In this document: one piece after another, positions 1-64,000 of the stretch
How the letters are laid out: each line of letters begins with the position of its first letter
How positions within the stretch are numbered: the first letter of the stretch is position 1
Origin: Gemmatimonadetes bacterium T265
GTDB taxonomy: Bacteria; Gemmatimonadota; Gemmatimonadetes; Gemmatimonadales; Gemmatimonadaceae
Direction of reading: 5' to 3'
DNA: 64,000 bases
Assembly: GCA_019973575.1 (NCBI GenBank)
Contig: BPUI01000001.1
Coordinates: 1,438,342 to 1,502,341, forward strand
Program-made: the position numbers and the translations under genes
The notes under the pieces: generated by a model
What the model was told of the DNA's origin: nothing
Seen by the model: the letters and a program-made list of their open reading frames with translations, nothing else
Databases searched by the model: none

Positions 1-54
1 GCGGCCGGTGCCCGGAGCGTGCCGCCGCGGACGGGGTACCGGGAATGTACGAAT

Positions 55-220
55 CGTGGGCACATTCGCCGTTCCCGTTCCGTGACTCCGCCCCGATTGC
101 TCTGCCCCGCGGTGTTCGGAACCGCCCCAACGACCTCCCCGCGAGCGCCCACCTGGCACGCCCGCCCACCCACGCCCGACCTCTCGCTCTCCGCGCCCCG
201 AACGCCGCGCCCCGCCGTTT
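55..220. repeat. Dispersed intergenic repeat, family A, copy 1 (one arm)
   Basis: This stretch shares blocks with 3583-3860 and 13975-14280: a GAACCGCCCC block, a GCGAGCGCC block followed by CTGGCACGC, and CCCACCCACGCCC. It lies immediately upstream of the MBL-nuclease start. The rest of bases 1-233 shows no gene; an open frame runs through it only because stops are rare in such GC-rich DNA. Confidence 0.7.
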
Positions 221-233
221 CCACGACCGGCTC

Positions 234-1364
234 ATGCTCCTTCGTCTGACCTCGTCGGGCCTGTACTCTCCCCCTTCCGCGCTCCACCTGGACGCGCGCG
301 ACGCCCCGGGCACGGTCTTCGTCTCGCACGCTCATAGCGACCACTGCTCCCGGGCCGCGCGCATCCTCTGCACCCCGGAGACCGCCGCGCTGCACGACGC
401 CCGGCGCGGCGCGCGCGACGCGCTGACGCTGCGCTTTGGCGAGACCGCGGCCGTGGGCGACGCGGCGGTCACGCTCACCCCCGCCGGCCACGCGCTCGGT
501 TCCGCGATGCTCGTCGCCGAATCGGCGGAGGGGCGACTCGCGTACACCGGTGACTACAAGCTGCGCCCCAACCCGTTCTCGCCGCCGGTGACCATCCCGC
601 GCGTCGACGAGCTGGTAATGGAGTGCACGTTCGGCGAGCCGCGCTACCGGTTTCCGCCCGAGCCCGAGCTGATCGAGCGCCTGTTCCGCTTCGTCGACGA
701 GAGCCTCGCCGAGGGCGCGACGCCGGTGCTGCTCGCCTACGCGTTAGGCAAGGGGCAGGAGGTGCTCTGGCACCTGACGCGCCGCGGGTACGACGTGGTG
801 CTGCACGGCGCGATCGCCAATCTGTGCGACCTGCACGTGCGGTTGGGCTACGACTTTCCCGGCCCGGGCGCGTGGGGGCGGTACGAGCGCGGCAAGGTCG
901 GGCGGCGGGTCCTGCTCACCACGCCCGGCACCCGCAAGACCGCGATGGTGCAGGGGCTGGAGCGCAAGCGCGTCTGCCACCTCACGGGGTGGGCGCTGCA
1001 CCCGGGCGCGCACAACATGTACCGCGACTGCGACCTCGTGCTCCCCCTGTCCGACCACGCCGACTTCGACGAGCTGGTGCGGACGGCGGTCGAGAGCGGC
1101 GCGCGCAAGGTGTGGACGGTGCACGGGCCGGCGTCGTTCGCGGGCGAGTTGCGCGCGCGCGGCGTCGACGCGGAGCACCTCGCCGAGCATCCGCAGAGTG
1201 CGGGGAGCGCAGAGCGCGCGGGGGAGGAGGACGACGGCGGCGCGCGCGAGGGCGGCGCACCGGCGCGGCCGTCGAAACCCGCGGCGAAGGCCCGGCGGCG
1301 TACCGCGGCGGCGCCCGCGCCGGGCGGTGCCGCAGACGATCGGCAGATCGGGCTGGATCTGTGA
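234..1364 (+). CDS. MBL-fold (beta-CASP-like) DNA/RNA nuclease
   Basis: A 376-residue metallo-beta-lactamase-fold hydrolase of the type annotated as ligase-associated DNA exonuclease or CPSF/Snm1-like. The zinc motif SHAHSDH is at residues 31-37, followed by a GHALGSAML histidine motif near 87, TGD at 107-108 and a late SDHADF motif near 275. Residues from about 320 onward form an Ala/Arg/Lys-rich tail of low complexity. ATG 234 is chosen because the frame open upstream to base 45 only translates the family A repeat. The ligase usually found beside this family is not here; the next gene is a membrane protein. Known members act on nucleic acid ends in DNA repair; that role is inferred from family. 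Confidence 0.8.
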   Translation: MLLRLTSSGLYSPPSALHLDARDAPGTVFVSHAHSDHCSRAARILCTPETAALHDARRGARDALTLRFGETAAVGDAAVTLTPAGHALGSAMLVAESAEGRLAYTGDYKLRPNPFSPPVTIPRVDELVMECTFGEPRYRFPPEPELIERLFRFVDESLAEGATPVLLAYALGKGQEVLWHLTRRGYDVVLHGAIANLCDLHVRLGYDFPGPGAWGRYERGKVGRRVLLTTPGTRKTAMVQGLERKRVCHLTGWALHPGAHNMYRDCDLVLPLSDHADFDELVRTAVESGARKVWTVHGPASFAGELRARGVDAEHLAEHPQSAGSAERAGEEDDGGAREGGAPARPSKPAAKARRRTAAAPAPGGAADDRQIGLDL

Positions 1365-1400
1365 AATAACGCGCGCCTCGGAGAACCCATCACGCCCGAC

Positions 1401-1425
1401 GGGGGCGCCCGATTCTGGCGCCCCC
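1401..1425. terminator. Possible hairpin terminator
   Basis: A 9-bp GC stem, GGGGGCGCC and its complement around a 7-nt loop, sits 37 nt after the nuclease stop. There is no T-run, so it may act only as a pause or mRNA-end hairpin. Confidence 0.4.
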
Positions 1426-1450
1426 GGGCGCGCCGGGGCGATGTTGCGGC

Positions 1451-3580
1451 GTGAGCGCTCTGCCTCCTGACACGCCGCAGCCGGGCGGCCCGCCGCCTGG
1501 CCCCGACGACGCCCGCCTCGCCGCCCTCGAGCAGGCCGTCGCGGCGCTGCGGCAGGAGGTCGCCGAGTTGCGCGCGAGCCGGTCGGTGGACGCGCCGCTC
1601 ACCTACCGCGACGTGCGGACGCCGGCCGCGCGGCCCGGCGTCGCACGCCGGTTTCCCACCGCCGACCTCCGCACCGCCGCGCGCGACTGGATGACCGGGC
1701 TCGGCGTGCCCGAACTCCCCGCCGACGGGGGCGGGATCGAGACCCTCGTCGGCCGCTACGGCGCGGTCGCGGTGGGCGCGCTCGTCCTGCTGATGGGCGT
1801 CGGCGCGTTCCTCACCTGGGCGGTCGCCACCTTCACCCTCGCCCCCGCCACCCGCGTCGTGCTCGGCGGCCTCGGCGCGGCGGCGCTCGCCGCGCTCGGC
1901 GAACGACTCCGCCGGCGCGAGGGGGCGCGACGCTTCGGCGAGGTGCTGCTTGCCCTCGCGCTCGCCGTCGTACACGTCGACGCGTGGGCCGCGGGCCCGT
2001 ACCTGCACCTGGTGAGCGCCGAAGCGGCGCTCGGCGTCGCGGCGGCCGCGTCGGCGGCGCTGACCGCGCCCGCGTGGCGCGCCGGGCAGCAGTCGCTGTT
2101 CGTCGTCGGCGTCGGCGGCGCACTGCTCGCCCCGTTCGTGAGCGGGGCGGGGGACGCCCACCCGCTCGTGCGCCCGGTTTACGGCTGGCTCGTGCTCACC
2201 ACGGGACTCGCCGCCCTCGTGCACGGAAGCGACGCGCGCCGCCCGTGGCGCGCCGCGGCCCGCCTGCTCGCCGCCGGGACCGCGGGCTACGCGCTCGCAC
2301 AGTTCGATGTCGGCGCGGGGCGGTGGTGCGGACGGGCGCGGGGCGGGCTGTTTCAGCTTCCGGTGTTGGCGCGCGACGTGCCGCCCGCGTTCGCACTCGC
2401 CTGCGCGGCCGGGCCACTGGCCGTGCTGCTCTGGCGGGCGCGCGATCGGCGGAACACGCCGGGCGCGACGGACGCGCTACTCGTCCAGCTCGTCCTGGCC
2501 GAACTCACCACCGCGACCGTCGTGCTCTGGGCGGCCGCGGGGGCGACGGCCGGCGAGACGCGCTCGCTCATCGGCTACGCCGTGGTCGCGACACTCGCGG
2601 CCCAGGCTGTGGCGGCCCTCCCCGCCGCGGCACGCGCGGGGAACGCCGCGTGGTCGGACGAGCGACGGCGCCGGTGGGCTCAACTGCGGATGTCCCCGCT
2701 CGTCCTCGCCGGGCTCGCCCTGCCGCTCGCCACGCTCGGCGCCGCACTCACGGCACTCGGCGGGGGCGCGCGGCCCGCGGCGGCCGCAATCGCGGCGCTG
2801 TGGAGCGGGCTCTCCGCGACGGCCGTCGTCGTCGCGTGGCACGGCTCGCGCACGGACGGCCCCGACCCGCGGCTCGGGCCGCACCTCGCCGCGGCGGGGC
2901 TCGCGAGCGCCCTCATCGCGATCGTCTGGACCAACATCCACGACGCCCTCCGTCTCGCGCTCCTCGGCGGGCACGCCGCGCTGACCGCGGCGGTGTTCGC
3001 GCGCGTGCCCGGGCGGAGCGCCGTGACCGGCGTCGACGCGCGCCCGCTGCTCGCCCTCGCGCCGCCGCTCGTCGTACTCGCAGGCGCGACGGTGTGGGAC
3101 GCGGCGCTCCTCGCGGACCGGCCGGCGTTCGCTTACCGGCCGTTCCTCACCGCGCCGTCGGCCGGTGCGGCGGCGGTCGTGGGTGGGTGGGCCGTGTGCG
3201 CGGCCGTGGTCTGGCGCGCGGGTGACGACCTGCTGCCGCGCGCCGAACGGGCGGCGGTGGTGGCCGTCGCGGCAGGCGTCGCGCTGCTCTGGGGACGGCA
3301 GGAGCTCGCGGGCGCGGTGGCGCCCGACATGGCAACGTTCCTGCTCGTCGGCTACTTCGCGGTCGCTGGCGTGGCCACGCTGGCGCTCGGCCGCGCCCGA
3401 AGGATCGCGGCGGCGCGGCAAGCGGGGCTCGCGCTCGCGCTCTACGCGGCGCTCAAGGCGCTCGTCGAAGTGTCGCAGCTCGACGCGGTCGCGCTCCGGG
3501 TCGGGAGTTATCTGCTGGTCGGGGGATTCCTGCTCGGGGTGGGATACTGGTACCGGGGAGGCGAAGTCTCGACGGGATGA
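1451..3580 (+). CDS. Large polytopic membrane protein, DUF2339-like
   Basis: About 709 residues. A short Pro-rich N-terminus is followed by a predicted coiled coil (residues about 23-43), a soluble linker, and then from about residue 105 a long series of hydrophobic segments (well over ten) rich in Ala, Leu and Val. This layout, an N-terminal coiled coil and then many helices, matches DUF2339-type predicted membrane proteins, whose function is unknown. The start is GTG 1451; the spacing from the upstream nuclease (86 nt) includes a hairpin, so co-transcription is uncertain. It ends just before a family A repeat and convergently with argH. Confidence 0.6.
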   Translation: MSALPPDTPQPGGPPPGPDDARLAALEQAVAALRQEVAELRASRSVDAPLTYRDVRTPAARPGVARRFPTADLRTAARDWMTGLGVPELPADGGGIETLVGRYGAVAVGALVLLMGVGAFLTWAVATFTLAPATRVVLGGLGAAALAALGERLRRREGARRFGEVLLALALAVVHVDAWAAGPYLHLVSAEAALGVAAAASAALTAPAWRAGQQSLFVVGVGGALLAPFVSGAGDAHPLVRPVYGWLVLTTGLAALVHGSDARRPWRAAARLLAAGTAGYALAQFDVGAGRWCGRARGGLFQLPVLARDVPPAFALACAAGPLAVLLWRARDRRNTPGATDALLVQLVLAELTTATVVLWAAAGATAGETRSLIGYAVVATLAAQAVAALPAAARAGNAAWSDERRRRWAQLRMSPLVLAGLALPLATLGAALTALGGGARPAAAAIAALWSGLSATAVVVAWHGSRTDGPDPRLGPHLAAAGLASALIAIVWTNIHDALRLALLGGHAALTAAVFARVPGRSAVTGVDARPLLALAPPLVVLAGATVWDAALLADRPAFAYRPFLTAPSAGAAAVVGGWAVCAAVVWRAGDDLLPRAERAAVVAVAAGVALLWGRQELAGAVAPDMATFLLVGYFAVAGVATLALGRARRIAAARQAGLALALYAALKALVEVSQLDAVALRVGSYLLVGGFLLGVGYWYRGGEVSTG

Positions 3581-3582
3581 GC

Positions 3583-3860
3583 GGGGCGGGGCTGGCGAGG
3601 CGGGGCGGGGCGACACCCGCGGCGCCCGTGACGCGGGGCGGCAGCGGCGGCCGGGTCGGGCACCGCCGCGGGGAGCTGCCCGGCTCCTGTCGTCCAGTCA
3701 GCCGCCGGTCCCGTCCCGTGGCTCCGCCTCGGTCTTCGGCCCCGCGGTGTTCGGAACCGCCCCACGACCGATCCGCAAGCGCTTATCTGGCACGCTCCCC
3801 CACCCACGCCCCATTCGTCGCTTCGCCCGTCCCGCCTTACCCGTCGCCCGTCCCGCCGCG
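3583..3860. repeat. Dispersed intergenic repeat, family A, copy 2
   Basis: Fills the gap between the convergent membrane protein and argH. It shares with copy 3 an inner block CCCGCGGCGCCCGTGACGC and the outer block ending in CTCCCCCACCCACGCCC. Unlike copy 3 the left inverted arm is missing. No gene is seen in it. Confidence 0.75.
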
Positions 3861-5249
<1,389 letters not shown>

Positions 5250-5290
5250 GCGAACTACGCTACACGGGGCGGCCGGGTGAGCGGAGGTGG

Positions 5291-5534
5291 GGCGCTGTTG
5301 GTCGGGCGCTGTTGGTCGGGCGCTGTTGGTCGGGCGCTGTTGGTGGAACGCTGTTGATGCGGCGCTGTTGGTGGAACGCTGTTGATGCGGCGCTGTTGGT
5401 GAAACGCTGTTGGTAAGGCGGCCCGCTCGGCTCGGCGCTCCCGCCGTTCCAACAGCGCCGCATCAACAGCGCCCGACCAACAGCGCCGTATCAACAGCGT
5501 TCCACCAACAGCGCCCGACCAACAGCGCCGTACC
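5291..5534. repeat. Inverted array of 14-bp units, copy 1 (9 + 6 units around a 34-bp spacer)
   Basis: Nine tandem 14-bp units of the type GGCGCTGTTGGTCG run from 5291 to 5416. A 34-bp spacer follows (5417-5450) with conserved ends GGCGGCCCGC and GCCGTTCC. Then six units in reverse orientation, type AACAGCGCCCGACC, run from 5451 to 5534. The core CAACAGCG is constant and about five positions vary between units. The period is not a multiple of three and the frames through it look non-coding. Transcribed RNA could form a long imperfect hairpin. It lies in the argG-argH gap; a second copy is at 40306. Confidence 0.95.
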
Positions 5535-5574
5535 GCTCGCCCGCCCGGTCTAACGCCGCGCCCGCTCCCTCCGC

Positions 5575-6957
<1,383 letters not shown>

Positions 6958-6974
6958 GGCGAGCTCCGATTAGT

Positions 6975-6993
6975 TATGCAGTGTTTGTGCATA
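6975..6993 (-). promoter_or_regulatory. ARG box (ArgR operator) of argG
   Basis: A perfect 6-bp inverted repeat around 7 bp, TATGCACAAACACTGCATA on the minus strand. It resembles the TGCAT/ATGCA half-sites of bacterial ARG boxes. It begins inside the -10 element and ends 17 nt before the argG start, so ArgR-arginine bound here would block RNA polymerase. The window encodes ArgR at 8401-8892. Confidence 0.8.
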
Positions 6994-7019
6994 TCTAGCC
7001 GATCCAGAACCGAAGTCAA
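6992..7019 (-). promoter_or_regulatory. Sigma70-type promoter of argG
   Basis: On the minus strand TTGACT (7014-7019), a 16-bp spacer, then TAGATA (6992-6997). Both boxes are close to consensus, unusual against the GC-rich background, and the -10 overlaps the ARG box. The 5' leader would be about 25-30 nt. Confidence 0.75.
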
Positions 7020-7233
7020 CGAGAAACGGGCGGCTTCGAGTTCCGGGGAGTGGGACGGCCGGTGCTCGCTCGCCGATGCTGCAGACGGCCGCCGGCAACG
7101 CACGCTGAGCGGGTGGACTGGCGCGCGGGCGCGCGGGGCCCCACTGTGCAGGGTGCGCCGGGGTGCGGCGCGCACGGTGGGCCGGCGGCGGCCCGGCAGC
7201 AGCGAACTCGGCGAAGCCGAGGAGGGGGGCGAG

Positions 7234-7755
7234 ATGCGCACGAGCACGGAGACTCGGCGGTGTGCGGTCGCGGGCGTGTGGGCGGCGGCGGTGGTGGCGG
7301 GGTGTGCGAGCGGGGGCGCGCAGTTGGCCGGCGTGCGGCGGACGGCGCGGGCGGGGGACAGCGTGCAGGTCGGCTACGGGGCGCAGGACCGGCGGCGCAC
7401 GACGGGCAGCGTGAGCAGCGTGTCGGGCGACGAGGCGCGGACGCAGCACATGACGCGGGTCGAGGAACTGCTGCAGCGGGTGCCCGGCGTGGTCGTCACG
7501 CCGCGCGGCGACGGGAGCTACTCGGTGGTGATCCGGGGCGCGTCGACGCTCAGCGCGTATAGCCGCGCCGACCCGCTCTTCGTCATCGACGGCCAGCCGG
7601 TCGCCGACGGCGTCGGCGTCCTGAACTCGATCCCGCCGCAGGACGTCGAGCGGATCGACGTCCTCAAGGACGCCGAGGCGAGCATTTATGGGTCGCGGTC
7701 CGCGAACGGCGTGATCCTGATCCGCACGCGCCACGCGAAGGTCGTCCGCGACTAA
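7234..7755 (+). CDS. Stand-alone TonB-receptor plug-domain lipoprotein
   Basis: A 173-residue predicted lipoprotein: charged start, hydrophobic core, and AGCASGG lipobox at about residues 22-28. The remainder resembles the plug domain of SusC/RagA-type TonB-dependent receptors, with a YGAQDRRRTTGSVSSV-like motif, then LLQRVPGVVVTP, VIRGASTL, PLFVIDGQP and a terminal DVLKDAEASIYGSRSANGVILI block. No barrel follows; the stop comes right after the plug. ATG 7234 has a strong GGAGG about 8 nt upstream. Such isolated plugs are known in genomes but their role is unclear. Confidence 0.85.
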   Translation: MRTSTETRRCAVAGVWAAAVVAGCASGGAQLAGVRRTARAGDSVQVGYGAQDRRRTTGSVSSVSGDEARTQHMTRVEELLQRVPGVVVTPRGDGSYSVVIRGASTLSAYSRADPLFVIDGQPVADGVGVLNSIPPQDVERIDVLKDAEASIYGSRSANGVILIRTRHAKVVRD

Positions 7756-7767
7756 CGCCGGCCGCGG

Positions 7768-8289
7768 TCAGCGGGCGAGTTCTGGTGCGGGGCGGCGCGG
7801 GCGCCGCGCGCGCCGGACGACGGGTGCGGGCTCGAGCCCCGCGGCGGGCTCGCACACGGCGCCGACGACGCGCGTGAGCCCGCGCACGAGCCGGAGCGTG
7901 TCCGCCGAATCGGCGAGCAGGGCGGCGACGTCGGTCGGCGACGCGGCGGCGAGGCGTTCGGCGAGGAGCGCGAGCGTCTCGACGCGCGCGAGGGCCGCCT
8001 GCGCGGCGAGGAGGGCGCGGCGGTGCTCGGCGCGGTCGTACGCCAGGTTGCCGGCGGCGATCTGCGCGGGCACCGCCGCCGCGGCGCGCCGCAGGTCGTC
8101 GGCGAGGGCGCCGAGCCCGTCGGCGGGGAGCGTCTGCGCGAGGCGGTGGGCGTGGGCCGCGACGTCGAGGGCGCGTTGCCACGCGCGGAGAAGACGGTAG
8201 CCTGCGGCCGCGCGCGGCAGGACGTCGTAGGGTGGAGCGCTCGTCGGCGGGGCGGGCGTGGGGTGGGCGGCGGCTTCGAGGTTCGTCAT
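7768..8289 (-). CDS. Four-helix-bundle protein (23S IVS-protein family)
   Basis: About 173 residues with four amphipathic helices between residues 30 and 140 (pattern WQRALDVAAHAHRL...LADDLRRAAAAVPAQIAAG...EHRRALLAAQAALARVETL), as in the family first seen inside 23S rRNA intervening sequences and now found widely on chromosomes. N- and C-termini are low complexity (Pro/Ala and Arg/Pro). Function of the family is unknown. It lies convergent with the plug lipoprotein, 12 nt apart, and 111 nt downstream of argR on the same strand. Confidence 0.75.
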   Translation of the reverse strand: MTNLEAAAHPTPAPPTSAPPYDVLPRAAAGYRLLRAWQRALDVAAHAHRLAQTLPADGLGALADDLRRAAAAVPAQIAAGNLAYDRAEHRRALLAAQAALARVETLALLAERLAAASPTDVAALLADSADTLRLVRGLTRVVGAVCEPAAGLEPAPVVRRARRPRRPAPELAR

Positions 8290-8400
8290 GGTCGGCTCCG
8301 GCGGGACGGGATTCGGAGCGGCGATGGTACGCGCGTGCCGCGGTCCGGAGCGAGCCCGAAACGTTGCCGAGTGGGCCGAAACGTTGCGTCCCCGCCGCGC

Positions 8401-8892
8401 CTACGCCGCGGCGAGCTGCTCCAGGCGTTCGGCGACGCGCGCGCGGCCGTCGGCGGAGCGGCAGATGATGAGCACCGTGTCGTCGCCGCCGATCGTGCCG
8501 ATCACGTCGGGCCAGCCCGAGGCGTCGAGGGCGGCCGCGATCGGCTGGGCGCCGCTCGGTACGGTGTGCACGACGACGAGCTCGCCGACGCCGTCGAGGC
8601 GGTCGAACAGCTGTGGGAGGAGGGAGGCGAGGGCCGCGCGCGCCTGCTCGGCGGCGGTGTTGGTGCCGTTCGCGCCGCCGGTGGTGACGTAGCGCATCCC
8701 GTCGTTCGTGGGGACGCGGGCGAGGCGCAGCTCGTGGAGGTCGCGCGAGAGCGTGGACTGCGTGACGTCCCACCCGCGGCCGTGGAGGTGACGGCGGAGT
8801 TCCTCCTGGCTGCCGACCACGTGCGCGCCGACGATGTCGAGGATGGCGCGCTGGCGGTCGCGTTTGGTCGTGGCCGACGGTTGGGCTGTCAT
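8401..8892 (-). CDS. argR: Arginine repressor
   Basis: A 163-residue ArgR/AhrC family regulator that binds ARG boxes as an arginine-bound hexamer. The N-terminal winged helix (residues about 10-75) has the TQSTLSRDLHEL recognition helix. The C-terminal oligomerisation and arginine-binding part contains a GTIGGDDTVLII motif. Its likely target in this window is the ARG box before argG. The start ATG (8890-8892) overlaps an ATG on the other strand as CATG. A partial TATGC/GCAT half-site beside the start could allow autoregulation, but it is weak. Confidence 0.93.
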   Translation of the reverse strand: MTAQPSATTKRDRQRAILDIVGAHVVGSQEELRRHLHGRGWDVTQSTLSRDLHELRLARVPTNDGMRYVTTGGANGTNTAAEQARAALASLLPQLFDRLDGVGELVVVHTVPSGAQPIAAALDASGWPDVIGTIGGDDTVLIICRSADGRARVAERLEQLAAA

Positions 8893-9007
8893 GCCGCATA
8901 AGTTAGAGGGCGTGACCGCCCCGCCTCGTACGCCGGATCCGGCGTCCCCGCATTCGGCGTCCCCGACGCCGAGCCCGCGCGCGGGCGGGAAGACCGGGGC
9001 GCGGCCG

Positions 9008-9877
9008 ATGGTCGCGCTGGACCGGGCGCTGGAGCGGCTGCCGCTCTTCCGCCTCAGCGATTCGGCGGACGACGGCGCGCTCACCTACGTGCCGCAGCCG
9101 GGCGCGCGGTGGCGGGTGCTCCCCGCGCCGGGGGACCGGCTGCCGGGGACGTTCGACCAGGACGTCTACGTCGGGCTGCTGCACCGGTGGGGTGAGGCCG
9201 GGCGGCCGGACGACGGCGCGATCAGCTTTACCCTCCACGCGTTCCTCCGCGCGCTCGGCCGCACGCCCGACGGCCGGACGTACGAGCAGCTGCGCGGCGC
9301 GCTCACGCGGCTGGAGCGGACGACGCTCGAGTCGACGGGGACGTACGCGGGCGCGTACGCGGAGGACGCCGGGGCGGTGGCGCCGGGGGCAGTTTCGTCG
9401 GGGGCGGTGGCGCCGGGGGCGGTGGCGCGGTTCGCGGTGCTCGCCTCGGTGGTGATCGAGCGGCGGCGCGTGGTCGAAGAGGAGCAGCAGGAGCAGCTCG
9501 CGCTCTTTCCCGAGCTCGCCGCCGTCGAGCCCGGGGACGCGCGCGTCGTGCTCGGCCCGGCGCTGCGCGCGAACGTGGCGGCGGGGCGGACGTCGACAGT
9601 CTCGTGGGCGCGGTATCAGCGGCTGCGGTCGCCCGTGGCGCGGCGACTGTACCGGTTGTTGACGGCGTTGTGGGCGGACGCGCCGGACGCGACGCGGTGG
9701 CGCGCGCCGCTCGAGCGGTGGGCGGAACAGCTGCCGCTCACGCAGCGTTACCCGTCGCACCTGCAGCGCGTGCTCGCGCCGGCGCACGAGATGTTGGTGA
9801 AGGCGGGCGTGGTGCGCGCGGCCGCGTGCGTGCAGGACGGGCGTGCGTGGTGGGTCGAGTACGAGGCGCCGGGCTGA
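9008..9877 (+). CDS. Replication initiator protein A-like protein
   Basis: About 289 residues from ATG 9008; the same frame is open from ATG 8891, but the extra 39 residues are Pro/Ser low complexity and would cover the argR promoter region. The protein resembles chromosomally encoded 'replication initiator protein A' winged-helix proteins: an N-terminal domain with FDQDVYVGLL and ISFTLHAFLRALG, and a second half with SWARYQRLRSPVARRLYRLL and LTQRYPSHLQRVLAPAHEML. An internal run of Gly-Ala-Val-Ala-Pro repeats (9365-9430) separates them. No iterons or other origin features were found, so a role as true initiator is doubtful. Confidence 0.65.
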   Translation: MVALDRALERLPLFRLSDSADDGALTYVPQPGARWRVLPAPGDRLPGTFDQDVYVGLLHRWGEAGRPDDGAISFTLHAFLRALGRTPDGRTYEQLRGALTRLERTTLESTGTYAGAYAEDAGAVAPGAVSSGAVAPGAVARFAVLASVVIERRRVVEEEQQEQLALFPELAAVEPGDARVVLGPALRANVAAGRTSTVSWARYQRLRSPVARRLYRLLTALWADAPDATRWRAPLERWAEQLPLTQRYPSHLQRVLAPAHEMLVKAGVVRAAACVQDGRAWWVEYEAPG

Positions 9878-10019
9878 CGGCGGCCGGAGGGCGTCGGCCC
9901 GACGAGGCCGGGGGCGGACTTTGCGCCGATTCAGTGCCGATTCTCTAAGGAACCCGCCGGCGCCCGTTGCGGTATCCGCTACGTTGCTGGTCCCCCTCTT
10001 CGTCAAGAGCGTTTCGCGC

Positions 10020-11672
10020 ATGCGTCTGACCCGTCGTCCCGGCCGGATGGCCGCCGTCGCCACCGTTGCCCTCGTGCCGCTCGTGGCCGGCGGGTGGCTC
10101 GCCCAGTCGCGCGGCGCGCGCGAGGGCCCCGCGCTCCTCGAGCAGGTCATGGGGCTCGTGTCGCAGCGTTTCGTCGACACCGTCGGCGCGGGGATGCTCT
10201 ACGAGAAGGCGGCGCGCGGGCTCGTGAAGGAGCTCAACGACCCGTACTCGGAGCTGTTCACGCCGAAGCAGATCGCCGACTTCACGCGCAACACGAACGG
10301 GCGCTACGCGGGGATCGGGATGGAGATCACGGCGCCGCAGAACGGCTACGTGACGGTGGCGCGCGTCTTCCCGCACTCGCCGGCCGAGGGCGCGGGGGTG
10401 CAGGAGGGCGACCGCATCGCGGGGATCGACACGGCGAACGCGAAGGGGTGGACGAGCAGCCAGGTGCAGAACGGGCTGTTAGGCCAGCCCGGCACGCCGG
10501 TCACGGTGAAGTTCCTGCGCCCGGGCGTCGCGCAGCCGATCGTCGCGCGGCTCACGCGCGCGATCATCCACGTGCCCGCGGTGCAGTTCTCCGTCGTGCT
10601 CGACGGCACGGTGGGCTACGTGCCGGTGCAGCGCTTCAACGAGACGACGGCGCAGGAGATCGGCGACGCGATCCGCTCGCTCGAGCGGCAGGGCGCGAAG
10701 AGCCTCGTGCTCGACCTGCGCGACAACGGCGGCGGCATCCTCGACCAGGCGGTGGCGACGAGCAACCTGTTCATGCGCCGCGGCCAGGAGGTCCTGAGCC
10801 AGCGCGGGCGGCAGGGCGAGTCGCAGGTCTACGTGGCGACCGAGCAGCCGCTCGCGCCGACGATCCCGATGGTCGTGATGACGAACGGCGGCACGGCGTC
10901 GGCGTCGGAGATCGTCGCGGGCGCGCTGCAGGACCACGACCGCGCGCTCGTCGTCGGGACGACGAGCTTCGGCAAGGGGCTCGTGCAGACGCTCTTCCCG
11001 CTCGACGGCGGCTACGCGTTGAAGCTGACGACGGCCAAGTGGTTCACGCCCACCGGGCGCTCGATCCACAAGGAGCGCCGGCTGCAGGCGGACGGCCAGT
11101 TCGTCGAGGTGCACCCGGACTCGCTCGAGACCGACTCCGCCAAGAAGGCGCGCCCGGTATACCGGAGCGACGCGGGGCGCGTGGTATACGGCGGCGGCGC
11201 GATCACGCCCGACGTCTCGGTCAAGCCCGACACGCTCACGACGCCGGAGCAGACGCTGGCGAAGGCAGTCGCGCCGAAGTCGGTCGAGTTCTTCAACGCG
11301 CTCAACGACATCGCCTTCGAGCAGAAGGGGCGCGTGCGGCCGGACTTCACCGTCCAGCCGGCGTGGCGCGAGGCGCTGTACCAGAAGCTCGTGCAGGCCA
11401 AGGTCCCGGTGGACCGCGCGCAGTGGGACGCGGGGCACGCGTGGGCGGACCGCTACATCGAGCAGCGCGTCGCGCGGGTGGCGTTCGGCGACACGACGGC
11501 GTTCCGGCACCAGATGAAGGACGACGTGCAGCTGGAGCGCGCGGTGCAGATCCTCAAGCGCGGCGGGACGCAGCGCGACCTGTTCGCGGTGGCGCAGGCG
11601 ATGGCGCCGGCGAGCACGGCCAACCGTACGGTGCCGCCGCGGCCGACGACGGCGTCGACGCCGGAGCGTTAG
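10020..11672 (+). CDS. C-terminal processing peptidase, S41 family
   Basis: A 550-residue CtpA-type protease. It has an N-terminal signal or anchor helix, a conserved YEKAARGLVKELNDPYSELF region, a PDZ domain at about residues 95-180, and a protease core with Ser about 293 in GGTASASE and general-base Lys about 319 in SFGKGLVQT, the spacing expected for S41A. A C-terminal extension of about 180 residues follows. It acts in the periplasm, trimming or degrading envelope proteins. ATG 10020 is preceded by an upstream-open frame without sense. A strong terminator follows 17 nt after the stop. Confidence 0.93.
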   Translation: MRLTRRPGRMAAVATVALVPLVAGGWLAQSRGAREGPALLEQVMGLVSQRFVDTVGAGMLYEKAARGLVKELNDPYSELFTPKQIADFTRNTNGRYAGIGMEITAPQNGYVTVARVFPHSPAEGAGVQEGDRIAGIDTANAKGWTSSQVQNGLLGQPGTPVTVKFLRPGVAQPIVARLTRAIIHVPAVQFSVVLDGTVGYVPVQRFNETTAQEIGDAIRSLERQGAKSLVLDLRDNGGGILDQAVATSNLFMRRGQEVLSQRGRQGESQVYVATEQPLAPTIPMVVMTNGGTASASEIVAGALQDHDRALVVGTTSFGKGLVQTLFPLDGGYALKLTTAKWFTPTGRSIHKERRLQADGQFVEVHPDSLETDSAKKARPVYRSDAGRVVYGGGAITPDVSVKPDTLTTPEQTLAKAVAPKSVEFFNALNDIAFEQKGRVRPDFTVQPAWREALYQKLVQAKVPVDRAQWDAGHAWADRYIEQRVARVAFGDTTAFRHQMKDDVQLERAVQILKRGGTQRDLFAVAQAMAPASTANRTVPPRPTTASTPER

Positions 11673-11689
11673 TCCGTCGCGGCGGGGCG

Positions 11690-11727
11690 GCGAAGCGGGC
11701 GGGCCCACGCGGGCCCGCCCGCTTCGC
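11690..11727. terminator. Bidirectional hairpin terminator between ctpA-like gene and ogt
   Basis: A perfect 17-bp stem (arms 11690-11706 and 11711-11727) with a 4-nt loop, followed by GTTT. It lies between the convergent protease and alkyltransferase genes and can serve both. Confidence 0.85.
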
Positions 11728-11729
11728 GT

Positions 11730-12269
11730 TTAGAGCAGCGGCAGCGTCGCGGACGCCGCCCGCGCGCCCTCGTGGCGCAGCAGCCAGCGCTTGCGCTCGA
11801 CGCCCCCGCCGAAGCCGGCGAGCGACCCGTCGGCGCCGACCACGCGGTGGCACGGGACGACGATCGACAGCGGGTTCCGTCCGTTCGCGCCGCCGACCGC
11901 GCGCACGGCCGACGGCGACCCGACGCGGCGCGCGAGCTCCGCGTAGCTGATCGTCTCGCCGAACGGGATCGCGCGCAGCGCGGCCCAGACGCGCGTCTGG
12001 AACGGCGTGCCGCGCGCGGCGAGCGGTAAGTCGAAAGTCGTGCGCGTGCCGGCGAAGTACGCGTCGAGTTGCGCGCGGGCCTCCGCGACGACGTCCGACG
12101 CCGGTCCGGCGCGGTCGGACGCCGGCGCCGACGCGGGGGCGATCCGCGCGGGGGCGACCGCGGCGGCGTGCTCGTGCGGCTCGAAGTAGACGGCGCGCAG
12201 GCCGGCGGCGTCGGCCACGACGAGCAGCGGACCGACGGGGCTGGGGATGGTGGTGTGGACGGTGGTCAC
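11730..12269 (-). CDS. ogt: Methylated-DNA--[protein]-cysteine S-methyltransferase
   Basis: A 179-residue suicide DNA repair protein that transfers the alkyl group of O6-methylguanine to its own cysteine. The active site PCHRV is at about residues 139-143. The preceding helix-turn-helix region is present ([27 protein letters not shown]), as is the C-terminal GFGGGVERKRWLL. A 30-residue Ala/Pro-rich insert sits at about residues 38-65. GTG 12269 is chosen because the sequence MTTVHTTIPSPVGPLLV then begins as in other members. It diverges from the beta-propeller gene. Confidence 0.93.
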   Translation of the reverse strand: MTTVHTTIPSPVGPLLVVADAAGLRAVYFEPHEHAAAVAPARIAPASAPASDRAGPASDVVAEARAQLDAYFAGTRTTFDLPLAARGTPFQTRVWAALRAIPFGETISYAELARRVGSPSAVRAVGGANGRNPLSIVVPCHRVVGADGSLAGFGGGVERKRWLLRHEGARAASATLPLL

Positions 12270-12393
12270 GTGGGGCGGCGGACGGGCGACGCGCTGTGGC
12301 GGCCGAGTATGGCGCCGTCCGGGGCGCGCCGCCAGCGGCGCCCGTCGCGCGGGCGCGTTCCCCGGGGCGCGTTCCCCCGCTAGCGTGCGTTCC

Positions 12394-13521
12394 ATGATCG
12401 CGCTCCCGACCTCCATGCGCCGCCGCGTCTCGCTCGTCGCGGGCGCGCTCGCCGTCCTGGCGCACCGGCCCGGTCCGGCCGGCGCGCAGGCGCCCATGCC
12501 CGCGGAGCCGCTCCCCGCGGCGCAACGCATCCCCACCGGCTCCCGCCCCGTCCCGGCCGACAGCGGCGAGCGCCACCTCGCCAACGTCCGGCAGCTCACC
12601 TTCGGCGGCGAGAACGCGGAGGCGTACTTCAGCGCCAACGGCAACTATCTCACCTTCCAGGGCCGCGTGGACCAGACGGGCTGCGACCAGCAGTTCGTCG
12701 TGCGCGTGGCCGACGGCGGCGGGCTGACGCGGGTCTCGCCCGGCGAAGGCAAGACGACCTGCGGCTTCTTCTACGGCGACGACCGGCGCGTGCTCTTTGG
12801 GTCCACACACGACAACGCGCGCGGCTGCCCCGCCCCGCCCGACAGGTCGCGCGGCTACGTCTGGAAGCTCGACGCGTACGACATCTACACCGCGGCCCGC
12901 GACGGGGCGGACGTCCGCCGCCTGACCAACTACGGCACCTACACCGCCGAGGCGGTCGTCTCGCCCGACGGGCGCCGGGTCGTGTTCACGTCGCTCAAGG
13001 ACGGGGACCTCGACATCTACACGATGAACGTCGACGGCACCGACGTCCGCCAACTCACCCACACGCTCGGCTACGACGGCGGCCCGTGGTGGAGCCCCGA
13101 CGGCACCCGGATCGTCTACCGCGCGTGGCACCCGACCGACTCGGCCGACGTCGCGCAGTACAGGGCGCTGCTCGCCGACCGCCTCGTGAAGCCCAACCGG
13201 ATGGAGCTCTGGGTGATGAACGCCGACGGCAGCGGCCAGCGCCAGATCACGCACCTCGGCGGGGCGAACTTCGGACCGAGTTGGACGGCGGACGGGCGGC
13301 GGCTCATCTTCTCGAGCAACTACCGGCAGCCGCGCACGGGGAACTTCGACCTCTACCTCGTGAACCTCGACGGGACGGGGCTGGAGCAGGTCACGACGAG
13401 CCCGACCTTCGACGGCTTCCCGATGTTCAGCCGCGACGGCCGGCGCCTCGTCTGGGCGTCCAACCGCCGCGGCGCCACCGCGGGGGAGACGAACCTGTTC
13501 GTCGCGGACTGGCGGGAGTGA
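12394..13521 (+). CDS. Secreted TolB-like PD40 beta-propeller protein
   Basis: 375 residues. A signal peptide ends near an AGAQA site (about residue 32). From residue 65 there are repeated WD40/PD40 blades, for example VRQLTFGGENAEAYFS, AEAVVSPDGRRVVFTS, GGPWWSPDGTRIVYRA, FGPSWTADGRRLIFSS and GFPMFSRDGRRLVWAS, each pairing an SPDG turn with a hydrophobic strand. These resemble TolB propeller repeats. No enzymatic domain is attached, so a periplasmic protein- or ligand-binding role is likely. ATG 12394; 124 nt from the divergent ogt start. Confidence 0.85.
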   Translation: MIALPTSMRRRVSLVAGALAVLAHRPGPAGAQAPMPAEPLPAAQRIPTGSRPVPADSGERHLANVRQLTFGGENAEAYFSANGNYLTFQGRVDQTGCDQQFVVRVADGGGLTRVSPGEGKTTCGFFYGDDRRVLFGSTHDNARGCPAPPDRSRGYVWKLDAYDIYTAARDGADVRRLTNYGTYTAEAVVSPDGRRVVFTSLKDGDLDIYTMNVDGTDVRQLTHTLGYDGGPWWSPDGTRIVYRAWHPTDSADVAQYRALLADRLVKPNRMELWVMNADGSGQRQITHLGGANFGPSWTADGRRLIFSSNYRQPRTGNFDLYLVNLDGTGLEQVTTSPTFDGFPMFSRDGRRLVWASNRRGATAGETNLFVADWRE

Positions 13522-13654
13522 GCGCGGCCGACCGCACCGCCTAACGGTCCGGCCACACCCCGGTCGTTGTGACGCGGCGCACACTCTGCCCGGCTCCGGG
13601 GCGGACGACGCCGTTGCTCGCCGCCGCGGGTGTGCGTCGGTAGCATACGGCAAA

Positions 13655-13951
13655 ATGTCCCCCACCCCGGCCGTCATGCCTCCCGCCACCCTGCTGCACG
13701 AGATGGCCGCGCGCCGCCGCGACGAGGCGCGCGCGGCGGACCGCGACCGGACCCGCGACTTCATCCGCACGGGGCTGGAGTGCGTGGGCTGGGGCGCGAT
13801 CGGACTCGTCGGGATCGGGTGGGCGGTGCACACGACGGACGAGACGCTCGGGACGGCGGCGTTTTGGGCCGGGCTGGGAATCGGGAACGGGGGATGGCTG
13901 TTCTCGGTGCTGGGGGCGTACCGCCGAGGGGAGCGGAGGGGGGACTGGTAG
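13655..13951 (+). CDS. Small two-helix membrane protein
   Basis: 98 residues with a basic, amphipathic N-terminal half (LLHEMAARRRDEARAADRDR) and two hydrophobic segments (about residues 44-58 and 68-88), ending RRGERRGDW. Not recognised as any named family. It stands alone, with its stop 24 nt before the family A inverted repeat. Confidence 0.55.
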   Translation: MSPTPAVMPPATLLHEMAARRRDEARAADRDRTRDFIRTGLECVGWGAIGLVGIGWAVHTTDETLGTAAFWAGLGIGNGGWLFSVLGAYRRGERRGDW

Positions 13952-13974
13952 GATCGCGCCGGGTCTACCGGGGC

Positions 13975-14280
13975 GGGTAGGGCGACGGGCGGGGCGTGGG
14001 TGGGAGCGCGCGCCAGATAGGCGCTCGCGGGGAGGTCGTTGGGGCGGGGCAGCAAGGGCGGGGCAAGACCCGCGGCGCCCGTGACGCGGAGCGGGAACGA
14101 GCGGTGGGTCGGGCACGGCCGGGACCGGCCCTGACCCTGTCGTTCGGTCAACCGCCGTCCCCGCCCCGTGGCTCCGCCCCGGTCCTCTGCCCCGCCCGGC
14201 CCGGAACCGCCCCAGCGACCTGCCCGCGAGCGCCTATCTGGCGCGCTCCCCCACCCACGCCCCACCCGTCGCCCTTCCCG
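13975..14280. repeat. Dispersed intergenic repeat, family A, copy 3 (complete inverted repeat)
   Basis: Left arm 13975-14046 is the reverse complement of right arm 14207-14280 with few mismatches. Both contain the CAGATAGGCGCTCGCGGG block or its complement. About 160 bp between the arms shares the CCCGCGGCGCCCGTGACGC block with copy 2. It fills the space between a plus-strand gene end and the end of the cobalamin operon. Confidence 0.85.
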
Positions 14281-14307
14281 CTCCGACCGATCCGCGACGC
14301 TCGCCGC

Positions 14308-14985
14308 TCAAGTCTCGGAGCGGCCGTTCCACCTTTCCCCCTCGGCATTCGAGAACAGCAGTTCCGCGCGCCGGCAATCCGCATCAAGCTCTCCGCCCGC
14401 GAACCGTAAGCCCGTGACCGTTGCGTGGTCGACCCGGACCCGAAACGCGACCTCCTTCGGCAGGCCGAACGCGTGCACGAGCAGCGCCCGGATACTCCCC
14501 GCGTGCGCTACGGCCGCCACCTCGCGCACCCCGTCCGCCTGGGCCGCCGCGACCGTGTCGCGCAGCCACTCCGCCGCGCGCGCGATGACGTCGTCGAAGC
14601 CTTCCCCGCCGGGCGCCCTCGCGTTCTGCCAGTCCGCCATCCAAGCGCCTAACGCCGGCCCGTCCTCGCGCTCCAGGTCGGCCCAGGTGCGCCCGTCCCA
14701 CCGGCCGAAGTTCATCTCGCGCAGACGGGCGTCGGCCGGCACCGGCGCCGCGGCGCCCCACTCGGCGGCGAGGACCGCGGCGGACTCGCGGGCGCGGGCG
14801 AGGTCGCTCGCGACGAGGCGCGGCGGGCGGGGGTGGGGCCACCCCTCGGCGAGCCGGGCGAGGGCTTCGCGCGCGCCCGGCGCGAGCGGCAGGTCGGCGT
14901 GCCCGACGCAGCGCCCCTCCGCCCCCGCGGCGGCGCCGTGGCGCACGAGGTACAGCGTGACGGCCGCGCCTAACGCCGAAGCCAC
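14308..14985 (-). CDS. cobC: Alpha-ribazole phosphatase (histidine phosphatase family)
   Basis: A 225-residue histidine phosphatase with the catalytic LYLVRHGAAA motif near residue 12, an ASDLARARESA motif and a late VAHAGSIRALL histidine. Position directly after cobS in a cobalamin operon points to CobC, which dephosphorylates alpha-ribazole-5'-phosphate or adenosylcobalamin-5'-phosphate. GTG 14985 overlaps the cobS end by 16 nt; the codons MASALGAAV precede the conserved TLYLVRHG. It is the last gene of the operon and is followed by the family A inverted repeat. Confidence 0.85.
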   Translation of the reverse strand: MASALGAAVTLYLVRHGAAAGAEGRCVGHADLPLAPGAREALARLAEGWPHPRPPRLVASDLARARESAAVLAAEWGAAAPVPADARLREMNFGRWDGRTWADLEREDGPALGAWMADWQNARAPGGEGFDDVIARAAEWLRDTVAAAQADGVREVAAVAHAGSIRALLVHAFGLPKEVAFRVRVDHATVTGLRFAGGELDADCRRAELLFSNAEGERWNGRSET

Positions 14986-15767
14986 GCCGAGGCGAGCAGG
15001 AGGTACGTCGCGAGCTCGACGAGCTGGTTGGCGGCGCCGAGGCAGTCGCCGGTCGTGCCGCCGATGCGTCGGCGGAAGTAGCGTGCGGCGAGCGCGGTGA
15101 CCGCGGCCGCGAGGGCGAGGGCCGCGACGACGGCCGCGGGGCCGAGCGGCGCGAGGGCGGCGGCCGTGACGCCGGCGGAGAGCGCGCTGCCGGCGGCGAG
15201 GCGCGGGCCGGTCACGGCCGCCGCGAACGGCTTTGCCTTCGCGCCCGCCTCGTCCTGGCGCACGTAGGGCAGGCCCCAGATGAGCGGCAGGCTCGACCAG
15301 CGGCCTAACGTGTGCGCGGCGACGAGCGCGCGCGCCGCCGTCCCGGCGTCCGCGGCGGCGATCGCGGCCAGGGCGCCGACCTTCGTGAGCAGGACGAGGG
15401 CGAGGCCCACGGCGCCGTACGAGCCGATGCGGCTGTCCTTCATGATCGCGAGCACCTGCGCCGGTTCCCACCCGCCGCCGAAGCCGTCGCAGCTGTCGGC
15501 GAGCGCGTCCTCGTGGAACGCGCCCGTGACCCGCACCGTCGCCGCGGTCGAGAGCGCGGCGGCGACGAAGGGGGGCCAGACGCGCGCGGCGGCCCAGAGC
15601 GCCGCGCCCCCGACGAGCCCGACCACGACGCCGACGAGCGGGAAGTACGCCGTCGAGCGCGCGAGCCACGCCGGGTCGTGGCCGACCCAGCGCGGGCACG
15701 GGATGCGGGTCAGGAACATGACCGCCGTGAAGAACACCCGCAGCTCGGTCACGGCCGCCGTCCACAC
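14970..15767 (-). CDS. cobS: Adenosylcobinamide-GDP ribazoletransferase (cobalamin synthase)
   Basis: A 265-residue integral membrane enzyme that joins adenosylcobinamide-GDP and alpha-ribazole (phosphate). It carries the family landmarks LTRIPCP, AYFPLVG, GAFHEDALADSCDGFGGG with its acidic metal site, MKDSRIGSYG, and a late RRIGGTTGDCLGAANQ motif, with about six hydrophobic segments. The GTG at 15767 is used; an in-frame GTG four codons later (VTELRVFF) is an alternative. It starts 18 nt after the bluB-cobT stop. Confidence 0.95.
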   Translation of the reverse strand: MWTAAVTELRVFFTAVMFLTRIPCPRWVGHDPAWLARSTAYFPLVGVVVGLVGGAALWAAARVWPPFVAAALSTAATVRVTGAFHEDALADSCDGFGGGWEPAQVLAIMKDSRIGSYGAVGLALVLLTKVGALAAIAAADAGTAARALVAAHTLGRWSSLPLIWGLPYVRQDEAGAKAKPFAAAVTGPRLAAGSALSAGVTAAALAPLGPAAVVAALALAAAVTALAARYFRRRIGGTTGDCLGAANQLVELATYLLLASAWLRR

Positions 15768-15785
15768 CGGTCCGCCGCGCCTCCG

Positions 15786-17690
15786 TTAGTCAGCCCCGCG
15801 CGCGTCGAGCGGCGGGTCGATCCCGGCCTCGGCGAACGTGCGCACGTCGGCGAGGAGCGCGCACGCCGCGCCGACGAGCGGGAGTGCGAGCGCCGCGCCG
15901 GAGGCCTCGCCGAGCCGGAGGTCGAGGGTGAGCAGCGGCTCCAGCCCGAGCCGGTCGAGCACGACGCCGTGCGCGCGTTCGGCGGAGCGGTGCGAGGCGA
16001 CGAGGTAGTCGGCCGCGTGCGGCGCGAGGCGGACGGCGGCGAGCGCAGCGACGCCGGTGATGAAGCCGTCGAGCACGACGGGCGTGTGGGCCGCCGCGGC
16101 CGCGAGCACGGCGCCGACGAGCGCGGTGATCTCGAAGCCGCCGGCCTGCGCGAGGTGTCCCAGCACCTCGTCGTGCGGGTCGGCGTCGGGCGCGTTCTCC
16201 GCGGCCCGGGCGCGCGCGAGCGCGCGGGCGACGGCGGCCGTCTTGCGCGCCCGCGCGCGCGCGCCGACGCCGGTGCCCGCGCCGACGACGTCCTCCGCGG
16301 CGGCCCCGGTCAGCAGGGCGAGCAGCGCGGCGGCGCTCGTCGTGTTGCCGATCCCGACCTCGCCTAACGCGATCACGTCGGCGGGCGGGCCGTCGCGCAC
16401 GGCGGCCGCGCCGGCCGCGACCGCGGCGGCGGCCTCGGCGCGCGTCATCGCCGGGCCGGCGGCGAGGTTGCGCGTGCCGCGCCGCACCTTGGCCGCGCGC
16501 ACGCGCGCCCCCGCCCCGAACGCGTGGTCCACGCCGACGTCGACGACCTCGGGCGTGACGCCCTGGTGGCGGAGGAGCGCGTTCACGACGGCGCCGCCGG
16601 CCACCATGTTGTAGCAGAGGCGCGCGGTGACCTCGGCCCGGTACGCGCTCACCCCCTCGGCCGTGATGCCGTGGTCGCCCGCGAAGACGAGCACGCGCCG
16701 CCGCGCCGCGGACGGCGCGTCGCGCCCCTGCGCGGCGGCGAGGCGGACCGCGAGGTCTTCCACGCGCCCCATGCTCCCGCGAGGCATCGCGAGCGCGTCG
16801 AGCCGGGCGCGCACGCGCGCGGCGCGCGCGCCGCCGGGGTCGGCCGGGGGGACGGCGGCGGCGAGTGCGCGGGGCGACGCGTCGGGCTGGGCGGACGGGC
16901 CTAACGCGTCGGGGCCGTCCCGGTCGGCCGGGTCTTCCGTCCGGCGGAGGCGGACCCCCGCGTCCGCGGGGGTGGCGGGGCGACCGCCGTCGTTCACTCC
17001 GCGCGCGTCGTCCCACCGCTCTTCGTGGACGAGCGCGTCGAGCGGCAGGCGCCGCCGCCAGCCGGTCGCCTCGAGCATCGGAGTCGGCGCGAACTCGACC
17101 GGGTACCCGACGCAGAGGAACGCGACCGGGACCACGTGCGCGGGCAGGCCGAGCGCGCGCGCGAGCTCGGCGTTGTCGACGATGCTCACCCAGCCGACCC
17201 CGACGCCCTCGGCGCGCGCGGCGAGCCAGAGGTTCTGGACGGCGAGGCAGGTGCTGTAGCGGTCCGTCTCGGGGATCGAGTCGCGGCCGAGCACGTGCGG
17301 GCCGCCGCGCGCGGTGTCGCAGGTGACGCAGACCGAGAGCGGCGCGTCGAGGATGCCCTGCAGCTTGAGCGCGCCGTAGGCGGCGCGGCGGTCGTCGGCG
17401 TAGCGGGCGGCCGCGCGCGCGGTCGCCTCACGGAACAGCCGGTAGAGCTCCGCCTTGCGCGCCGCGCTCCGGACGAGGACGAAGTCCCACGGCTGCATGA
17501 GGCCGACCGAGCCCGCGCGGTGCGCCGCCTCGAGCAGACGTCGCAGCACGGGCTCGGGCACCGGGTCGGGGCGGAAGTTGCGCACGTCGCGCCGCAGCGC
17601 GATCGCGTCGTACACGGCCCGCTTCGCGTCGGGCGGGAACTCGCCGGCCGCTCCGTTAGGCGCCGCCTCCGCGCCGGCCCCGCCGCTCAC
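15786..17690 (-). CDS. Fusion of DMB synthase (BluB) and nicotinate-nucleotide:DMB phosphoribosyltransferase (CobT)
   Basis: One 634-residue frame without internal stop. Residues about 20-225 are a flavin nitroreductase-fold BluB ([50 protein letters not shown]), which uses O2 to convert FMNH2 to 5,6-dimethylbenzimidazole. A Pro/Asp-rich linker of about 60 residues follows. Residues about 285-634 are CobT, with [27 protein letters not shown], the [14 protein letters not shown] loop near 448 and the catalytic Glu of [11 protein letters not shown] near 593. CobT turns DMB into alpha-ribazole phosphate, so product and substrate are linked. GTG 17690 overlaps the cobO stop (GTGA). Confidence 0.93.
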
Positions 17691-18331
17691 AGCTCGATCC
17701 CCGGCTGCGCGCCGACGCCCTGGTCCTCGTACGGGTGCTTCACGAGGCGCATCTCGGTGACGAGGTCCGCGGCGGCGACGAGCGCGTCGGGCGCGTCGCG
17801 GCCGGTGACGACGACGTGCGTGCCGGCCGGGCGCGCGCGGATCGCGGCGACGACCTCGTCCACGTCGAGCCAGCCGTAGCTGAAGGCGTACGTCATCTCG
17901 TCGAAGATGAGCACGTCGTACTCGCCGCCGGCGAGCGCGGCGCGGCACCGCTCCCAGCCGGCCGCGGCGAGCGCGCGGTCGGCCGCGAGGTCGTCGGAGA
18001 GCCAGGTGAAGCCGTCGCCGAGCGCGACGATCTCGACGCCGAGCCGGGCGGCGGCGACGTGCTCGCCGTAGGGGTCGGCGGCGCTCTTGATGAACTGGAA
18101 CATGCCGACGCGCATCCCGCGCCCCGCGGCGCGCAGCAGGATGCCTAACGCTGCGGTCGTCTTCCCCTTGCCGTGCCCGGTGTTGACGATGAGCAGCCCG
18201 TGGCGCCGCTCGCGCGGGGGGACGCGGTACGGGCCGGGCCGCTTCCGCTTGGGGCGCGGGGCGCGGCGGCCGCCGGGCGTGGTCGCGCCCGCGTCGGGGG
18301 GCGGGGTGGTCGGGTCGGTCGCGTCAGCCAT
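17687..18331 (-). CDS. cobO: Corrinoid adenosyltransferase (CobO/BtuR type)
   Basis: A 214-residue ATP:cob(I)yrinic acid/cobalamin adenosyltransferase. After a basic Pro-rich N-terminus of about 45 residues comes the P-loop [13 protein letters not shown], then [27 protein letters not shown] and VVTGRDAP, all typical of CobO/CobA. It adds the 5'-deoxyadenosyl ligand to imported corrinoid. It lies between the btuB-type receptor and bluB-cobT, consistent with adenosylation straight after uptake. Start ATG 18331. Confidence 0.95.
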
Positions 18332-18369
18332 CGGAGGCGGAAAGGTGGGCCTGGAGTCGCGTCCCGCGT

Positions 18370-20733
18370 TCAGAAGCCGGCCGTGACGCGTACCCGCACC
18401 GCGCGCCCCGGCAGGTTGTACCCGCGCTTCTCGTAATAATTCTCGTTCGTGAGGTTGTCGACGAGCGCCTCCACCCGGTACCGCTCCCGCAGGCGCACCC
18501 CGGCCGTCAGGTCGACGACGAGGAACGCCGGGTAGAGGATGTCCGACACGTCGTTGAAGTTCGAGAAGTCGTAGTCGAACCGCCGCCCCACGTACCGCCC
18601 GGCGAGGCGCGCGGAGAAAGGACCGGCGCCGGCGTACTCGGCCCCCGCGGTCGCCGCGAGGTTCGCGACGTTGCGGATGCGCGTCGTCGTGCTCGCCGGG
18701 CCGAGGACGATGCGCGAGAACACCGCGCGCGTGTCGAGGTGCTGCACCGCCGAGAGCCCGGCCGTGTCGACCGCGACCGTCGGCGTCGTCTCCTCCGCGC
18801 GGAAGTAGCGCGTGCCGCCGGCGAAGAAGGCGAGCGAGTAGGCATTGCCTAACGCGCGCCCGAGGTCGTAGCGGACCGTCGCCTCGAGGCCGCGGATGCG
18901 CGCCCGCCCCGCGTTGGCCGCGGTCTGGATGCTCGCGATCCGGTCGCCCGCGGCCGTCGTCGGGCCGGCGCCGGCGGGGAACGCGGCGAACGCGGTCGTG
19001 ATGCGGTCGGTGACGTCGGTGTGGAAGTACGTCACGTCGAGGTCGAGCGCGCGCGCCGGGAGCGCGTACGAGAGGCCGCCGTCGACGGTGACCGAGTGCT
19101 CGGGGCGCAGGTTCGGGTTGCCGACCGTGATCTCGGCCCCGGTCGGCGAGGTGGTGAACGCGTACCCCGCCGTGCCGAACGCGTCGGGGGCGACGAAGGC
19201 GCGCCCCGCGGTGGCGTGCGCGCGGAGGCCGCCGCCGACCTCGGCCTGCAGCCCCGCGCTCGGGTTGAAGACGGTGAAGTGGTCGGTGCCGGGCGTGACG
19301 TCGGGGCGGAAGGGCGTCGCGCGCACGTCGAGCGTGATGCGGTCGAGCCGTCCGCCTAACGTCCCGGTCACGCGGCCGCCCGGGCTCCGCAGCCGCGCCT
19401 CGGCGAAGCCCGCGGCGCTCGACAGGCGCGAGTCGGGGCTGTAGGTGCCGACCTGGCTCGTCACGCCGTCCGTCTGCGCGAAGCTCTGCGACGACGCGTC
19501 GGCGCGCGACGCGTCGAACCCCGCGGTGAGCGACTGGCCCGCGTAGCGCAGCACGTCCTGCAACTGCAGCCCCGTCGTCGCGGTCGTGCCCGTGTAGTCG
19601 ATGAAGCGCGGGCCCGTGGGCGTGTCGTAGTACTCGGCCCGCTCGCGGGCGTTGTAGAGGCGGAGCGTCGGCGCCTGCGTGAGGCCGGCCGCCCCGGTGT
19701 CGGCCGCGAAGGCCCGGAGGTCGCGGCCGATGGTGACGTCCTGCGTGCCGCGGCGCGTGTTCTTGCGGCCGTCGCCCGTGTAGTCGCTCCCGATCGCGTA
19801 GAGGTCGCCCGGGGTGAGCACGTTGTCGGCGCGGAACAGCTCGCCGCGCACGTCGACGCGCATCGCGCCCGGCAGCGCGACGCCGACGCGGGCGCTCCCG
19901 CTCCCCGTCGTGTAGGTCGTGAAGTCGCGCACGAGCCCGTTGCCCGCGGTGTCGCCCACCGTGCGCGACGGCGTGCTCGTGCCGGTGTAGACCTTCGTCG
20001 CGTCCGTGCCGCCGACGAGGGAGCGGAACAGCCCGTCGCCGCCGATGCGGTAGTTCTGCGCCTCCTCGTAGCGGCGCCCGGCGACGTCGGCGTCGATCGC
20101 GTAGCCGCCGGGGCGCGCCAGCACGCCGCCCGCGCGCCCGGTGAGCTCGCTCTGCGCGAAGGTGCCGTAGGCCGCGCTCACCGCGCCGTTGGGCGCGCCG
20201 TGCGACGCGCGCGTGATGAAGTTGACGACGCCGCCCATCGCGCTCGAGCCGTAGAGCGCGGACGCGGGGCCCTTGAGGACCTCGATGCGCTCGACGTTGG
20301 AGAGGTCGACGGTGGAGAGGTTGTAGACGCCCGACGGGCGCCCGTCGATGAGGAGCAGCACGGTCTGCTGGAGCGTGCCCTCGGTCGGCTGGAAGCCGCG
20401 GATGCCGACGCCGCCGAGGATCCCCGGGTACTGCACGACGTCGAGGCCGGCGATCTTCTTGAGCGCGTCGACCGCGTCGTTGACGGGCGTGCGCTCGATC
20501 TCGGCGCGCGTGATGGTGACGACGCGCTGCGGCACCTCGTCGGCGGGGGCCGGGGCGCGGGTCGCGGTGACGACGACGGGCGCGAGGCGGCGCGCGGCGT
20601 CGCGGACGGAGTCGCGCGCGGCCGAGTCCGGACGCTGCGGCTGTTGGGCGGCGAGCGGCGCGGCGGCGGCGATGCACGCGGCGAGGACGGCGGCGTGCGC
20701 CGGGCGGGACGACATGGACGACGACGGGGACAC
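18370..20733 (-). CDS. btuB: TonB-dependent corrinoid receptor (BtuB-like)
   Basis: A 787-residue outer-membrane receptor. It has a signal peptide ending near AAPLAAQQ and a plug domain at about residues 50-170 ([77 protein letters not shown]). A long barrel of alternating polar and aromatic strands follows, ending in RVTAGF, a normal C-terminal Phe for barrel insertion. Corrinoid specificity is inferred from its place between btuD and cobO behind a cobalamin riboswitch. GTG 20733 is used; ATG 20715 is an alternative start. Confidence 0.9.
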
Positions 20734-20751
20734 GGGTGACGGCGCGCCGCG

Positions 20752-21618
20752 TTAGGCAGCGGCGGGGACGGGGTCGAGCGGGACGATCTGCGGCGCCGCG
20801 CCGCGCGGGCCGGCGTGCGTGCCGACGGCGACGGGCCAGCCGTAGACGTGCGAAACGCGCTCGGCCGTGAGCACGTCGGCGGGCGCCCCGGCCGCGGCCA
20901 CGCGCCCCTCGTGCATGAGCACGAGCTGGTCGGCGTGGCGCGCGGCGAGGTTGAGGTTGTGGGTGACGAGGAGCACCGTGGTGCCCGCGTCGGCGAGGGC
21001 GCGCACGAGGCCGAAGACCTCCATCTCGTGCGCGAGGTCGAGCGCGGCGGTGGGCTCGTCGAGGGCGAGCGCGGCTCCCGGGGCGGGGCCCCCCGACGGC
21101 CCCGCGGCCACCTGGGCGAGCGCGCGCGCCAGCCGCGCGCGCTGCCGCTCGCCGCCGCTCAGCGTGCCCACCGCCCGCTCGGCGAAGTCCTGCATGCCGA
21201 CGCGGGCGATGGCCGCGTCGACGACCGCGCGGTCCGCGGCGCGCGCGGGCTCCCAGCGGCCGAGGTGCGGGTAGCGGCCCATTTCGACGAGGTCGCGCAC
21301 GGTGAGCGGGAAGGCGAACTCTTCCCCCTGCGGCACCACGCCCACGCGCCGCGCCAGCTCGGCGCGCGGCCACGCCCCCGCCGCGGCGCCCAACGGCCGG
21401 CCGGCGAACGCGACCGAGCCCGCGGCCGGCGGCAGGGTGCCTAACAACAGGGCGAGCAGCGTCGACTTGCCCGCGCCGTTGGGCCCGAGCACGGCGGTGA
21501 GGCGCGCGGGCGGCACGTCGAGCGTCACGCCGTCGACCGCGGGGCGCGCGGCGCCGGGGTGGCGGTAGCGGAGCTCCCGCGCGGTCCAGCCGGCGGGCGC
21601 GGCGGCCGCGCCGGTCAC
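20752..21618 (-). CDS. btuD: Corrinoid ABC importer ATPase
   Basis: A 288-residue FecE/BtuD-type ATPase: Walker [10 protein letters not shown] near residue 40, Q-loop [11 protein letters not shown], signature [17 protein letters not shown], Walker [13 protein letters not shown] and the H-loop VTHNLN. A Gly/Pro-rich insertion ([13 protein letters not shown]) lies between signature and Walker B. GTG 21618 overlaps the btuC stop by four bases. It energises transfer of corrinoid through BtuC. Confidence 0.95.
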
Positions 21619-22631
21619 GCCGCCCCCGGCCGCCGCAGCAGCCAGACGAAGAACGGCACGCCGACGAACGCGGTGACCACGCCGACGGGCAGCTCGGTGG
21701 CGCCGGCCGCGGTGCGGGCGACGGTGTCGGCCGCGACGAGGAAGGTCGCGCCCGCGAGCGCCGCCGCCGGCAGCAGCGCGCGGTGGTCGCTCCCCCAGAC
21801 GAGCCGCACCGCGTGCGGCACGACGAGCCCGACGAAGCCGATCGTGCCGCTCGCCGCGACCGACGCGGCCGCGAGTAGCGTCGCGACGCCGAACGCGACG
21901 AGCTTGGTGCGCTCGACGCGCGCGCCGAGGTGTGCGGCGGTGGCCTCGCCGACGGCGAGCAGGTTGAGCGGGCGGGCGAGCGCGAGCAGCGCGGCGAGCG
22001 CCGGGGCGAGGCAGAGGCCTAACGCGCCCACCGAGCCCCACGTCGCGCCGGCGTGGCTCCCCATCATCCAGAAGACGGCCGAGCGCACCGCCTCGACGTC
22101 GGCGAAGGAGAGCGCGAGCCAGACCGCGGCGACGAGGAAGCTGCTCGTCGCGACGCCGGCGAGGAGGAGCACGCGCGCGTCGAGCGCGCGTCCGACGCCC
22201 GCGGCGATGCGGAGGACGAGCAGCATCGTCCCGGCCGCGCCGGCGAACGCGGCCGCGGGGAGCGCGAGCGCGCTACGCGCGGCGAGCCCCGTCGCGATGG
22301 TGAACACCGCGCCGGCCGCCGCGCCGCTCGACACGCCGAGCACGTAGGGGTCGGCGAGCGGGTTGCGGAGCAGCGCCTGGAACGTCGCGCCGCTCGCCGC
22401 GAGTGCGGCGCCGACGAGCGCGGCCTGTACGGCGCGCGGCAGCCGCAGCGCGCGGACGATCGTGACCACGGTCGGGTCGCCGCGCCCGGCGACCGCGCGG
22501 AGCACGGCGCCGGTCGAGAGCGACGTCGCGCCGAGCCGCACCGCGCCGACGAGCGCGGCGGCGAGCACGGCGGCGAGCACGACGAGGCGCGCCGCGAGCG
22601 TCCAGCGCGAGGGCGCACTGCCTACCGTCAT
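21615..22631 (-). CDS. btuC: Corrinoid ABC importer permease
   Basis: A 338-residue FecCD/BtuC family permease with about ten membrane helices and family landmarks [54 protein letters not shown] and ADTVARTA. It starts with ATG directly after the btuF TAG (TAGATG), so translation of the two is likely coupled. Confidence 0.96.
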
Positions 22632-23606
22632 CTACCGTCCCGCCGCCGCGGCGGCGAGCTCGGGGTGGAGCACCGCGCGCAGCGCGCGCGCGGCCTCGCC
22701 GACGTGCGGGCCGGGGCGGTTGACGAGGTTCTCGTCGACGGTGACGACGTGCCCCGCGCGCACCGCGCCCACGTCGCGCCAGCCGCCGCGCGCGCGCAGC
22801 TCGGCGAGCGCGGTGCCGGGCACCTCGTTGCGCGACCGCTCGCCGCGCGGCACGACGACGAGGTCGGGCGCGCGGCGGACGATCTCCTCCATGCTCACCG
22901 TCGGCCACGACTGCCGGACGTCGGGGAAGATCGACTGGCCGCCCGCGAGGCCGACGAGCTGCGCGACGAAGGTCTGCGGCCCCGCGGTCATCGGCGGGTC
23001 GTTGGAGACGACGTAGAACACGCGCGGCCGGGGCCGGCCGGCGACGGAGCGGCGCACGGCGTCGAAGTCGTGGTGGATCGACGCGGCGACCGCGGCGGCC
23101 GCGGAATCGCGCCCCGCGAGGCGGCCGATCGCGGCGAGGTTGCGGAAGACGTCGACCGTGTCCTCGGTGCGGAGCGAGAAGACGGGGATGCCTAACGAGG
23201 CGAGCTTCTCGCGCACCTCCCCGCGCCGGTCGTTCTCCCAGCCGAGCACGAGGTCGGGGCGGAGGGCGACGATGGCCTCGACGCTCGGGTCGAGCCCGCC
23301 GCCCACCGACGGGAGCGCCGCGACCTCGGGGGCGACGTCGTAGCGCGTGCGGCCGACGAGGCGGTCGGCGGCGCCGAGGGCGACGAGGGTCTCGGTCGCG
23401 CTCGGGATGAGGCAGACGACGCGGCGCGCGGGGCCGGCGAGGTGGACGGGGCGGCCGCCGTCGTCGGTGACGGTGATCGCGGCCGGCCGGCCCGCGGCGG
23501 GAGCCGCCGCCGCGCGCCGGTCGCCGCAGCGCGTGGCGGCGAGCACGCACGCGCCGAGCGCGAGTCGCGCGGCGCGGCGGAGTCTGGTGGCCTGGGGGGA
23601 AAACAC
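22632..23606 (-). CDS. btuF: Corrinoid ABC importer substrate-binding protein
   Basis: A 324-residue BtuF-like periplasmic binding protein. The N-terminus has a hydrophobic segment with a possible lipobox (ATRCGD). The binding domain starts ITVTDDGGRPVHL and continues RRVVCLIPSATETLVALGAADRLVGRT, LPSVGGGLDPSVEAIVALRPDLVLG and VVSNDPPMTAGP. It is the first gene behind the cobalamin riboswitch. Its GTG start (23606) has AAGGA seven bases upstream, inside the 3' arm of the hairpin at 23609-23638, so folding of that hairpin would hide the ribosome site. Confidence 0.93.
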   Translation of the reverse strand: MFSPQATRLRRAARLALGACVLAATRCGDRRAAAAPAAGRPAAITVTDDGGRPVHLAGPARRVVCLIPSATETLVALGAADRLVGRTRYDVAPEVAALPSVGGGLDPSVEAIVALRPDLVLGWENDRRGEVREKLASLGIPVFSLRTEDTVDVFRNLAAIGRLAGRDSAAAAVAASIHHDFDAVRRSVAGRPRPRVFYVVSNDPPMTAGPQTFVAQLVGLAGGQSIFPDVRQSWPTVSMEEIVRRAPDLVVVPRGERSRNEVPGTALAELRARGGWRDVGAVRAGHVVTVDENLVNRPGPHVGEAARALRAVLHPELAAAAAGR

Positions 23607-23638
23607 GAACCCGTCCTTTCGGAAGCCGAAGGACGGGT
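23604..23638 (-). promoter_or_regulatory. Riboswitch expression platform: hairpin over the btuF ribosome site
   Basis: On the minus strand ACCCGTCCTT pairs with AAGGACGGGT (10 bp, extendable across a CGG/CCG inner pair). AAGGA of the 3' arm is the btuF Shine-Dalgarno and the start codon follows after seven bases as GTGTTTTCC. The stem can act by hiding the ribosome site or, with the T-run, as a terminator; sequestration is favoured because the start codon sits inside the T-run. Confidence 0.7.
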
Positions 23639-23734
23639 GGGGGAGGATGGGGCCACGAGGGGCCGGCGCGGGGGCTCTGCCCCGACTCGGCCATCCACCC
23701 CGCACCCCTCCCTCGAGGGGCTTGCATGCGGGCG

Positions 23735-23930
23735 CGGGCGGGGCCGGTCTCCTGACTCGAGGCGGGGCCGCCCGCCTTCCCGGAGTGCCGAGGTGGCGCT
23801 CCAGTGGCGTGGTGGGCGGTCCGGGGGCGGCGCGCGTGCCGATGGGGCCGGTGCACACGCGTCGCGCCTCTCACAGTGGCGGGGCCGTGCCGGATTCGCA
23901 CCGGCTTCCAACTACGTGACCCCGCCCGCA
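23735..23930 (-). promoter_or_regulatory. Cobalamin riboswitch (AdoCbl-type)
   Basis: Minus strand, upstream of btuF. The 5' part reads GCCGGTGCGAATCCGGCACG followed by GGCCCCGCCACTGTGA, the conserved core opening. The 3' part has a perfect B12 box AGTCAGGAGACCGGCC at 23742-23757. The order and about 190-nt length fit the cobalamin aptamer. It should turn down the uptake/salvage operon when adenosylcobalamin is plentiful. Confidence 0.96.
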
Positions 23931-24144
23931 CCATCAGTTGTGAGGTCAACCGTAGTCGGGCTGCGCGGCGCAGGCAAGGGAACGGCGGGCTCGTGCGCTG
24001 GCGGCCCGGCGACGGCCGGACCAGACGGTACGCTCCGCTCGAGGGGGACGCCCCGGGGCTGCCGTCCCGTGCACGCCATTGCTCCCGCCGTCCGCGCGGG
24101 CGATTCTCCCCGGATGCCCTCCGCCCCGCCCCCGGCGCCCGCGC

Positions 24145-24777
24145 GTGCCTAACGCATCCGGCGCTCCCGGCGCGCTCCCCCTCACCCTCCTGCTCGGCGG
24201 CGTGCGGTCGGGCAAGAGCGCCCGCGCCGTCGCGCTGGCCGCGGCGCTCGCGGGGGGCCGCGGGCGCGTGCTGTTCGCCGCCACGGCGGAGGCGTTCGAC
24301 GACGACATGGCGCGTCGGATCGCGGCGCACCGGGCCGAGCGGCCGGCGCACTGGGACACGCTGGAAGCGCCGCTCGACCTGCCGGGCGCGCTGACACGCA
24401 CGCTCGCCGCCGCGCCGGAGCCTTACGCCGCCGTGGTCGTCGACTGCCTCACGCTCTGGACCAGCAACCTGCTGCTCGCGCTGCCCGACCCGCGCAACGC
24501 GGAGGCGGTCGCGGCGGCGCGGGCCGGCGAGCTGCTCGCGGCGGCGGCCGCGGCGGCGCCCGCGGCGGCGCCCGCGGCGGGCGGGCCGCGCTGGGTCGTG
24601 GTGAGCAACGAGGTCGGGCTCGGCGTCGTCCCGCCGACGCCGTTAGGCCGCGCCTTCCGCGACGCGCTCGGCCGCGTGAACCAGCGGGTCGCCGCGGCGG
24701 CGGACGAGGTGACGCTGATGGTGGCGGGGCTGGAGGTGCCGGTGCGGCGCCGCGCGGGCGGCGCCGCACCGGCCTAA
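24145..24777 (+). CDS. cobU: Adenosylcobinamide kinase / adenosylcobinamide-phosphate guanylyltransferase
   Basis: A 210-residue CobU: P-loop GGVRSGKSARAVALA near the N-terminus, FAATAEAFDDDMARRIAAHRAERP, a DCLTLWTSNLL motif and VVSNEVGLGVVPPTPLGRAFRD. It phosphorylates adenosylcobinamide and adds GMP to give AdoCbi-GDP, the CobS substrate. GTG 24145 places the P-loop near residue 18 as usual; the frame is open upstream but without similarity. It diverges from the riboswitch operon and completes the salvage set. An Ala-rich stretch (GELLAAAAAAAPAAAPAAGG) is a low-complexity insert. Confidence 0.93.
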   Translation: MPNASGAPGALPLTLLLGGVRSGKSARAVALAAALAGGRGRVLFAATAEAFDDDMARRIAAHRAERPAHWDTLEAPLDLPGALTRTLAAAPEPYAAVVVDCLTLWTSNLLLALPDPRNAEAVAAARAGELLAAAAAAAPAAAPAAGGPRWVVVSNEVGLGVVPPTPLGRAFRDALGRVNQRVAAAADEVTLMVAGLEVPVRRRAGGAAPA

Positions 24778-24811
24778 CCGCGCGGGCGGCGGCCCGCACC
24801 CCGCCCGCCGG

Positions 24812-25309
24812 TCACGGCGGCGCGGCCGCGGCGCGCGTCGAGTCCTCGAAGCCGAGGAACCGGTCCAGCCGCCAGCGCCCGTCGGCCCCCCGGACCAGGG
24901 CGCTGGCGTACCGGCCGAACTCCGTCCGGCGCACGCCGGCCGAGTCGCGCCAGGACTGCTCGAACGCGCCGAACTCGGTCGCGTGGTCGGCCGCGAGCCG
25001 CCGCGCCGCGACGCGCAGCCGGAGCGCGAGGTCGCGCTGGCCGGTCCAGTTGTCGCGCGCCATCGCCGCCAGCGCGGCGGGCCCCCGCACGGCGGGCAAC
25101 GCCGGCCACTCGAAGACGGCCGTGTCGGTGTAGAGCGCCGCGTACGCCGCGGGGTCGCGGCGGCGGTACGCGTCGACGAGGCGCGCGTTCAGCGCGTCGA
25201 GGCCGGCGCCCGCCGCGTCGGTCCGCGCCTCCGCCGTCGGCCGCGCCGGCGCGCACGCCACGACCGCGGCACAGGCGAGGAGGACGATGTGCATCAGTGG
25301 TCGTCGCAT
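24812..25309 (-). CDS. NTF2-like (DUF4440/SnoaL-type) lipoprotein
   Basis: A 165-residue protein with a short lipoprotein signal (LLACAAVVACAP, lipid Cys near residue 19) and a cone-shaped NTF2-like domain: LNARLVDAYRRRDPAAYAALYTDTAVFEWP, later TEFGRYASALVRGADGRWRLDRFLGF. No catalytic residues can be assigned. ATG 25309 gives the best signal; ATG 25294 is possible. It is convergent with cobU, 34 nt apart. Confidence 0.75.
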   Translation of the reverse strand: MRRPLMHIVLLACAAVVACAPARPTAEARTDAAGAGLDALNARLVDAYRRRDPAAYAALYTDTAVFEWPALPAVRGPAALAAMARDNWTGQRDLALRLRVAARRLAADHATEFGAFEQSWRDSAGVRRTEFGRYASALVRGADGRWRLDRFLGFEDSTRAAAAPP

Positions 25310-25502
25310 ATGTCGCTGGTCCTCCACACGAGAGGTCGAGCTGCGAGGCGGCCCGCGCGGGACCGGATCGGCCGATATGGGTCGGCCGCCTTGTTAGATG
25401 CAATACTCTGTCAGGGTTGGCCGCGGAGGTGCCGGGCCCAGACGAGGCTACCGCTCGGCACGCCGAGGCGCTACGGTGGCCCGACCGCCTTCCGCGACTC
25501 CC

Positions 25503-25700
25503 CGTGCCAGCGGTCCGCGGCATCCACGGCCCGTTCCGGCTCTACTTCGTGAGCTTCGATTGCAACGAGCCGCCGCACGTCCACGTCCAGCGGGACCGGG
25601 CCACGGCCAAGTTCTGGCTCGACCCGCTCATCCTGGCGGCCGACCACGGCCCGAGCCCCCGCGCCCTCGCGGTCGAGGTGACCGAAGGTCGACGCGGACC
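25503..25700 (+). pseudogene. Truncated or frameshifted DUF4160 gene
   Basis: From GTG 25503 the frame gives GIHGPFRLYFVSFDCNEPPH, then VHVQRDRATAKFWLDPLILA, a clear DUF4160 core (usually a small partner in toxin-antitoxin-like pairs with DUF2442). After about residue 45 the match dissolves into Arg/Pro-rich sequence, so the C-terminal helix is lost or frameshifted. The rest of 25310-25903 contains no gene I can support, only two copies of the GTTAGGC heptamer. Confidence 0.6.
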
Positions 25701-25903
25701 TCGGCGTCCGCGGGATGCTCGGCGGCGTACCGGCCCCGCGGCCTCCGGGTCGGTAGGCGCCTCCGCCCGGCCGGCGTCGGGGAAGGACCGCCGCCTAACG
25801 CAGCGGTCGCGCCGCGAACCTCCGAGGCGGATCGGCGCCCGCGTGCGACGGTGCCGGCCGGCGCGCCGGGGCGTCGTTAGGCTCGGGCGCCGTCGCGGCG
25901 GGG

Positions 25904-26428
25904 TCAGCGCCGCGCGAGCGCCGCGCGCCCGCGCACGTCGAGCGGCACCGTGACGTCGCCGACGGGCGTGTGCGCGAGCACGACGTCGCCGAGCACGCGG
26001 TACTCCGCGTCGCCGGTCGTCGCGGCGCCGCTCAGCACGCCGACGCCCGCGCGCAGGAGCCCGGCGAGCGGCACCGTCACGGGCAGCACCAGCGTGGCCG
26101 AGTCGCGCGCCGCCACCGCCAGCGAGTCCGTCGCCTCCCCGCCCCCGACCTCGGCCGAGTCGGCCGTGAGCAGGTGGTAGCGCACGCGCGCCGCGCGCAG
26201 CGGGTACGGGTTGGGGTTGTGGACGACCGCGACTACGTCGATCGTCCCGCCGGTCGGCGACACGCCGCGCAGCGTCGCGCCGCTGAAGGTCACCGTCGGG
26301 CGTTGGAAGGCCCGGTCGACGGCCGCGCGGCAGCCCGCCGCGGCGAGCCCGGCGACCCCGAGCCCGGCGACGACGAGCCCGACGGACGCGGCCCGCGCGG
26401 ACCGGAGGCCGGATGGGGAGGAAGGCAT
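25904..26428 (-). CDS. LEA14-like (WHy domain) lipoprotein
   Basis: A 174-residue predicted lipoprotein (AGLAAAGCRA, Cys about residue 33). The domain has the LEA type 2 pattern: a beta strand, then IDVVAVVHNPNPYPLRAARVRYHLL, where the NPNPYPL turn is the family hallmark, then LPVTVPLAGLLRAG and a closing VTVPLDVRG. Likely periplasmic; function unknown. ATG 26428 is selected for its signal peptide. Confidence 0.85.
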   Translation of the reverse strand: MPSSPSGLRSARAASVGLVVAGLGVAGLAAAGCRAAVDRAFQRPTVTFSGATLRGVSPTGGTIDVVAVVHNPNPYPLRAARVRYHLLTADSAEVGGGEATDSLAVAARDSATLVLPVTVPLAGLLRAGVGVLSGAATTGDAEYRVLGDVVLAHTPVGDVTVPLDVRGRAALARR

Positions 26429-26631
26429 GCGCGTCCCCCCTGCAAGGGCCGGGCGCGGTCGCGTGGCGCGCCGGCGCGCCACGCCGGTGCACTATAAGGC
26501 GTGCCGCAGACAGGGACCCGGACGATCCAGCAGCCCGGCGGCGGCGCGAACAGGCCCGCGTGACGAAACCCTCACGCGCCGATCACACAACGAAAGCCGC
26601 GCGCCAGGTGACGACGGCGCCGCGATCCGTC

Positions 26632-29310
26632 ATGTTACGCCGCTCCCGTCGTCCGCCGCCGCGCCCCTTCGTGCCGTCATCGCCCGTCATCGTCTCCGCC
26701 CCGACGTCCCACACGCCGGCCGCGTCCCGCGCGCCCGCGACCGCGTGGGTGCTCGACGCGCTCGACGAGGCGCTCTTTCTGGTCGACGCCGCGGGGCGGG
26801 TGACGTGGTGCAGCGCGCGCGCCGAAGAAATGCTCGCCGCGCCGCGCGACGAGCTCGCGGGACGCCCCGTGCGCGAGGCCGTGCCCGGGCTCCCCACGCT
26901 CGACGCGCCCCCGGCGCGGCCGGTGACGTGGCGCGCGCTCCGCCTCACGCGCCACGACGGCACCGCGCTCTGGGCCGACGTCACCGCCGCGGCGCGCCGG
27001 CCGCTCGTCGCCGCCGCGGTCGACGGGCCGGGGCTCGCGCACGCGCGCGCGCAGGCCGCGGGCGGGCACAACGGCGGCCCCCCCGGCGGCGCCTTCGGCG
27101 GGTACGCGAGCGACTACGTGACCGCGTACGCCGTCGCCGACGTCACGCCGCGCGTCACCGCGGAGGCCGCGCGGCGGCGCGCGGAGGAGCGCTTCGGCAC
27201 GCTCGTCGAGCAGGCGGTCGAGGGGATCTACGTCGTACAGGACGACCGCTTCGTCTACGTGAACGCGCAGCTCGCCGCGCTCACCGGCTACACGGTCGAG
27301 GAGCTGCTCGCCCTGCCGTCGGTGGGCGTGCTGCTCGCGCGGGGCGCGTACGCGCGCGCGGCGGCCACGCTCGCCCCCGAGCAGGCCCGCCAGCGCAAGC
27401 GCGAGCGCGCCGCCGACCGCCGCCGCTCCGACGCGCTGCTCCTCTGGAGCGCGGGACGCCTGCCGCCCTTCGCGATGCGCCGCAAGGACGGTTCGCGCGC
27501 GGAGGTCGAGCTGCGCGGGCGCGTCGCGGAGTACGGCGGGCGCCCGGCGGCGATCGGCACCGCGGTCGACGTCACCGAGCGGCGGCGCACCGAGGCCGCG
27601 CTCCGCCGCCAGGCGCTCATCGTCGACGCGCTGCACGACGCGGTCGTCGTGCTCGGCCCCGACCTGCGCGTCGTCGACTGGAACCGCGGCGCGGAGCGCC
27701 TCTTCGGCTACGCGCGGGCCGCGGCGGTCGGGCGCGAGGCGGGCTTCGTCCACCCGCCGCCCGACGCCGCGGCGGACGGGTCGGTGTTAGGCGCGGCGGC
27801 CCCGGGCGGCGCCGCGGCCCCCACGCCCACCGAGGCGCGCCTCGCCGCCGTCGCGCGCGACGGGCGCTGGACCGGCGAGCTGCCGTTCGTCACGCGGCAG
27901 GGCGCGGAGGGCGTCGCCGACGTCACGCTCGTCGCCAACCGCGCCCCCGACGGCACGCTACTCGGCTACATCGAGGTCAGCCGCGACGTCACCGCCCGGC
28001 GGCGCGCGGAGGCGGCGCTCGCGGCGCGCGAGGTGGAGCTGCGCCAGGCGCAGAAGATGGAGGCCGTGGGGCGGCTCGCCGGCGGGATCGCGCACGACTT
28101 CAACAACCTGCTCGCCGCGATCTCCAGCTACGCCGAGCTGCTGCTCGACGCCTTCCCCGCCGACCCCGCCGCGGCCCCGCCCGGCGCGCTCGCGGCCGTC
28201 GTCGCCGACGCGCGCGAGGACGTGCGCGAGATCCGCCGCGCGGCCGAGCGCGGCGCGACGCTCACGCGGCAGCTCCTCGCCTTCGGACGCGGGCAGCTCC
28301 TGCAGGCGCGCGAGATCGACCTCAACGCGGTCGTCGGCGGCCTCGGGCGTCTGTTAGGCCGCGTGCTCGGCGCGGAGGTCGAGCTGCGCCTGGCGCTCGC
28401 GCCCGAGGCCGCGCCGGTGCTCGCCGACCCGGGGCAGCTGGAGCAGGTGCTGCTCAACCTCGCCGTGAACGCGCGCGACGCGATGCCCGGGGGCGGCGTG
28501 CTCTCGATCGGCACGCGCCACGTGGCCGTGGCCGAGGGCGCGGCGGGCGACCTCACGCCCGGGTGCTACGTCGCGGTCGACGTGCGCGACACGGGGGTCG
28601 GGATGGACGCTGCGACGCGCGCGCGGATCTTCGAGCCGTTCTTCACGACGAAGCCCGCCGGGCAGGGTACGGGCCTCGGGCTCGCGATGGTCTACGGGAT
28701 CGTCGCGCAGACGGGCGGGCGCGTGACGGTCGACAGCGCGCCCGGGCGCGGCACGACGTTCTCCATCTACCTCCCCGCGCTCGCGCCCCCCGCGCCCGCG
28801 GCCGCCCCACCGGCGCGCGGCGCCGACCCCGCGCCCGAGCGCCCCGGCGCGGCGCCCGCGCCCGACGGCGCGGGGACGACGGTGCTCGTCGTCGACGACG
28901 AGGCGGCGGTGCGCGGCGCCGCGGCGCGGGTGCTCGCGCGGCGCGGCTACACGGTGCTCGAGGCGGGCGACGGCGTCGAGGCGTTAGGCGTGGCGGAGCG
29001 CTACGCGGGCCCGGTGCACCTGCTGCTGAGCGACGTGCGCATGCCGGGGATGGACGGCCGCGAGCTGGCCCGCCGCTTCCGCGTCGCGCGCCCCGAGGCG
29101 CGCGTGCTGCTGATGACCGGCTACCCCGGGTCGGAGGGGGAGGAGCACGCCGCGCTCGCCACCCCGGTCGACCGCCCCGTCAACCGGTCCGCCGACGGGC
29201 CGTTCGACCTCACCGGGGAGCTCGGCGACGCGCCCGCGCTCCAGAAGCCGTTCACCCTCGACGCGCTCGCCGAACGGGTGCGCGAAGTGACCGCGCGCGC
29301 CGAGCGGTAG
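26632..29310 (+). CDS. PAS hybrid sensor histidine kinase with C-terminal receiver
   Basis: About 892 residues, no transmembrane segments. PAS-type domains lie at about residues 37-110, 185-310 ([18 protein letters not shown]) and 325-450 ([24 protein letters not shown]). HisKA has phospho-acceptor His in [11 protein letters not shown] near residue 487. HATPase_c has N-box [13 protein letters not shown] near 612, then [22 protein letters not shown] and [13 protein letters not shown]. The receiver (from about 750) has VVDDE and phospho-acceptor Asp in [12 protein letters not shown] near 800, with an unusual 25-residue insert before the KPF lysine. ATG 26632 is the first in-frame start after non-coding sequence. 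The end overlaps the convergent PHP gene by 59 nt. Confidence 0.9.
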
Positions 29311-30718
29311 GCGCCGCGGCGGCGGCCGCCGTCCCGGCCGCGATCCACGCCAGCCACGCGACGCGCTCGGGGCCGGTGAGCTCGCGCGCGGTCTCCCACG
29401 CCACGGCGGGCGCGGTGAGCGCGAGCGCCGGGGCGCGCCCGAGCGGGCCACCCGCCGGCGCGGCGCTCGGCACGGCCACCCGGGACCGCAGCACCGGCGT
29501 GACGAGGTCGCGCCGCCCGGCGCGCAGCGCGGCGACGACCGCCGCGCCTAACGAGTCCGGCGTCATCGCGCGCCAGCCGGGCACGCGCACGAGGTTCCAC
29601 CCCGCCGTGGTCCGCCCCCAGCCGTGGTGGTTGGACGCGACGACGGGGACGATGCCTAACACCGACGCCCGCGCCGCGATCGCCGCGCCGTCGCGGTCGG
29701 CCTGGCCGTAGCCCCGCGGCGCCCCGTCGGCCACCTCGACGCCCCGCAGCGCGGCCGCCCCGTCGCGCGCCGCGGGCGTGAGCACGTCGAACACCGGGTC
29801 GGGGATCGTCGCGATCGTCACCGGCCGCGCCCCGCTCGGCAGCGCCCCGCCCCGCTCCAGCCCCGGGAGCACCCGCTCCATGTGGTCCTCGGGGAGGAGG
29901 GCGGAATCGGCGGCCGTCACACCGAGGACGATGACGTGCACCGTGCCGAGCCGCGCCTCGAGCGCGGGGAGAAGCGAGAGCCCGTCGCCCGCACGACGCG
30001 GGTTGCCCGCGGTGACCGCCGCGCCCGCGATCGCGCGGTGGTCGGAGACGAACGCGAGGTCGTAGCCCGCCGCGGCGTGCCAGGCGCGCCGCCACGCGGG
30101 CGTGATCCACGCCGGCACGTCGTGCGACGCCGCCGTGTGGCTGTGGAAGTCGACGCGGACGAGGTCGGGGTCGGCCACCGCGAGCCCGGCCATCGGGCGC
30201 GGGCCGAGCACCGCCGCGGCGTAGGCGACGAGGAGGAACGCGAGCGTGAGCGCGGCGGCGACGCACTCCGCCCCGAAGGCGCGCGGGAAGGAGCGGCGCT
30301 CGCGGATGCGCACGCCGTTCACCCACACGCGACGCCGCGCGGCCGCGACGCGCAGGGCGGCCGCCGCGGCGACGACCGTCGCGAGTACGGCCGCGTGCTG
30401 CGCGCTCGACAGGAGGCAGAGCGCGTCGGCCGTGCGGGCGAGCGGGGAGAGCGCGACGTACGCCGCGGGGAGGCTGAGCGCGACCGCCGGCGCCGGCGCG
30501 CCGGGAACGCCCGGCAGGCCCCGCACGCCCGCCGCCGGCGCGAGCGCACCCGCCGCGACGAGCACCACGCCGGTGGCCGCGATCGGGTGACGTCGGAGGG
30601 CGCGCGCGACCCGCACCGCGACCGTCACGGGCGCCGTCGTGCCGCCGGGGCGGGCGGCGGGCGCGTCTGCCGGCTCGGGGGCGAGGGGCGTCAGATCGGG
30701 GGCGACGGCGGCGGACAC
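29252..30718 (-). CDS. Membrane-anchored PHP-domain phosphoesterase
   Basis: About 488 residues. The N-terminal 180 residues hold three or four hydrophobic segments. Then the PHP domain begins with VRVDFHSHTAASHDVP (HxH metal motif near residue 192), continues DLAFVSDHRAI, and later gives VVASNHHGWGRTTAGWN. PHP domains are metal-dependent phosphoesterases; the membrane N-terminus suggests an envelope substrate. C-terminal residues include another hydrophobic helix (VAWLAWIAAGTAAAAAA). Start ATG 30718 lies about 118 nt from the divergent glycosyltransferase start. Confidence 0.75.
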   Translation of the reverse strand: MSAAVAPDLTPLAPEPADAPAARPGGTTAPVTVAVRVARALRRHPIAATGVVLVAAGALAPAAGVRGLPGVPGAPAPAVALSLPAAYVALSPLARTADALCLLSSAQHAAVLATVVAAAAALRVAAARRRVWVNGVRIRERRSFPRAFGAECVAAALTLAFLLVAYAAAVLGPRPMAGLAVADPDLVRVDFHSHTAASHDVPAWITPAWRRAWHAAAGYDLAFVSDHRAIAGAAVTAGNPRRAGDGLSLLPALEARLGTVHVIVLGVTAADSALLPEDHMERVLPGLERGGALPSGARPVTIATIPDPVFDVLTPAARDGAAALRGVEVADGAPRGYGQADRDGAAIAARASVLGIVPVVASNHHGWGRTTAGWNLVRVPGWRAMTPDSLGAAVVAALRAGRRDLVTPVLRSRVAVPSAAPAGGPLGRAPALALTAPAVAWETARELTGPERVAWLAWIAAGTAAAAAAPTARRARSLRAPVRRARRG

Positions 30719-30835
30719 GGCGGACGGCGGGACGTGGCGGGGGCCGGAGGCGCGCGGGGGATGCGCAAACTACCCCGGACAACTTGGGGGTGGTCCGGCC
30801 GGACCGGACGGCGGGCGAAGTATTCTTCGCGCACC

Positions 30836-31921
30836 GTGCCCGCCCCGCCCGCCCTCGACCGCGTCTGCTTCGTCCTCCTCACCGGGCTCGGCGACGTCGT
30901 GCACGGGCTGCCGGTCGCGACCGCGCTCAAGCGCGCCGGCGTCACGCGGCACGTCACCTGGGTGGCGGAGCCGATGCCGGCGCAGTTGCTCGCGGGGCAC
31001 CCGGCGGTCGACCGCGTGGTGCCGTTCCGCCGGCGCGAGGGCTGGCGCGGCGTCGTCGCGCTCCGGCGCGCGCTCCGCGACGCGGCGCGCGCGGTCGGCG
31101 GCTTCGACGCGGCGCTCAACTTCAACGTCTACTTCAAGAGCGCCTGGCCGACGCTGTTCTCGGGCGCGCCGCTCCGGCTCGGCTTCGGGCGCGAGCGGGC
31201 GAGGGACGGCGTCTGGCTCGCGGCCAACCGCCACGTCCCGCCCGGGCCGCGCCGGCACACGCAGGACATGTTCCTCGAGTTCCTGGACGCGTTAGGCGTG
31301 CCGCACCGCCGGCCGTCGGCGCCCGCCGACTGGGGGCTCGACGCGCTCACCCCCGCCGAACGCGCCGCCCGGGCGGCGTGGGCGGCCGGGCGGAGCGGGC
31401 GCCCGCGGGCGGCGATCGTGCCCGCGTCGGCGGTCGGAGCCAAGGACTGGCCGCCGGAGCGCTGGGCCGCGGTCGCCGACGCGCTCGCCGCGCGCCACGG
31501 GTTCGAGGTCGTGCTCGTCGGCGGCCCCGGGGCGCACGAGACGGCCGCCGCGCGCGAGGTCGCGGCGCGCGCGACGCGCCCGGTCACGTGGGCGATGGGC
31601 GACGGCGTGCGGCGCGTCGCGTGGACGTTGGGCGCGTGCGCCCTCGCGCTCGCGCCCGACACCGGGCCACTCCACGTCGCCCGCGCGTTAGGCGTGCCCG
31701 TCGTCGGGCTCTACGGGCACACCAATCCGTGGCGCGTGGGGCCGTACCGCGCGTACGAGGACCTCTGGGTCGACGCCTACACGCCGCCGGGCGCCGAGCC
31801 GGACCCGTCGCGCTTCGACCCGCCGCCCGACGACCGCATGCGGGCGATCACCGTCGACGAAGTGCTCGAGCGCGTGGAGCGGGCGGTGGCGCGCTACGGG
31901 GTGCTCGCCGGGGGCGTGTGA
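30836..31921 (+). CDS. Glycosyltransferase family 9 (heptosyltransferase-like)
   Basis: 361 residues. The opening LTGLGDVVHGLPVATALKR is the GT9 nucleotide-sugar fold start (normally IGDV(V/L)...P). Later landmarks are WVAEPMPAQLLAGHPAVDRVVPF, IVPASAVGAKDWPPERWAAVADAL, VLVGGPGAHE, and the C-terminal APDTGPLHVARALGVPVVGLYG, which binds the ADP-sugar. Expected to act on the inner leaflet in lipopolysaccharide-type core assembly. GTG 30836 is chosen; an ATG at 30761 would add 25 residues of no similarity. Confidence 0.92.
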   Translation: MPAPPALDRVCFVLLTGLGDVVHGLPVATALKRAGVTRHVTWVAEPMPAQLLAGHPAVDRVVPFRRREGWRGVVALRRALRDAARAVGGFDAALNFNVYFKSAWPTLFSGAPLRLGFGRERARDGVWLAANRHVPPGPRRHTQDMFLEFLDALGVPHRRPSAPADWGLDALTPAERAARAAWAAGRSGRPRAAIVPASAVGAKDWPPERWAAVADALAARHGFEVVLVGGPGAHETAAAREVAARATRPVTWAMGDGVRRVAWTLGACALALAPDTGPLHVARALGVPVVGLYGHTNPWRVGPYRAYEDLWVDAYTPPGAEPDPSRFDPPPDDRMRAITVDEVLERVERAVARYGVLAGGV

Positions 31922-31983
31922 CGCGGGCGTGACGCCCCGCCCGGCGGCCGAGTTGCGGGGCACCCGCGCCGAGCGCATTGTTG

Positions 31984-32478
31984 ATGGACGACGTCGTCTT
32001 CTACCCGGACGTAATGGCCGCCTGCGGCCCGGAGCCGGAGAGCGAGGAGTACGAGGATGCGCCCTGCTTCGTGGCCGAGGTGCTCTCGCGCTCGACGCGG
32101 GCGACCGACCTGCGCGAGAAGGCGCCCAACTACCGCCGGCTCGCCCCGCTCCAACTGCTGCTGACCGTCGAACAGTCCGTCCGGCGCGTCACCCGCTACT
32201 GGCGCGACGAGGCGGGCGCGTGGCAGATGGAAGACGTCATCGGGCAGGGCGAGATCCCCGTGCCGTGCCCGGCGCCCGCAGACGGCCCACTCGTCCTCAC
32301 CCTCGACGACGTCTACCGCGGCGTGAGCTTCCCGCCGCGTCGACAGGTGCGCGAAGCGTCCCCACCGTGGGGACGGGAAGAACTGCCCGGGTGGATGATC
32401 GACCCGGCCGACTTCCCCCCGGACGACGCACCGCTCGCGGACGAACGAGCGGCACCCGGTGCGGATCACGGTCCGTGA
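31984..32478 (+). pseudogene. Uma2-family (DUF820) endonuclease-like protein, N-terminally truncated
   Basis: The frame reads DVVFYPDVMAACGPEPESEE, CFVAEVLSRSTRATDLREKAPNYRRL and so on, the second half of a Uma2/DUF820 restriction-like domain (catalytic PDV and EVLS(x)ST motifs). The normal N-terminal 60-70 residues are missing and the upstream frame is closed. The C-terminus (about residues 120-165) is Arg/Pro-rich filler. Probably a remnant; activity is unlikely but not excluded since the PD...ExL motif remains. Confidence 0.65.
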
Positions 32479-32716
32479 CGGCCGCGTGTTGACCCTCACC
32501 GCGTTAGGCATCTCGGGCGACAGCGTGATCGGCCTCCGCCGTGGTGCCGGGCGGGACCCCGCGCGCGTGGCCGTCGCGCTCACCGACGTGCGCGCCGTGG
32601 AGGACCGGCGCGTCGATCCGGGGCGGACGCGGGAGCTCGTGGTCATCGTGGCCCGCGTCGCGGCCGCGCTCGCACTCCCCTTCATCTACGTCGTCGCGTC
32701 GGTGTCGACGACGTGA
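32459..32716 (+). pseudogene. Fragment of a small membrane-anchored protein
   Basis: An 85-residue frame: RITVRDGRVLTLTALGISGD, then AVALTDVRAVEDRRVDPGRTRELVVIVARV and one hydrophobic segment. The first half looks like a small beta barrel-like domain ending in a membrane helix, without its N-terminal signal. It overlaps the Uma2 fragment. I do not recognise the family with confidence. Confidence 0.35.
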
Positions 32717-33050
32717 CGCGCCGCCGCGCCCGCCGCGGACGTCGCCGCGTCCGCGGTGTCCGGCAGCTTGCGTAAGTCGATGCGCCGGTGCCTCGGCGGG
32801 AAACCCTCGAGCACGCCGCACGGCGTATAGCCCTCCCGGCGTCGACCCAGAGGGCGTCGTACAGCCAGCCCCAGGCCGTGGCGGCGACCAGCCCGCCGAC
32901 GATGCGCCCGTCCGACGCGCGCGTCCGACGCGCGCACGCTCAGGACCAACGGCGCCCCAACGTGCGTCATACGGCTCCCAGGACGCCACGCGGCACACGG
33001 ATTGACCACGCGTCGCGGCCGACCAGGTGGTACCACTTCCGGCCCGACGC
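32717..33050. other. Gene-poor remnant region
   Basis: No intact gene. On the minus strand, fragments such as IVGGLVAATAWGWLYDALWV and, in another frame, GVLEGFPPRHRRIDLRKLPD suggest a decayed small membrane protein interrupted by frameshifts. The stretch ends at the HAD-deaminase start (33051). Confidence 0.4.
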
Positions 33051-34253
33051 ATGCTCACCGCCCTCATCTTCGACCTCGACGGCACCCTCGCCGACACCAA
33101 CGAGGCCCACACCCAGAGCTGGGTGCAGGGACTCGCCGAGCACGGCTACCAGATCGCCGCCGACCGCGTCCGCCCCGAAATGGGCAAGGGCGGCGACAAC
33201 CTCTTCCCCGACCTGTTCGGCCAGGAGGCGGAGGAGAAAGACGGCGAGCAGGTCCGCGAGTCCGTCGGCAAGGCGTACGAGAAGATCGTCGCCGGGCAGA
33301 AGCTCAAGCTCTTCGACGGCGCGGTCGCGCTGCTCGACGAGCTGCGCCGCCGCGGCGTCCGCACCGCGCTCGCCACCTCGAGCGGCGCCGACGACCTGAA
33401 GGCCACCTTCGGCTCGCTGGGCGTCGACCTGCGCGAGCACGTCGACGAGGTCGTGATGAAGGACGACGTCGAGAAGAGCAAGCCGCACCCGGACGTCGTG
33501 CTCGCCGCGCTCGGAAAGCTGAAGCTCTCGCCGGCCGAGTGCGCAATGGTCGGCGACACCCCGCACGACGCGGAGGCGGCGAAGCAGGCGGGCGTCGTCA
33601 CGATCGGAATCCTCGCCGGGCACATGAACGACGCGCCCACGCTCATGCGGGCCGGCGCTCGACTCGTCTACGAGGGCCCGGCCGACCTGCTGGCCCACCT
33701 CGACGAGGCGCTCGAGGCCGCGAGCCCGACCACGATCCGCCTCACGACCGAGCGCATGGCCGCGATGATGCGCGAGGCGCTCGCCGCCGCCGAGGACGGG
33801 ACGGCCGCCGGCGAGGCGCCGATCGGGTGCGCGATCTTCGACGGGGCGGGGACGCTCGTCGCGCGCGGCTACAACGAGATGAACCGCACGCAGAACAAGA
33901 CCGCGCACGCCGAGATCGTCACGTTCGCGAAGGCGGCGGGGAAGCTGCCGCTCGACGCGCGCGACTTCGTGCTGGTGTCCACGCTCGAGCCGTGCGTGAT
34001 GTGCACGGGCGCGGCGATGGAGGCCGCCGTCGACACGATCGTCTACGCACTGCGGGCGCCCGCGGACGCGGGCTCGTCGCGCGTGCGGCCGCCGGAGAGC
34101 CCCGAGAGCCAGATGCCGCGCATCGTCGGCGGCGTGCTCGAGGACGAGAGTCGCCGGCTGTTCGAGCGGTGGCTCGACCAACACCGCGGCGAGCCGCAGG
34201 CCGCCTACGTGGAGCAGCTCCTCGCGCTCGTGCGCGAAGAGGCCGCGGCGTGA
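33051..34253 (+). CDS. Fusion of HAD phosphatase and zinc nucleoside deaminase
   Basis: 400 residues. N-terminal HAD hydrolase (about 1-230): DLDGTLADTN with the nucleophile Asp8, ALATSSGAD, KSKPHPDVVLAAL and VGDTPHDAEAAKQAG, the beta-phosphoglucomutase/phosphatase pattern. C-terminal cytidine-deaminase-fold domain (about 240-400): HAE zinc/catalytic motif near residue 285, PCVMC near 313-317 and a VGGVLEDESRRLF helix as in TadA-type deaminases. The two would dephosphorylate and deaminate related nucleo(s)tide substrates, but neither substrate can be read from sequence. ATG 33051 directly precedes the first beta strand. The stop overlaps the VOC gene start (GTGA). Confidence 0.85.
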   Translation: MLTALIFDLDGTLADTNEAHTQSWVQGLAEHGYQIAADRVRPEMGKGGDNLFPDLFGQEAEEKDGEQVRESVGKAYEKIVAGQKLKLFDGAVALLDELRRRGVRTALATSSGADDLKATFGSLGVDLREHVDEVVMKDDVEKSKPHPDVVLAALGKLKLSPAECAMVGDTPHDAEAAKQAGVVTIGILAGHMNDAPTLMRAGARLVYEGPADLLAHLDEALEAASPTTIRLTTERMAAMMREALAAAEDGTAAGEAPIGCAIFDGAGTLVARGYNEMNRTQNKTAHAEIVTFAKAAGKLPLDARDFVLVSTLEPCVMCTGAAMEAAVDTIVYALRAPADAGSSRVRPPESPESQMPRIVGGVLEDESRRLFERWLDQHRGEPQAAYVEQLLALVREEAAA

Positions 34254-34705
34254 ACGCTGCGCCCGCGAGCGCTCCGTCCGCGAGCACGCCGCCCGTCACG
34301 GGCGTGGTCGAGACGGCGCTCTACGTGGCCGACCTCGACCGCGCGGCCCGCTTCTACCAACAGCTCCTCGGCTCGCGCGTCCTGCTGGACGAGCCCGGGC
34401 GCCTGCGCGCACTGGACGTGGCGGGGCGACAGGTGCTCCTTCTTTTCAAGACCGGCGCGTCAGACCGGCAGAACCCGGTCCCCGGCGGCACGGTGCCGCC
34501 CCACGACGCGCGCGGCCGCATCCACGTGTGCTTCGCCGTGCCAGCCGCCTCACTCGACGCCTGGGAGGCCCACCTCGCCGCGTCCGACGTCGAGGTGATC
34601 AGCCGCGTGCACGCGGAGCGCGGCGGGACGTCGCTGTACCTGCGCGATCCGGACGGCCACCTCGTCGAACTCGCGACGCCGGGGCTGTGGGACGGCGTGT
34701 ACTGA
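34250..34705 (+). CDS. VOC/glyoxalase-family protein
   Basis: 151 residues with one VOC fold: ETALYVADLDRAARFYQQLLG at the start, a DVAGRQVLLLFK strand, HVCFAVPAASLDAWEAHL and the terminal SLYLRDPDGHLVELATPGLW with the metal-site Glu. The substrate is unknown. The GTG start overlaps the preceding stop by four bases, so it is translationally coupled to the HAD-deaminase fusion. Confidence 0.85.
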   Translation: MNAAPASAPSASTPPVTGVVETALYVADLDRAARFYQQLLGSRVLLDEPGRLRALDVAGRQVLLLFKTGASDRQNPVPGGTVPPHDARGRIHVCFAVPAASLDAWEAHLAASDVEVISRVHAERGGTSLYLRDPDGHLVELATPGLWDGVY

Positions 34706-34739
34706 CGCAGATACCGACGAGACCGACCGGGCAAACGGC

Positions 34740-34763
34740 GGGGGGCGCCGGCCAACGCGCCCC
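34740..34763. terminator. Hairpin between convergent genes
   Basis: GGGGGGCGC pairs with CGCGCCCCC across a short loop, between the VOC gene end and the small membrane protein end. No T-run on the plus side. Confidence 0.5.
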
Positions 34764-34782
34764 CGGCCACCGCCCGCCGACC

Positions 34783-34935
34783 TCAAACCGTCGACGCCCG
34801 CCCGCGCACGAAGTGCGCAATCAACGCGACCACGGCAAGAAAGAGCACGATATGAATCGCACCCACGGTCACGTGGAACGCGAGAAAGCCGAGCGCCCAG
34901 AGCACGAAGAGCACGATGGCGACGGTAAGCAGCAT
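34783..34935 (-). CDS. 50-aa lmo0937-type membrane protein
   Basis: The minus-strand frame reads MLLTVAIVLFVLWALGFLAF, then HVTVGAIHIVLFLAVVALIA and HFVRGRASTV. Two helices are joined by an FHVT turn and followed by a basic tail, the exact layout of the lmo0937-family (DUF5670-like) small membrane proteins, which are often stress-related in other bacteria. AGGAGA lies eight bases before the ATG. It is intact and of family-typical length (about 50 residues). Confidence 0.85.
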   Translation of the reverse strand: MLLTVAIVLFVLWALGFLAFHVTVGAIHIVLFLAVVALIAHFVRGRASTV

Positions 34936-35167
34936 GGGGGTCTCCTGGTGTGAGGCGCCGCGGCGCGGGGAGGTCGAACGTGCTCAGGCATAATGCATAG
35001 CCCGGGCCGACCGCCGCCGACGCAGGCATGCCCGACGGTGGGCGGCGACAGAGCATCGCCCGTGTCCATGCACGACGGCGATGTGGTAGCATCCGCGCTG
35101 CGGCGGCGTAGTTTCCAGAAATCGTCGGCGCGTCCGCGCAGCCACTCGCACGCCAGTATCACCCCGT

Positions 35168-35926
35168 ATGGCCCCGCAGACCGGTTCCGTCACTCCTTCG
35201 ACCAGTACATCCGCCGTGTCACTCGACGAGGGTGGGTCCGCGGGTCGCGTCATCTTCGTCGAAGATGACGCGTTCATCGTGCGCTTCTTCCAGCGCGTCC
35301 TCCGAGAGGCACGCTTCGAGGTCGTCGCCGCCGGGAGCGTCGCCGAGGGGCGCCGAGCGTTGCTCGGCGCCCACGACGCCGTGCTGCTGGACGTCGAGTT
35401 GCCGGACGCGAGCGGGCTCACGTTGCTCGAAGAGCTCCGCGCGCGCGGCGACCGCTCCCCGGTGATCATCCTCACCGGGCGCGGCGGCGACGAGGAAGTC
35501 GTCCGAGGGCTCGACGCGGGCGCCGACGATTACATCGAGAAGCCGGTGGGCGGCGCGGTCCTGCTCGCGCGCCTGCGGGCCGTGATCCGCCGCGGCGCGC
35601 ACCAGGCGACCGGACGACGCGAGGCCGGCGTCCTCTCGCTCGGCCCACTCACCCTGGACCGCCTCGCGCGGCGCGCGACCGTCGACGGCCAGGTGCTCGA
35701 CCTCACGCCCAAGGAGTTCACCCTCCTCGAGTACCTCCTGCTCTGCGCGGAGGAGACCGTCACCCGGGCCGAACTGCTCGACCACGTGTGGGAGCTGCAG
35801 GGCGAGCCCGAATCGAACGTCGTCGACGCCCACATGGCGCGCCTCCGCGCCAAGCTCCGGGCCGTGTCCGACCGCCCGGACATCCTGACCGTCCGCGGCA
35901 AGGGGTTCGTCCTCACCGCGGCGTGA
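35168..35926 (+). CDS. OmpR-family response regulator
   Basis: 252 residues. The receiver (about 25-140) has acidic pocket VEDD, phospho-acceptor Asp in VLLDVELPDASG near residue 76, ILTGRGG and the lysine of YIEKPVGG. The DNA-binding winged helix (about 150-250) has LTPKEFTLLEYLLL, VDAHMARLRAKL and ILTVRGKGFVL. No partner kinase gene is adjacent. Three GGTGTA direct repeats follow directly downstream and may be its operator. ATG 35168 leaves a 25-residue Ser/Thr-rich lead; a GTG at 35218 would start closer to the domain. Confidence 0.92.
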   Translation: MAPQTGSVTPSTSTSAVSLDEGGSAGRVIFVEDDAFIVRFFQRVLREARFEVVAAGSVAEGRRALLGAHDAVLLDVELPDASGLTLLEELRARGDRSPVIILTGRGGDEEVVRGLDAGADDYIEKPVGGAVLLARLRAVIRRGAHQATGRREAGVLSLGPLTLDRLARRATVDGQVLDLTPKEFTLLEYLLLCAEETVTRAELLDHVWELQGEPESNVVDAHMARLRAKLRAVSDRPDILTVRGKGFVLTAA

Positions 35927-35932
35927 GCGCGC

Positions 35933-35964
35933 GGTGTAGACGCCCGGTGTAGGCGCGCGGTGTA
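35933..35964 (+). promoter_or_regulatory. Three GGTGTA direct repeats with 13-bp period
   Basis: GGTGTA at 35933, 35946 and 35959, each separated by 7 GC-only bases, in the 81-nt gap between the response regulator and the next gene. Direct repeats are the normal operator form of OmpR-type regulators, although 10-11 bp is the usual period. Confidence 0.4.
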
Positions 35965-36007
35965 ACAGCTGCCGGAACGCCGCGCGCCGGAGGCGGTACG
36001 CAGACCG

Positions 36008-37894
36008 ATGCGCCGCTCGCTCCGGGTCCGCCTCGCCCTCCTTTCGTGCGTCGTCATCCGGCCGGCAGCGTACGCGGCCGCCCAACGTACCCCGGCGGAG
36101 CCCGCGCCCGTCCACGACGCCCGCGCCGCGCAGCGCAACTTCGAGTTCACCCGCCGCGTCCGGCTGCCGCTGACGGACTACCGGTCCGACGCCTCGCGCA
36201 ACGCGTACTACGGTGACGGGTGCCCGGTCCGCATCGGGCGCCTGTGCTGGTGGGATAACGACGACGAGGGCGCGCCCCCGCCCGAACCGGCGAGCATCAC
36301 GGCGGCCCGCACCCGCCTCCTGGACGTCCTCGCCCGGGCGGCCGCGGCCGATCCGACGAACGACTGGATCACCGGGCAGCGGGTCCGCTACGCCCTCGAA
36401 GCGCGGCGCCCCGACAGTGCCCTCGCCGTGGCCGTCGCCTGCACCGGTACCCCCACCTGGTGCCTCGGCCTGCGCGGCGTCGTTCTCCACCTCGCCAACC
36501 GCGCCGCCGATGCCGCCGCCGCGTTCGACTCGGCGGACGCCCTCCGCACCCCCGCCGAACGTTGCGCCTGGTACGACGTCTCGCCCTGGCTGGAGTCCGG
36601 TCCGGCGCACGCCTACCACCGCCTCGCCTGCGGCACCCCGGAGCGGGCCCGCTGGGAGGCGCGCTTCTGGCGCCTCGCCCAGCCGTTGTGGATGCTGCCC
36701 GTCAACGACCTCCGCAACGAGTGGAGCGCGCGCCGCGTCATGGCCCGCATCCACGCCGACGGCGCCAACCCGTACGGGATGAATTGGGGCGACGACCTGG
36801 CCGAATGTGAGCTGCGTTATGGCTGGCCGACCGGGTGGAGCACGCGCGAGAGCGCGACGTCGTCGATGTACGTGTTCAGCGGGGACGCGGGCCGGAGCGT
36901 CGTCGGGCACGAACCGGCGCCGAGTTATGACTTCGTCCCCCACCGCGGCGCGCTGGACGGAGGCCGAGCGGGCGCCGATGTGCCGGACGACGCGTGGACG
37001 CTCCGCCCCTCCCCCGACGCGACACCGACGGAGATGCGCTACGCCCCGGCCTACGCCGGCGGCGGCATCGGCACACCCACCCACCAGCTGGCGCGCTTCC
37101 GCCACGGCGACACCTCGGTCGTTGTCGGCGCCTACGACGCCACGCGCGACAGTCTCTGGAGTGAGGGCAGCACCCCGCCCACGCTCTCCGCAGCGCTTGT
37201 CGTTCTCGACGACTCGGGCCACGCCGCCGCGGCCCAACGGCGCGACTCGGTCGGGCGCACGGGTGCGCTCGTCGCGCAGCTCCCCGTCGCGCAGCTCTCA
37301 GTTGGCACCTCTCGGACCGGTCAGTCTCTCCCACACCAGCTACTCGGCCTCGAGATCCTCCAGCGCGACACCGTCCACACCAGCGACGGCCGCCGCGTAC
37401 TCGGCCGCGCGCTCCGGATCCGGACCCCGTGGCGGCCGCTCGCGTCGGACGCGCCGCTCTCGGACCTGCTGCTGCTCCGCCATTCCCCCGGCCCCACCCC
37501 GGCGTTCGCCGACGCGGTCGATAGCGCGGCGGGGACGCAGGCGGTGCGTCGCGGTGCCGCGATGGGGCTCTACTGGGAACAGTACGTGGCTCCCGTGACC
37601 ACACCGAGTTCGGCGGCGACACCAGCCACGCCGGATACCATCGTCATCGCGGCCACGCGTCTCACACGCAGCCTGCCTCAGCGGCTAGCCGCCCTCCTCG
37701 GGCGGGGCACCGTCGAGCGTCCGATTGCCCTACGCTTCGCGGACCCGGGCGGCCCCGCCCCCGGCCGCGCCATCGGCCTCACCTGGCCCGACGTCCCGGC
37801 CGGTGACTACCGCCTCGACGTCACCCTCGTTCCCGGCACCCCCGGGCGCCAACCTGCGACGAGCGCCCTCGTCGTTCACATCACCGAAGACTGA
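36008..37894 (+). CDS. Secreted protein of unknown function
   Basis: About 628 residues with a signal peptide (RRSLRVRLALLSCVVIRPAA, cut near AYAAAQ). The N-terminal half is helical and TPR-like (ITAARTRLLDVLARAAAADP, DSALAVAVACTGTPTWCLGL, ADAAAAFDSADALRT), with several Cys and Trp. The C-terminal third is beta-rich and may hold an Ig-like end (AIGLTWPDVPAGDYRLDVTL). It carries a tight WYDVSPWLESGPAHAYHRLA motif. I do not recognise the family; it is probably periplasmic or surface-bound. It is separated from the regulator by the GGTGTA repeats, and the next gene starts 13 nt after its stop. Confidence 0.6.
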   Translation: MRRSLRVRLALLSCVVIRPAAYAAAQRTPAEPAPVHDARAAQRNFEFTRRVRLPLTDYRSDASRNAYYGDGCPVRIGRLCWWDNDDEGAPPPEPASITAARTRLLDVLARAAAADPTNDWITGQRVRYALEARRPDSALAVAVACTGTPTWCLGLRGVVLHLANRAADAAAAFDSADALRTPAERCAWYDVSPWLESGPAHAYHRLACGTPERARWEARFWRLAQPLWMLPVNDLRNEWSARRVMARIHADGANPYGMNWGDDLAECELRYGWPTGWSTRESATSSMYVFSGDAGRSVVGHEPAPSYDFVPHRGALDGGRAGADVPDDAWTLRPSPDATPTEMRYAPAYAGGGIGTPTHQLARFRHGDTSVVVGAYDATRDSLWSEGSTPPTLSAALVVLDDSGHAAAAQRRDSVGRTGALVAQLPVAQLSVGTSRTGQSLPHQLLGLEILQRDTVHTSDGRRVLGRALRIRTPWRPLASDAPLSDLLLLRHSPGPTPAFADAVDSAAGTQAVRRGAAMGLYWEQYVAPVTTPSSAATPATPDTIVIAATRLTRSLPQRLAALLGRGTVERPIALRFADPGGPAPGRAIGLTWPDVPAGDYRLDVTLVPGTPGRQPATSALVVHITED

Positions 37895-37907
37895 CCGCGG
37901 CAGACCA

Positions 37908-38852
37908 GTGCTGAACGACGAGGACGCTCCCACGACCGATCGGCCCGACGACGACGCGCCCGCGCGCTACCGCGTCTGGGACCCCGCCGCCTACCGGCGG
38001 TTCGTCGCCGAGTTGGACGACGACCTCGGTGCCGCCCGCGAGGAAGGCGAGGCCCTCGCGGACCAGGATCGCGAGCTCGGCTGGACCCCGTCCGCGAGCC
38101 CGATGACGCTCTGGGCGCTCCTCGCCGACACCGCGGGAGGCAGCGACCGCTCGCGCGCCGCCCTCGTCGCCTGCGTATCCCACGTGACGGGCGGCCCGAA
38201 CACGATGCGCCCACTCACGGTCGTCCCCGACCCGGACGCGGCGCTCGTCCGCGCCCTCGGCGGCACGGAGCCCGCCGACCGCGCGGCCTGGCCGCAGTAC
38301 CTGATCTCGCTCGCCACCGAGGTGACCGAGGGCGAGGGCCGGCGGCTCCCGAAAGGCCCGCTCGCCCACGTCCGGGAGCGAGCCGCCCAACTCATCGCCG
38401 ACACCGAGGACGAGATCCAGGACGCCCTCGCGGCCGCCTACGAAGAGGGCGCGATCGCCGGCGCATGGGATGACGCGACCGAGGCCGGCACCCGCCAACA
38501 CGAGGTGGCCGCCGGCACCGATGCGCTCGCCCGCGCGGTCGCCGACGCCCGCGTCGAGCGCGCGATCGCGATCGCCGGCGCGAACGCCCTCCCCATCCTC
38601 ACCACCGGCGACGACCCGTCGGCCCTCGTCCTCGGACGCTTCCCGACCGGTTCGGCGGTGTGGCGCGAGCTCGTGCGCGCCGTCGTTGGCGGCGAGGTCG
38701 TCCCGGGCAGCACCGGGTGGCGCGGCGCGCTCTGGGCGCTCCAGGTGGCGTTCGTCGCCGGCACGGACGACGTCGCGTCGGTCCGCACCGGCAGCCGCAT
38801 CGTCCGTCAGGCCGCCGAACGGGCCGGCGTGGCGGCCGTCGTCACGGCGTGA
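37908..38852 (+). CDS. Cytosolic protein of unknown function
   Basis: 314 residues, acidic, no signal or membrane segment. Predicted mostly helical: YRRFVAELDDDLGAAREEGE, HVRERAAQLIADTEDEIQDALAAAYEEGA, ARAVADARVERAIAIAGANA. No catalytic motif stands out. GTG 37908 is 13 nt after the preceding stop, so the pair probably forms an operon. Confidence 0.55.
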   Translation: MLNDEDAPTTDRPDDDAPARYRVWDPAAYRRFVAELDDDLGAAREEGEALADQDRELGWTPSASPMTLWALLADTAGGSDRSRAALVACVSHVTGGPNTMRPLTVVPDPDAALVRALGGTEPADRAAWPQYLISLATEVTEGEGRRLPKGPLAHVRERAAQLIADTEDEIQDALAAAYEEGAIAGAWDDATEAGTRQHEVAAGTDALARAVADARVERAIAIAGANALPILTTGDDPSALVLGRFPTGSAVWRELVRAVVGGEVVPGSTGWRGALWALQVAFVAGTDDVASVRTGSRIVRQAAERAGVAAVVTA

Positions 38853-38882
38853 CGGTCGGGAGAGCCTGAGCGCGGCCGCCCG

Positions 38883-39536
38883 TCAGCCCGCCGCCCGCCC
38901 GACGGGCGCCGGCGCCGGCCCGCGCACCCACACGTCCACGGTATAGCCGTCCCGCGCGAGCAGCGTCCGGAGCAGCGCCACCGCGTTCGCCGACGCGCGC
39001 TGCGTGAGCCCCATCTCCCGCCCGGCCCGCAGCAGCTGCGCCCGCACATCGGCCTGGATGCTGTCGCGGTCCGCGGGGTGGAACGGGTTGAGCAGCCCCG
39101 CGTGCTCGTCGTACGTCCGCACGCTGAGCACTTCGACGCCGAAGATCTCCGCCGGCGGCAGCGCCACGCTGATCCGGCGCGCGCCGTCGTCCACGCGGAC
39201 GTCGACCCCGCCGCCCGCGCGCGTCGAGTCGAGGTCGATCCCCGCGCTCACCCGCCCGGTCACGACGAGCAGCGCGCGCTTGGTCGACAGAAACCGGGTG
39301 TTCTCGTACGCGACGACGTCCCGCACGGTCGCCTCGGCCGAGACCAGCTTCGCCACCGACCGCACCTGCTCGACGACGAGGTCGTGCGAGATCCGCGGCG
39401 GCGCGGGCGGCGGCACGACGCGGTCCGCGAGCCGACGACCCGCGACGAGCGCGAGGGTGAGCACGACGCCGATCGCCGCCACCGCGAGGGCCGCGGCAAC
39501 CAGGCGACGCGTCCACGGATCGGCGGGACGGGGCAC
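38883..39536 (-). CDS. DUF4230-like membrane-anchored protein
   Basis: About 217 residues: one N-terminal transmembrane helix (RRLVAAALAVAAIGVVLTLALVAG region), then SHDLVVEQVRSVAKLVSAEATVRDVV and LLVVTGRVSAGIDLD, a pattern of DUF4230 proteins. Beta-rich middle (RISVALPPAEIFGVEVLSV) and a helical end (QLLRAGREMGLTQRASANAVALLRTLL). GTG 39536 is chosen; the frame runs upstream across the divergent gene's start. Function unknown. Confidence 0.7.
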   Translation of the reverse strand: MPRPADPWTRRLVAAALAVAAIGVVLTLALVAGRRLADRVVPPPAPPRISHDLVVEQVRSVAKLVSAEATVRDVVAYENTRFLSTKRALLVVTGRVSAGIDLDSTRAGGGVDVRVDDGARRISVALPPAEIFGVEVLSVRTYDEHAGLLNPFHPADRDSIQADVRAQLLRAGREMGLTQRASANAVALLRTLLARDGYTVDVWVRGPAPAPVGRAAG

Positions 39537-39555
39537 CCCGCAGTATACCGCCCGT

Positions 39556-40344
39556 ATGCCGCCCGCCGCGGCGCCCCGGTCCGTGCCACGCACCGCGGCG
39601 TCGGCCTTGCGCGGGGCGCTCGGCATGCCGACCACCGTCCAGCGTCGCGACGACGGGGCGACCGAGGCCGCGCGGCGCGTCGCGATCGCCACCGCCGTGT
39701 TTTCCGTCGTCCACACGATCCTCGCCAGCCACCGCGCCAAGCGCCTCGCGGAGCGCGTGGTCGGCGAGCGCGCGGCCCGCGGTGGCTACCGCCTCGCCTA
39801 CAACGGCGTCGCCATCGGGATGACGCTCGGACTCACCGCCTACGTTCTGCGCCGCCGCGGTCCGATGGTCTACGCGCTCCACGGCCCCGCAGCCGCGCTC
39901 GTCCGCACGGGGCAGCTCGCCGCCTTGGGGATCGCCCTCCGCGCGGCCATCGACGCGGGCTTCGCCGACCTCTCAGGCTTCGGGCCCGCCTGGCGCTGGA
40001 TCGCCGGCGCCCCTCTTTCGCCAGCGCCCGACGGGCAGGGCCCCTCCGAACGTCGCCCCGGCGAACCGACCCCCCACGGCACGTTCGCCCGGACCCGGAA
40101 CCCACTCAACTTCTACGTCGTCCCGGTCCTCTGGCTCGCCCCGCGCGCGAGCGCGGGCCGGATCGGACTCAACGCGGCCTTCACCGCGTACTGCGTGCTC
40201 GGCTCGTGGCACGCCAACCAGATGCTCGCGGCGCGGCACGGGGCGGGGTGGGGAGAATACGAAGCGGCGGTGCCGCTGTTTGTGCCGCGGGGACGCGTTA
40301 GACACGGCGCTGTCGATGCTGCGGTGTTGGTGAAACGCTGTTGA
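39556..40344 (+). CDS. NnrU/isoprenylcysteine-methyltransferase-like membrane protein
   Basis: 262 residues, four or five hydrophobic segments. VFSVVHTILASHRAKRLAERVVG is an NnrU-type opening and TFARTRNPLNFYVVPVLWLA with WGEYEAAVPLFVP matches the C-terminal SAM-binding part of ICMT/MddA-like enzymes (RNP and E-Y motifs). A methyltransferase role is possible but not shown. The last 17 residues (from VRHGAVDAAV) are encoded by the first units of the 14-bp repeat array, which supplies the stop codon. Confidence 0.65.
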   Translation: MPPAAAPRSVPRTAASALRGALGMPTTVQRRDDGATEAARRVAIATAVFSVVHTILASHRAKRLAERVVGERAARGGYRLAYNGVAIGMTLGLTAYVLRRRGPMVYALHGPAAALVRTGQLAALGIALRAAIDAGFADLSGFGPAWRWIAGAPLSPAPDGQGPSERRPGEPTPHGTFARTRNPLNFYVVPVLWLAPRASAGRIGLNAAFTAYCVLGSWHANQMLAARHGAGWGEYEAAVPLFVPRGRVRHGAVDAAVLVKRC

Positions 40345-40479
40345 TGTCACGCTGTTGGTAGGGCACTGTTGATACGGCGGCCCGCGCCGACCGGGGGCAG
40401 CGCCGTTCCAACAGCGCCGTATCAACAGCGCCTCACCAACAGCGTGACATCAACAGCGCCCGACCAACAGCGCCGTCCC
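40306..40479. repeat. Inverted array of 14-bp units, copy 2 (5 + 5 units around a 34-bp spacer)
   Basis: Five 14-bp units (40306-40375, e.g. CACGCTGTTGGTAG), a 34-bp spacer (40376-40409) with the same ends GGCGGCCCGC and GCCGTTCC as copy 1, then five inverted units (40410-40479, e.g. AACAGCGTGACATC). The order of variable bases is mirrored: GTAT, (T)CAC, ACAT outward on the right match GTAT, CTAC, ACAT read from the left arm, so a stem of about 55 bp can form. Located between convergent genes and overlapping the end of the first. Confidence 0.95.
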
Positions 40480-40485
40480 CCGCCC

Positions 40486-41562
40486 TCACGCCGCCACCGC
40501 AACCACCGCCCGCCCAACCCTCCCCTCCGCCCACTCGAACGTCCGCCGCTCCGCGTAGTAATCGGCCCGCCACGGCACCCGCCCTCCTACAAACCCGACA
40601 TGCCCCCCCCGGGCGTGGAACTCGACCGCGAGGCACCGATTCCCCTCCGCCACCCCCCGCACCTCGTCCAACACCTCCGGCGGCAGAAACGGATCGTCCA
40701 CCGCGCTGAGCAACAGCGTCGGCGTCCCGATCCGCCCCAGGTACCCCAGCGCGCTCGACCGGGCGTAGTAGTCCTCCGCCCCCGTGAACCCGTGCACCCC
40801 CGCCGTCAGCACGTCGTCGAAGTCCCACAACGTCCGCAATTCGGCGAGTCGCGCCCGGTCCACGAGGTCCGGGTAGACCTCCAGCTTCCGCTCTACCTTG
40901 GCGACGAGCGACCGCAAGAAGTTGCGCTCGTACACCCGCGAGAACCCCTTGCCGATGTGCCGCGCCCCGCGCGCGAGATCGTAGGGCACCGAGATCGCGA
41001 CCGCCCCCTTCACATTTGCCGGCACGACCTCGCCGGTCACATTAGGACTGCCTGGTCCGAGCGGGCCGCGCTCCCCCAGGTACTTCAGCAGGACGTTTCC
41101 GCCGAGTGAAACGCCAGCGAGGAACAAGGGCCGGTCCGGGCGTTCGGCCGCTACCCGGGCGACGACGAGGGCGAGGTCGCTCGTCTCCCCGGAATGGTAG
41201 AAGCGGCGCTGCCGATTCATGTCCGCGCCGCAGCTGCGGTGGATCAGCACGTCCATCCCCCACCCGCGCCGCCGCGCCTGCTCGAACATCCCCTGCACGT
41301 AGTGCGACCGCTCCCCTCCTTCCAGCCCGTGGAGGAGCAGGAACCGCGGCGCCGCACTCTCGGCGTCCAACCGTACCACGTCGACGAAGTCCACGTCCGG
41401 CGTGTCCCATCGCTCCGTCCGGACGCGCGCATCGCGCGCCGGCGCCCGCCGACCCTGGCGGACGAACTTGCCGTACAACGTCTGCGCGTGCGCGCCCGGC
41501 ACCCACCAGGCGGGACGGTAGCTGGGCGGCGGCACGGCTGGCGGCGGAACGACAGGGGGCAT
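40486..41562 (-). CDS. YheT-type alpha/beta hydrolase
   Basis: 358 residues of the UPF0017/YheT family: AWWVPGAHAQTLYGKF at the start (the GxHxQT hallmark), LLLHGLEGGERSHYVQGM, nucleophile Ser in LAGVSLGGNVLLKYLGE and a C-terminal ARGGHVGFVGG histidine. Cytosolic esterase-like protein with an unsettled substrate. It ends seven bases from the 14-bp repeat array and diverges from the small membrane protein upstream of the lipid-like cluster. Confidence 0.92.
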   Translation of the reverse strand: MPPVVPPPAVPPPSYRPAWWVPGAHAQTLYGKFVRQGRRAPARDARVRTERWDTPDVDFVDVVRLDAESAAPRFLLLHGLEGGERSHYVQGMFEQARRRGWGMDVLIHRSCGADMNRQRRFYHSGETSDLALVVARVAAERPDRPLFLAGVSLGGNVLLKYLGERGPLGPGSPNVTGEVVPANVKGAVAISVPYDLARGARHIGKGFSRVYERNFLRSLVAKVERKLEVYPDLVDRARLAELRTLWDFDDVLTAGVHGFTGAEDYYARSSALGYLGRIGTPTLLLSAVDDPFLPPEVLDEVRGVAEGNRCLAVEFHARGGHVGFVGGRVPWRADYYAERRTFEWAEGRVGRAVVAVAA

Positions 41563-41604
41563 GCGAGATTATACCCGCTCCGTGCCGCCCCGATACGTCC
41601 CCCC

Positions 41605-41931
41605 ATGCTCCCCGCCGCCCCGCTCGCGACCCTGATCGCCCTCGCCGGCGCGGCCGCGCCCGCGGCCGTCCTGCACGTCGCCCTCCGCCACGCGATGCGG
41701 GCCCGCGGACTCGCGCGCTGGCGCCTCGCCGACACGCTGCTCGTCAGTCCCCTCCTCTTCCTCAGCCTGTTCACCGCCTTCGGCGCCCTCGCCCACGCCC
41801 TCGGACGCGCCGTAGAAGAATCCACAGACGGCGGCGTCACGGGCGCCCACCTCGCGGGCACGCTCGTCGTCGCGGCGGGCGCGTTCGTCGCCGCCGGCTT
41901 CGGCGCGCGCGCGATCGGCAAGCTCTATTGA
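41605..41931 (+). CDS. Small membrane protein, first gene of the 41.6-51.4 kb cluster
   Basis: 108 residues with three hydrophobic segments (about 5-25, 46-63, 84-103), unrecognised. Its TGA overlaps the TTG start proposed for the HAD gene (ATTGAG), so the two are likely coupled. Confidence 0.5.
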   Translation: MLPAAPLATLIALAGAAAPAAVLHVALRHAMRARGLARWRLADTLLVSPLLFLSLFTAFGALAHALGRAVEESTDGGVTGAHLAGTLVVAAGAFVAAGFGARAIGKLY

Positions 41932-42701
41932 GCGCCTCGACGGACGACCTCCCGCACGCGGTCCTCTTTGATTTCGGCGGCACGCTCGACGCTGACGGCC
42001 TGCCCTCCGTCGCCCAGTTCGACCTCGCGTACCGAGCCGAAGGGGGAACGCGGGACCCGGGAGCGTTCGCGGACGCATTCCGCACCTCCGACTGGCAGCT
42101 CGCCAGCCTCGCCCACGTCGCCGGCCTGGCGTTCACCGCGACCGTCGACGCCCAGATCGCCCTCCTTGCCGCGCTCCTCCCCGGCGAATCGCACGTCGAC
42201 TGGCGCGCCGTCGCGGCCCGTGTCACAGCCGCCGCCCACGCCGTCGCCGCCCGCAACCGCCCGCTACTTCAGTCTCTCCACGCCCACGCCCGACTCGGCG
42301 TCGTCTCCAACTTCACCGGCAACGTCGACCGCTGCCTCGACGAGCTCGGCCTTCTCGACCTCTTCGATGCCATCGCCGATTCGGCCGTCGTCGGCCACGC
42401 CAAACCGGACCCCGAGCTCTTCCGCACCGCACTCCGCGCCCTCGACACCCCGCCGGCCAACGCGATGATGGTCGGCGATAACCCCTTTGCCGACGTGCGC
42501 CCCGCCGCCGCGCTCGGCATGCGCACGTGCTGGCTCGCCCCGCTCCAAAGGCCGGCACCCGACGGTTGCACCCCGACGCACCGCATCGCCCGCCTCCCCG
42601 ATCTGCTCGCGGTGCTCGGCGTGGATCCTCGCGTCCGCGGGGATGACGGCCGTGGTCGCAGTCATCCCCGCGCAAGCGCGAATCCACCCTTGGTCCGGTG
42701 A
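41928..42701 (+). CDS. HAD-superfamily phosphatase with repeat-derived C-terminus
   Basis: About 257 residues. DFGGTLDADG carries the nucleophile Asp; VVSNFTGNVD is motif II, GHAKPDPELFRTAL motif III and VGDNPFADVRPAAALG motif IV, so all HAD motifs are intact. A TTG start at 41928 is inferred because no ATG or GTG precedes motif I closely. The last 20 or so residues (VDPRVRGDDGRGRSHPRASA) translate an inverted pair of REP-like palindromes (42622-42687). It overlaps the nucleotidyltransferase start by four bases. Confidence 0.8.
   Translation: MSASTDDLPHAVLFDFGGTLDADGLPSVAQFDLAYRAEGGTRDPGAFADAFRTSDWQLASLAHVAGLAFTATVDAQIALLAALLPGESHVDWRAVAARVTAAAHAVAARNRPLLQSLHAHARLGVVSNFTGNVDRCLDELGLLDLFDAIADSAVVGHAKPDPELFRTALRALDTPPANAMMVGDNPFADVRPAAALGMRTCWLAPLQRPAPDGCTPTHRIARLPDLLAVLGVDPRVRGDDGRGRSHPRASANPPLVR
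42622..42687. repeat. REP-like palindrome pair inside the HAD gene 3' end
   Basis: Unit GTGGATCCTCGCG...GGGGATGAC (42622-42648) is repeated in inverse as GTCATCCCCGCG...CGAATCCAC (42661-42687). Each unit is itself a hairpin. The same repeat type occurs at 47105-47197. Confidence 0.8.
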
Positions 42702-43483
42702 GGGACCGTCTCCACGTGAACGGCCCCGTCCTCCACGGCCTCCTCCTCGCCGGCGGCGAGGGTTCGCGCCTCGCCGCCGACGGTGTTGCGACGCCCAAGG
42801 CGCTCGTCCCCGTCGGCGGGCGTCCACAGCTCGTCGGGCTGGTCGAACGGTTCGCCGCGCTCGGCTGCCCGTCGGTCACCTGCCTCGTGCACGCCGACGT
42901 CGCCCCGCAGGTCGACCCCTCCGCACTGCGGGCGGCCGCCGCGGGCGTCCCCGTCCGCGTCGTGCCGTGCCGCACCCCGTCGTCGCTTCACACCCTCGTC
43001 GCCGGGCTCGCCGCCGTCCCGCCCGGTGCCGTGTTCTGCTCGATGATCGACACGGTGATGGCCCCCGCCGACTGGGGCGTCGTCCACGCCGCCGCCGTGC
43101 GCGCCCTCGGCGCAGGCGCCGACGCGCTGCTCGCCGTCACCCCCGACCCGGAGGACGATGACGCGCCCCTCCGCGTTCGCGTGCGGGGCGACGGTCGCGT
43201 GACGCGTGTGGGCGGCGACGCGGCCGAGTACGCCGACCAGCGCACGGCCGGCGGGCCCGTGCTGATCACCGGCGGCGTGTACGCCTTCGCGCCGTCCGCG
43301 CGCGAGCGGGCCCACGCCCTCGCGGCCGCGGGCGGCGCGCGCATGCGGGCCTTCCTCGCCGCGCTCGTCAACGACGGAGCCGACGTGCGGGCGGCCGTCG
43401 TCGCGCGTATTCTCGACGTCGACCACCGGCGCGACCTCGACGCCGCCAACGCGTACGCCACGGAGTGGGCCGCCGCGGAGTAG
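42698..43483 (+). CDS. NDP-sugar/polyol-phosphate nucleotidyltransferase
   Basis: 261 residues. LLLAGGEGSRLAADGVATPKALVPVGG is the NTP-transferase signature (GGxGxR...PK). Later come VPCRTPSSLHTLVAGLAAVP and an acidic metal site in CSMIDTVMAPADW. It would activate a phosphorylated sugar or polyol with NTP. Next to a CDP-alcohol phosphotransferase, a CTP-dependent activation like that of inositol-1-phosphate cytidylyltransferase is plausible (inference). GTG start overlaps the HAD stop. Confidence 0.85.
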   Translation: MRDRLHVNGPVLHGLLLAGGEGSRLAADGVATPKALVPVGGRPQLVGLVERFAALGCPSVTCLVHADVAPQVDPSALRAAAAGVPVRVVPCRTPSSLHTLVAGLAAVPPGAVFCSMIDTVMAPADWGVVHAAAVRALGAGADALLAVTPDPEDDDAPLRVRVRGDGRVTRVGGDAAEYADQRTAGGPVLITGGVYAFAPSARERAHALAAAGGARMRAFLAALVNDGADVRAAVVARILDVDHRRDLDAANAYATEWAAAE

Positions 43484-43644
43484 GCCGCCGCGGACCGAGG
43501 GGCGGTGTAGCACCGGACGTCGCGGAGACCCCCGTCCGACGCCGCGACCAGAACGTCGCAAATCCGTCGCGCAAGCGTTGCGTATGCCGCCCGGGCCCGA
43601 TTGCATACGCTCCGGCTAGCCTCAGCCGAGCCCACGTTCCGGTC

Positions 43645-44691
43645 ATGCCCCGCGTCGTCGCCCTCTTTCGCAAGTCGTCCTACTCGCCCGCGCAGCACCG
43701 TACCAACGACACCGCCATCCTCGACGACACCCTCGCGCACTTCGTGGCCGCGGGGTGGGCGGTGGAGCGGATCGACGAGGCGGTGCTCGACGCAGCGGCC
43801 CGGGACGACGGCGGCGCGGTACCGGAGGCGGTGCCCGCCGACGCCGACCTCTACCTCAGTATGTGTCAGGGTCCCGCGACCGCGCGGCTCCTCGGCCTCG
43901 AGGCGGCCGGCGCTCGGCTCATCAACCGGCCCTCAAGCGTGCTCGGCTGTCACCGGCACCGCCTCGTGCCGGCGCTCGCCGCCGCGGGCGTGCCGTTCCC
44001 CGCGACCGACGTCCTCGACCTCGCGACCGCGGATGCCGCGACCGTCGCGGCCTCGCCCGTCGTGCGCGCCGCGTCCGCCGCGGGCGGGCGCGTCTGGATC
44101 AAACGCGGTGACGTACACGCCGAGCGGGCGGACGACGTCGTCGCGGTGCCGGCAGCCGATGCGGCGGGCGCGGCCGCGGAATTCCGCGCGCGAGGGATCG
44201 GCCGCATCGCCCTGCAGGCCGACGTCGCGGGGCCGGTGATCAAGTTCTACGGCGTCGCCGACGGGCGCTTCTTCCGCTGGTACGACGCGGCCGCCGGGCT
44301 CGACGGCCCGCGTCCCGTGGTCGACGAAACCCAACTCCGGGCGCTCGCCTTCGCGGCGGCGCGCGCGCTCGGGCTCGAAGTATTCGGCGGAGACGTCGCG
44401 CTCCCCGCGCCCGACGCGCCCGTGTTGATCGACCTCAACGACTGGCCGAGCTTCGCGCCCTTCCGTGCGGAGGCCGCGGCCGCGATCGCCACGTACGCGC
44501 TCACGCGCGTAGACGACCCCGCCGCGCTCACGCGCATCGACGAGCCCGCCGGGCTCGCGCGCGTTGACGCGTCTCTCGCGCGGGGGCGGGCCGCGGCCGA
44601 CGCCCAGCACGGCCTCCCCTTCAGAACGTCCGACGGGGCCAGCCGGCGCGTGCGGTCCGCGGCTTCCTACGCTTACGACGAACTTACCTGA
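43645..44691 (+). CDS. ATP-grasp-type ligase
   Basis: 348 residues with a RimK/ATP-grasp look: an N-terminal pre-ATP-grasp part (VVALFRKSSYSPAQHRTND, DLYLSMCQGP), INRPSSVLGCHRHRLVPALA, the ATP-binding lysine in GRVWIKRGDVHAE near residue 152, and the metal-binding LIDLNDWPSFAPFR near 265. Likely forms an amide or peptide bond to a carboxylate. ATG 43645 follows a 161-nt gap that may hold a promoter; the aminotransferase begins seven bases after its stop. Confidence 0.75.
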   Translation: MPRVVALFRKSSYSPAQHRTNDTAILDDTLAHFVAAGWAVERIDEAVLDAAARDDGGAVPEAVPADADLYLSMCQGPATARLLGLEAAGARLINRPSSVLGCHRHRLVPALAAAGVPFPATDVLDLATADAATVAASPVVRAASAAGGRVWIKRGDVHAERADDVVAVPAADAAGAAAEFRARGIGRIALQADVAGPVIKFYGVADGRFFRWYDAAAGLDGPRPVVDETQLRALAFAAARALGLEVFGGDVALPAPDAPVLIDLNDWPSFAPFRAEAAAAIATYALTRVDDPAALTRIDEPAGLARVDASLARGRAAADAQHGLPFRTSDGASRRVRSAASYAYDELT

Positions 44692-44698
44692 CCCGACC

Positions 44699-46072
44699 AT
44701 GGCCGGCGGCGTTCTCTTCGATACCGACCTTTCGTTCACCGACGCGCCCACGGCCGCCGGCCCGCGTTCGCTCGCGATGCACGAGGCCGAGGCGGAGTAC
44801 CTGGCGCCCGGCACGCAGAGCGTCGCCCTGTTCAGCAAGCTGGCCATCGACCACGGCCAGGGCGCCTCGCTGTGGGACGTCGACGGCAAGCGCTACACCG
44901 ACCTCCTCGCCGGCGTCGGCGTCGCGGTCCTCGGCCACGCGCACCCCAAGTTCGTCGCCGCGATGCAGCAGCAGGTCGCGAAGGTGCACGTCGGCAGCTT
45001 CACCACCGAGCACCGCGCCGCGCTCGTCAAGCTCGTGGCGGAGGTCGCCCCGGGCGACCTCACCCGCACGCAGCTCTACTCGAGCGGCGCGGAGGCCGTC
45101 GAGAGTGCGCTCCGCCTCGCTAAGGCCTACACCGGCAAGAGCGAGTTCGTCGGCTTCTGGGGCGGCTTCCACGGCAAGACCGCGGGCGTGCTCCCGCTCC
45201 TCTCGGGGAGCTTCAAGCACGGGCTCGGCCCCCTCATGCCGGGCACCTACAGCACGCCCTACGCGGGCTACGGCCGCTGCCCGATCTGCCGCACCGGCGG
45301 CGCGTGCGACTGGTCGTGCATCGACTTCCTGCGCAAGAAGATCTATAACGAGACCGCCAACGACGTCGCCGCGATCATCGTCGAGCCGATCCAGGGCACG
45401 GCGGGGAACGTCGTCCCCACGCCCGGCTTCCTGCGCCAGTTACGTACGTTGTGTGACGAAATCGGCGCGGTGCTGATCGCCGACGAGATGCTCACCGGCT
45501 TCGGGCGCACGGGGAAGATGTTCGCGGTCGAGCACGACGGCGTGGTGCCCGACATCATGACCATCGGCAAGGGCTTCGGCGGCGGCTACCCGATGACGGG
45601 CCTCATCGCCCGCGACGAGGTCGCCCGCGCCAAGCCGTGGTCCAACCCGAGCGGCTCGTCGTCGAGCTACGGCGGCAACCCGCTCGCCTCCGCCGCCTCG
45701 CGCGTGACGATCGAGACCATCCTCGAGGAGGACCTCGTTGGCAACAGCCGCCGCGTCGGCGCGCGCATGCTCCAGGAGGTCGAGCGCTGGGAGCGCGAGC
45801 TGCCCATCGTGCGCGACGCGCGCGGCCGCGGCCTGATGATCGGCCTCGACCTCGTCTACCCCGACGGCCATTCCAGCGCCGGCCGGCTGCTCGACAAGCA
45901 GGTCACGCGCTGGATCTTCGACACCGCGCTCGACCGCGGCGTGATGGCGATGGTCTACAACGCCGAGGTGCGCCTCAACCCGCCGCTCGTGATCGGCGAG
46001 GCGGAGGCGCTCGAGGCGTTAGGCGTGCTCGAGGGCGTGCTGCGCGAGGCCGCCGAGCGCCTCGGCGCCTGA
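44699..46072 (+). CDS. Class III pyridoxal-phosphate aminotransferase
   Basis: 457 residues: SGAEAVESALRLAKAYTGK, WGGFHGKTAGVLPL, IIVEPIQGTAGNVVPTPGFL, VLIADEMLTGFGRTGKMFAVEH and the PLP lysine in MTIGKGFGGGYPMTG. A four-cysteine segment (YGRCPICRTGGACDWSC) is an unusual feature, possibly metal-binding. The substrate cannot be told; in this cluster it may aminate a ketone made by the Gfo/Idh oxidoreductase. Confidence 0.93.
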   Translation: MAGGVLFDTDLSFTDAPTAAGPRSLAMHEAEAEYLAPGTQSVALFSKLAIDHGQGASLWDVDGKRYTDLLAGVGVAVLGHAHPKFVAAMQQQVAKVHVGSFTTEHRAALVKLVAEVAPGDLTRTQLYSSGAEAVESALRLAKAYTGKSEFVGFWGGFHGKTAGVLPLLSGSFKHGLGPLMPGTYSTPYAGYGRCPICRTGGACDWSCIDFLRKKIYNETANDVAAIIVEPIQGTAGNVVPTPGFLRQLRTLCDEIGAVLIADEMLTGFGRTGKMFAVEHDGVVPDIMTIGKGFGGGYPMTGLIARDEVARAKPWSNPSGSSSSYGGNPLASAASRVTIETILEEDLVGNSRRVGARMLQEVERWERELPIVRDARGRGLMIGLDLVYPDGHSSAGRLLDKQVTRWIFDTALDRGVMAMVYNAEVRLNPPLVIGEAEALEALGVLEGVLREAAERLGA

Positions 46073-46101
46073 GCGGACCGTCCGGGAGCGCGCGGGACGG
46101 C

Positions 46102-47061
46102 ATGGCGGGCGAGCCCGACGCACTGGCGAGCAAGGGCCGGGCGGTCGAGGAGTGGGTCGACCTCCACTTCTTCCGCCCCGTCGGCGTCCGTCTCGCGCGC
46201 GCGCTGCTTCCCACCCGCGTCTCGCCCGACCACGTCACGCTCGGCTGCCTCGTCCTCGGCCTCGCCGCCGGGTGGTGCTTCGTCCCGGCCAGCCCCGCGG
46301 TCAACGCGCTCGGCTTCGCGCTCTTCATCGCCTCCGACCTGCTCGACAGCGCGGACGGGCAGCTCGCGCGGCTCCGCGGCACGTCGACGCGCTTCGGACG
46401 CATCCTCGACGGCGTCTCGGACAACACGCGCTTCATCAACCTGTACCTCTCCGTCCTCGCGCGCCTGACGGTCACCGACCGCTGGGCGTTCTGGCCGGCG
46501 CTCCTGCTTGCGCTCGCGGCCGGGGTCAGTCACTCGTACCAGAGCGCGGCGGTCGACGCGATCCGTAACGCGTACCTCGAGGTGGCCGAGGGCGGGCAGG
46601 GCGAGTTCGAGCTGCCCGGAGATGTGTTGCCTAACGGCGTGCCGGCGTCGTCGGGGAACGTGTTCCTCCGGCTCGCGCAGGGCGGCTACGCGGCCTACGT
46701 GCGGCGCCAGGCGCGGCTCCTTCCCGCCACCGTGCGCCTCGTCCGCCGACTGCGTACGCTCGGCGACGCGCCGGCCGCGACGGCCGCGCGGGCCGCGTAC
46801 GCCGGCCGCGAGGCGCCCGTCGTGCGGCAGTGCGCGTGGCTCGGGCAGAACATCCGCTTCCCACTCGTCGCGCTCCCCTGCATCCTCGGCCGGCCGGCCG
46901 CGTTCCTGTGGCTGACGCTCATCCCGCTCAACCTCGTGCTCGCGGCCGTGCTCGTCGCGCACGAGGGGCGCGCGTCGCGGATCGCCGCGGCGCTCGTCGG
47001 CGCGACGTCGCCCGTCGACGAGCGCGAGCCGGCGGCCGCGGGCGCGTATGCCCGGGGCTGA
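46102..47061 (+). CDS. CDP-alcohol phosphatidyltransferase
   Basis: 319 residues. The complete catalytic motif is DSADGQLARLRG...GRILDGVSD (DxxDGxxAR...GxxxDxxxD) near residues 82-110, in a membrane protein with about six helices. A 60-residue cytosolic insert carries LPNGVPASSG. The enzyme couples a CDP-activated alcohol to another hydroxyl, giving a phosphodiester, normally a phospholipid. Which alcohol is unknown. ATG 46102 is 29 nt after the aminotransferase. Confidence 0.92.
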   Translation: MAGEPDALASKGRAVEEWVDLHFFRPVGVRLARALLPTRVSPDHVTLGCLVLGLAAGWCFVPASPAVNALGFALFIASDLLDSADGQLARLRGTSTRFGRILDGVSDNTRFINLYLSVLARLTVTDRWAFWPALLLALAAGVSHSYQSAAVDAIRNAYLEVAEGGQGEFELPGDVLPNGVPASSGNVFLRLAQGGYAAYVRRQARLLPATVRLVRRLRTLGDAPAATAARAAYAGREAPVVRQCAWLGQNIRFPLVALPCILGRPAAFLWLTLIPLNLVLAAVLVAHEGRASRIAAALVGATSPVDEREPAAAGAYARG

Positions 47062-48265
47062 ACGTGCTGACGCTGACGCTTCGATCGTCACCTCCGCGCA
47101 GGCCGTCACCCCCGCGAACGCGGGGGTCCATCTGTCCGGGGTGACGGGGCCCACTTCCCCGCAAGGACAGGTGGATTCCCGCTTCCGCGGGAATGACAGC
47201 CGCCGCCGCTGGCGCGGTGCCGTCGTCGGGCTTGGCGGGATCGCCACCGGGTCGCACCTCCCGGCCTTCCGCGCCACGCCCGCGCTCCGGGCGCGTGTGG
47301 AGATCGTCTGCGCCGTCGACCCGCGGCACGCCCCGGCGGGCGCCGTCGACGGCCTGCGCGTGCTCCCCGACCTCGACGCGTTAGGCTCGCCCGCCGGCGT
47401 CGGCGTCAATTTCGTCGACCTCGCGACGCCGAGCGCGACGCACGTGGCGCTCGCGCGCGCGGCGCTCGGGCGCGGGCTGCACGTGCTCTGCGAGAAGCCC
47501 GTCGCCACGCGCCGCGCCGACGCGCTCGCCCTCGCGGCGCTCGCGCGCGAGGCGGGGCGGGTGCTCGTCCCCTGCCACCAGTACCGCTTCAACCCCGTGT
47601 GGCGGCGCGTCGGCGAGTGGCTGCGCGCCGGCGCGATCGGCCGCTGGCACCTGATCGAGGTGAGCGTGCACCGCGCGGGCGCCGACCCGGGGCAGCAGGG
47701 CGCCGACGAGGCGCTCCCCTGGCGCGTGCGCCGCGCCGACGCGGGCGGCGGCGTGCTGATCGACCACGGCACGCACCTGCTCTACACGCTCCTCGACCTC
47801 GCGGGCGCGCTCCCCGCGCGCGTGAGCGCGTGGACGGGACGCCTCGCGCACGCCGAGTACGAGGTCGAGGACACGGCCGAGGTGCGGCTGGAGTACGCGG
47901 ACGCGGCGGGCGGGCGCGTGGCGCGGCTCTTCTGCACCTGGGCCGACCGGCGGCGCGAGACGCGGGTGAACGTGGTGGGCGAGCGCGGCGCCATCCGCTG
48001 GACCGACGGCCTGCTCACCCTGGAGCGCGGGGGGGAGACAGAGACGCAGGACGTCTCGCGCGAACTCGACAAAACGGCGTACGCGGGGTGGTTCGCCCGG
48101 CTGTTCGAGGAGTTCGTGGGCGTGCTGGACGCGGGCGCTGGCAGCGAGGCGGCGGAGCGCGCGCTCGACGACGTGGTGCGGGTGGCGACCGTCCTCGAGG
48201 CGGCGTACGCGTCGGCGGCGCGGGGGGCGGTGGTAGCCGTGGACGCCCCGGCGCGCATCTATTAG
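47048..48265 (+). CDS. Gfo/Idh/MocA-family NAD(P)-dependent oxidoreductase
   Basis: 405 residues from ATG 47048 (14-nt overlap with the preceding gene). The Rossmann start GAVVGLGGIATGSHLPAF is only at about residue 57; the preceding residues 17-51 translate a REP-like palindrome pair (47105-47197), so a start inside it (GTG 47171) is possible. Later: EKPVATRRADALALA, the catalytic lysine of the family, and GGVLIDHGTHLLYTLLDLAG with the His of the active site. Family members oxidise sugar or inositol hydroxyls. Its position suggests head-group remodelling. Confidence 0.88.
   Translation: MPGAERADADASIVTSAQAVTPANAGVHLSGVTGPTSPQGQVDSRFRGNDSRRRWRGAVVGLGGIATGSHLPAFRATPALRARVEIVCAVDPRHAPAGAVDGLRVLPDLDALGSPAGVGVNFVDLATPSATHVALARAALGRGLHVLCEKPVATRRADALALAALAREAGRVLVPCHQYRFNPVWRRVGEWLRAGAIGRWHLIEVSVHRAGADPGQQGADEALPWRVRRADAGGGVLIDHGTHLLYTLLDLAGALPARVSAWTGRLAHAEYEVEDTAEVRLEYADAAGGRVARLFCTWADRRRETRVNVVGERGAIRWTDGLLTLERGGETETQDVSRELDKTAYAGWFARLFEEFVGVLDAGAGSEAAERALDDVVRVATVLEAAYASAARGAVVAVDAPARIY
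47105..47197. repeat. REP-like palindrome pair near the 5' end of the oxidoreductase gene
   Basis: Unit 47105-47137 (GTCACCCCCGCGAACGCGGG onward, then GTCCATCTGTCC) and unit 47165-47197 (GGACAGGTGGATTCCCGC onward, then GCGGGAATGAC) are in opposite orientation, each with its own hairpin. Same type as 42622-42687, and like the common GTCATTCCCGCG REP sequences of other bacteria. Confidence 0.85.
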
Positions 48266-48338
48266 CGCCGACTCGCGACGAGCGGACCCGGCCGGACGGC
48301 CGGGCCCCGCCGCCCGCCCCTCGCCCCGGAGCGCCCCG

Positions 48339-50252
48339 ATGCGGTACCGCCCGTGCGTCCTCGCCGCCCTCGCGTCTGCGGCGGCCGTCCATGCGCAGCA
48401 GCCCGCCGCGCCACCCGCATCTCCCCCCGCGCCACCGGCCGCCGCGCCGGCGCCGTTCACGCGGCAGGAGGTGATGATCCCGGTGCGCGACGGCGTGCAC
48501 CTGCAGACGGTGATCCTCACCCCCACGGGCCGCACGGGCCCGCTCCCGATCCTCCTCGACCGCACGCCCTACGGCGTCCCCGAGGCGGCGCCTGCGGCCG
48601 TGCCGCCGTCGCTCCGGGAGCTCGCCGCCGACGGGTACATCTTCGTCTTCCAGAACCTCCGCGGGCGGTTCAAGTCGGAGGGACACTTCTCGTTAGGCAC
48701 CGACGCGGCCGCGGCGGCGCCCGGCGGGACGGACGAGACCACCGACGCCTACGACACCGTCGACTGGCTCGTGAAGCACGTGCCCAACAACAACGGACGC
48801 GCGGGGATGTTCGGCGTGTCGTACGACGGCCTCACGACCGCCCTCGCGCTGCTCGGCCCGCACCCCGCGCTCAAGGCGGTCAGCGAGCAGGCCACGCCCG
48901 TCGACCAGTGGATGAACGACGACATGCACCGCTACGGCGCGCTGCGCGAGAGCTACGCCGTGGAGTACGCGGTGCTCGAGGAGTCGGACAAGAACGCGAA
49001 CACTAACTTCGCCTTCGACGTCTACGACACCTACGCGTGGTACCTCGCGCTCGGGCCGCTGTCGAACGTGAACGCGCGCTACCTGCACGGCCGCATCCCG
49101 TACTGGAACGAGATGGTCGCGCACCCCGACTACGACGCGTTCTGGCAACGCTCGGCGTGGACCCGGCGGCTCCGCGGCTCGACGGTGCCCAACCTCAACG
49201 TCGCGGGATTCTGGGACCAGGAGGACCCGTGGGGCCCGTGGCAGGTCTTCCGGCGTGCCGCCCAACATGACCCCGGGCACACGAACTTCATCGTCGCGGG
49301 GCCGTGGTACCACGGCGGCTGGCGCGCGCCCAAGGGCGACAGCCTCGGCGCGATCGCGCTCGGCGGTCACGAGACGGCGCGCGAGTACCGCGAGACGATC
49401 GAGGCGCCGTTCTTCCGCTACTACCTGCACGGGCAGGGCGAGAAGCCCGCCTGGCAGGCGACCACGTTCCAGACGGGGAGCAACCGCTGGCGCACCTACG
49501 CCGCGTGGCCCCCCCCGGCCGCGACCGCCACCAACCTCTACTGCCACGCCGACGGCACGCTCTCCTTCGACGCGCCTCACGCGACGGCCGGCGGCGCCTC
49601 CTACCGCGAGTACGTCTCCGACCCCGAGAACCCCGTCCCGTACCGCCAGCGCCCGATCTCGCCCACCTACCCGGAAGGCGACTGGCGGCGGTGGGAGGTG
49701 GCCGACCAGCGCTTCGTCGACAACCGCCCCGACGTGCTCACCTTCGTGAGCGCGCCGCTCGACCACGACCTCACGGTCACCGGGGAGGTCGCGGCCGACC
49801 TGTTCGCGTCCACGTCGGGGACCGACGCCGATTTCGTCGTCAAGCTGATCGACGTCTACCCGGAGAACGCCGAGCGACCCGCAGCGGCCCCCGCGCCCGG
49901 GCAGTACGCGCACTCGGTGAACGGCTACGAGCTGCCGATCGCGATGGAGGTGCGCCGCGGCCGGTACGGTCCCGACGCCGAGCACGCGAACTACGACCAC
50001 CCGCGGCCCCTCACGGCCGACGCGCCGGCGGAATGGAAGATCCCGCTGCGCGACCGCGACCACGTGTTCCTCGCCGGACACCGGCTGATGCTGCAGGTGC
50101 AGAGCACGTGGTTCCCGCTCATCGACCGGAACCCGCAGACGTTCGTGCCGAGCATCTACGGCGCGGCGGCGGCCGACTTCGTGAAGGCGACACAGCGCGT
50201 GTACTGCGCGCCCGACCGGGCGTCGCACGTCGTGCTCCCCGTGGTGCGGTAG
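48339..50252 (+). CDS. Secreted CocE/NonD-type hydrolase (X-Pro dipeptidyl-peptidase-like)
   Basis: 637 residues. Signal peptide to about AAVHAQ, then a Pro/Ala linker. Catalytic alpha/beta domain: VMIPVRDGVHLQTVIL, LLDRTPYGV, nucleophile Ser in GMFGVSYDGLTT, FWDQEDPWGPWQVF and VAGPWYHGGW, which bring the acid and His. C-terminal jelly-roll domain: VLTFVSAPLDHDLTVTG, LMLQVQSTWFPLIDRNP. Members cleave acyl amides or esters. It acts outside the cytosol; relation to the lipid-like genes beside it is unproven. Confidence 0.92.
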   Translation: MRYRPCVLAALASAAAVHAQQPAAPPASPPAPPAAAPAPFTRQEVMIPVRDGVHLQTVILTPTGRTGPLPILLDRTPYGVPEAAPAAVPPSLRELAADGYIFVFQNLRGRFKSEGHFSLGTDAAAAAPGGTDETTDAYDTVDWLVKHVPNNNGRAGMFGVSYDGLTTALALLGPHPALKAVSEQATPVDQWMNDDMHRYGALRESYAVEYAVLEESDKNANTNFAFDVYDTYAWYLALGPLSNVNARYLHGRIPYWNEMVAHPDYDAFWQRSAWTRRLRGSTVPNLNVAGFWDQEDPWGPWQVFRRAAQHDPGHTNFIVAGPWYHGGWRAPKGDSLGAIALGGHETAREYRETIEAPFFRYYLHGQGEKPAWQATTFQTGSNRWRTYAAWPPPAATATNLYCHADGTLSFDAPHATAGGASYREYVSDPENPVPYRQRPISPTYPEGDWRRWEVADQRFVDNRPDVLTFVSAPLDHDLTVTGEVAADLFASTSGTDADFVVKLIDVYPENAERPAAAPAPGQYAHSVNGYELPIAMEVRRGRYGPDAEHANYDHPRPLTADAPAEWKIPLRDRDHVFLAGHRLMLQVQSTWFPLIDRNPQTFVPSIYGAAAADFVKATQRVYCAPDRASHVVLPVVR

Positions 50253-50288
50253 GCGCTTGCGACCGTCCCCCCCGCCTCCCCGCGCCGC

Positions 50289-51404
50289 GTGACGCGACGG
50301 CTGCAGGCCGTCGCGTTCGTCGCCGGCGTCGCCTTCCTCGCCTGGCTCGTCGTCACCACCGGCCCGCGGACGATCCTGCGCGACCTCGCGCGCACGGGCT
50401 GGACCTTCCTCCCGATCGTCCTCGTCTGGGGCGGCGTCTACGCCGGCAACACCGTCGCCTGGCTCGCGCTGCTGCAGGGCGCGGCCGCCGACGACCATGT
50501 GAGCACCGGGGGCGCGGTGAACGCGGAGGAGGCGCGCGGCGTCATCCCGTTCCCGCGCGCCTTCGCGATCACCGTTTCGGCGTTCGCGCTCAACTACGTC
50601 ACGCCCTTCGTCAGCCTCGGCGGCGAGCCGTTCAAGGGCGCGGCGGCGGCCCGCTGGGTCGGCCGTCCCCGCGCCGCGGCCTCCGTCGTGAGCTTCCGCG
50701 TCGTCCACTCGCTCGGGCAGTTCCTCTTCTGGGCGCTGACGATCCCGGTCGCGTGGGTCGTGTTGCCGCCGGACCGCGCGACGCGGACTCTCCTGCTCGT
50801 CGCGGCCGTGGTGCTCATTCCCGCGAGCGTGGGCGCGGTCTTTCTGCTCCGCGCCCGCGTGCTCGAACGCGGCCTCGACGCGCTCCGACGCGCCCGCGCG
50901 CTCGGCGGCCTCGGCACGCGGTTGTCCGCCCGGCTCGAACCCCGCCGCGCCGCGCTCGCCGCCGTCGACGCCGAACTCGTCACCGTGGCCCGCCACCCCG
51001 CCCCGCTCGCCCTCGCCCTCGCGGTCGAAGTCGCGGGGCGCTTCCTCGCCGCCTTCGAACTCGTCCTCGTCGCCCGCGTCGTCGGCGCGCCCTTCGGCTA
51101 CGCCGACGCGGTCGTCGCCGCGGGCGTGTCGCAGGTCATCATGAACCTGCTCTTCTTCGTCCCCTTCGAAGCGGGCACGCGCGAAGGCGGTTTGGTCCTC
51201 GTCGCGCGCCTCCTAGGCCTCGCGCCGACCGTCGCGGTGTACGCCGCCCTTGTCACCCGGCTGCGGGAGTTGACATGGATCGGAATCGGGCTGGGGTTGA
51301 TTTGGGCGGCGGGGGAGAGAGGAGGAGGGGACGGTGGTACCGTTCGCGGTCGTGCCGCTGACGATGGGGCGGCACCCGGGGTGGGCCGTCGCGCCGGCCC
51401 GTGA
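50289..51404 (+). CDS. LPG-synthase-type transmembrane (flippase-like) protein
   Basis: 371 residues, about eight membrane helices, with the PF03706/UPF0104 pattern: NTVAWLALLQG, LNYVTPFVSLGGEPFKGAAA near residue 100-118, and VSQVIMNLLFFVPFEAGTREGG. Relatives move or modify lipids in the cytoplasmic membrane. The C-terminal 25 residues (GGTVRGRAADDGAAPG...) are encoded by the left arm of a long inverted repeat. It ends the nine-gene collinear run. Confidence 0.85.
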   Translation: MTRRLQAVAFVAGVAFLAWLVVTTGPRTILRDLARTGWTFLPIVLVWGGVYAGNTVAWLALLQGAAADDHVSTGGAVNAEEARGVIPFPRAFAITVSAFALNYVTPFVSLGGEPFKGAAAARWVGRPRAAASVVSFRVVHSLGQFLFWALTIPVAWVVLPPDRATRTLLLVAAVVLIPASVGAVFLLRARVLERGLDALRRARALGGLGTRLSARLEPRRAALAAVDAELVTVARHPAPLALALAVEVAGRFLAAFELVLVARVVGAPFGYADAVVAAGVSQVIMNLLFFVPFEAGTREGGLVLVARLLGLAPTVAVYAALVTRLRELTWIGIGLGLIWAAGERGGGDGGTVRGRAADDGAAPGVGRRAGP

Positions 51405-51690
51405 CCGGCCGGGGTCGGTACCGCAGCGGGGGTGCTGCAGGGGATGGTGGGGCTGGGGATGATGGGGCCGGGTCGAAGGCGAGCGCAGCGCATCAGATCC
51501 GGGGGGACTCACGGTTGGCGACGCGGGCCGCGGCGGGTCGAGGCCGTCCCCCGCCCCGGCAGTACCGACCCCGGCCCGATCATCCCCTGCAGGACCCCCG
51601 CTGCCCCATCGACCCCGGCCGGTCACGGACGCGCGCGACAGACCACCCCGGGTGCAGCTCTATCGTCAGCGGCCCCACCGCGAACGGTAC
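51334..51690. repeat. Long imperfect inverted repeat between convergent genes
   Basis: Left arm 51334-51480 and right arm 51565-51690 are reverse complements with scattered mismatches; the outer 14 bp (GTACCGTTCGCGGT) and a CCGTGACCGGCCGGGGTCG-like block match. Loop about 85 bp. It covers the whole 307-bp gap and the 3' end of the flippase-like gene. No coding evidence in the gap. Confidence 0.85.
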
Positions 51691-51711
51691 TGCCGGCCCC
51701 GCCTCACGCCT

Positions 51712-52914
51712 TCACAACTCGCGATCGTAGAGCCGGTATCGCTTCGTCACCACCGCCCCGAGCTTTTCCATCGGCGTCCGCATCGCAAGGTTGTCCTCGA
51801 GGATCCACGAGAACTCCCCCGTCCGCATCTTTTTCCGGAGGCCGGTGCGGAACAGGTAGAGGTAGAGGAGCTCCGCCGCGCCCGTCCGCCGGTATTGCGG
51901 CAGCACGCCGAGCGTGAGCACCCGGAGCGCATTGATCTTGCGCCCGTACCAGAGGCCCTTGGCCCAGCCGATCGGGAACAGGCGGCCGTTCATCGGCTTG
52001 AGCGCCTGGTTCAGGTCGGGGAGCGCGATCGCGAACCCCGCCGTCTCCCCCTTGACCTCGACGAACGCGATCAGGTCGAAGTCCGCGACCGGCTTGAGCT
52101 GCTTCGCGAGGTGATCGAACTCGTCCTCGGTGAACGGGACGAAGCCCCAGTTCGCCTCCCACGCGCCATTGTACAGGTCGCGGATGCGCTTGACCTCCGC
52201 GTCGAAGTTGGCCTTGTCGAACGGGCGGACGACGACGCCGAAGCGCTCGCGCGCGAGGCGTTCGAAGTTGCGCAGGCGCTCCGGGATGTACGGGTCCGAG
52301 TCCGTCGGAACGATGTTCGGTGGCACGCCGAGCGTGTCGGCCGAGAGCTCGTAGGCGAGCACGTCCTTGGCCTTGTGGAAACCCGCGTCCTCGATCAGCT
52401 CCGCGTAGTAGGGCGGGTTGTACGGCATCATGATCGACGGGTCGCGGTCGAAGCCGTCGACCAGGAGGCCCCAGTCCTCGTTGGACGAGAAGTTGGCCGG
52501 ACCGCGCATGGTCGTCAGGCCGCGCTCGCGGAGCCAGTCAGCGGCCGCGTCGAGGAGCGCGCGCGCGGTGTCGTGGTCCCGCTCGCACTCGAACAGGCCG
52601 AAGAAGCCGACCGACTCGCCGTGTGTGTCCTCGTGCAGGCGGTTGCGGATCGCGGCCACCCGCCCGACGACCGCGCCCGACCGGTTGCGCGCGAGGAACA
52701 GCTCGACCTCGGCGTGCGCGTGGAACGGGTGCTTCTTGGGGTTGATGAGCGCGGCCACCTCGCTCCGCAAGGGCGGGACCCAGTGCAAGTGTCCTCGGTG
52801 CAGGCGGAACGGCAACGAGATGAACGCGCGCCGGTCGGCCGCGGTGCGCACCGGGGTGATCTGGACGCGGGACGCGCGAGCAGGCGACGGCGTAGCGACG
52901 AGCGAAGTAGCCAC
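51712..52914 (-). CDS. GNAT-like acyltransferase family protein
   Basis: 400 residues. Two acetyltransferase-like halves: LPFRLHRGHLHWVPPLRSEV, GRVAAIRNRLHEDTHGESVGFFGLFE, GPANFSSNEDWGLLVDGFD and PYNPPYYAELIEDAGF, then LTLGVLPQYRRTGAAELLYLYL, the acetyl-CoA-binding segment, and ILEDNLAMRTPMEKLGA. The family is widespread and of unknown substrate. GTG 52914 is chosen because similarity begins shortly after; nothing supports the longer frame. Confidence 0.8.
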   Translation of the reverse strand: MATSLVATPSPARASRVQITPVRTAADRRAFISLPFRLHRGHLHWVPPLRSEVAALINPKKHPFHAHAEVELFLARNRSGAVVGRVAAIRNRLHEDTHGESVGFFGLFECERDHDTARALLDAAADWLRERGLTTMRGPANFSSNEDWGLLVDGFDRDPSIMMPYNPPYYAELIEDAGFHKAKDVLAYELSADTLGVPPNIVPTDSDPYIPERLRNFERLARERFGVVVRPFDKANFDAEVKRIRDLYNGAWEANWGFVPFTEDEFDHLAKQLKPVADFDLIAFVEVKGETAGFAIALPDLNQALKPMNGRLFPIGWAKGLWYGRKINALRVLTLGVLPQYRRTGAAELLYLYLFRTGLRKKMRTGEFSWILEDNLAMRTPMEKLGAVVTKRYRLYDREL

Positions 52915-53084
52915 AACGGGGCGGGTAAGAGGGTGACGGAATGTGCGCCACGCCGATCCGCCGCGCCACGCGCGGGTGGCACAATGCGGGCAAACAATCC
53001 GCCAAATTCCACTCGGAATAGATCGTGCGCGCGCTCGACGCGGCCCTTGTACCCTCCATCTCATCCTTCTCTCCCGTACTCCCC

Positions 53085-53552
53085 ATGGCAAGCTCATCCA
53101 TTCCAACACCGGCGGCGACGGCCGCGACGGCCACGGCCGGCCCGGTCCCGGCGCGTTGGACCGACCTCGTCCTGTTCGTGCTCCGCCTCGTCGCCGGCCT
53201 CATGTTCGCCTGTCACGGCGCGCAGAAGCTGCTCGGCTGGTTTGGCGGGATGCCCGGCCCGGGCGGCGGCGGCGGTACGGTGCCGCTGTTCTCGATGCCC
53301 GGGATCGCCGGCGCGCTCGAACTCGTCGGCGGCGTGCTCATCGTCCTCGGGCTGTTCACGCGGCCGGTGGCATTCGTGCTCGCGGGAGAGATGGCCGTGG
53401 CCTACTTCATGGCCCACGCGCCGCAGGGACTCCTCCCGATCGCGAACCACGGCGAACCGGCTGTCCTCTACTGCTTCATTTTCCTCGCCCTGTGGGCCAT
53501 CGGGCCGGGGGCGTACAGCATCGACGCGCGGCGCGGGGTGGCGCGGGTGTAG
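53085..53552 (+). CDS. DoxX-family membrane protein
   Basis: 155 residues, four helices: LRLVAGLMFACHGAQKLLGWFGG, IAGALELVGGVLIVLGLFTRPVAFVLAGEMAVAYFMAH and CFIFLALWAIGPGAYSID, all DoxX landmarks. A Ser/Thr/Ala-rich lead of 30 residues precedes helix 1. Function in the family ranges from quinol oxidase subunit-like to unknown. ATG 53085. Confidence 0.9.
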   Translation: MASSSIPTPAATAATATAGPVPARWTDLVLFVLRLVAGLMFACHGAQKLLGWFGGMPGPGGGGGTVPLFSMPGIAGALELVGGVLIVLGLFTRPVAFVLAGEMAVAYFMAHAPQGLLPIANHGEPAVLYCFIFLALWAIGPGAYSIDARRGVARV

Positions 53553-53576
53553 CGTCCGGGTGACGGGTCGGCCGCG

Positions 53577-54374
53577 GTGACCGATACGCTCCGCCCTGTG
53601 CTCGTCGAAGCGTGCGTCGACACCGTAGAGTCGGCGCGCGCCGCGGCGGCGGGGGGCGCCGGGCGCATCGAGCTGTGCGCGAACCTCGTCGAGGGCGGCA
53701 CGACGGCAAGCGCGGGCACGATCGCGCTCGCCCGCGAGCGACTCGACGTCCCAATCGTCGTGCTCGTGCGCCCGCGCGGCGGCGACTTCCTCTACGACGC
53801 CGACGAGGTCGAGGTGATGCGCCGCGACCTGGAGGTCGCGCGCCGGCTCGGCGCCGACGGCGTCGTGGTCGGCGCGCTCACGCCCGACGGGCGCGTCGAC
53901 GCGGCGGTCACGCGCGCGCTCGTCGACGCGGCGCGGGACGCCGCGCGGCCGCTGCCGGTGACGTTCCACCGCGCGTTCGACGCCGCGCGTGACCCCGCGG
54001 AGGCGCTCGAGGTGCTCCTCGCGCTCGGGGTCGACCGCGTGCTGACGTCCGGCGGCGCGGCGAGTGCGCTCGCGGGGGCGGCCACGTTGGCCGCACTGGT
54101 CCGGCAGGCCGACGGGCGCCTCGCGGTGCTCGCGGGCGGCAGCATCACCGCGGCGAACGTCGGGCAGGTGGTCGCGGCGAGCGGCGTGCGCGAGGTGCAC
54201 GTGCGCGGCGCCGAGCGCGTGGGCAGCACGATGCGCTACCGACGCGCCGGAGTCGCGGTCGGCAAGCCGTACACGCCCGACGACTTCGCGCGCGTCGTGA
54301 CGAGCGCCGAGCGGATCCGCGACGTCGTGGCGGCGTGTGCCGGGGCGGACGCGGCGGCGGCGGCCAGGGTGTAG
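53577..54374 (+). CDS. cutC: CutC family protein
   Basis: 265 residues, TIM-barrel CutC: LVEACVDTVESARAAAAGGAGRIELCANLVEGGTT, VLVRPRGGDFLYDADEVEVM, VTFHRAFDAARDP and RVLTSGG. Once linked to copper homeostasis; the biochemical role is not settled. GTG 53577, 24 nt after DoxX. Confidence 0.93.
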   Translation: MTDTLRPVLVEACVDTVESARAAAAGGAGRIELCANLVEGGTTASAGTIALARERLDVPIVVLVRPRGGDFLYDADEVEVMRRDLEVARRLGADGVVVGALTPDGRVDAAVTRALVDAARDAARPLPVTFHRAFDAARDPAEALEVLLALGVDRVLTSGGAASALAGAATLAALVRQADGRLAVLAGGSITAANVGQVVAASGVREVHVRGAERVGSTMRYRRAGVAVGKPYTPDDFARVVTSAERIRDVVAACAGADAAAAARV

Positions 54375-54940
54375 GCGATCGCGCCGGACGGCGTCGGCGC
54401 CTCGAGGTTACGGCGGACCAGCCGCCCGGGATGAACGTCTTTGTGCCCACCGCGCGGCAGCGTTACGTGCCGACCACGTCGCGCGCTGATCGGTCGAGAC
54501 GACCGTCGTTTACCGGGTGCGCGGCGACGCCTCAGGGCTGGCCGGCGCGCGCCCGCATGCTTCGGGCATCTCTGCCTTCCTGCCCATGCGCCCCGCCATT
54601 CGGCCCGCGCCCGACGCAGGCCTCCTGACCCCGGCCCTGCTCGAACGCGAGCCGGCCGTCGCCGCACTCGTGGCGTGCCTGCGTGATCGTCGACTGAGCG
54701 CGCGGCGCTCGCCGGGGTCCAACCCTCAACTGCCTGCGCGGTTGAGAGATCACGTTATCGTATCGACCACGGCACCGATGACGGGCCGGGGATCGGCGCG
54801 GCCCGAACACGGACCCGCAAAGGGGCCGGCGACTACGTCGCGTCGCCGATCCCGCCGTCGCTCGGCCGATCCGCGCACGTCTGTGCGAGTCTGTTGCAGC
54901 AGATCCTTCCCCACCCGTCAGCATCTGGAGGAGCGTAACG
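54375..54940. other. 566-bp stretch without recognised gene
   Basis: Short frames on both strands lack family resemblance and ribosome sites. The last 30 bases contain GGAGGAGCG, the ribosome site of the next gene. No repeat shared with other parts of the window was seen. Confidence 0.5.
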
Positions 54941-55435
54941 GTGAACAAGAACACGATCTGTCTGTGGTACGACCATGACGCCGAGGAGGCCGCGCGCTTC
55001 TACGCCCGGACTTTTCCCGACAGCACCGTCGGCGCGGTGCACCGGGCGCCATCCGACTTCCCGGGCGGCACGGCGGGGGATGTCCTGACGGTCGAGTTCA
55101 CGGTGTGCGGCGTGCCGTGCCTCGGCCTCAACGGCGGGCCCACGTTCCGGCACAGCGAGGCGTTCTCCTTCCAGATCGCCACCGACGACCAGGCGGAGAC
55201 CGACCGGTACTGGGACGCGATCGTCGGCACCGGCGGCGCGGAGAGCGCGTGCGGCTGGTGCAAGGACAAGTGGGGCCTGTCGTGGCAGATCACGCCCCGT
55301 GTGCTGACCGAGGCGATGGCCCGGGGCGGCGACGTGGCGCGGCGCGCCTTCGCGGCGATGATGCCGATGCGGAAGATCGACGTCGCCCGGATCGAGGCGG
55401 CGGTGCGGCCGGTCCGTTCCGCGGGCGCCCACTGA
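54941..55435 (+). CDS. VOC-family (PhnB/3-demethylubiquinone-9 methyltransferase-like) protein
   Basis: 164 residues: NTICLWYDHDAEEAARFYAR, LTVEFTVCGVPCLGLNGGP, FSFQIATDDQAETDRYWDAI, CGWCKDKWGLSWQITP and RRAFAAMMPMRKIDVARIEAA. This is the PhnB-type VOC subgroup with the conserved W-D..D, GWCKD and MMxMxKID. No enzymatic activity is firmly known. GTG 54941 with GGAGGAG upstream. Confidence 0.9.
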   Translation: MNKNTICLWYDHDAEEAARFYARTFPDSTVGAVHRAPSDFPGGTAGDVLTVEFTVCGVPCLGLNGGPTFRHSEAFSFQIATDDQAETDRYWDAIVGTGGAESACGWCKDKWGLSWQITPRVLTEAMARGGDVARRAFAAMMPMRKIDVARIEAAVRPVRSAGAH

Positions 55436-55485
55436 GGCTCACGCGGGTCGCGGTCGCCACCCCCCGACTGCCCTGAACCGTTCGT

Positions 55486-55857
55486 ATGGAAGTCCAGATC
55501 TTCGGCCACAAAAAGGACGCCGCCACCCGCGCCGCGCAGCGCTTCTTCGCCGAGCGGCGCGTGAAGGTGCACTTCGTCGACTTCATGGACCGCTGGCCGT
55601 CGGCGGGGGAGCTGAAGCGCTTCGCACAGAAGTTCGGCGCCGAGTCGCTCGTCGACCGGGCGGGGAAGCGCTTCGCGGAGCGCGGGCTCGCGCCGGCGCG
55701 CTACGGCGAGGAGCGGTGGCTGGAGGTGCTCGTCGACGACCCGTGGCTGTTGCGCGTACCGCTCGTGCGGTGGCAGCACAAGCTCACCGTGGGGGCGGCG
55801 GAGGCGGAGTGGAAGGCGTGGGTGGACGCGGACCGGGCCGCGGGCGCGACGAAGTAG
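55486..55857 (+). CDS. ArsC/Spx-family protein lacking the redox cysteine
   Basis: 123 residues. The arsenate-reductase fold is visible: VQIFGHKKDAATRAAQRFFAERRVKVHFVDF, then PSAGELKRFAQKFG, WLEVLVDDPWLLRVPLVRW. The N-terminal catalytic cysteine (NPxCxxS in ArsC) is replaced by HKKDAAT, so arsenate reduction or Spx-type thiol sensing is not expected. It starts 50 nt after the VOC gene, ATG 55486. Confidence 0.8.
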   Translation: MEVQIFGHKKDAATRAAQRFFAERRVKVHFVDFMDRWPSAGELKRFAQKFGAESLVDRAGKRFAERGLAPARYGEERWLEVLVDDPWLLRVPLVRWQHKLTVGAAEAEWKAWVDADRAAGATK

Positions 55858-55876
55858 AAGACGAACTGACATCACA

Positions 55877-56683
55877 TCACTCCAGTTCGAACGCCGCCGC
55901 GCCGTGGGCGCGGTAGCGCCGGCTCCAGAGGAGCGCCGTGCCGTCGCGCAGCACGACGCGGTAGTCGCCGTGCGACCAGGGCTGCAGCTCGCGCACGGCG
56001 TCCAGCCGCACCACGTCCGACCGGTTGACGCGCAGGAAGGTCGCCGGGTCGAGTCGCGCGGCGAGCGTGCCGATCGTACCGCGCACGCGGAAGGCCCCCT
56101 GCGCCGTGTGCAGCGCCACGTAGTTGCGTTCGGCCCGGGCGAGCTCGATCGCGTCGACCGCGAGGAGCCGGGCGCCGTGCGCGGGGCCGCGCGCGTCGTG
56201 CACGAGGAGCCGGCGGAGCGGCCGGTCGGCGGCCACCGCGGCGAGGGCGTCGCGGCGCCCACGGCCGACCGCGGTGCCTAACGCATGCGCGCGGCGCGCC
56301 CGCTCGACCGCGTCGCGGAGGCGCGCCCCGGCCACGGGCTTGAGCAGGTAGTCGAGCGCGCGCACCTCGAAGGCGCGCAGCGCGTGCTCGTCGTACGCGG
56401 TGACGAACACCACCGGCGGCATCTCGTCGACGCCCACCGCGGCGACGACGCCGAAGCCGTCGAGCACCGGCATCTGCACGTCGAGCAGGACGAGGTCGGG
56501 GGCGAGCGCGGCGATCTGCGTGACCGCCTCCTCCCCCGACGCCGCCTCGCCCGCGACCTCGACGCCCGGCACCTCGTCGAGCAGGCGGCGCAGCTTGCGG
56601 CGGGCGGGCGCCTCGTCGTCGGCGACGAGCACGCGGAGCGGCGCCGGGGCGTCCGGAAGCCCGTCCGGAACGCCGTCCGTCAC
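55877..56683 (-). CDS. LytTR-type response regulator
   Basis: 268 residues. Receiver: VLVADDEAPARRKLRRLL, phospho-acceptor Asp in LVLLDVQMPVLDGFGVV near residue 67, FVTAYDEHALRAFEV, DYLLKPV. LytTR DNA-binding domain (about 175-265): IELARAERNYVALHT, GTIGTLAARLDPATFLRVNRS. Co-located with its kinase; GTG 56683 overlaps the kinase stop by four bases. Confidence 0.95.
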   Translation of the reverse strand: MTDGVPDGLPDAPAPLRVLVADDEAPARRKLRRLLDEVPGVEVAGEAASGEEAVTQIAALAPDLVLLDVQMPVLDGFGVVAAVGVDEMPPVVFVTAYDEHALRAFEVRALDYLLKPVAGARLRDAVERARRAHALGTAVGRGRRDALAAVAADRPLRRLLVHDARGPAHGARLLAVDAIELARAERNYVALHTAQGAFRVRGTIGTLAARLDPATFLRVNRSDVVRLDAVRELQPWSHGDYRVVLRDGTALLWSRRYRAHGAAAFELE

Positions 56684-57933
56684 GCGGGCGCCCCGGCGGC
56701 CGCCACGGGCGGCGCGCCTAACGAATCGGTGGTGTGGGCCGCGGACGGCGGGCGTCCGTCCGGGTCCGCCCGGCGCGCCGGGATCTCGAACGCGACCTCG
56801 AAGCCGCCGCCCGCGGCCGGGCCGGCGCGCATCGCGTGCGCGTCGCCGTAGAGCAGGCGCAGGCGCCGCGCGGTGGTCGATAGCCCGGTGCCGCCGCCGG
56901 TCGCGTCGCCCGCCAGCGCGTGGTCCCCCGCCGGCGCCGCGTTCGGCGGCGGCCCGTCGTCGTACACGCGCACGGCGAGCGCCGGCCCCCACGGCGCCGC
57001 GGCGTGCCCGAGCGTGACGACGACGCGCCCGCGCCCGGTGCGCGACACCCCACCGTGCCGCACCGCGTTCTCGACGAGCGGCTGCAGCACCATCGACGGC
57101 ACGAGCAGCTCGGCCACCTCGGGCCCCGCGCGCACCGTGGCGTCGAGCCGGTCGCCGAAGCGGGCGCGGAGCAGGCCCAGGTACTGGTCGAGCAGCGCCA
57201 GCTCGTCGCGCGCCGGGACCTCGTGCGCGTGCGTCGTGCGGAGCGAGGCGCGGAGCAGCCCGGCCAGCTGCTCGAGCTGCGCGTCGGCCGCGGCGACGTC
57301 CTCGTACATCGTCGCCGAAATCGTGTTGAGCGCGTTGAAGAGGAAGTGCGGCTGGAGCTGCAGGCGCAGGTTGCTCAGCTCCGCGCGCAGCAGCCCGCGC
57401 TCCAGCGCCGCCGCGCGCCGCTCGCGCGCGCGTTCGGCCAGCACGCTCTCCGCGAGCGCGACCAGCGCGAGGATGGCGACGAGCGGGAAGACGTCGTTGG
57501 CCGCCTCGTAGGCGTAGCGCGACGCGGTGAACGCGTACGCGTACCCGCGCAGCCCGAACACCGGGGCGAGTGCCCCCCGCACCGCGATCATCGCCGTGGT
57601 GTGCGCGACCGTGAAGGCGCCGAACGCGGCCGCGTAGACGGCCGCGGTGCCGCGGCGGAGCGGGCGGGCGAGCGGCCAGCGCCGCGCGATCCAGAGCAGC
57701 CCGGCGAGCAGGGGCGCGGCGAGCACGATACCCGTCGTCTCGTCGAAGACGCGCGCGGCGACGCGCCCGGTCCGCCCCTCCGCTAGGTCGAACGACGTGA
57801 CGTACGCCAGGCGGGTCGCGAAGGCGATCAGCAGCCCCACCGCGTACGCGCGCCAGAGCCACCGCCCGCCGAGGTGGCTCGTCGCGGGCGGCGCGGCGCC
57901 GGTGGGCGTACGAGTGATGACGCCGTCGACCAT
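56680..57933 (-). CDS. LytS-type (His_kinase family) sensor kinase
   Basis: 417 residues. Four or so N-terminal membrane helices to about residue 165, then the His_kinase motif LRLQLQPHFLFNALNTISA near 200-215 (His in QPHF) and VLQPLVENAVRHGG; the ATP-binding end has GGGTGLSTTARRLRLLYG. Forms a two-component pair with the LytTR regulator. ATG 57933 is preceded by a nested inverted repeat in the divergent intergenic region shared with the PQQ dehydrogenase gene. Confidence 0.93.
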   Translation of the reverse strand: MVDGVITRTPTGAAPPATSHLGGRWLWRAYAVGLLIAFATRLAYVTSFDLAEGRTGRVAARVFDETTGIVLAAPLLAGLLWIARRWPLARPLRRGTAAVYAAAFGAFTVAHTTAMIAVRGALAPVFGLRGYAYAFTASRYAYEAANDVFPLVAILALVALAESVLAERARERRAAALERGLLRAELSNLRLQLQPHFLFNALNTISATMYEDVAAADAQLEQLAGLLRASLRTTHAHEVPARDELALLDQYLGLLRARFGDRLDATVRAGPEVAELLVPSMVLQPLVENAVRHGGVSRTGRGRVVVTLGHAAAPWGPALAVRVYDDGPPPNAAPAGDHALAGDATGGGTGLSTTARRLRLLYGDAHAMRAGPAAGGGFEVAFEIPARRADPDGRPPSAAHTTDSLGAPPVAAAGAPA

Positions 57934-57967
57934 GGCCGGAGTGTAGTGCGCCCGCCGGCCGCCGCGA

Positions 57968-58078
57968 GGGACCGCGGGACGAGCGGGAGTGGGCGGGGAC
58001 GAATGGGACCGGGACGAGCGGGCGCTCCCGCGGTCCCCACGCGGGTCCCGCTCGTCCCGGCCCACTCCCGCTCGTCCC
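57968..58078. repeat. Nested inverted repeat with GGGACGAGCGGG units
   Basis: Outer arms GGGACGAGCGGGAGTGGGC (57976-57994) and its exact complement (58060-58078); inner arms CCGGGACGAGCGGG (58009-58022) and complement (58047-58060); a third pair GGGACCGCGGGA (57968-57979) with complement at 58026-58037. Lies between divergent kinase and dehydrogenase genes, so it may contain operator sites or be a mobile palindrome. Confidence 0.85.
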
Positions 58079-58156
58079 GGAAGCGTGGTCGGCGCGCCCG
58101 GGCGCGCGGAGCTTGGACGCACCCGGATCACCCCACGACTACTCACGAAGGCCAAC

Positions 58157-60121
58157 ATGCCTCCACGCACGGCCGTGTTGTCACTCGCCCTCGCGCTCGG
58201 CGCGCTCGCCACCACGTCGCCGGCGCAGGGCGTTCCGCACCAGGGCGGGCCGCCCGGGCGCGAGCCGCACGCGGCCCACCTCGAGCGCGACTGGCCGAGT
58301 TACGGCGGCGACGCCGGCGGGACGCGCTTCTCGCCGCTCGCCCAGGTCACGCGCGAGAACGTGGCGCGCCTCGCCGTGGCGTGGCGCTTCCGCACCGGCG
58401 AGGCCGACGCCGCGTACGCGACCGACCGCCGCACCTCGTTCGAGGCCACGCCGCTCGTCGTCGGCGGCACGATGTACGTGAGCACCCCGTTAGGCCGCGT
58501 CTTCGCGCTCGACGCCGCGACCGGGCGCGAGCGGTGGCGCTACAACCCGGGCGTGCCGCGCGTCGCCCACTTCGGCGACTTCACCAACCGCGGCGTGTCG
58601 TACTGGGCCGACTCGGCCGCCATGCCTGACGCACGCTGCCGCGCGCGCGTCGTCCTCGCCACCATCGACGCGCGGCTCGTCGCGCTCGACGCGGCCGACG
58701 GCGGCACCTGCCCCGGGTTCGGCGACGGCGGCATGGTCGACCTCAGGCGCGGGCTGCGCAACGCGCCCTGGGAGTTCGAGGAGTACGAGGAGACCTCCCC
58801 GCCCGCCGTCGTGAACGGCGTGATCGTCGTCGGCTCCGGCATCGCCGACAACGGCCGCAGCGAGGCGGCGAGCGGTGAGGTGCGCGGCTACGACGCCCGC
58901 ACCGGCGCGCTCCGCTGGACCTTCGACCCCGTCCCGCAGGACTCCGCCGACCCGGCGTGGAACAGCTGGCGCGGCCCGCGCGCCCACCACACGGGCGCCG
59001 CCAACGCGTGGAGCGTCATCGCCGCCGACCCCGCGCGCGACCTCGTCGTCGTCCCGACGGGGAGCCCGAGCCCCGACTACTGGGGCGGCGCGCGGCTCGG
59101 CGACAACCGCTACGCCAACTCCGTCGTCGCCTTGCGGGCGAGCACCGGGCGCGTGGTGTGGGCGTTCCAGACCGTGCACCACGACCTCTGGGACTACGAC
59201 AACGCCTCGCCGCCGGCGCTCGTTACCGTTAGGCACGACGGGCGCGTGGTCGACGCCGTGCTCCAGGCGACGAAGACGGGGATGCTCTTCGTGCTCGACC
59301 GCGACACCGGGCGCCCGCTCGTCCCGGTCGAGGAGCGCGCGGTGCCGGCGAGCACCGTCCCCGGCGAGGTCGCCTCGCCCACGCAGCCCTTCTCCGCAAT
59401 CGTCCTCAGCCCGCACCGCTTCGCCGGCGCGGCCTTCGGGCGCGACAGCGCCGACCGCGCGGCGTGCGCGGGCGTCATGGGTGCACTCCGCAACGAGGGC
59501 GTCTTCACCCCGCCCAGTCTGGAGGGGACACTCGTCCTCCCGTCCAACATCGGCGGCGCGCACTGGGGCGGCGTCGCGTTCGACCCCGCGCGGCAGCTCG
59601 CGATCGTGCCGGTCAACGAGGTGGCCGCGGTCGTCCAGCTCCTGCCGCGCGAACCGCTCGGCGACGCGGGCAGCCGCGGGCGCGTGCTTGACGGCTGGGA
59701 GTACGCGCCGATGCACGGCACGCCCTACGTGATGCGGCGCCGGATCCTGCTCTCGCCCGCCGGCGTGCCCTGCACCCCGCCCCCGTTCGGCTCGCTTGTC
59801 GCCGTCGACGTCGCCGCCGGGCGCGTTGCCTGGCGCGTGCCGCTCGGCGGCGCGCCCCACGGCTCGCCGAACCTCGGCGGCGCGATCGTCACCGCGGGCG
59901 GGCTCGCGTTCATCGGCGCCACCCTCGACCGCCAGCTGCGCGCCTACGACGTCGAGACCGGGCGCGAGCTGTGGCGCGGCGCGCTGCCGGCGGGCGGCAA
60001 GGCCACGCCGATGACCTACGCCGTGGGCGGGCGGCAGTACGTGGCGGTCGCCGCCGGCGGCGACGGCGCCCTGTTCGGCCGCGGCGACGAGGTGGTCGTC
60101 TTCGCGCTGCCGTCGCCCTGA
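58157..60121 (+). CDS. PQQ-dependent (quinoprotein) glucose/alcohol dehydrogenase
   Basis: 654 residues. Signal peptide (VLSLALALGALATTSPAQ), then an eight-bladed PQQ propeller: DWPSYGGDAGGTRFSPLAQV, VGGTMYVSTPLGRVFALDAATG, FETSPPAVV-like SPPAVVNGVIVVG, VVWAFQTVHHDLWDYD, GMLFVLDRDTGRPL, NIGGAHWGGVAFDP and GSPNLGGAIVTAGGLAFIGA. No heme-binding CxxCH is present. Acts in the periplasm, passing electrons to the respiratory chain. Divergent from the LytS kinase gene. ATG 58157. Confidence 0.92.
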   Translation: MPPRTAVLSLALALGALATTSPAQGVPHQGGPPGREPHAAHLERDWPSYGGDAGGTRFSPLAQVTRENVARLAVAWRFRTGEADAAYATDRRTSFEATPLVVGGTMYVSTPLGRVFALDAATGRERWRYNPGVPRVAHFGDFTNRGVSYWADSAAMPDARCRARVVLATIDARLVALDAADGGTCPGFGDGGMVDLRRGLRNAPWEFEEYEETSPPAVVNGVIVVGSGIADNGRSEAASGEVRGYDARTGALRWTFDPVPQDSADPAWNSWRGPRAHHTGAANAWSVIAADPARDLVVVPTGSPSPDYWGGARLGDNRYANSVVALRASTGRVVWAFQTVHHDLWDYDNASPPALVTVRHDGRVVDAVLQATKTGMLFVLDRDTGRPLVPVEERAVPASTVPGEVASPTQPFSAIVLSPHRFAGAAFGRDSADRAACAGVMGALRNEGVFTPPSLEGTLVLPSNIGGAHWGGVAFDPARQLAIVPVNEVAAVVQLLPREPLGDAGSRGRVLDGWEYAPMHGTPYVMRRRILLSPAGVPCTPPPFGSLVAVDVAAGRVAWRVPLGGAPHGSPNLGGAIVTAGGLAFIGATLDRQLRAYDVETGRELWRGALPAGGKATPMTYAVGGRQYVAVAAGGDGALFGRGDEVVVFALPSP

Positions 60122-60172
60122 CGTCGCGCGGATGCGCGCCGGGGCGCGGCCGGGCGCGGTTAGCTTCCACAC

Positions 60173-62227
60173 ATGACCCAGTTGGCTCTTTCCGACGTCG
60201 GCGTCGAGTTCGGCGCGACGACGCTCTTTACCGGCGTCACGTTCACCGTCGCCGCGGGCGAGCGCTGGGGCGTGATCGGCCGCAACGGCACCGGAAAGAC
60301 GACGCTCTTCCGCCTGCTCACCGGGCAGATGCAGCCGAGCACGGGGCAGATCGCGCGGCAGCCGGGGCTCAAGGTCACGCTGCTGGAGCAGCACCGCGAC
60401 TTCGGCGACGCGCAGACCGTCTGGGACGCGGTCGCGGGCGGGCTGGCCGAACTCGTCGCGCTCGAACGGTCGCTCGCCGCGCAGGCCGCGGCGCTCGAGC
60501 ACGACCACTCGGAGGAGGCGCTCGCGAAGTACGGGCGCGACCTCGAGCGCTTCGAGCGCGACGGCGGCTACAGCTATCACGCGCGCGTCGACCAGGTGCT
60601 CGAAGGGCTCGGCTTCGACGCCGAGGAGAGCAAGGTGCGCGGGCTCGACAAGCTCTCGGGCGGGGAGCGCGGGCGCGTCGGGCTCGCGCGGCAGCTCGTC
60701 CTCGCCGGCGACGTGCTCCTGCTCGACGAGCCGACCAACCACCTTGACCTCGAGACGGCGCGCTGGCTCGAGAGCTACCTGCGGAACACCGACCGCACGG
60801 TGATCCTCGTCAGCCACGACCGCGCCTTCCTCTCCGGCGTGGTCGACCACGTGCTGCACGTCGAGGCGGGGACGATGACGCCTTACGCGGGCACGTACGA
60901 GCATTTCGTCGCGCAACGCACCGAACGCCGGCTCGTGCAGCAGCGGCAGTTCGACAAGCAGAGCAGGACCATCGCGGCGCAGGAGGACTACATCCGCCGC
61001 AACCTCGCCGGGCAGAACACGAAGCAGGCGAAGGGGCGCCGCAAGCTGCTCGCGCGCACGCCGCGCCTCTCGCCGCCGCCGGGGGAGGAGGACGTGATGG
61101 CGCTGCGGCTGGAGAGCGCGCACCGCGGCGGCGATCAGGTCGTCGTCGCGGACCGGGCGACGCTCGCCGTCCCCGTGGCCGGGGCGCTCGAGGGGAGCGC
61201 CGAGCGTCGCACGCTGATCCGCGACTTCTCGACGCGGCTCAAGCGCGGCGAGGTCGTCGGCTTCGTCGGGCCGAACGGGGCGGGGAAGAGCACGCTGCTC
61301 AAGGCGATCGTCGGCGAGCGCGACGCGCTGGTCTCGGGTTCGCTCCGCGTCGGCGACTCGATCGTCGTCGCGCATTACCGGCAGGACCTCGCGCAGGTGC
61401 CGTTCGGCCGCACGCTCTACGACGTCATCCAGGACCTCCGCCCCACCTGGGAGCGCCGGCTCGTCCAGGGCCACCTCGGTCGCTTCGGCTTCTCGGGCGA
61501 CGAAGTGCTGCGCAAGGCCGACACGCTCTCCGGCGGCGAGCGGGCGCGCGTCGCGCTCGCGATGATGATGCTCTCGCGCGCCAACCTGCTGATCCTCGAC
61601 GAGCCGACCAACCACCTCGACGTGGAGAGCATCGAGGCCCTGGAGGACGCGATCGAGGCGTACGACGGCACCGTGCTGCTCGTCAGCCACGACCGCGCGA
61701 TGCTGCGCGCGCTCGCGACGCAGGTCTGGGCGCTGCACGACGGGCGCGTGCACGTGGTCGAGGCGCCGTTCGAGGAGTGGGAGGCGAACGGCGGCGAGGA
61801 CGAGCTGGCGCGCAACGCCGTGCAGCGCGCCGCACTGGACGCCGCGAGCGCGGCCGAGCGCGCGCGCGTGGAGGAGGAGGCGCGCGCGCGGCGGCGCGAG
61901 GAGGAGCGGGCGGCGAAGGCGCGCGAGGCGGAGCAGCAGGCGCGGCGCGCGGCGAGCGATTCGCGGCGCACCGTCGACCGCGAGGGGCGCAAGCTGCAGC
62001 GCGAGGCCGAACGGCGGGCCGAGCGCGCGGAGCGGCGCGCGGGGGAGCTGGAAGGGCAGGCGGCGGCGCTGCAGCGCGAGCTGGACGACGCGGGGCTCTA
62101 CACGACGGGCGAGGGCGTGCGAAAAGCGCAGGAGCTGTCGAAGCGGTTGGACGGCGTGCGTGCGGAGTTGGAGCGCGCGATGGAAGAGTGGGCGGCGGCG
62201 AGCGAGGCGGTCGAGAGTGTGGCGTAG
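60173..62227 (+). CDS. ABC-F family ribosome-associated ATPase
   Basis: 684 residues, two ATPase domains without membrane part: first Walker A GRNGTGKTT, signature LSGGERGRVGLAR, Walker B LLLDEPTNHLD; second [35 protein letters not shown]. Between them lies an ABC-F linker (VAQRTERRLVQQRQFDKQ). From about residue 540 a long Arg/Glu/Ala coiled coil forms the Uup-like C-terminal domain. Likely acts on ribosomes or nucleic acid. Start ATG 60173. Confidence 0.94.
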   Translation: MTQLALSDVGVEFGATTLFTGVTFTVAAGERWGVIGRNGTGKTTLFRLLTGQMQPSTGQIARQPGLKVTLLEQHRDFGDAQTVWDAVAGGLAELVALERSLAAQAAALEHDHSEEALAKYGRDLERFERDGGYSYHARVDQVLEGLGFDAEESKVRGLDKLSGGERGRVGLARQLVLAGDVLLLDEPTNHLDLETARWLESYLRNTDRTVILVSHDRAFLSGVVDHVLHVEAGTMTPYAGTYEHFVAQRTERRLVQQRQFDKQSRTIAAQEDYIRRNLAGQNTKQAKGRRKLLARTPRLSPPPGEEDVMALRLESAHRGGDQVVVADRATLAVPVAGALEGSAERRTLIRDFSTRLKRGEVVGFVGPNGAGKSTLLKAIVGERDALVSGSLRVGDSIVVAHYRQDLAQVPFGRTLYDVIQDLRPTWERRLVQGHLGRFGFSGDEVLRKADTLSGGERARVALAMMMLSRANLLILDEPTNHLDVESIEALEDAIEAYDGTVLLVSHDRAMLRALATQVWALHDGRVHVVEAPFEEWEANGGEDELARNAVQRAALDAASAAERARVEEEARARRREEERAAKAREAEQQARRAASDSRRTVDREGRKLQREAERRAERAERRAGELEGQAAALQRELDDAGLYTTGEGVRKAQELSKRLDGVRAELERAMEEWAAASEAVESVA

Positions 62228-62264
62228 CGGGCGGGCTTCGGAGCGTGGGGTGGAGGGGGACGGG

Positions 62265-63629
62265 ATGCACGAGGCAGAGATGCCCGAGGTTGGGATAATC
62301 GCGGGGCGTCGGCTCGCGCTCGCGTGGGTGGTCGGCGGCGCGGCGCTGGCGGCCGCGTGTACGGCGTCGCGCCCGGCGCCGGCGCCCGCCCCCACGCCCG
62401 TCGCGGCCGCGCCGGCGCCGCCCGAGACGACGCTCGCGGCGCTCCCGGCGCCCCGGGACACGGCCCTGGTACCCACGCCGGCGCCCACCCCGCCTCCGGC
62501 CGCCCCGGCGCCGCCCCAGCCCCTCGCGCTCGACTCGGCGCCCCCGGTCGATCCCACCGACGCGAGCGGGCGCGTGCGGTGGATCGGGCGCGAGGCGGAC
62601 CGCACCCTCGCGCCCGAGGACCGCACGCTCCTGCGCACGGTGTTCGGGATCGACGACGTGCGGCGGATCTACATCCCGACCACCACGCCGGACGACGTCC
62701 TGCGCTACGCCGCGCACGCACCCGGCTGCCCGGACGGTGGTGGCCCGAACGACGGGCAACCGACGACGCGGGGCGGGGCGTGCCGGATCGTCGGCGTGCG
62801 CATCGGCCTGGCCGCGCCGCGCGACCCGGGCGAGACGTGGGACGCGTTCACCGGGCGCGTCGAGCACGGCGGCCCGCGCGCCTGGACGTCGGCCGGCGGC
62901 CGCACGGCCTACGCGGGCCTCGACGCGCTCGACCCCGACGCGCGCCCCGCGTTCGAGCGCATGATCGCGGACGCGCGCGACGCAGGGTTCCCGGTGCACG
63001 TGCGCGAGACCTACCGCACCCCCGAGCGCCAGGCCGCCATCCTCGCCCGCAACGACGGCCGCACCACCACGCTGACCTCTGCGCACTCGCTCGGGCGCGC
63101 GGTCGACATCTCGATCGGCGACGGGCGCGTTAGCCGCCGCTCGACGCACCGCACCTGGGTCGAGTTCCGCCGCTGGGTGCTGGGGCAACAGAACGGGGCG
63201 TTCCGCCTCATCGGCACGCCCGAGAGCACGTGGGACTGGCCGCACATCGAGTACGTCGGCGCGACCAGCGGCGCACCCCTCGGCTACCGCACCCTGGACG
63301 CGCTCGTCGCCGCGGCACGGGCGTGCCGCGCGGGGGCATCGACCGACGCGGAAGCTGCCGAACGGTGCACGCGCGCGTCGCCCCGGCCGGCGGAGGGCGT
63401 GGCGACGATGACGGTGTCGGACGACGAGCCGGTCGCCCGCTCGCGGCGGGGGCGGCGGCACGGGCGGCACGGCAGCCGCCACAGCGGCCGGCACGAGAGC
63501 CGGCACGCCGGGCGCGCGCACGGGGCACGATCGGCGGGAGGCGGCACGCACCACGGCGGCACCAAACACGGGTCGCACGCGGGCTCGTCCAAATCCTCCA
63601 AGTTGTCGAAACACCGGCGGCGGTCGTGA
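62265..63629 (+). CDS. M15-type (VanY-like) carboxypeptidase lipoprotein with His/Arg-rich tail
   Basis: 454 residues. Lipobox AALAAACTAS near residue 28, then a 60-residue Pro/Ala linker. Peptidase domain: FERMIADARDAGFPVHVRETYRTPERQ, SAHSLGRAVDISIG with the zinc His and Asp, and TWDWPHIEY with the third ligand, the M15 set. Residues about 385-454 are an unusual tail of His, Arg, Ser and Gly (RRHGRHGSRHSGRHESRH). Expected to trim peptidoglycan stem peptides. ATG 62265 has GGAGGGGGA upstream; its stop overlaps the next GTG. Confidence 0.85.
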   Translation: MHEAEMPEVGIIAGRRLALAWVVGGAALAAACTASRPAPAPAPTPVAAAPAPPETTLAALPAPRDTALVPTPAPTPPPAAPAPPQPLALDSAPPVDPTDASGRVRWIGREADRTLAPEDRTLLRTVFGIDDVRRIYIPTTTPDDVLRYAAHAPGCPDGGGPNDGQPTTRGGACRIVGVRIGLAAPRDPGETWDAFTGRVEHGGPRAWTSAGGRTAYAGLDALDPDARPAFERMIADARDAGFPVHVRETYRTPERQAAILARNDGRTTTLTSAHSLGRAVDISIGDGRVSRRSTHRTWVEFRRWVLGQQNGAFRLIGTPESTWDWPHIEYVGATSGAPLGYRTLDALVAAARACRAGASTDAEAAERCTRASPRPAEGVATMTVSDDEPVARSRRGRRHGRHGSRHSGRHESRHAGRAHGARSAGGGTHHGGTKHGSHAGSSKSSKLSKHRRRS

Positions 63630-64000
63630 CACCCGCGGGGCGCCGGAGCTGTTGGGCCGCGCTGCCCACGGCCGTCCTCGTCGTGGGTGCGCTCACGGCG
63701 GGGGCGAGCGCGCAGGACGACGCGCAGGCCCGGACCGCCACCTGCGGCGGCCAGCGCTACTCCTACACGCTCGAGACGCCGGCGAGTGCCGGGGACGGCG
63801 CGCCCCGGCCGGCAATCCTGCTGCTCCGCGGCGCGGGCGGGTGCGGCGCCGGCATGCTCGCCGCCTGGCGGCCGACTGCCGCGCGCGAGCGCCTCGTCCT
63901 CATCGCCCCCGACCTGCCGACCAGCGCCGCGTTCGAGCCCGTCGCGCCCGCCGTCTTCCGGTGCATGGTCGCCGACGCCCGGCGCGTCGCGGCGATCGAC
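63626..64000 (+). CDS. Secreted alpha/beta-hydrolase-like protein, partial (runs off the window)
   Basis: 125 residues visible, GTG start coupled to the peptidase stop (GTGA). Signal peptide ending at GASAQ, then CGGQRYSYTLETPASAGDG, ILLLRGAGGCGAGMLAAWRP and LVLIAPDLPTSAAFEP, the beginning of a polyhydroxybutyrate-depolymerase/feruloyl-esterase-like fold (oxyanion region). The nucleophile elbow lies beyond the end. Confidence 0.7.
   Translation, partial: MTPAGRRSCWAALPTAVLVVGALTAGASAQDDAQARTATCGGQRYSYTLETPASAGDGAPRPAILLLRGAGGCGAGMLAAWRPTAARERLVLIAPDLPTSAAFEPVAPAVFRCMVADARRVAAID

Follow-up and report, generated by a model that had tools for sequence, protein, structure and literature searches.

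Between the genes argG and argH of Gemmatimonadetes bacterium T265, tandem units of 14 bp face inverted units of the same kind across a short spacer. The locus raises the question of whether such an array is a non-autonomous element, a structured RNA, an mRNA-processing site, a set of protein-binding sites or simply slippage debris. The window examined, that is, the whole stretch of 64,000 nucleotides containing the locus, belongs to a Gemmatimonadaceae genome of 5.63 Mb in six contigs.

The array between argG and argH

An earlier note on this DNA had described nine 14-bp units opposite six inverted ones with a fixed 8-bp core, and both observations were borne out: CGCTGTTG-n6, repeated nine times, faces its mirror image, CAACAGCG-n6, repeated six times, with a core every 14 bp and all nine plus six cores exact (Table 1). 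The same 14-bp arrays are reported by TRF at this site. The spacer had been given as 34 bp, but the innermost cores are 37 bp apart. Nor do the positions between cores vary freely, as had been claimed for about five of them; all six follow YNNNAY, the unit being CAACAGCG-YNNNAY. The 8-mer core occurs 23 times in the window against 1.65 expected by chance, a count that no shuffle attained, and 22 of the 23 occurrences fall inside two arrays, the one described above and the copy with conserved spacer ends that had been placed at 40306, in which five units face five across the same 37-bp gap.

As had been stated, argG and argH run in the same direction, both on the minus strand. When this strand was folded as RNA from argG to argH, the predicted energy was -239.5 kcal/mol, versus -147.7 kcal/mol for shuffles (z = -16.8), in agreement with the large stem anticipated should the region be transcribed. 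Elsewhere in the window, at 42600-42701, the C-terminal tail of a HAD-like ORF (LGVDPRVRGDDGRG) resembles translated copies of a widespread palindromic repeat.

Table 1. Positions of the two arrays and neighboring features in the window
Feature	Position	Strand	Remark
argH	3861..5249	-	start 44 bp from array
TAGCGT, 7 nt upstream of argH ATG	5257..5262	-	fits TANNNT (leaderless-promoter-like)
Left arm, nine tandem 14-bp units	5293..5412	-	core CAACAGCG on minus, CGCTGTTG on plus
37-bp centre (loop side)	5413..5449	.	related to centre of other copies (CGGCGGCCCG...CGCCGTTC)
Right arm, six tandem 14-bp units	5450..5527	+	core CAACAGCG
argG	5575..6957	-	stop codon faces array, 48 bp away
Second array, left arm, five units, some degenerate	40308..40371	-	
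TGA in array unit (CGCTGTTGATG)	40342..40344	+	terminates plus-strand ORF entering second array
Second array, 37-bp centre	40372..40408	.	
Second array, right arm, five units	40409..40472	+	

The argG-argH junction in relatives

The gene argH is present in 40 of 41 genomes. For the junction comparison 30 loci were taken, and argG and argH both aligned in the genome of the window and in 23 others. The two matches lie 40-221 bp apart in 21 of these 23 relatives, much of this distance being unaligned protein ends, and no array is found between them; the remaining two have roughly 0.9 kb of gene-like sequence between the genes. Since argG lies next to argH with no array in these 21 relatives, the most fitting reading of the array, from this comparison of sequences, is an insertion at an operon junction.

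The hexamer TAGCGT in front of argH belongs to a motif, TANNNT, that is about 10-fold enriched 6-7 nt before start codons in this genome (12 occurrences 6 nt and 7 occurrences 7 nt upstream of called starts, versus 0.8 in shuffles for either position), which suggests leaderless transcripts in the lineage. The motif is found at 9.8% of starts with >80 bp upstream versus 0.8% of operon-internal starts. From this one motif we infer that argH may have acquired a promoter of its own. Behind arrays in general the promoter-like motif is not enriched over other operon starts (3/19 vs 9.8%).

A family of dispersed arrays

The genome holds 82 exact CAACAGCG-n6-CAACAGCG pairs, while the reversed-pattern control gave 0, and further, older arrays emerge once mismatches are allowed. 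About 29 arrays could be laid out by this pattern-based search, which may miss old degenerate copies: 27 on C1, the 3-Mb contig, one on C3 and a degenerate one on C2. Units per arm range from two to nine. In ten arrays the gap between the innermost cores is 37 bp; the 23 bp obtained at the loci L031 and L036 come from counting a degenerate unit of the centre among the cores. Many copies have an asymmetric centre in common (CGGCGGCCCG...GGGGGCAGCGCCGTTC), which at L047 lies in inverse orientation relative to the others, and the outer ends of the arrays share CCGTCCCACCCGCC. Common centres and outer ends at unrelated loci imply copying between loci. Inspection of L034 and L041 by eye showed no target-site duplication at their ends, where the outer units are degenerate and the exact limits uncertain.

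The earlier note had tied the view that such arrays are simple slippage debris to there being only these two copies and no conservation in relatives; the full-genome search gave about 29, and relatives are considered below. Tandem-repeat slippage with mirror symmetry by chance could be suggested by the unmirrored 14-bp tandem repeats with CAACNGCG present in many unrelated bacteria. It is nevertheless hardly credible here, being contradicted by about 29 arrays, mostly mirrored, with exact pairs and common centres in one genome, and by first-order Markov controls, which yield no mirrored arrays.

One copy had the appearance of a one-armed array (L040), a reading that was rejected: at L040:1466-3005 a mirrored array is split at its centre by an insertion sequence (IS) with a Mutator/IS256-type transposase (PF00872). 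The junctions show inverted IS ends and TCCCGGCC repeated on both sides, resembling by eye an 8-bp duplication. This is the sole transposase seen beside an array, and it belongs to its own IS inside the centre; a gene that could mobilise the family was not found.

Contig C2 carries, at L219, L221, L223 and L228, other long gene-end stems of the TCATCCTGAGCGCAGCGAAGGATC and ACCCCCGCG...CGCGGGGGT types, which are presumably widespread bacterial repeats. A 400-kb sample of C2-C4 (L218-L237) contained 20 tRNA genes and 0 strictly detected mirrored arrays, and a 400-kb sample of C1 contained 3 tRNA genes and 4 mirrored arrays. This C2-C4 pattern may match a region that PMC11237797 describes as repeat-poor and strand-biased. 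Restriction to one replicon was rejected as a rule, since the two plasmids of Gemmatirosa carry similar arrays.

The sister family in Gemmatirosa

Mirrored arrays of CAACAGCG were not found beyond the organism's own genome in searches of 99 and 288 genomes of the order, nor was any mirrored array of this word found in viral contigs. Scanning 84,980 species genomes for three spaced CAACNGCG yielded 76 loci; among the loci listed with an inverted core nearby none shows the arrangement of two facing arrays, and the majority resemble ordinary tandem repeats. The conservation in relatives that the earlier note had proposed to look for was therefore absent for the exact word and present for the design, as Gemmatirosa has the same design with another core. 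In Gemmatirosa kalamazoonensis (genome G016, whose contig C3 is NZ_CP007129.1 at 100%), a member of a sister genus, a detector that accepts mirrored arrays whatever their word counted 19 across 200 kb; an equal length of the genome G015 gave 2. The same detector gave 0 in 100 kb each of G022, G023 and G013, in 60 kb of G065 and on first-order Markov controls. A slightly looser run over another 120 kb of each of the first two genomes yielded 4 in G016 and 1 in G015, and 348 kb of five other genomes yielded 0.

The unit words of Gemmatirosa differ (GAGGGCAG, GGACTGAAGA with CTCCACGTACGAGT ends, CCGCAGAGGACGCAGAGG and others), and many unrelated unit words stand at gene ends in both Gemmatirosa and G015. 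Among the Gemmatirosa arrays are some of the same 14-bp mirrored design, with core CAGCGCCG and hexamer NNNNAY, commonly comprising four plus four units about a short centre. Exact CAGCGCCG-n4-AY pairs number 97 in Gemmatirosa, one in one other genome and 0 in the genome of the window. The CAACAGCG and CAGCGCCG families agree in period, in five of eight core positions and in having AY in front of the core, and several hexamers, including CCGCAT, CCTCAC and CCGTTC, are common to both; from this resemblance the two families may be homologous. Because the same design carries a different core word in a sister genus, the arrays appear to be a type of extragenic repeat that is undescribed and changes fast. 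Gemmatirosa also has long arrays built from GCGGGAC units of about 15 bp (L238:13041-13270 and L315:10776-11209), and at L238 nearly all of these units are found to one side of a GTACCTAGGTCCCAGG stem.

The arrays might instead be sites at which a sequence-specific protein (a chromosome organiser, a terminator protein or a transposase) would read the core word. The core is indeed largely constant across loci while the hexamer varies, the word changes as a block between the two genera (CAACAGCG and CAGCGCCG), and the mirrored layout offers multiple sites. Successive bursts from one master copy would fix the word too, however, the number of units per arm is as variable as two to nine, and there is no candidate protein. 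We regard this explanation as quite improbable.

Placement of the arrays at gene ends

Gene positions were taken from a codon-usage gene caller made for this analysis, with which 28 arrays were analysed. All but one of them (27/28) lie between genes, and in most cases a stop codon precedes them by 15-70 bp. The exception, at L047 (7062-7125), interrupts no gap but falls within a gene predicted to encode an ABC-transporter ATPase, where the array units are translated as a linker joining the two ABC domains (PPTAPYQQRRINSAGPTAPDQ). Convergent gaps are over-represented (9/27 vs 12-14%, p 0.003-0.008), and divergent gaps contain three arrays, a deficit that is weak in this genome alone (p 0.05-0.13). 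In codirectional gaps the array is closer to the upstream stop codon than to the downstream start in 14/15 cases (p = 0.0005), or 13/14 if the second array of the window is counted as convergent, which is the better class for it since a plus-strand ORF missed by the gene caller stops at 40344. None of the 14-15 scored Gemmatirosa elements is in a divergent gap. Most stop codons in that genus lie <=12 bp from the first core, and 11 of 20 coincide with the TGA in CTGATGCGG, a single phase of the unit (p = 2e-8 for a chance of 1 in 14). Placement behind stop codons agrees with a role at transcript ends, which the arrays probably mark.

Long hairpins at gene ends are common in the clade. In G016 and G015, where a gene end has at least 60 bp of space downstream, a long stem follows in 35-37% of cases, and three other genera have long stems at almost no gene ends. 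A stem score of at least 20 is reached at 18-21% of all gene ends in G016 and G015, versus 0-3% in the three other genera. Behind one gene, at the L031 junction, three genera carry three different hairpin arrays, which hinted at conserved array positions. This idea was dropped: in Gemmatirosa, orthologous gene ends bore long stems in 7/16 cases versus 44/125 ends with at least 60 bp of space (p = 0.34), and in G015 long stems were rarer at orthologous ends than at other ends with downstream space. As the rate at orthologous ends is not above background, positional conservation is not claimed.

Complementarity of the arms

Within an element the two arms are coupled. Own arms pair at -1.56 kcal/mol per nt versus -1.39 for swapped arms (sd 0.028; 0/20,000 permutations as good), and exact hexamers are common to both arms at 0.256 versus 0.091 expected (p < 5e-5). 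For Gemmatirosa the hexamer values are 0.217 versus 0.075 (p = 0.003), and the energy-based test was not significant (p = 0.26). The sense fold was more stable than the antisense fold in 7/21 codirectional elements (p = 0.77), and no Rfam family reaches its gathering cut-off for the array. The structured RNA considered in the earlier note is thus not supported as a target of RNA-level selection. Since the sense RNA folds no better than the antisense, the palindrome seems to be kept at the DNA level, and an RNA function gains no direct support. Arm coupling without strand preference points to upkeep of the DNA, in which one arm may template the repair of the other within a hairpin.

Such coupling would also be expected if the arrays were terminators grown in place, with hairpins expanding by slippage and template switching in the absence of transposition, and loci made similar by gene conversion. 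The position of the arrays behind stop codons, the many unrelated unit words at gene ends in Gemmatirosa and G015, and the three different arrays at the L031 junction agree with growth in place. The asymmetric centre and outer ends common to unrelated loci in both orientations nonetheless need copying from locus to locus, and we consider this origin unlikely.

Comparison with known repeats

The note had found no REP/BIME or MITE layout. REP, BIME and REPIN sequences are dispersed extragenic palindromes associated with RAYT transposases (Y1, TnpA_REP) (PMC3116915, PMC3733652, PMC8266576). Like them, the arrays are dispersed, multi-copy, extragenic and non-autonomous, and roles at mRNA 3' ends have been proposed. 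The REP/BIME unit is palindromic and of 20-40 bp, however, whereas neither the core CAACAGCG nor the 14-bp unit is, a palindrome arising only between two arrays. The RAYT Y1 transposase (PF01797) is absent from the genome of the window and from Gemmatirosa G016, and was rejected as the mobiliser for this absence. MITEs are likewise short, dispersed and without coding capacity, and their inverted-repeat ends correspond to the mirrored arms with common outer ends, but in the arrays the whole arms are tandem arrays of variable length. A stable predicted hairpin behind a stop codon recalls an intrinsic terminator; as no U-tract follows the stem, the argG-argH array is not a canonical one. Terminators in Neisseria are formed by inverted copies of the species-specific uptake-sequence word. 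The likeness lies in a lineage-specific word present as inverted copies at gene ends, and the difference in that Neisseria uses one inverted pair and the argG-argH type tandem arrays.

On the G. kalamazoonensis chromosome, 471 uncharacterised short repeats of 90 and 150 bp have been reported in total (PMC11237797). They are dense, dispersed and short and occur in the same organism group; the passages of that paper on short repeats give size and density, and there hairpins, palindromes and terminators are unmentioned. Judging by array lengths, some of these repeats may be such arrays.

Proposed origin and role

Of the possibilities listed at the outset, a new non-autonomous element fits best, given about 29 dispersed copies, common centres and ends and the apparent insertion between argG and argH. 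We lean, without great confidence, towards a dispersed, non-autonomous palindromic repeat family whose arms are maintained through hairpins and whose copies are kept behind stop codons as transcript ends. An element has a centre between two arms that mirror each other, each made of 14-bp units with core CAACAGCG and hexamer YNNNAY, and its copies would spread via a putative trans-acting mobilising activity. The arms would lengthen by slippage and stay complementary through a DNA hairpin that lets one arm template the repair of the other. Behind stop codons the copies would persist by being harmless and would act as strand-symmetric transcript ends, that is, as two-way terminators, insulators or 3' stabilisers. 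The argG-argH element would have split an ancestral argGH operon, with argH now possessing a promoter-like motif of its own.

A bolder and rather doubtful proposal is that mirrored 14-bp arrays serve as gene-end marks in Gemmatirosa and its relatives, carrying stop codon and terminator together. A core word rewritten genome-wide in each genus would then imply a co-evolving trans-acting reader, either a mobiliser or a termination protein.

In the two sampled genera, roughly one in three gene ends with space downstream bears a long hairpin, and many of these hairpins are tandem arrays in mirror image whose words are not the same from genus to genus. If the arrays end transcripts, a lineage can replace its terminators by dispersed repeats, and the change of word between sister genera would be a natural experiment on what keeps repeats uniform.
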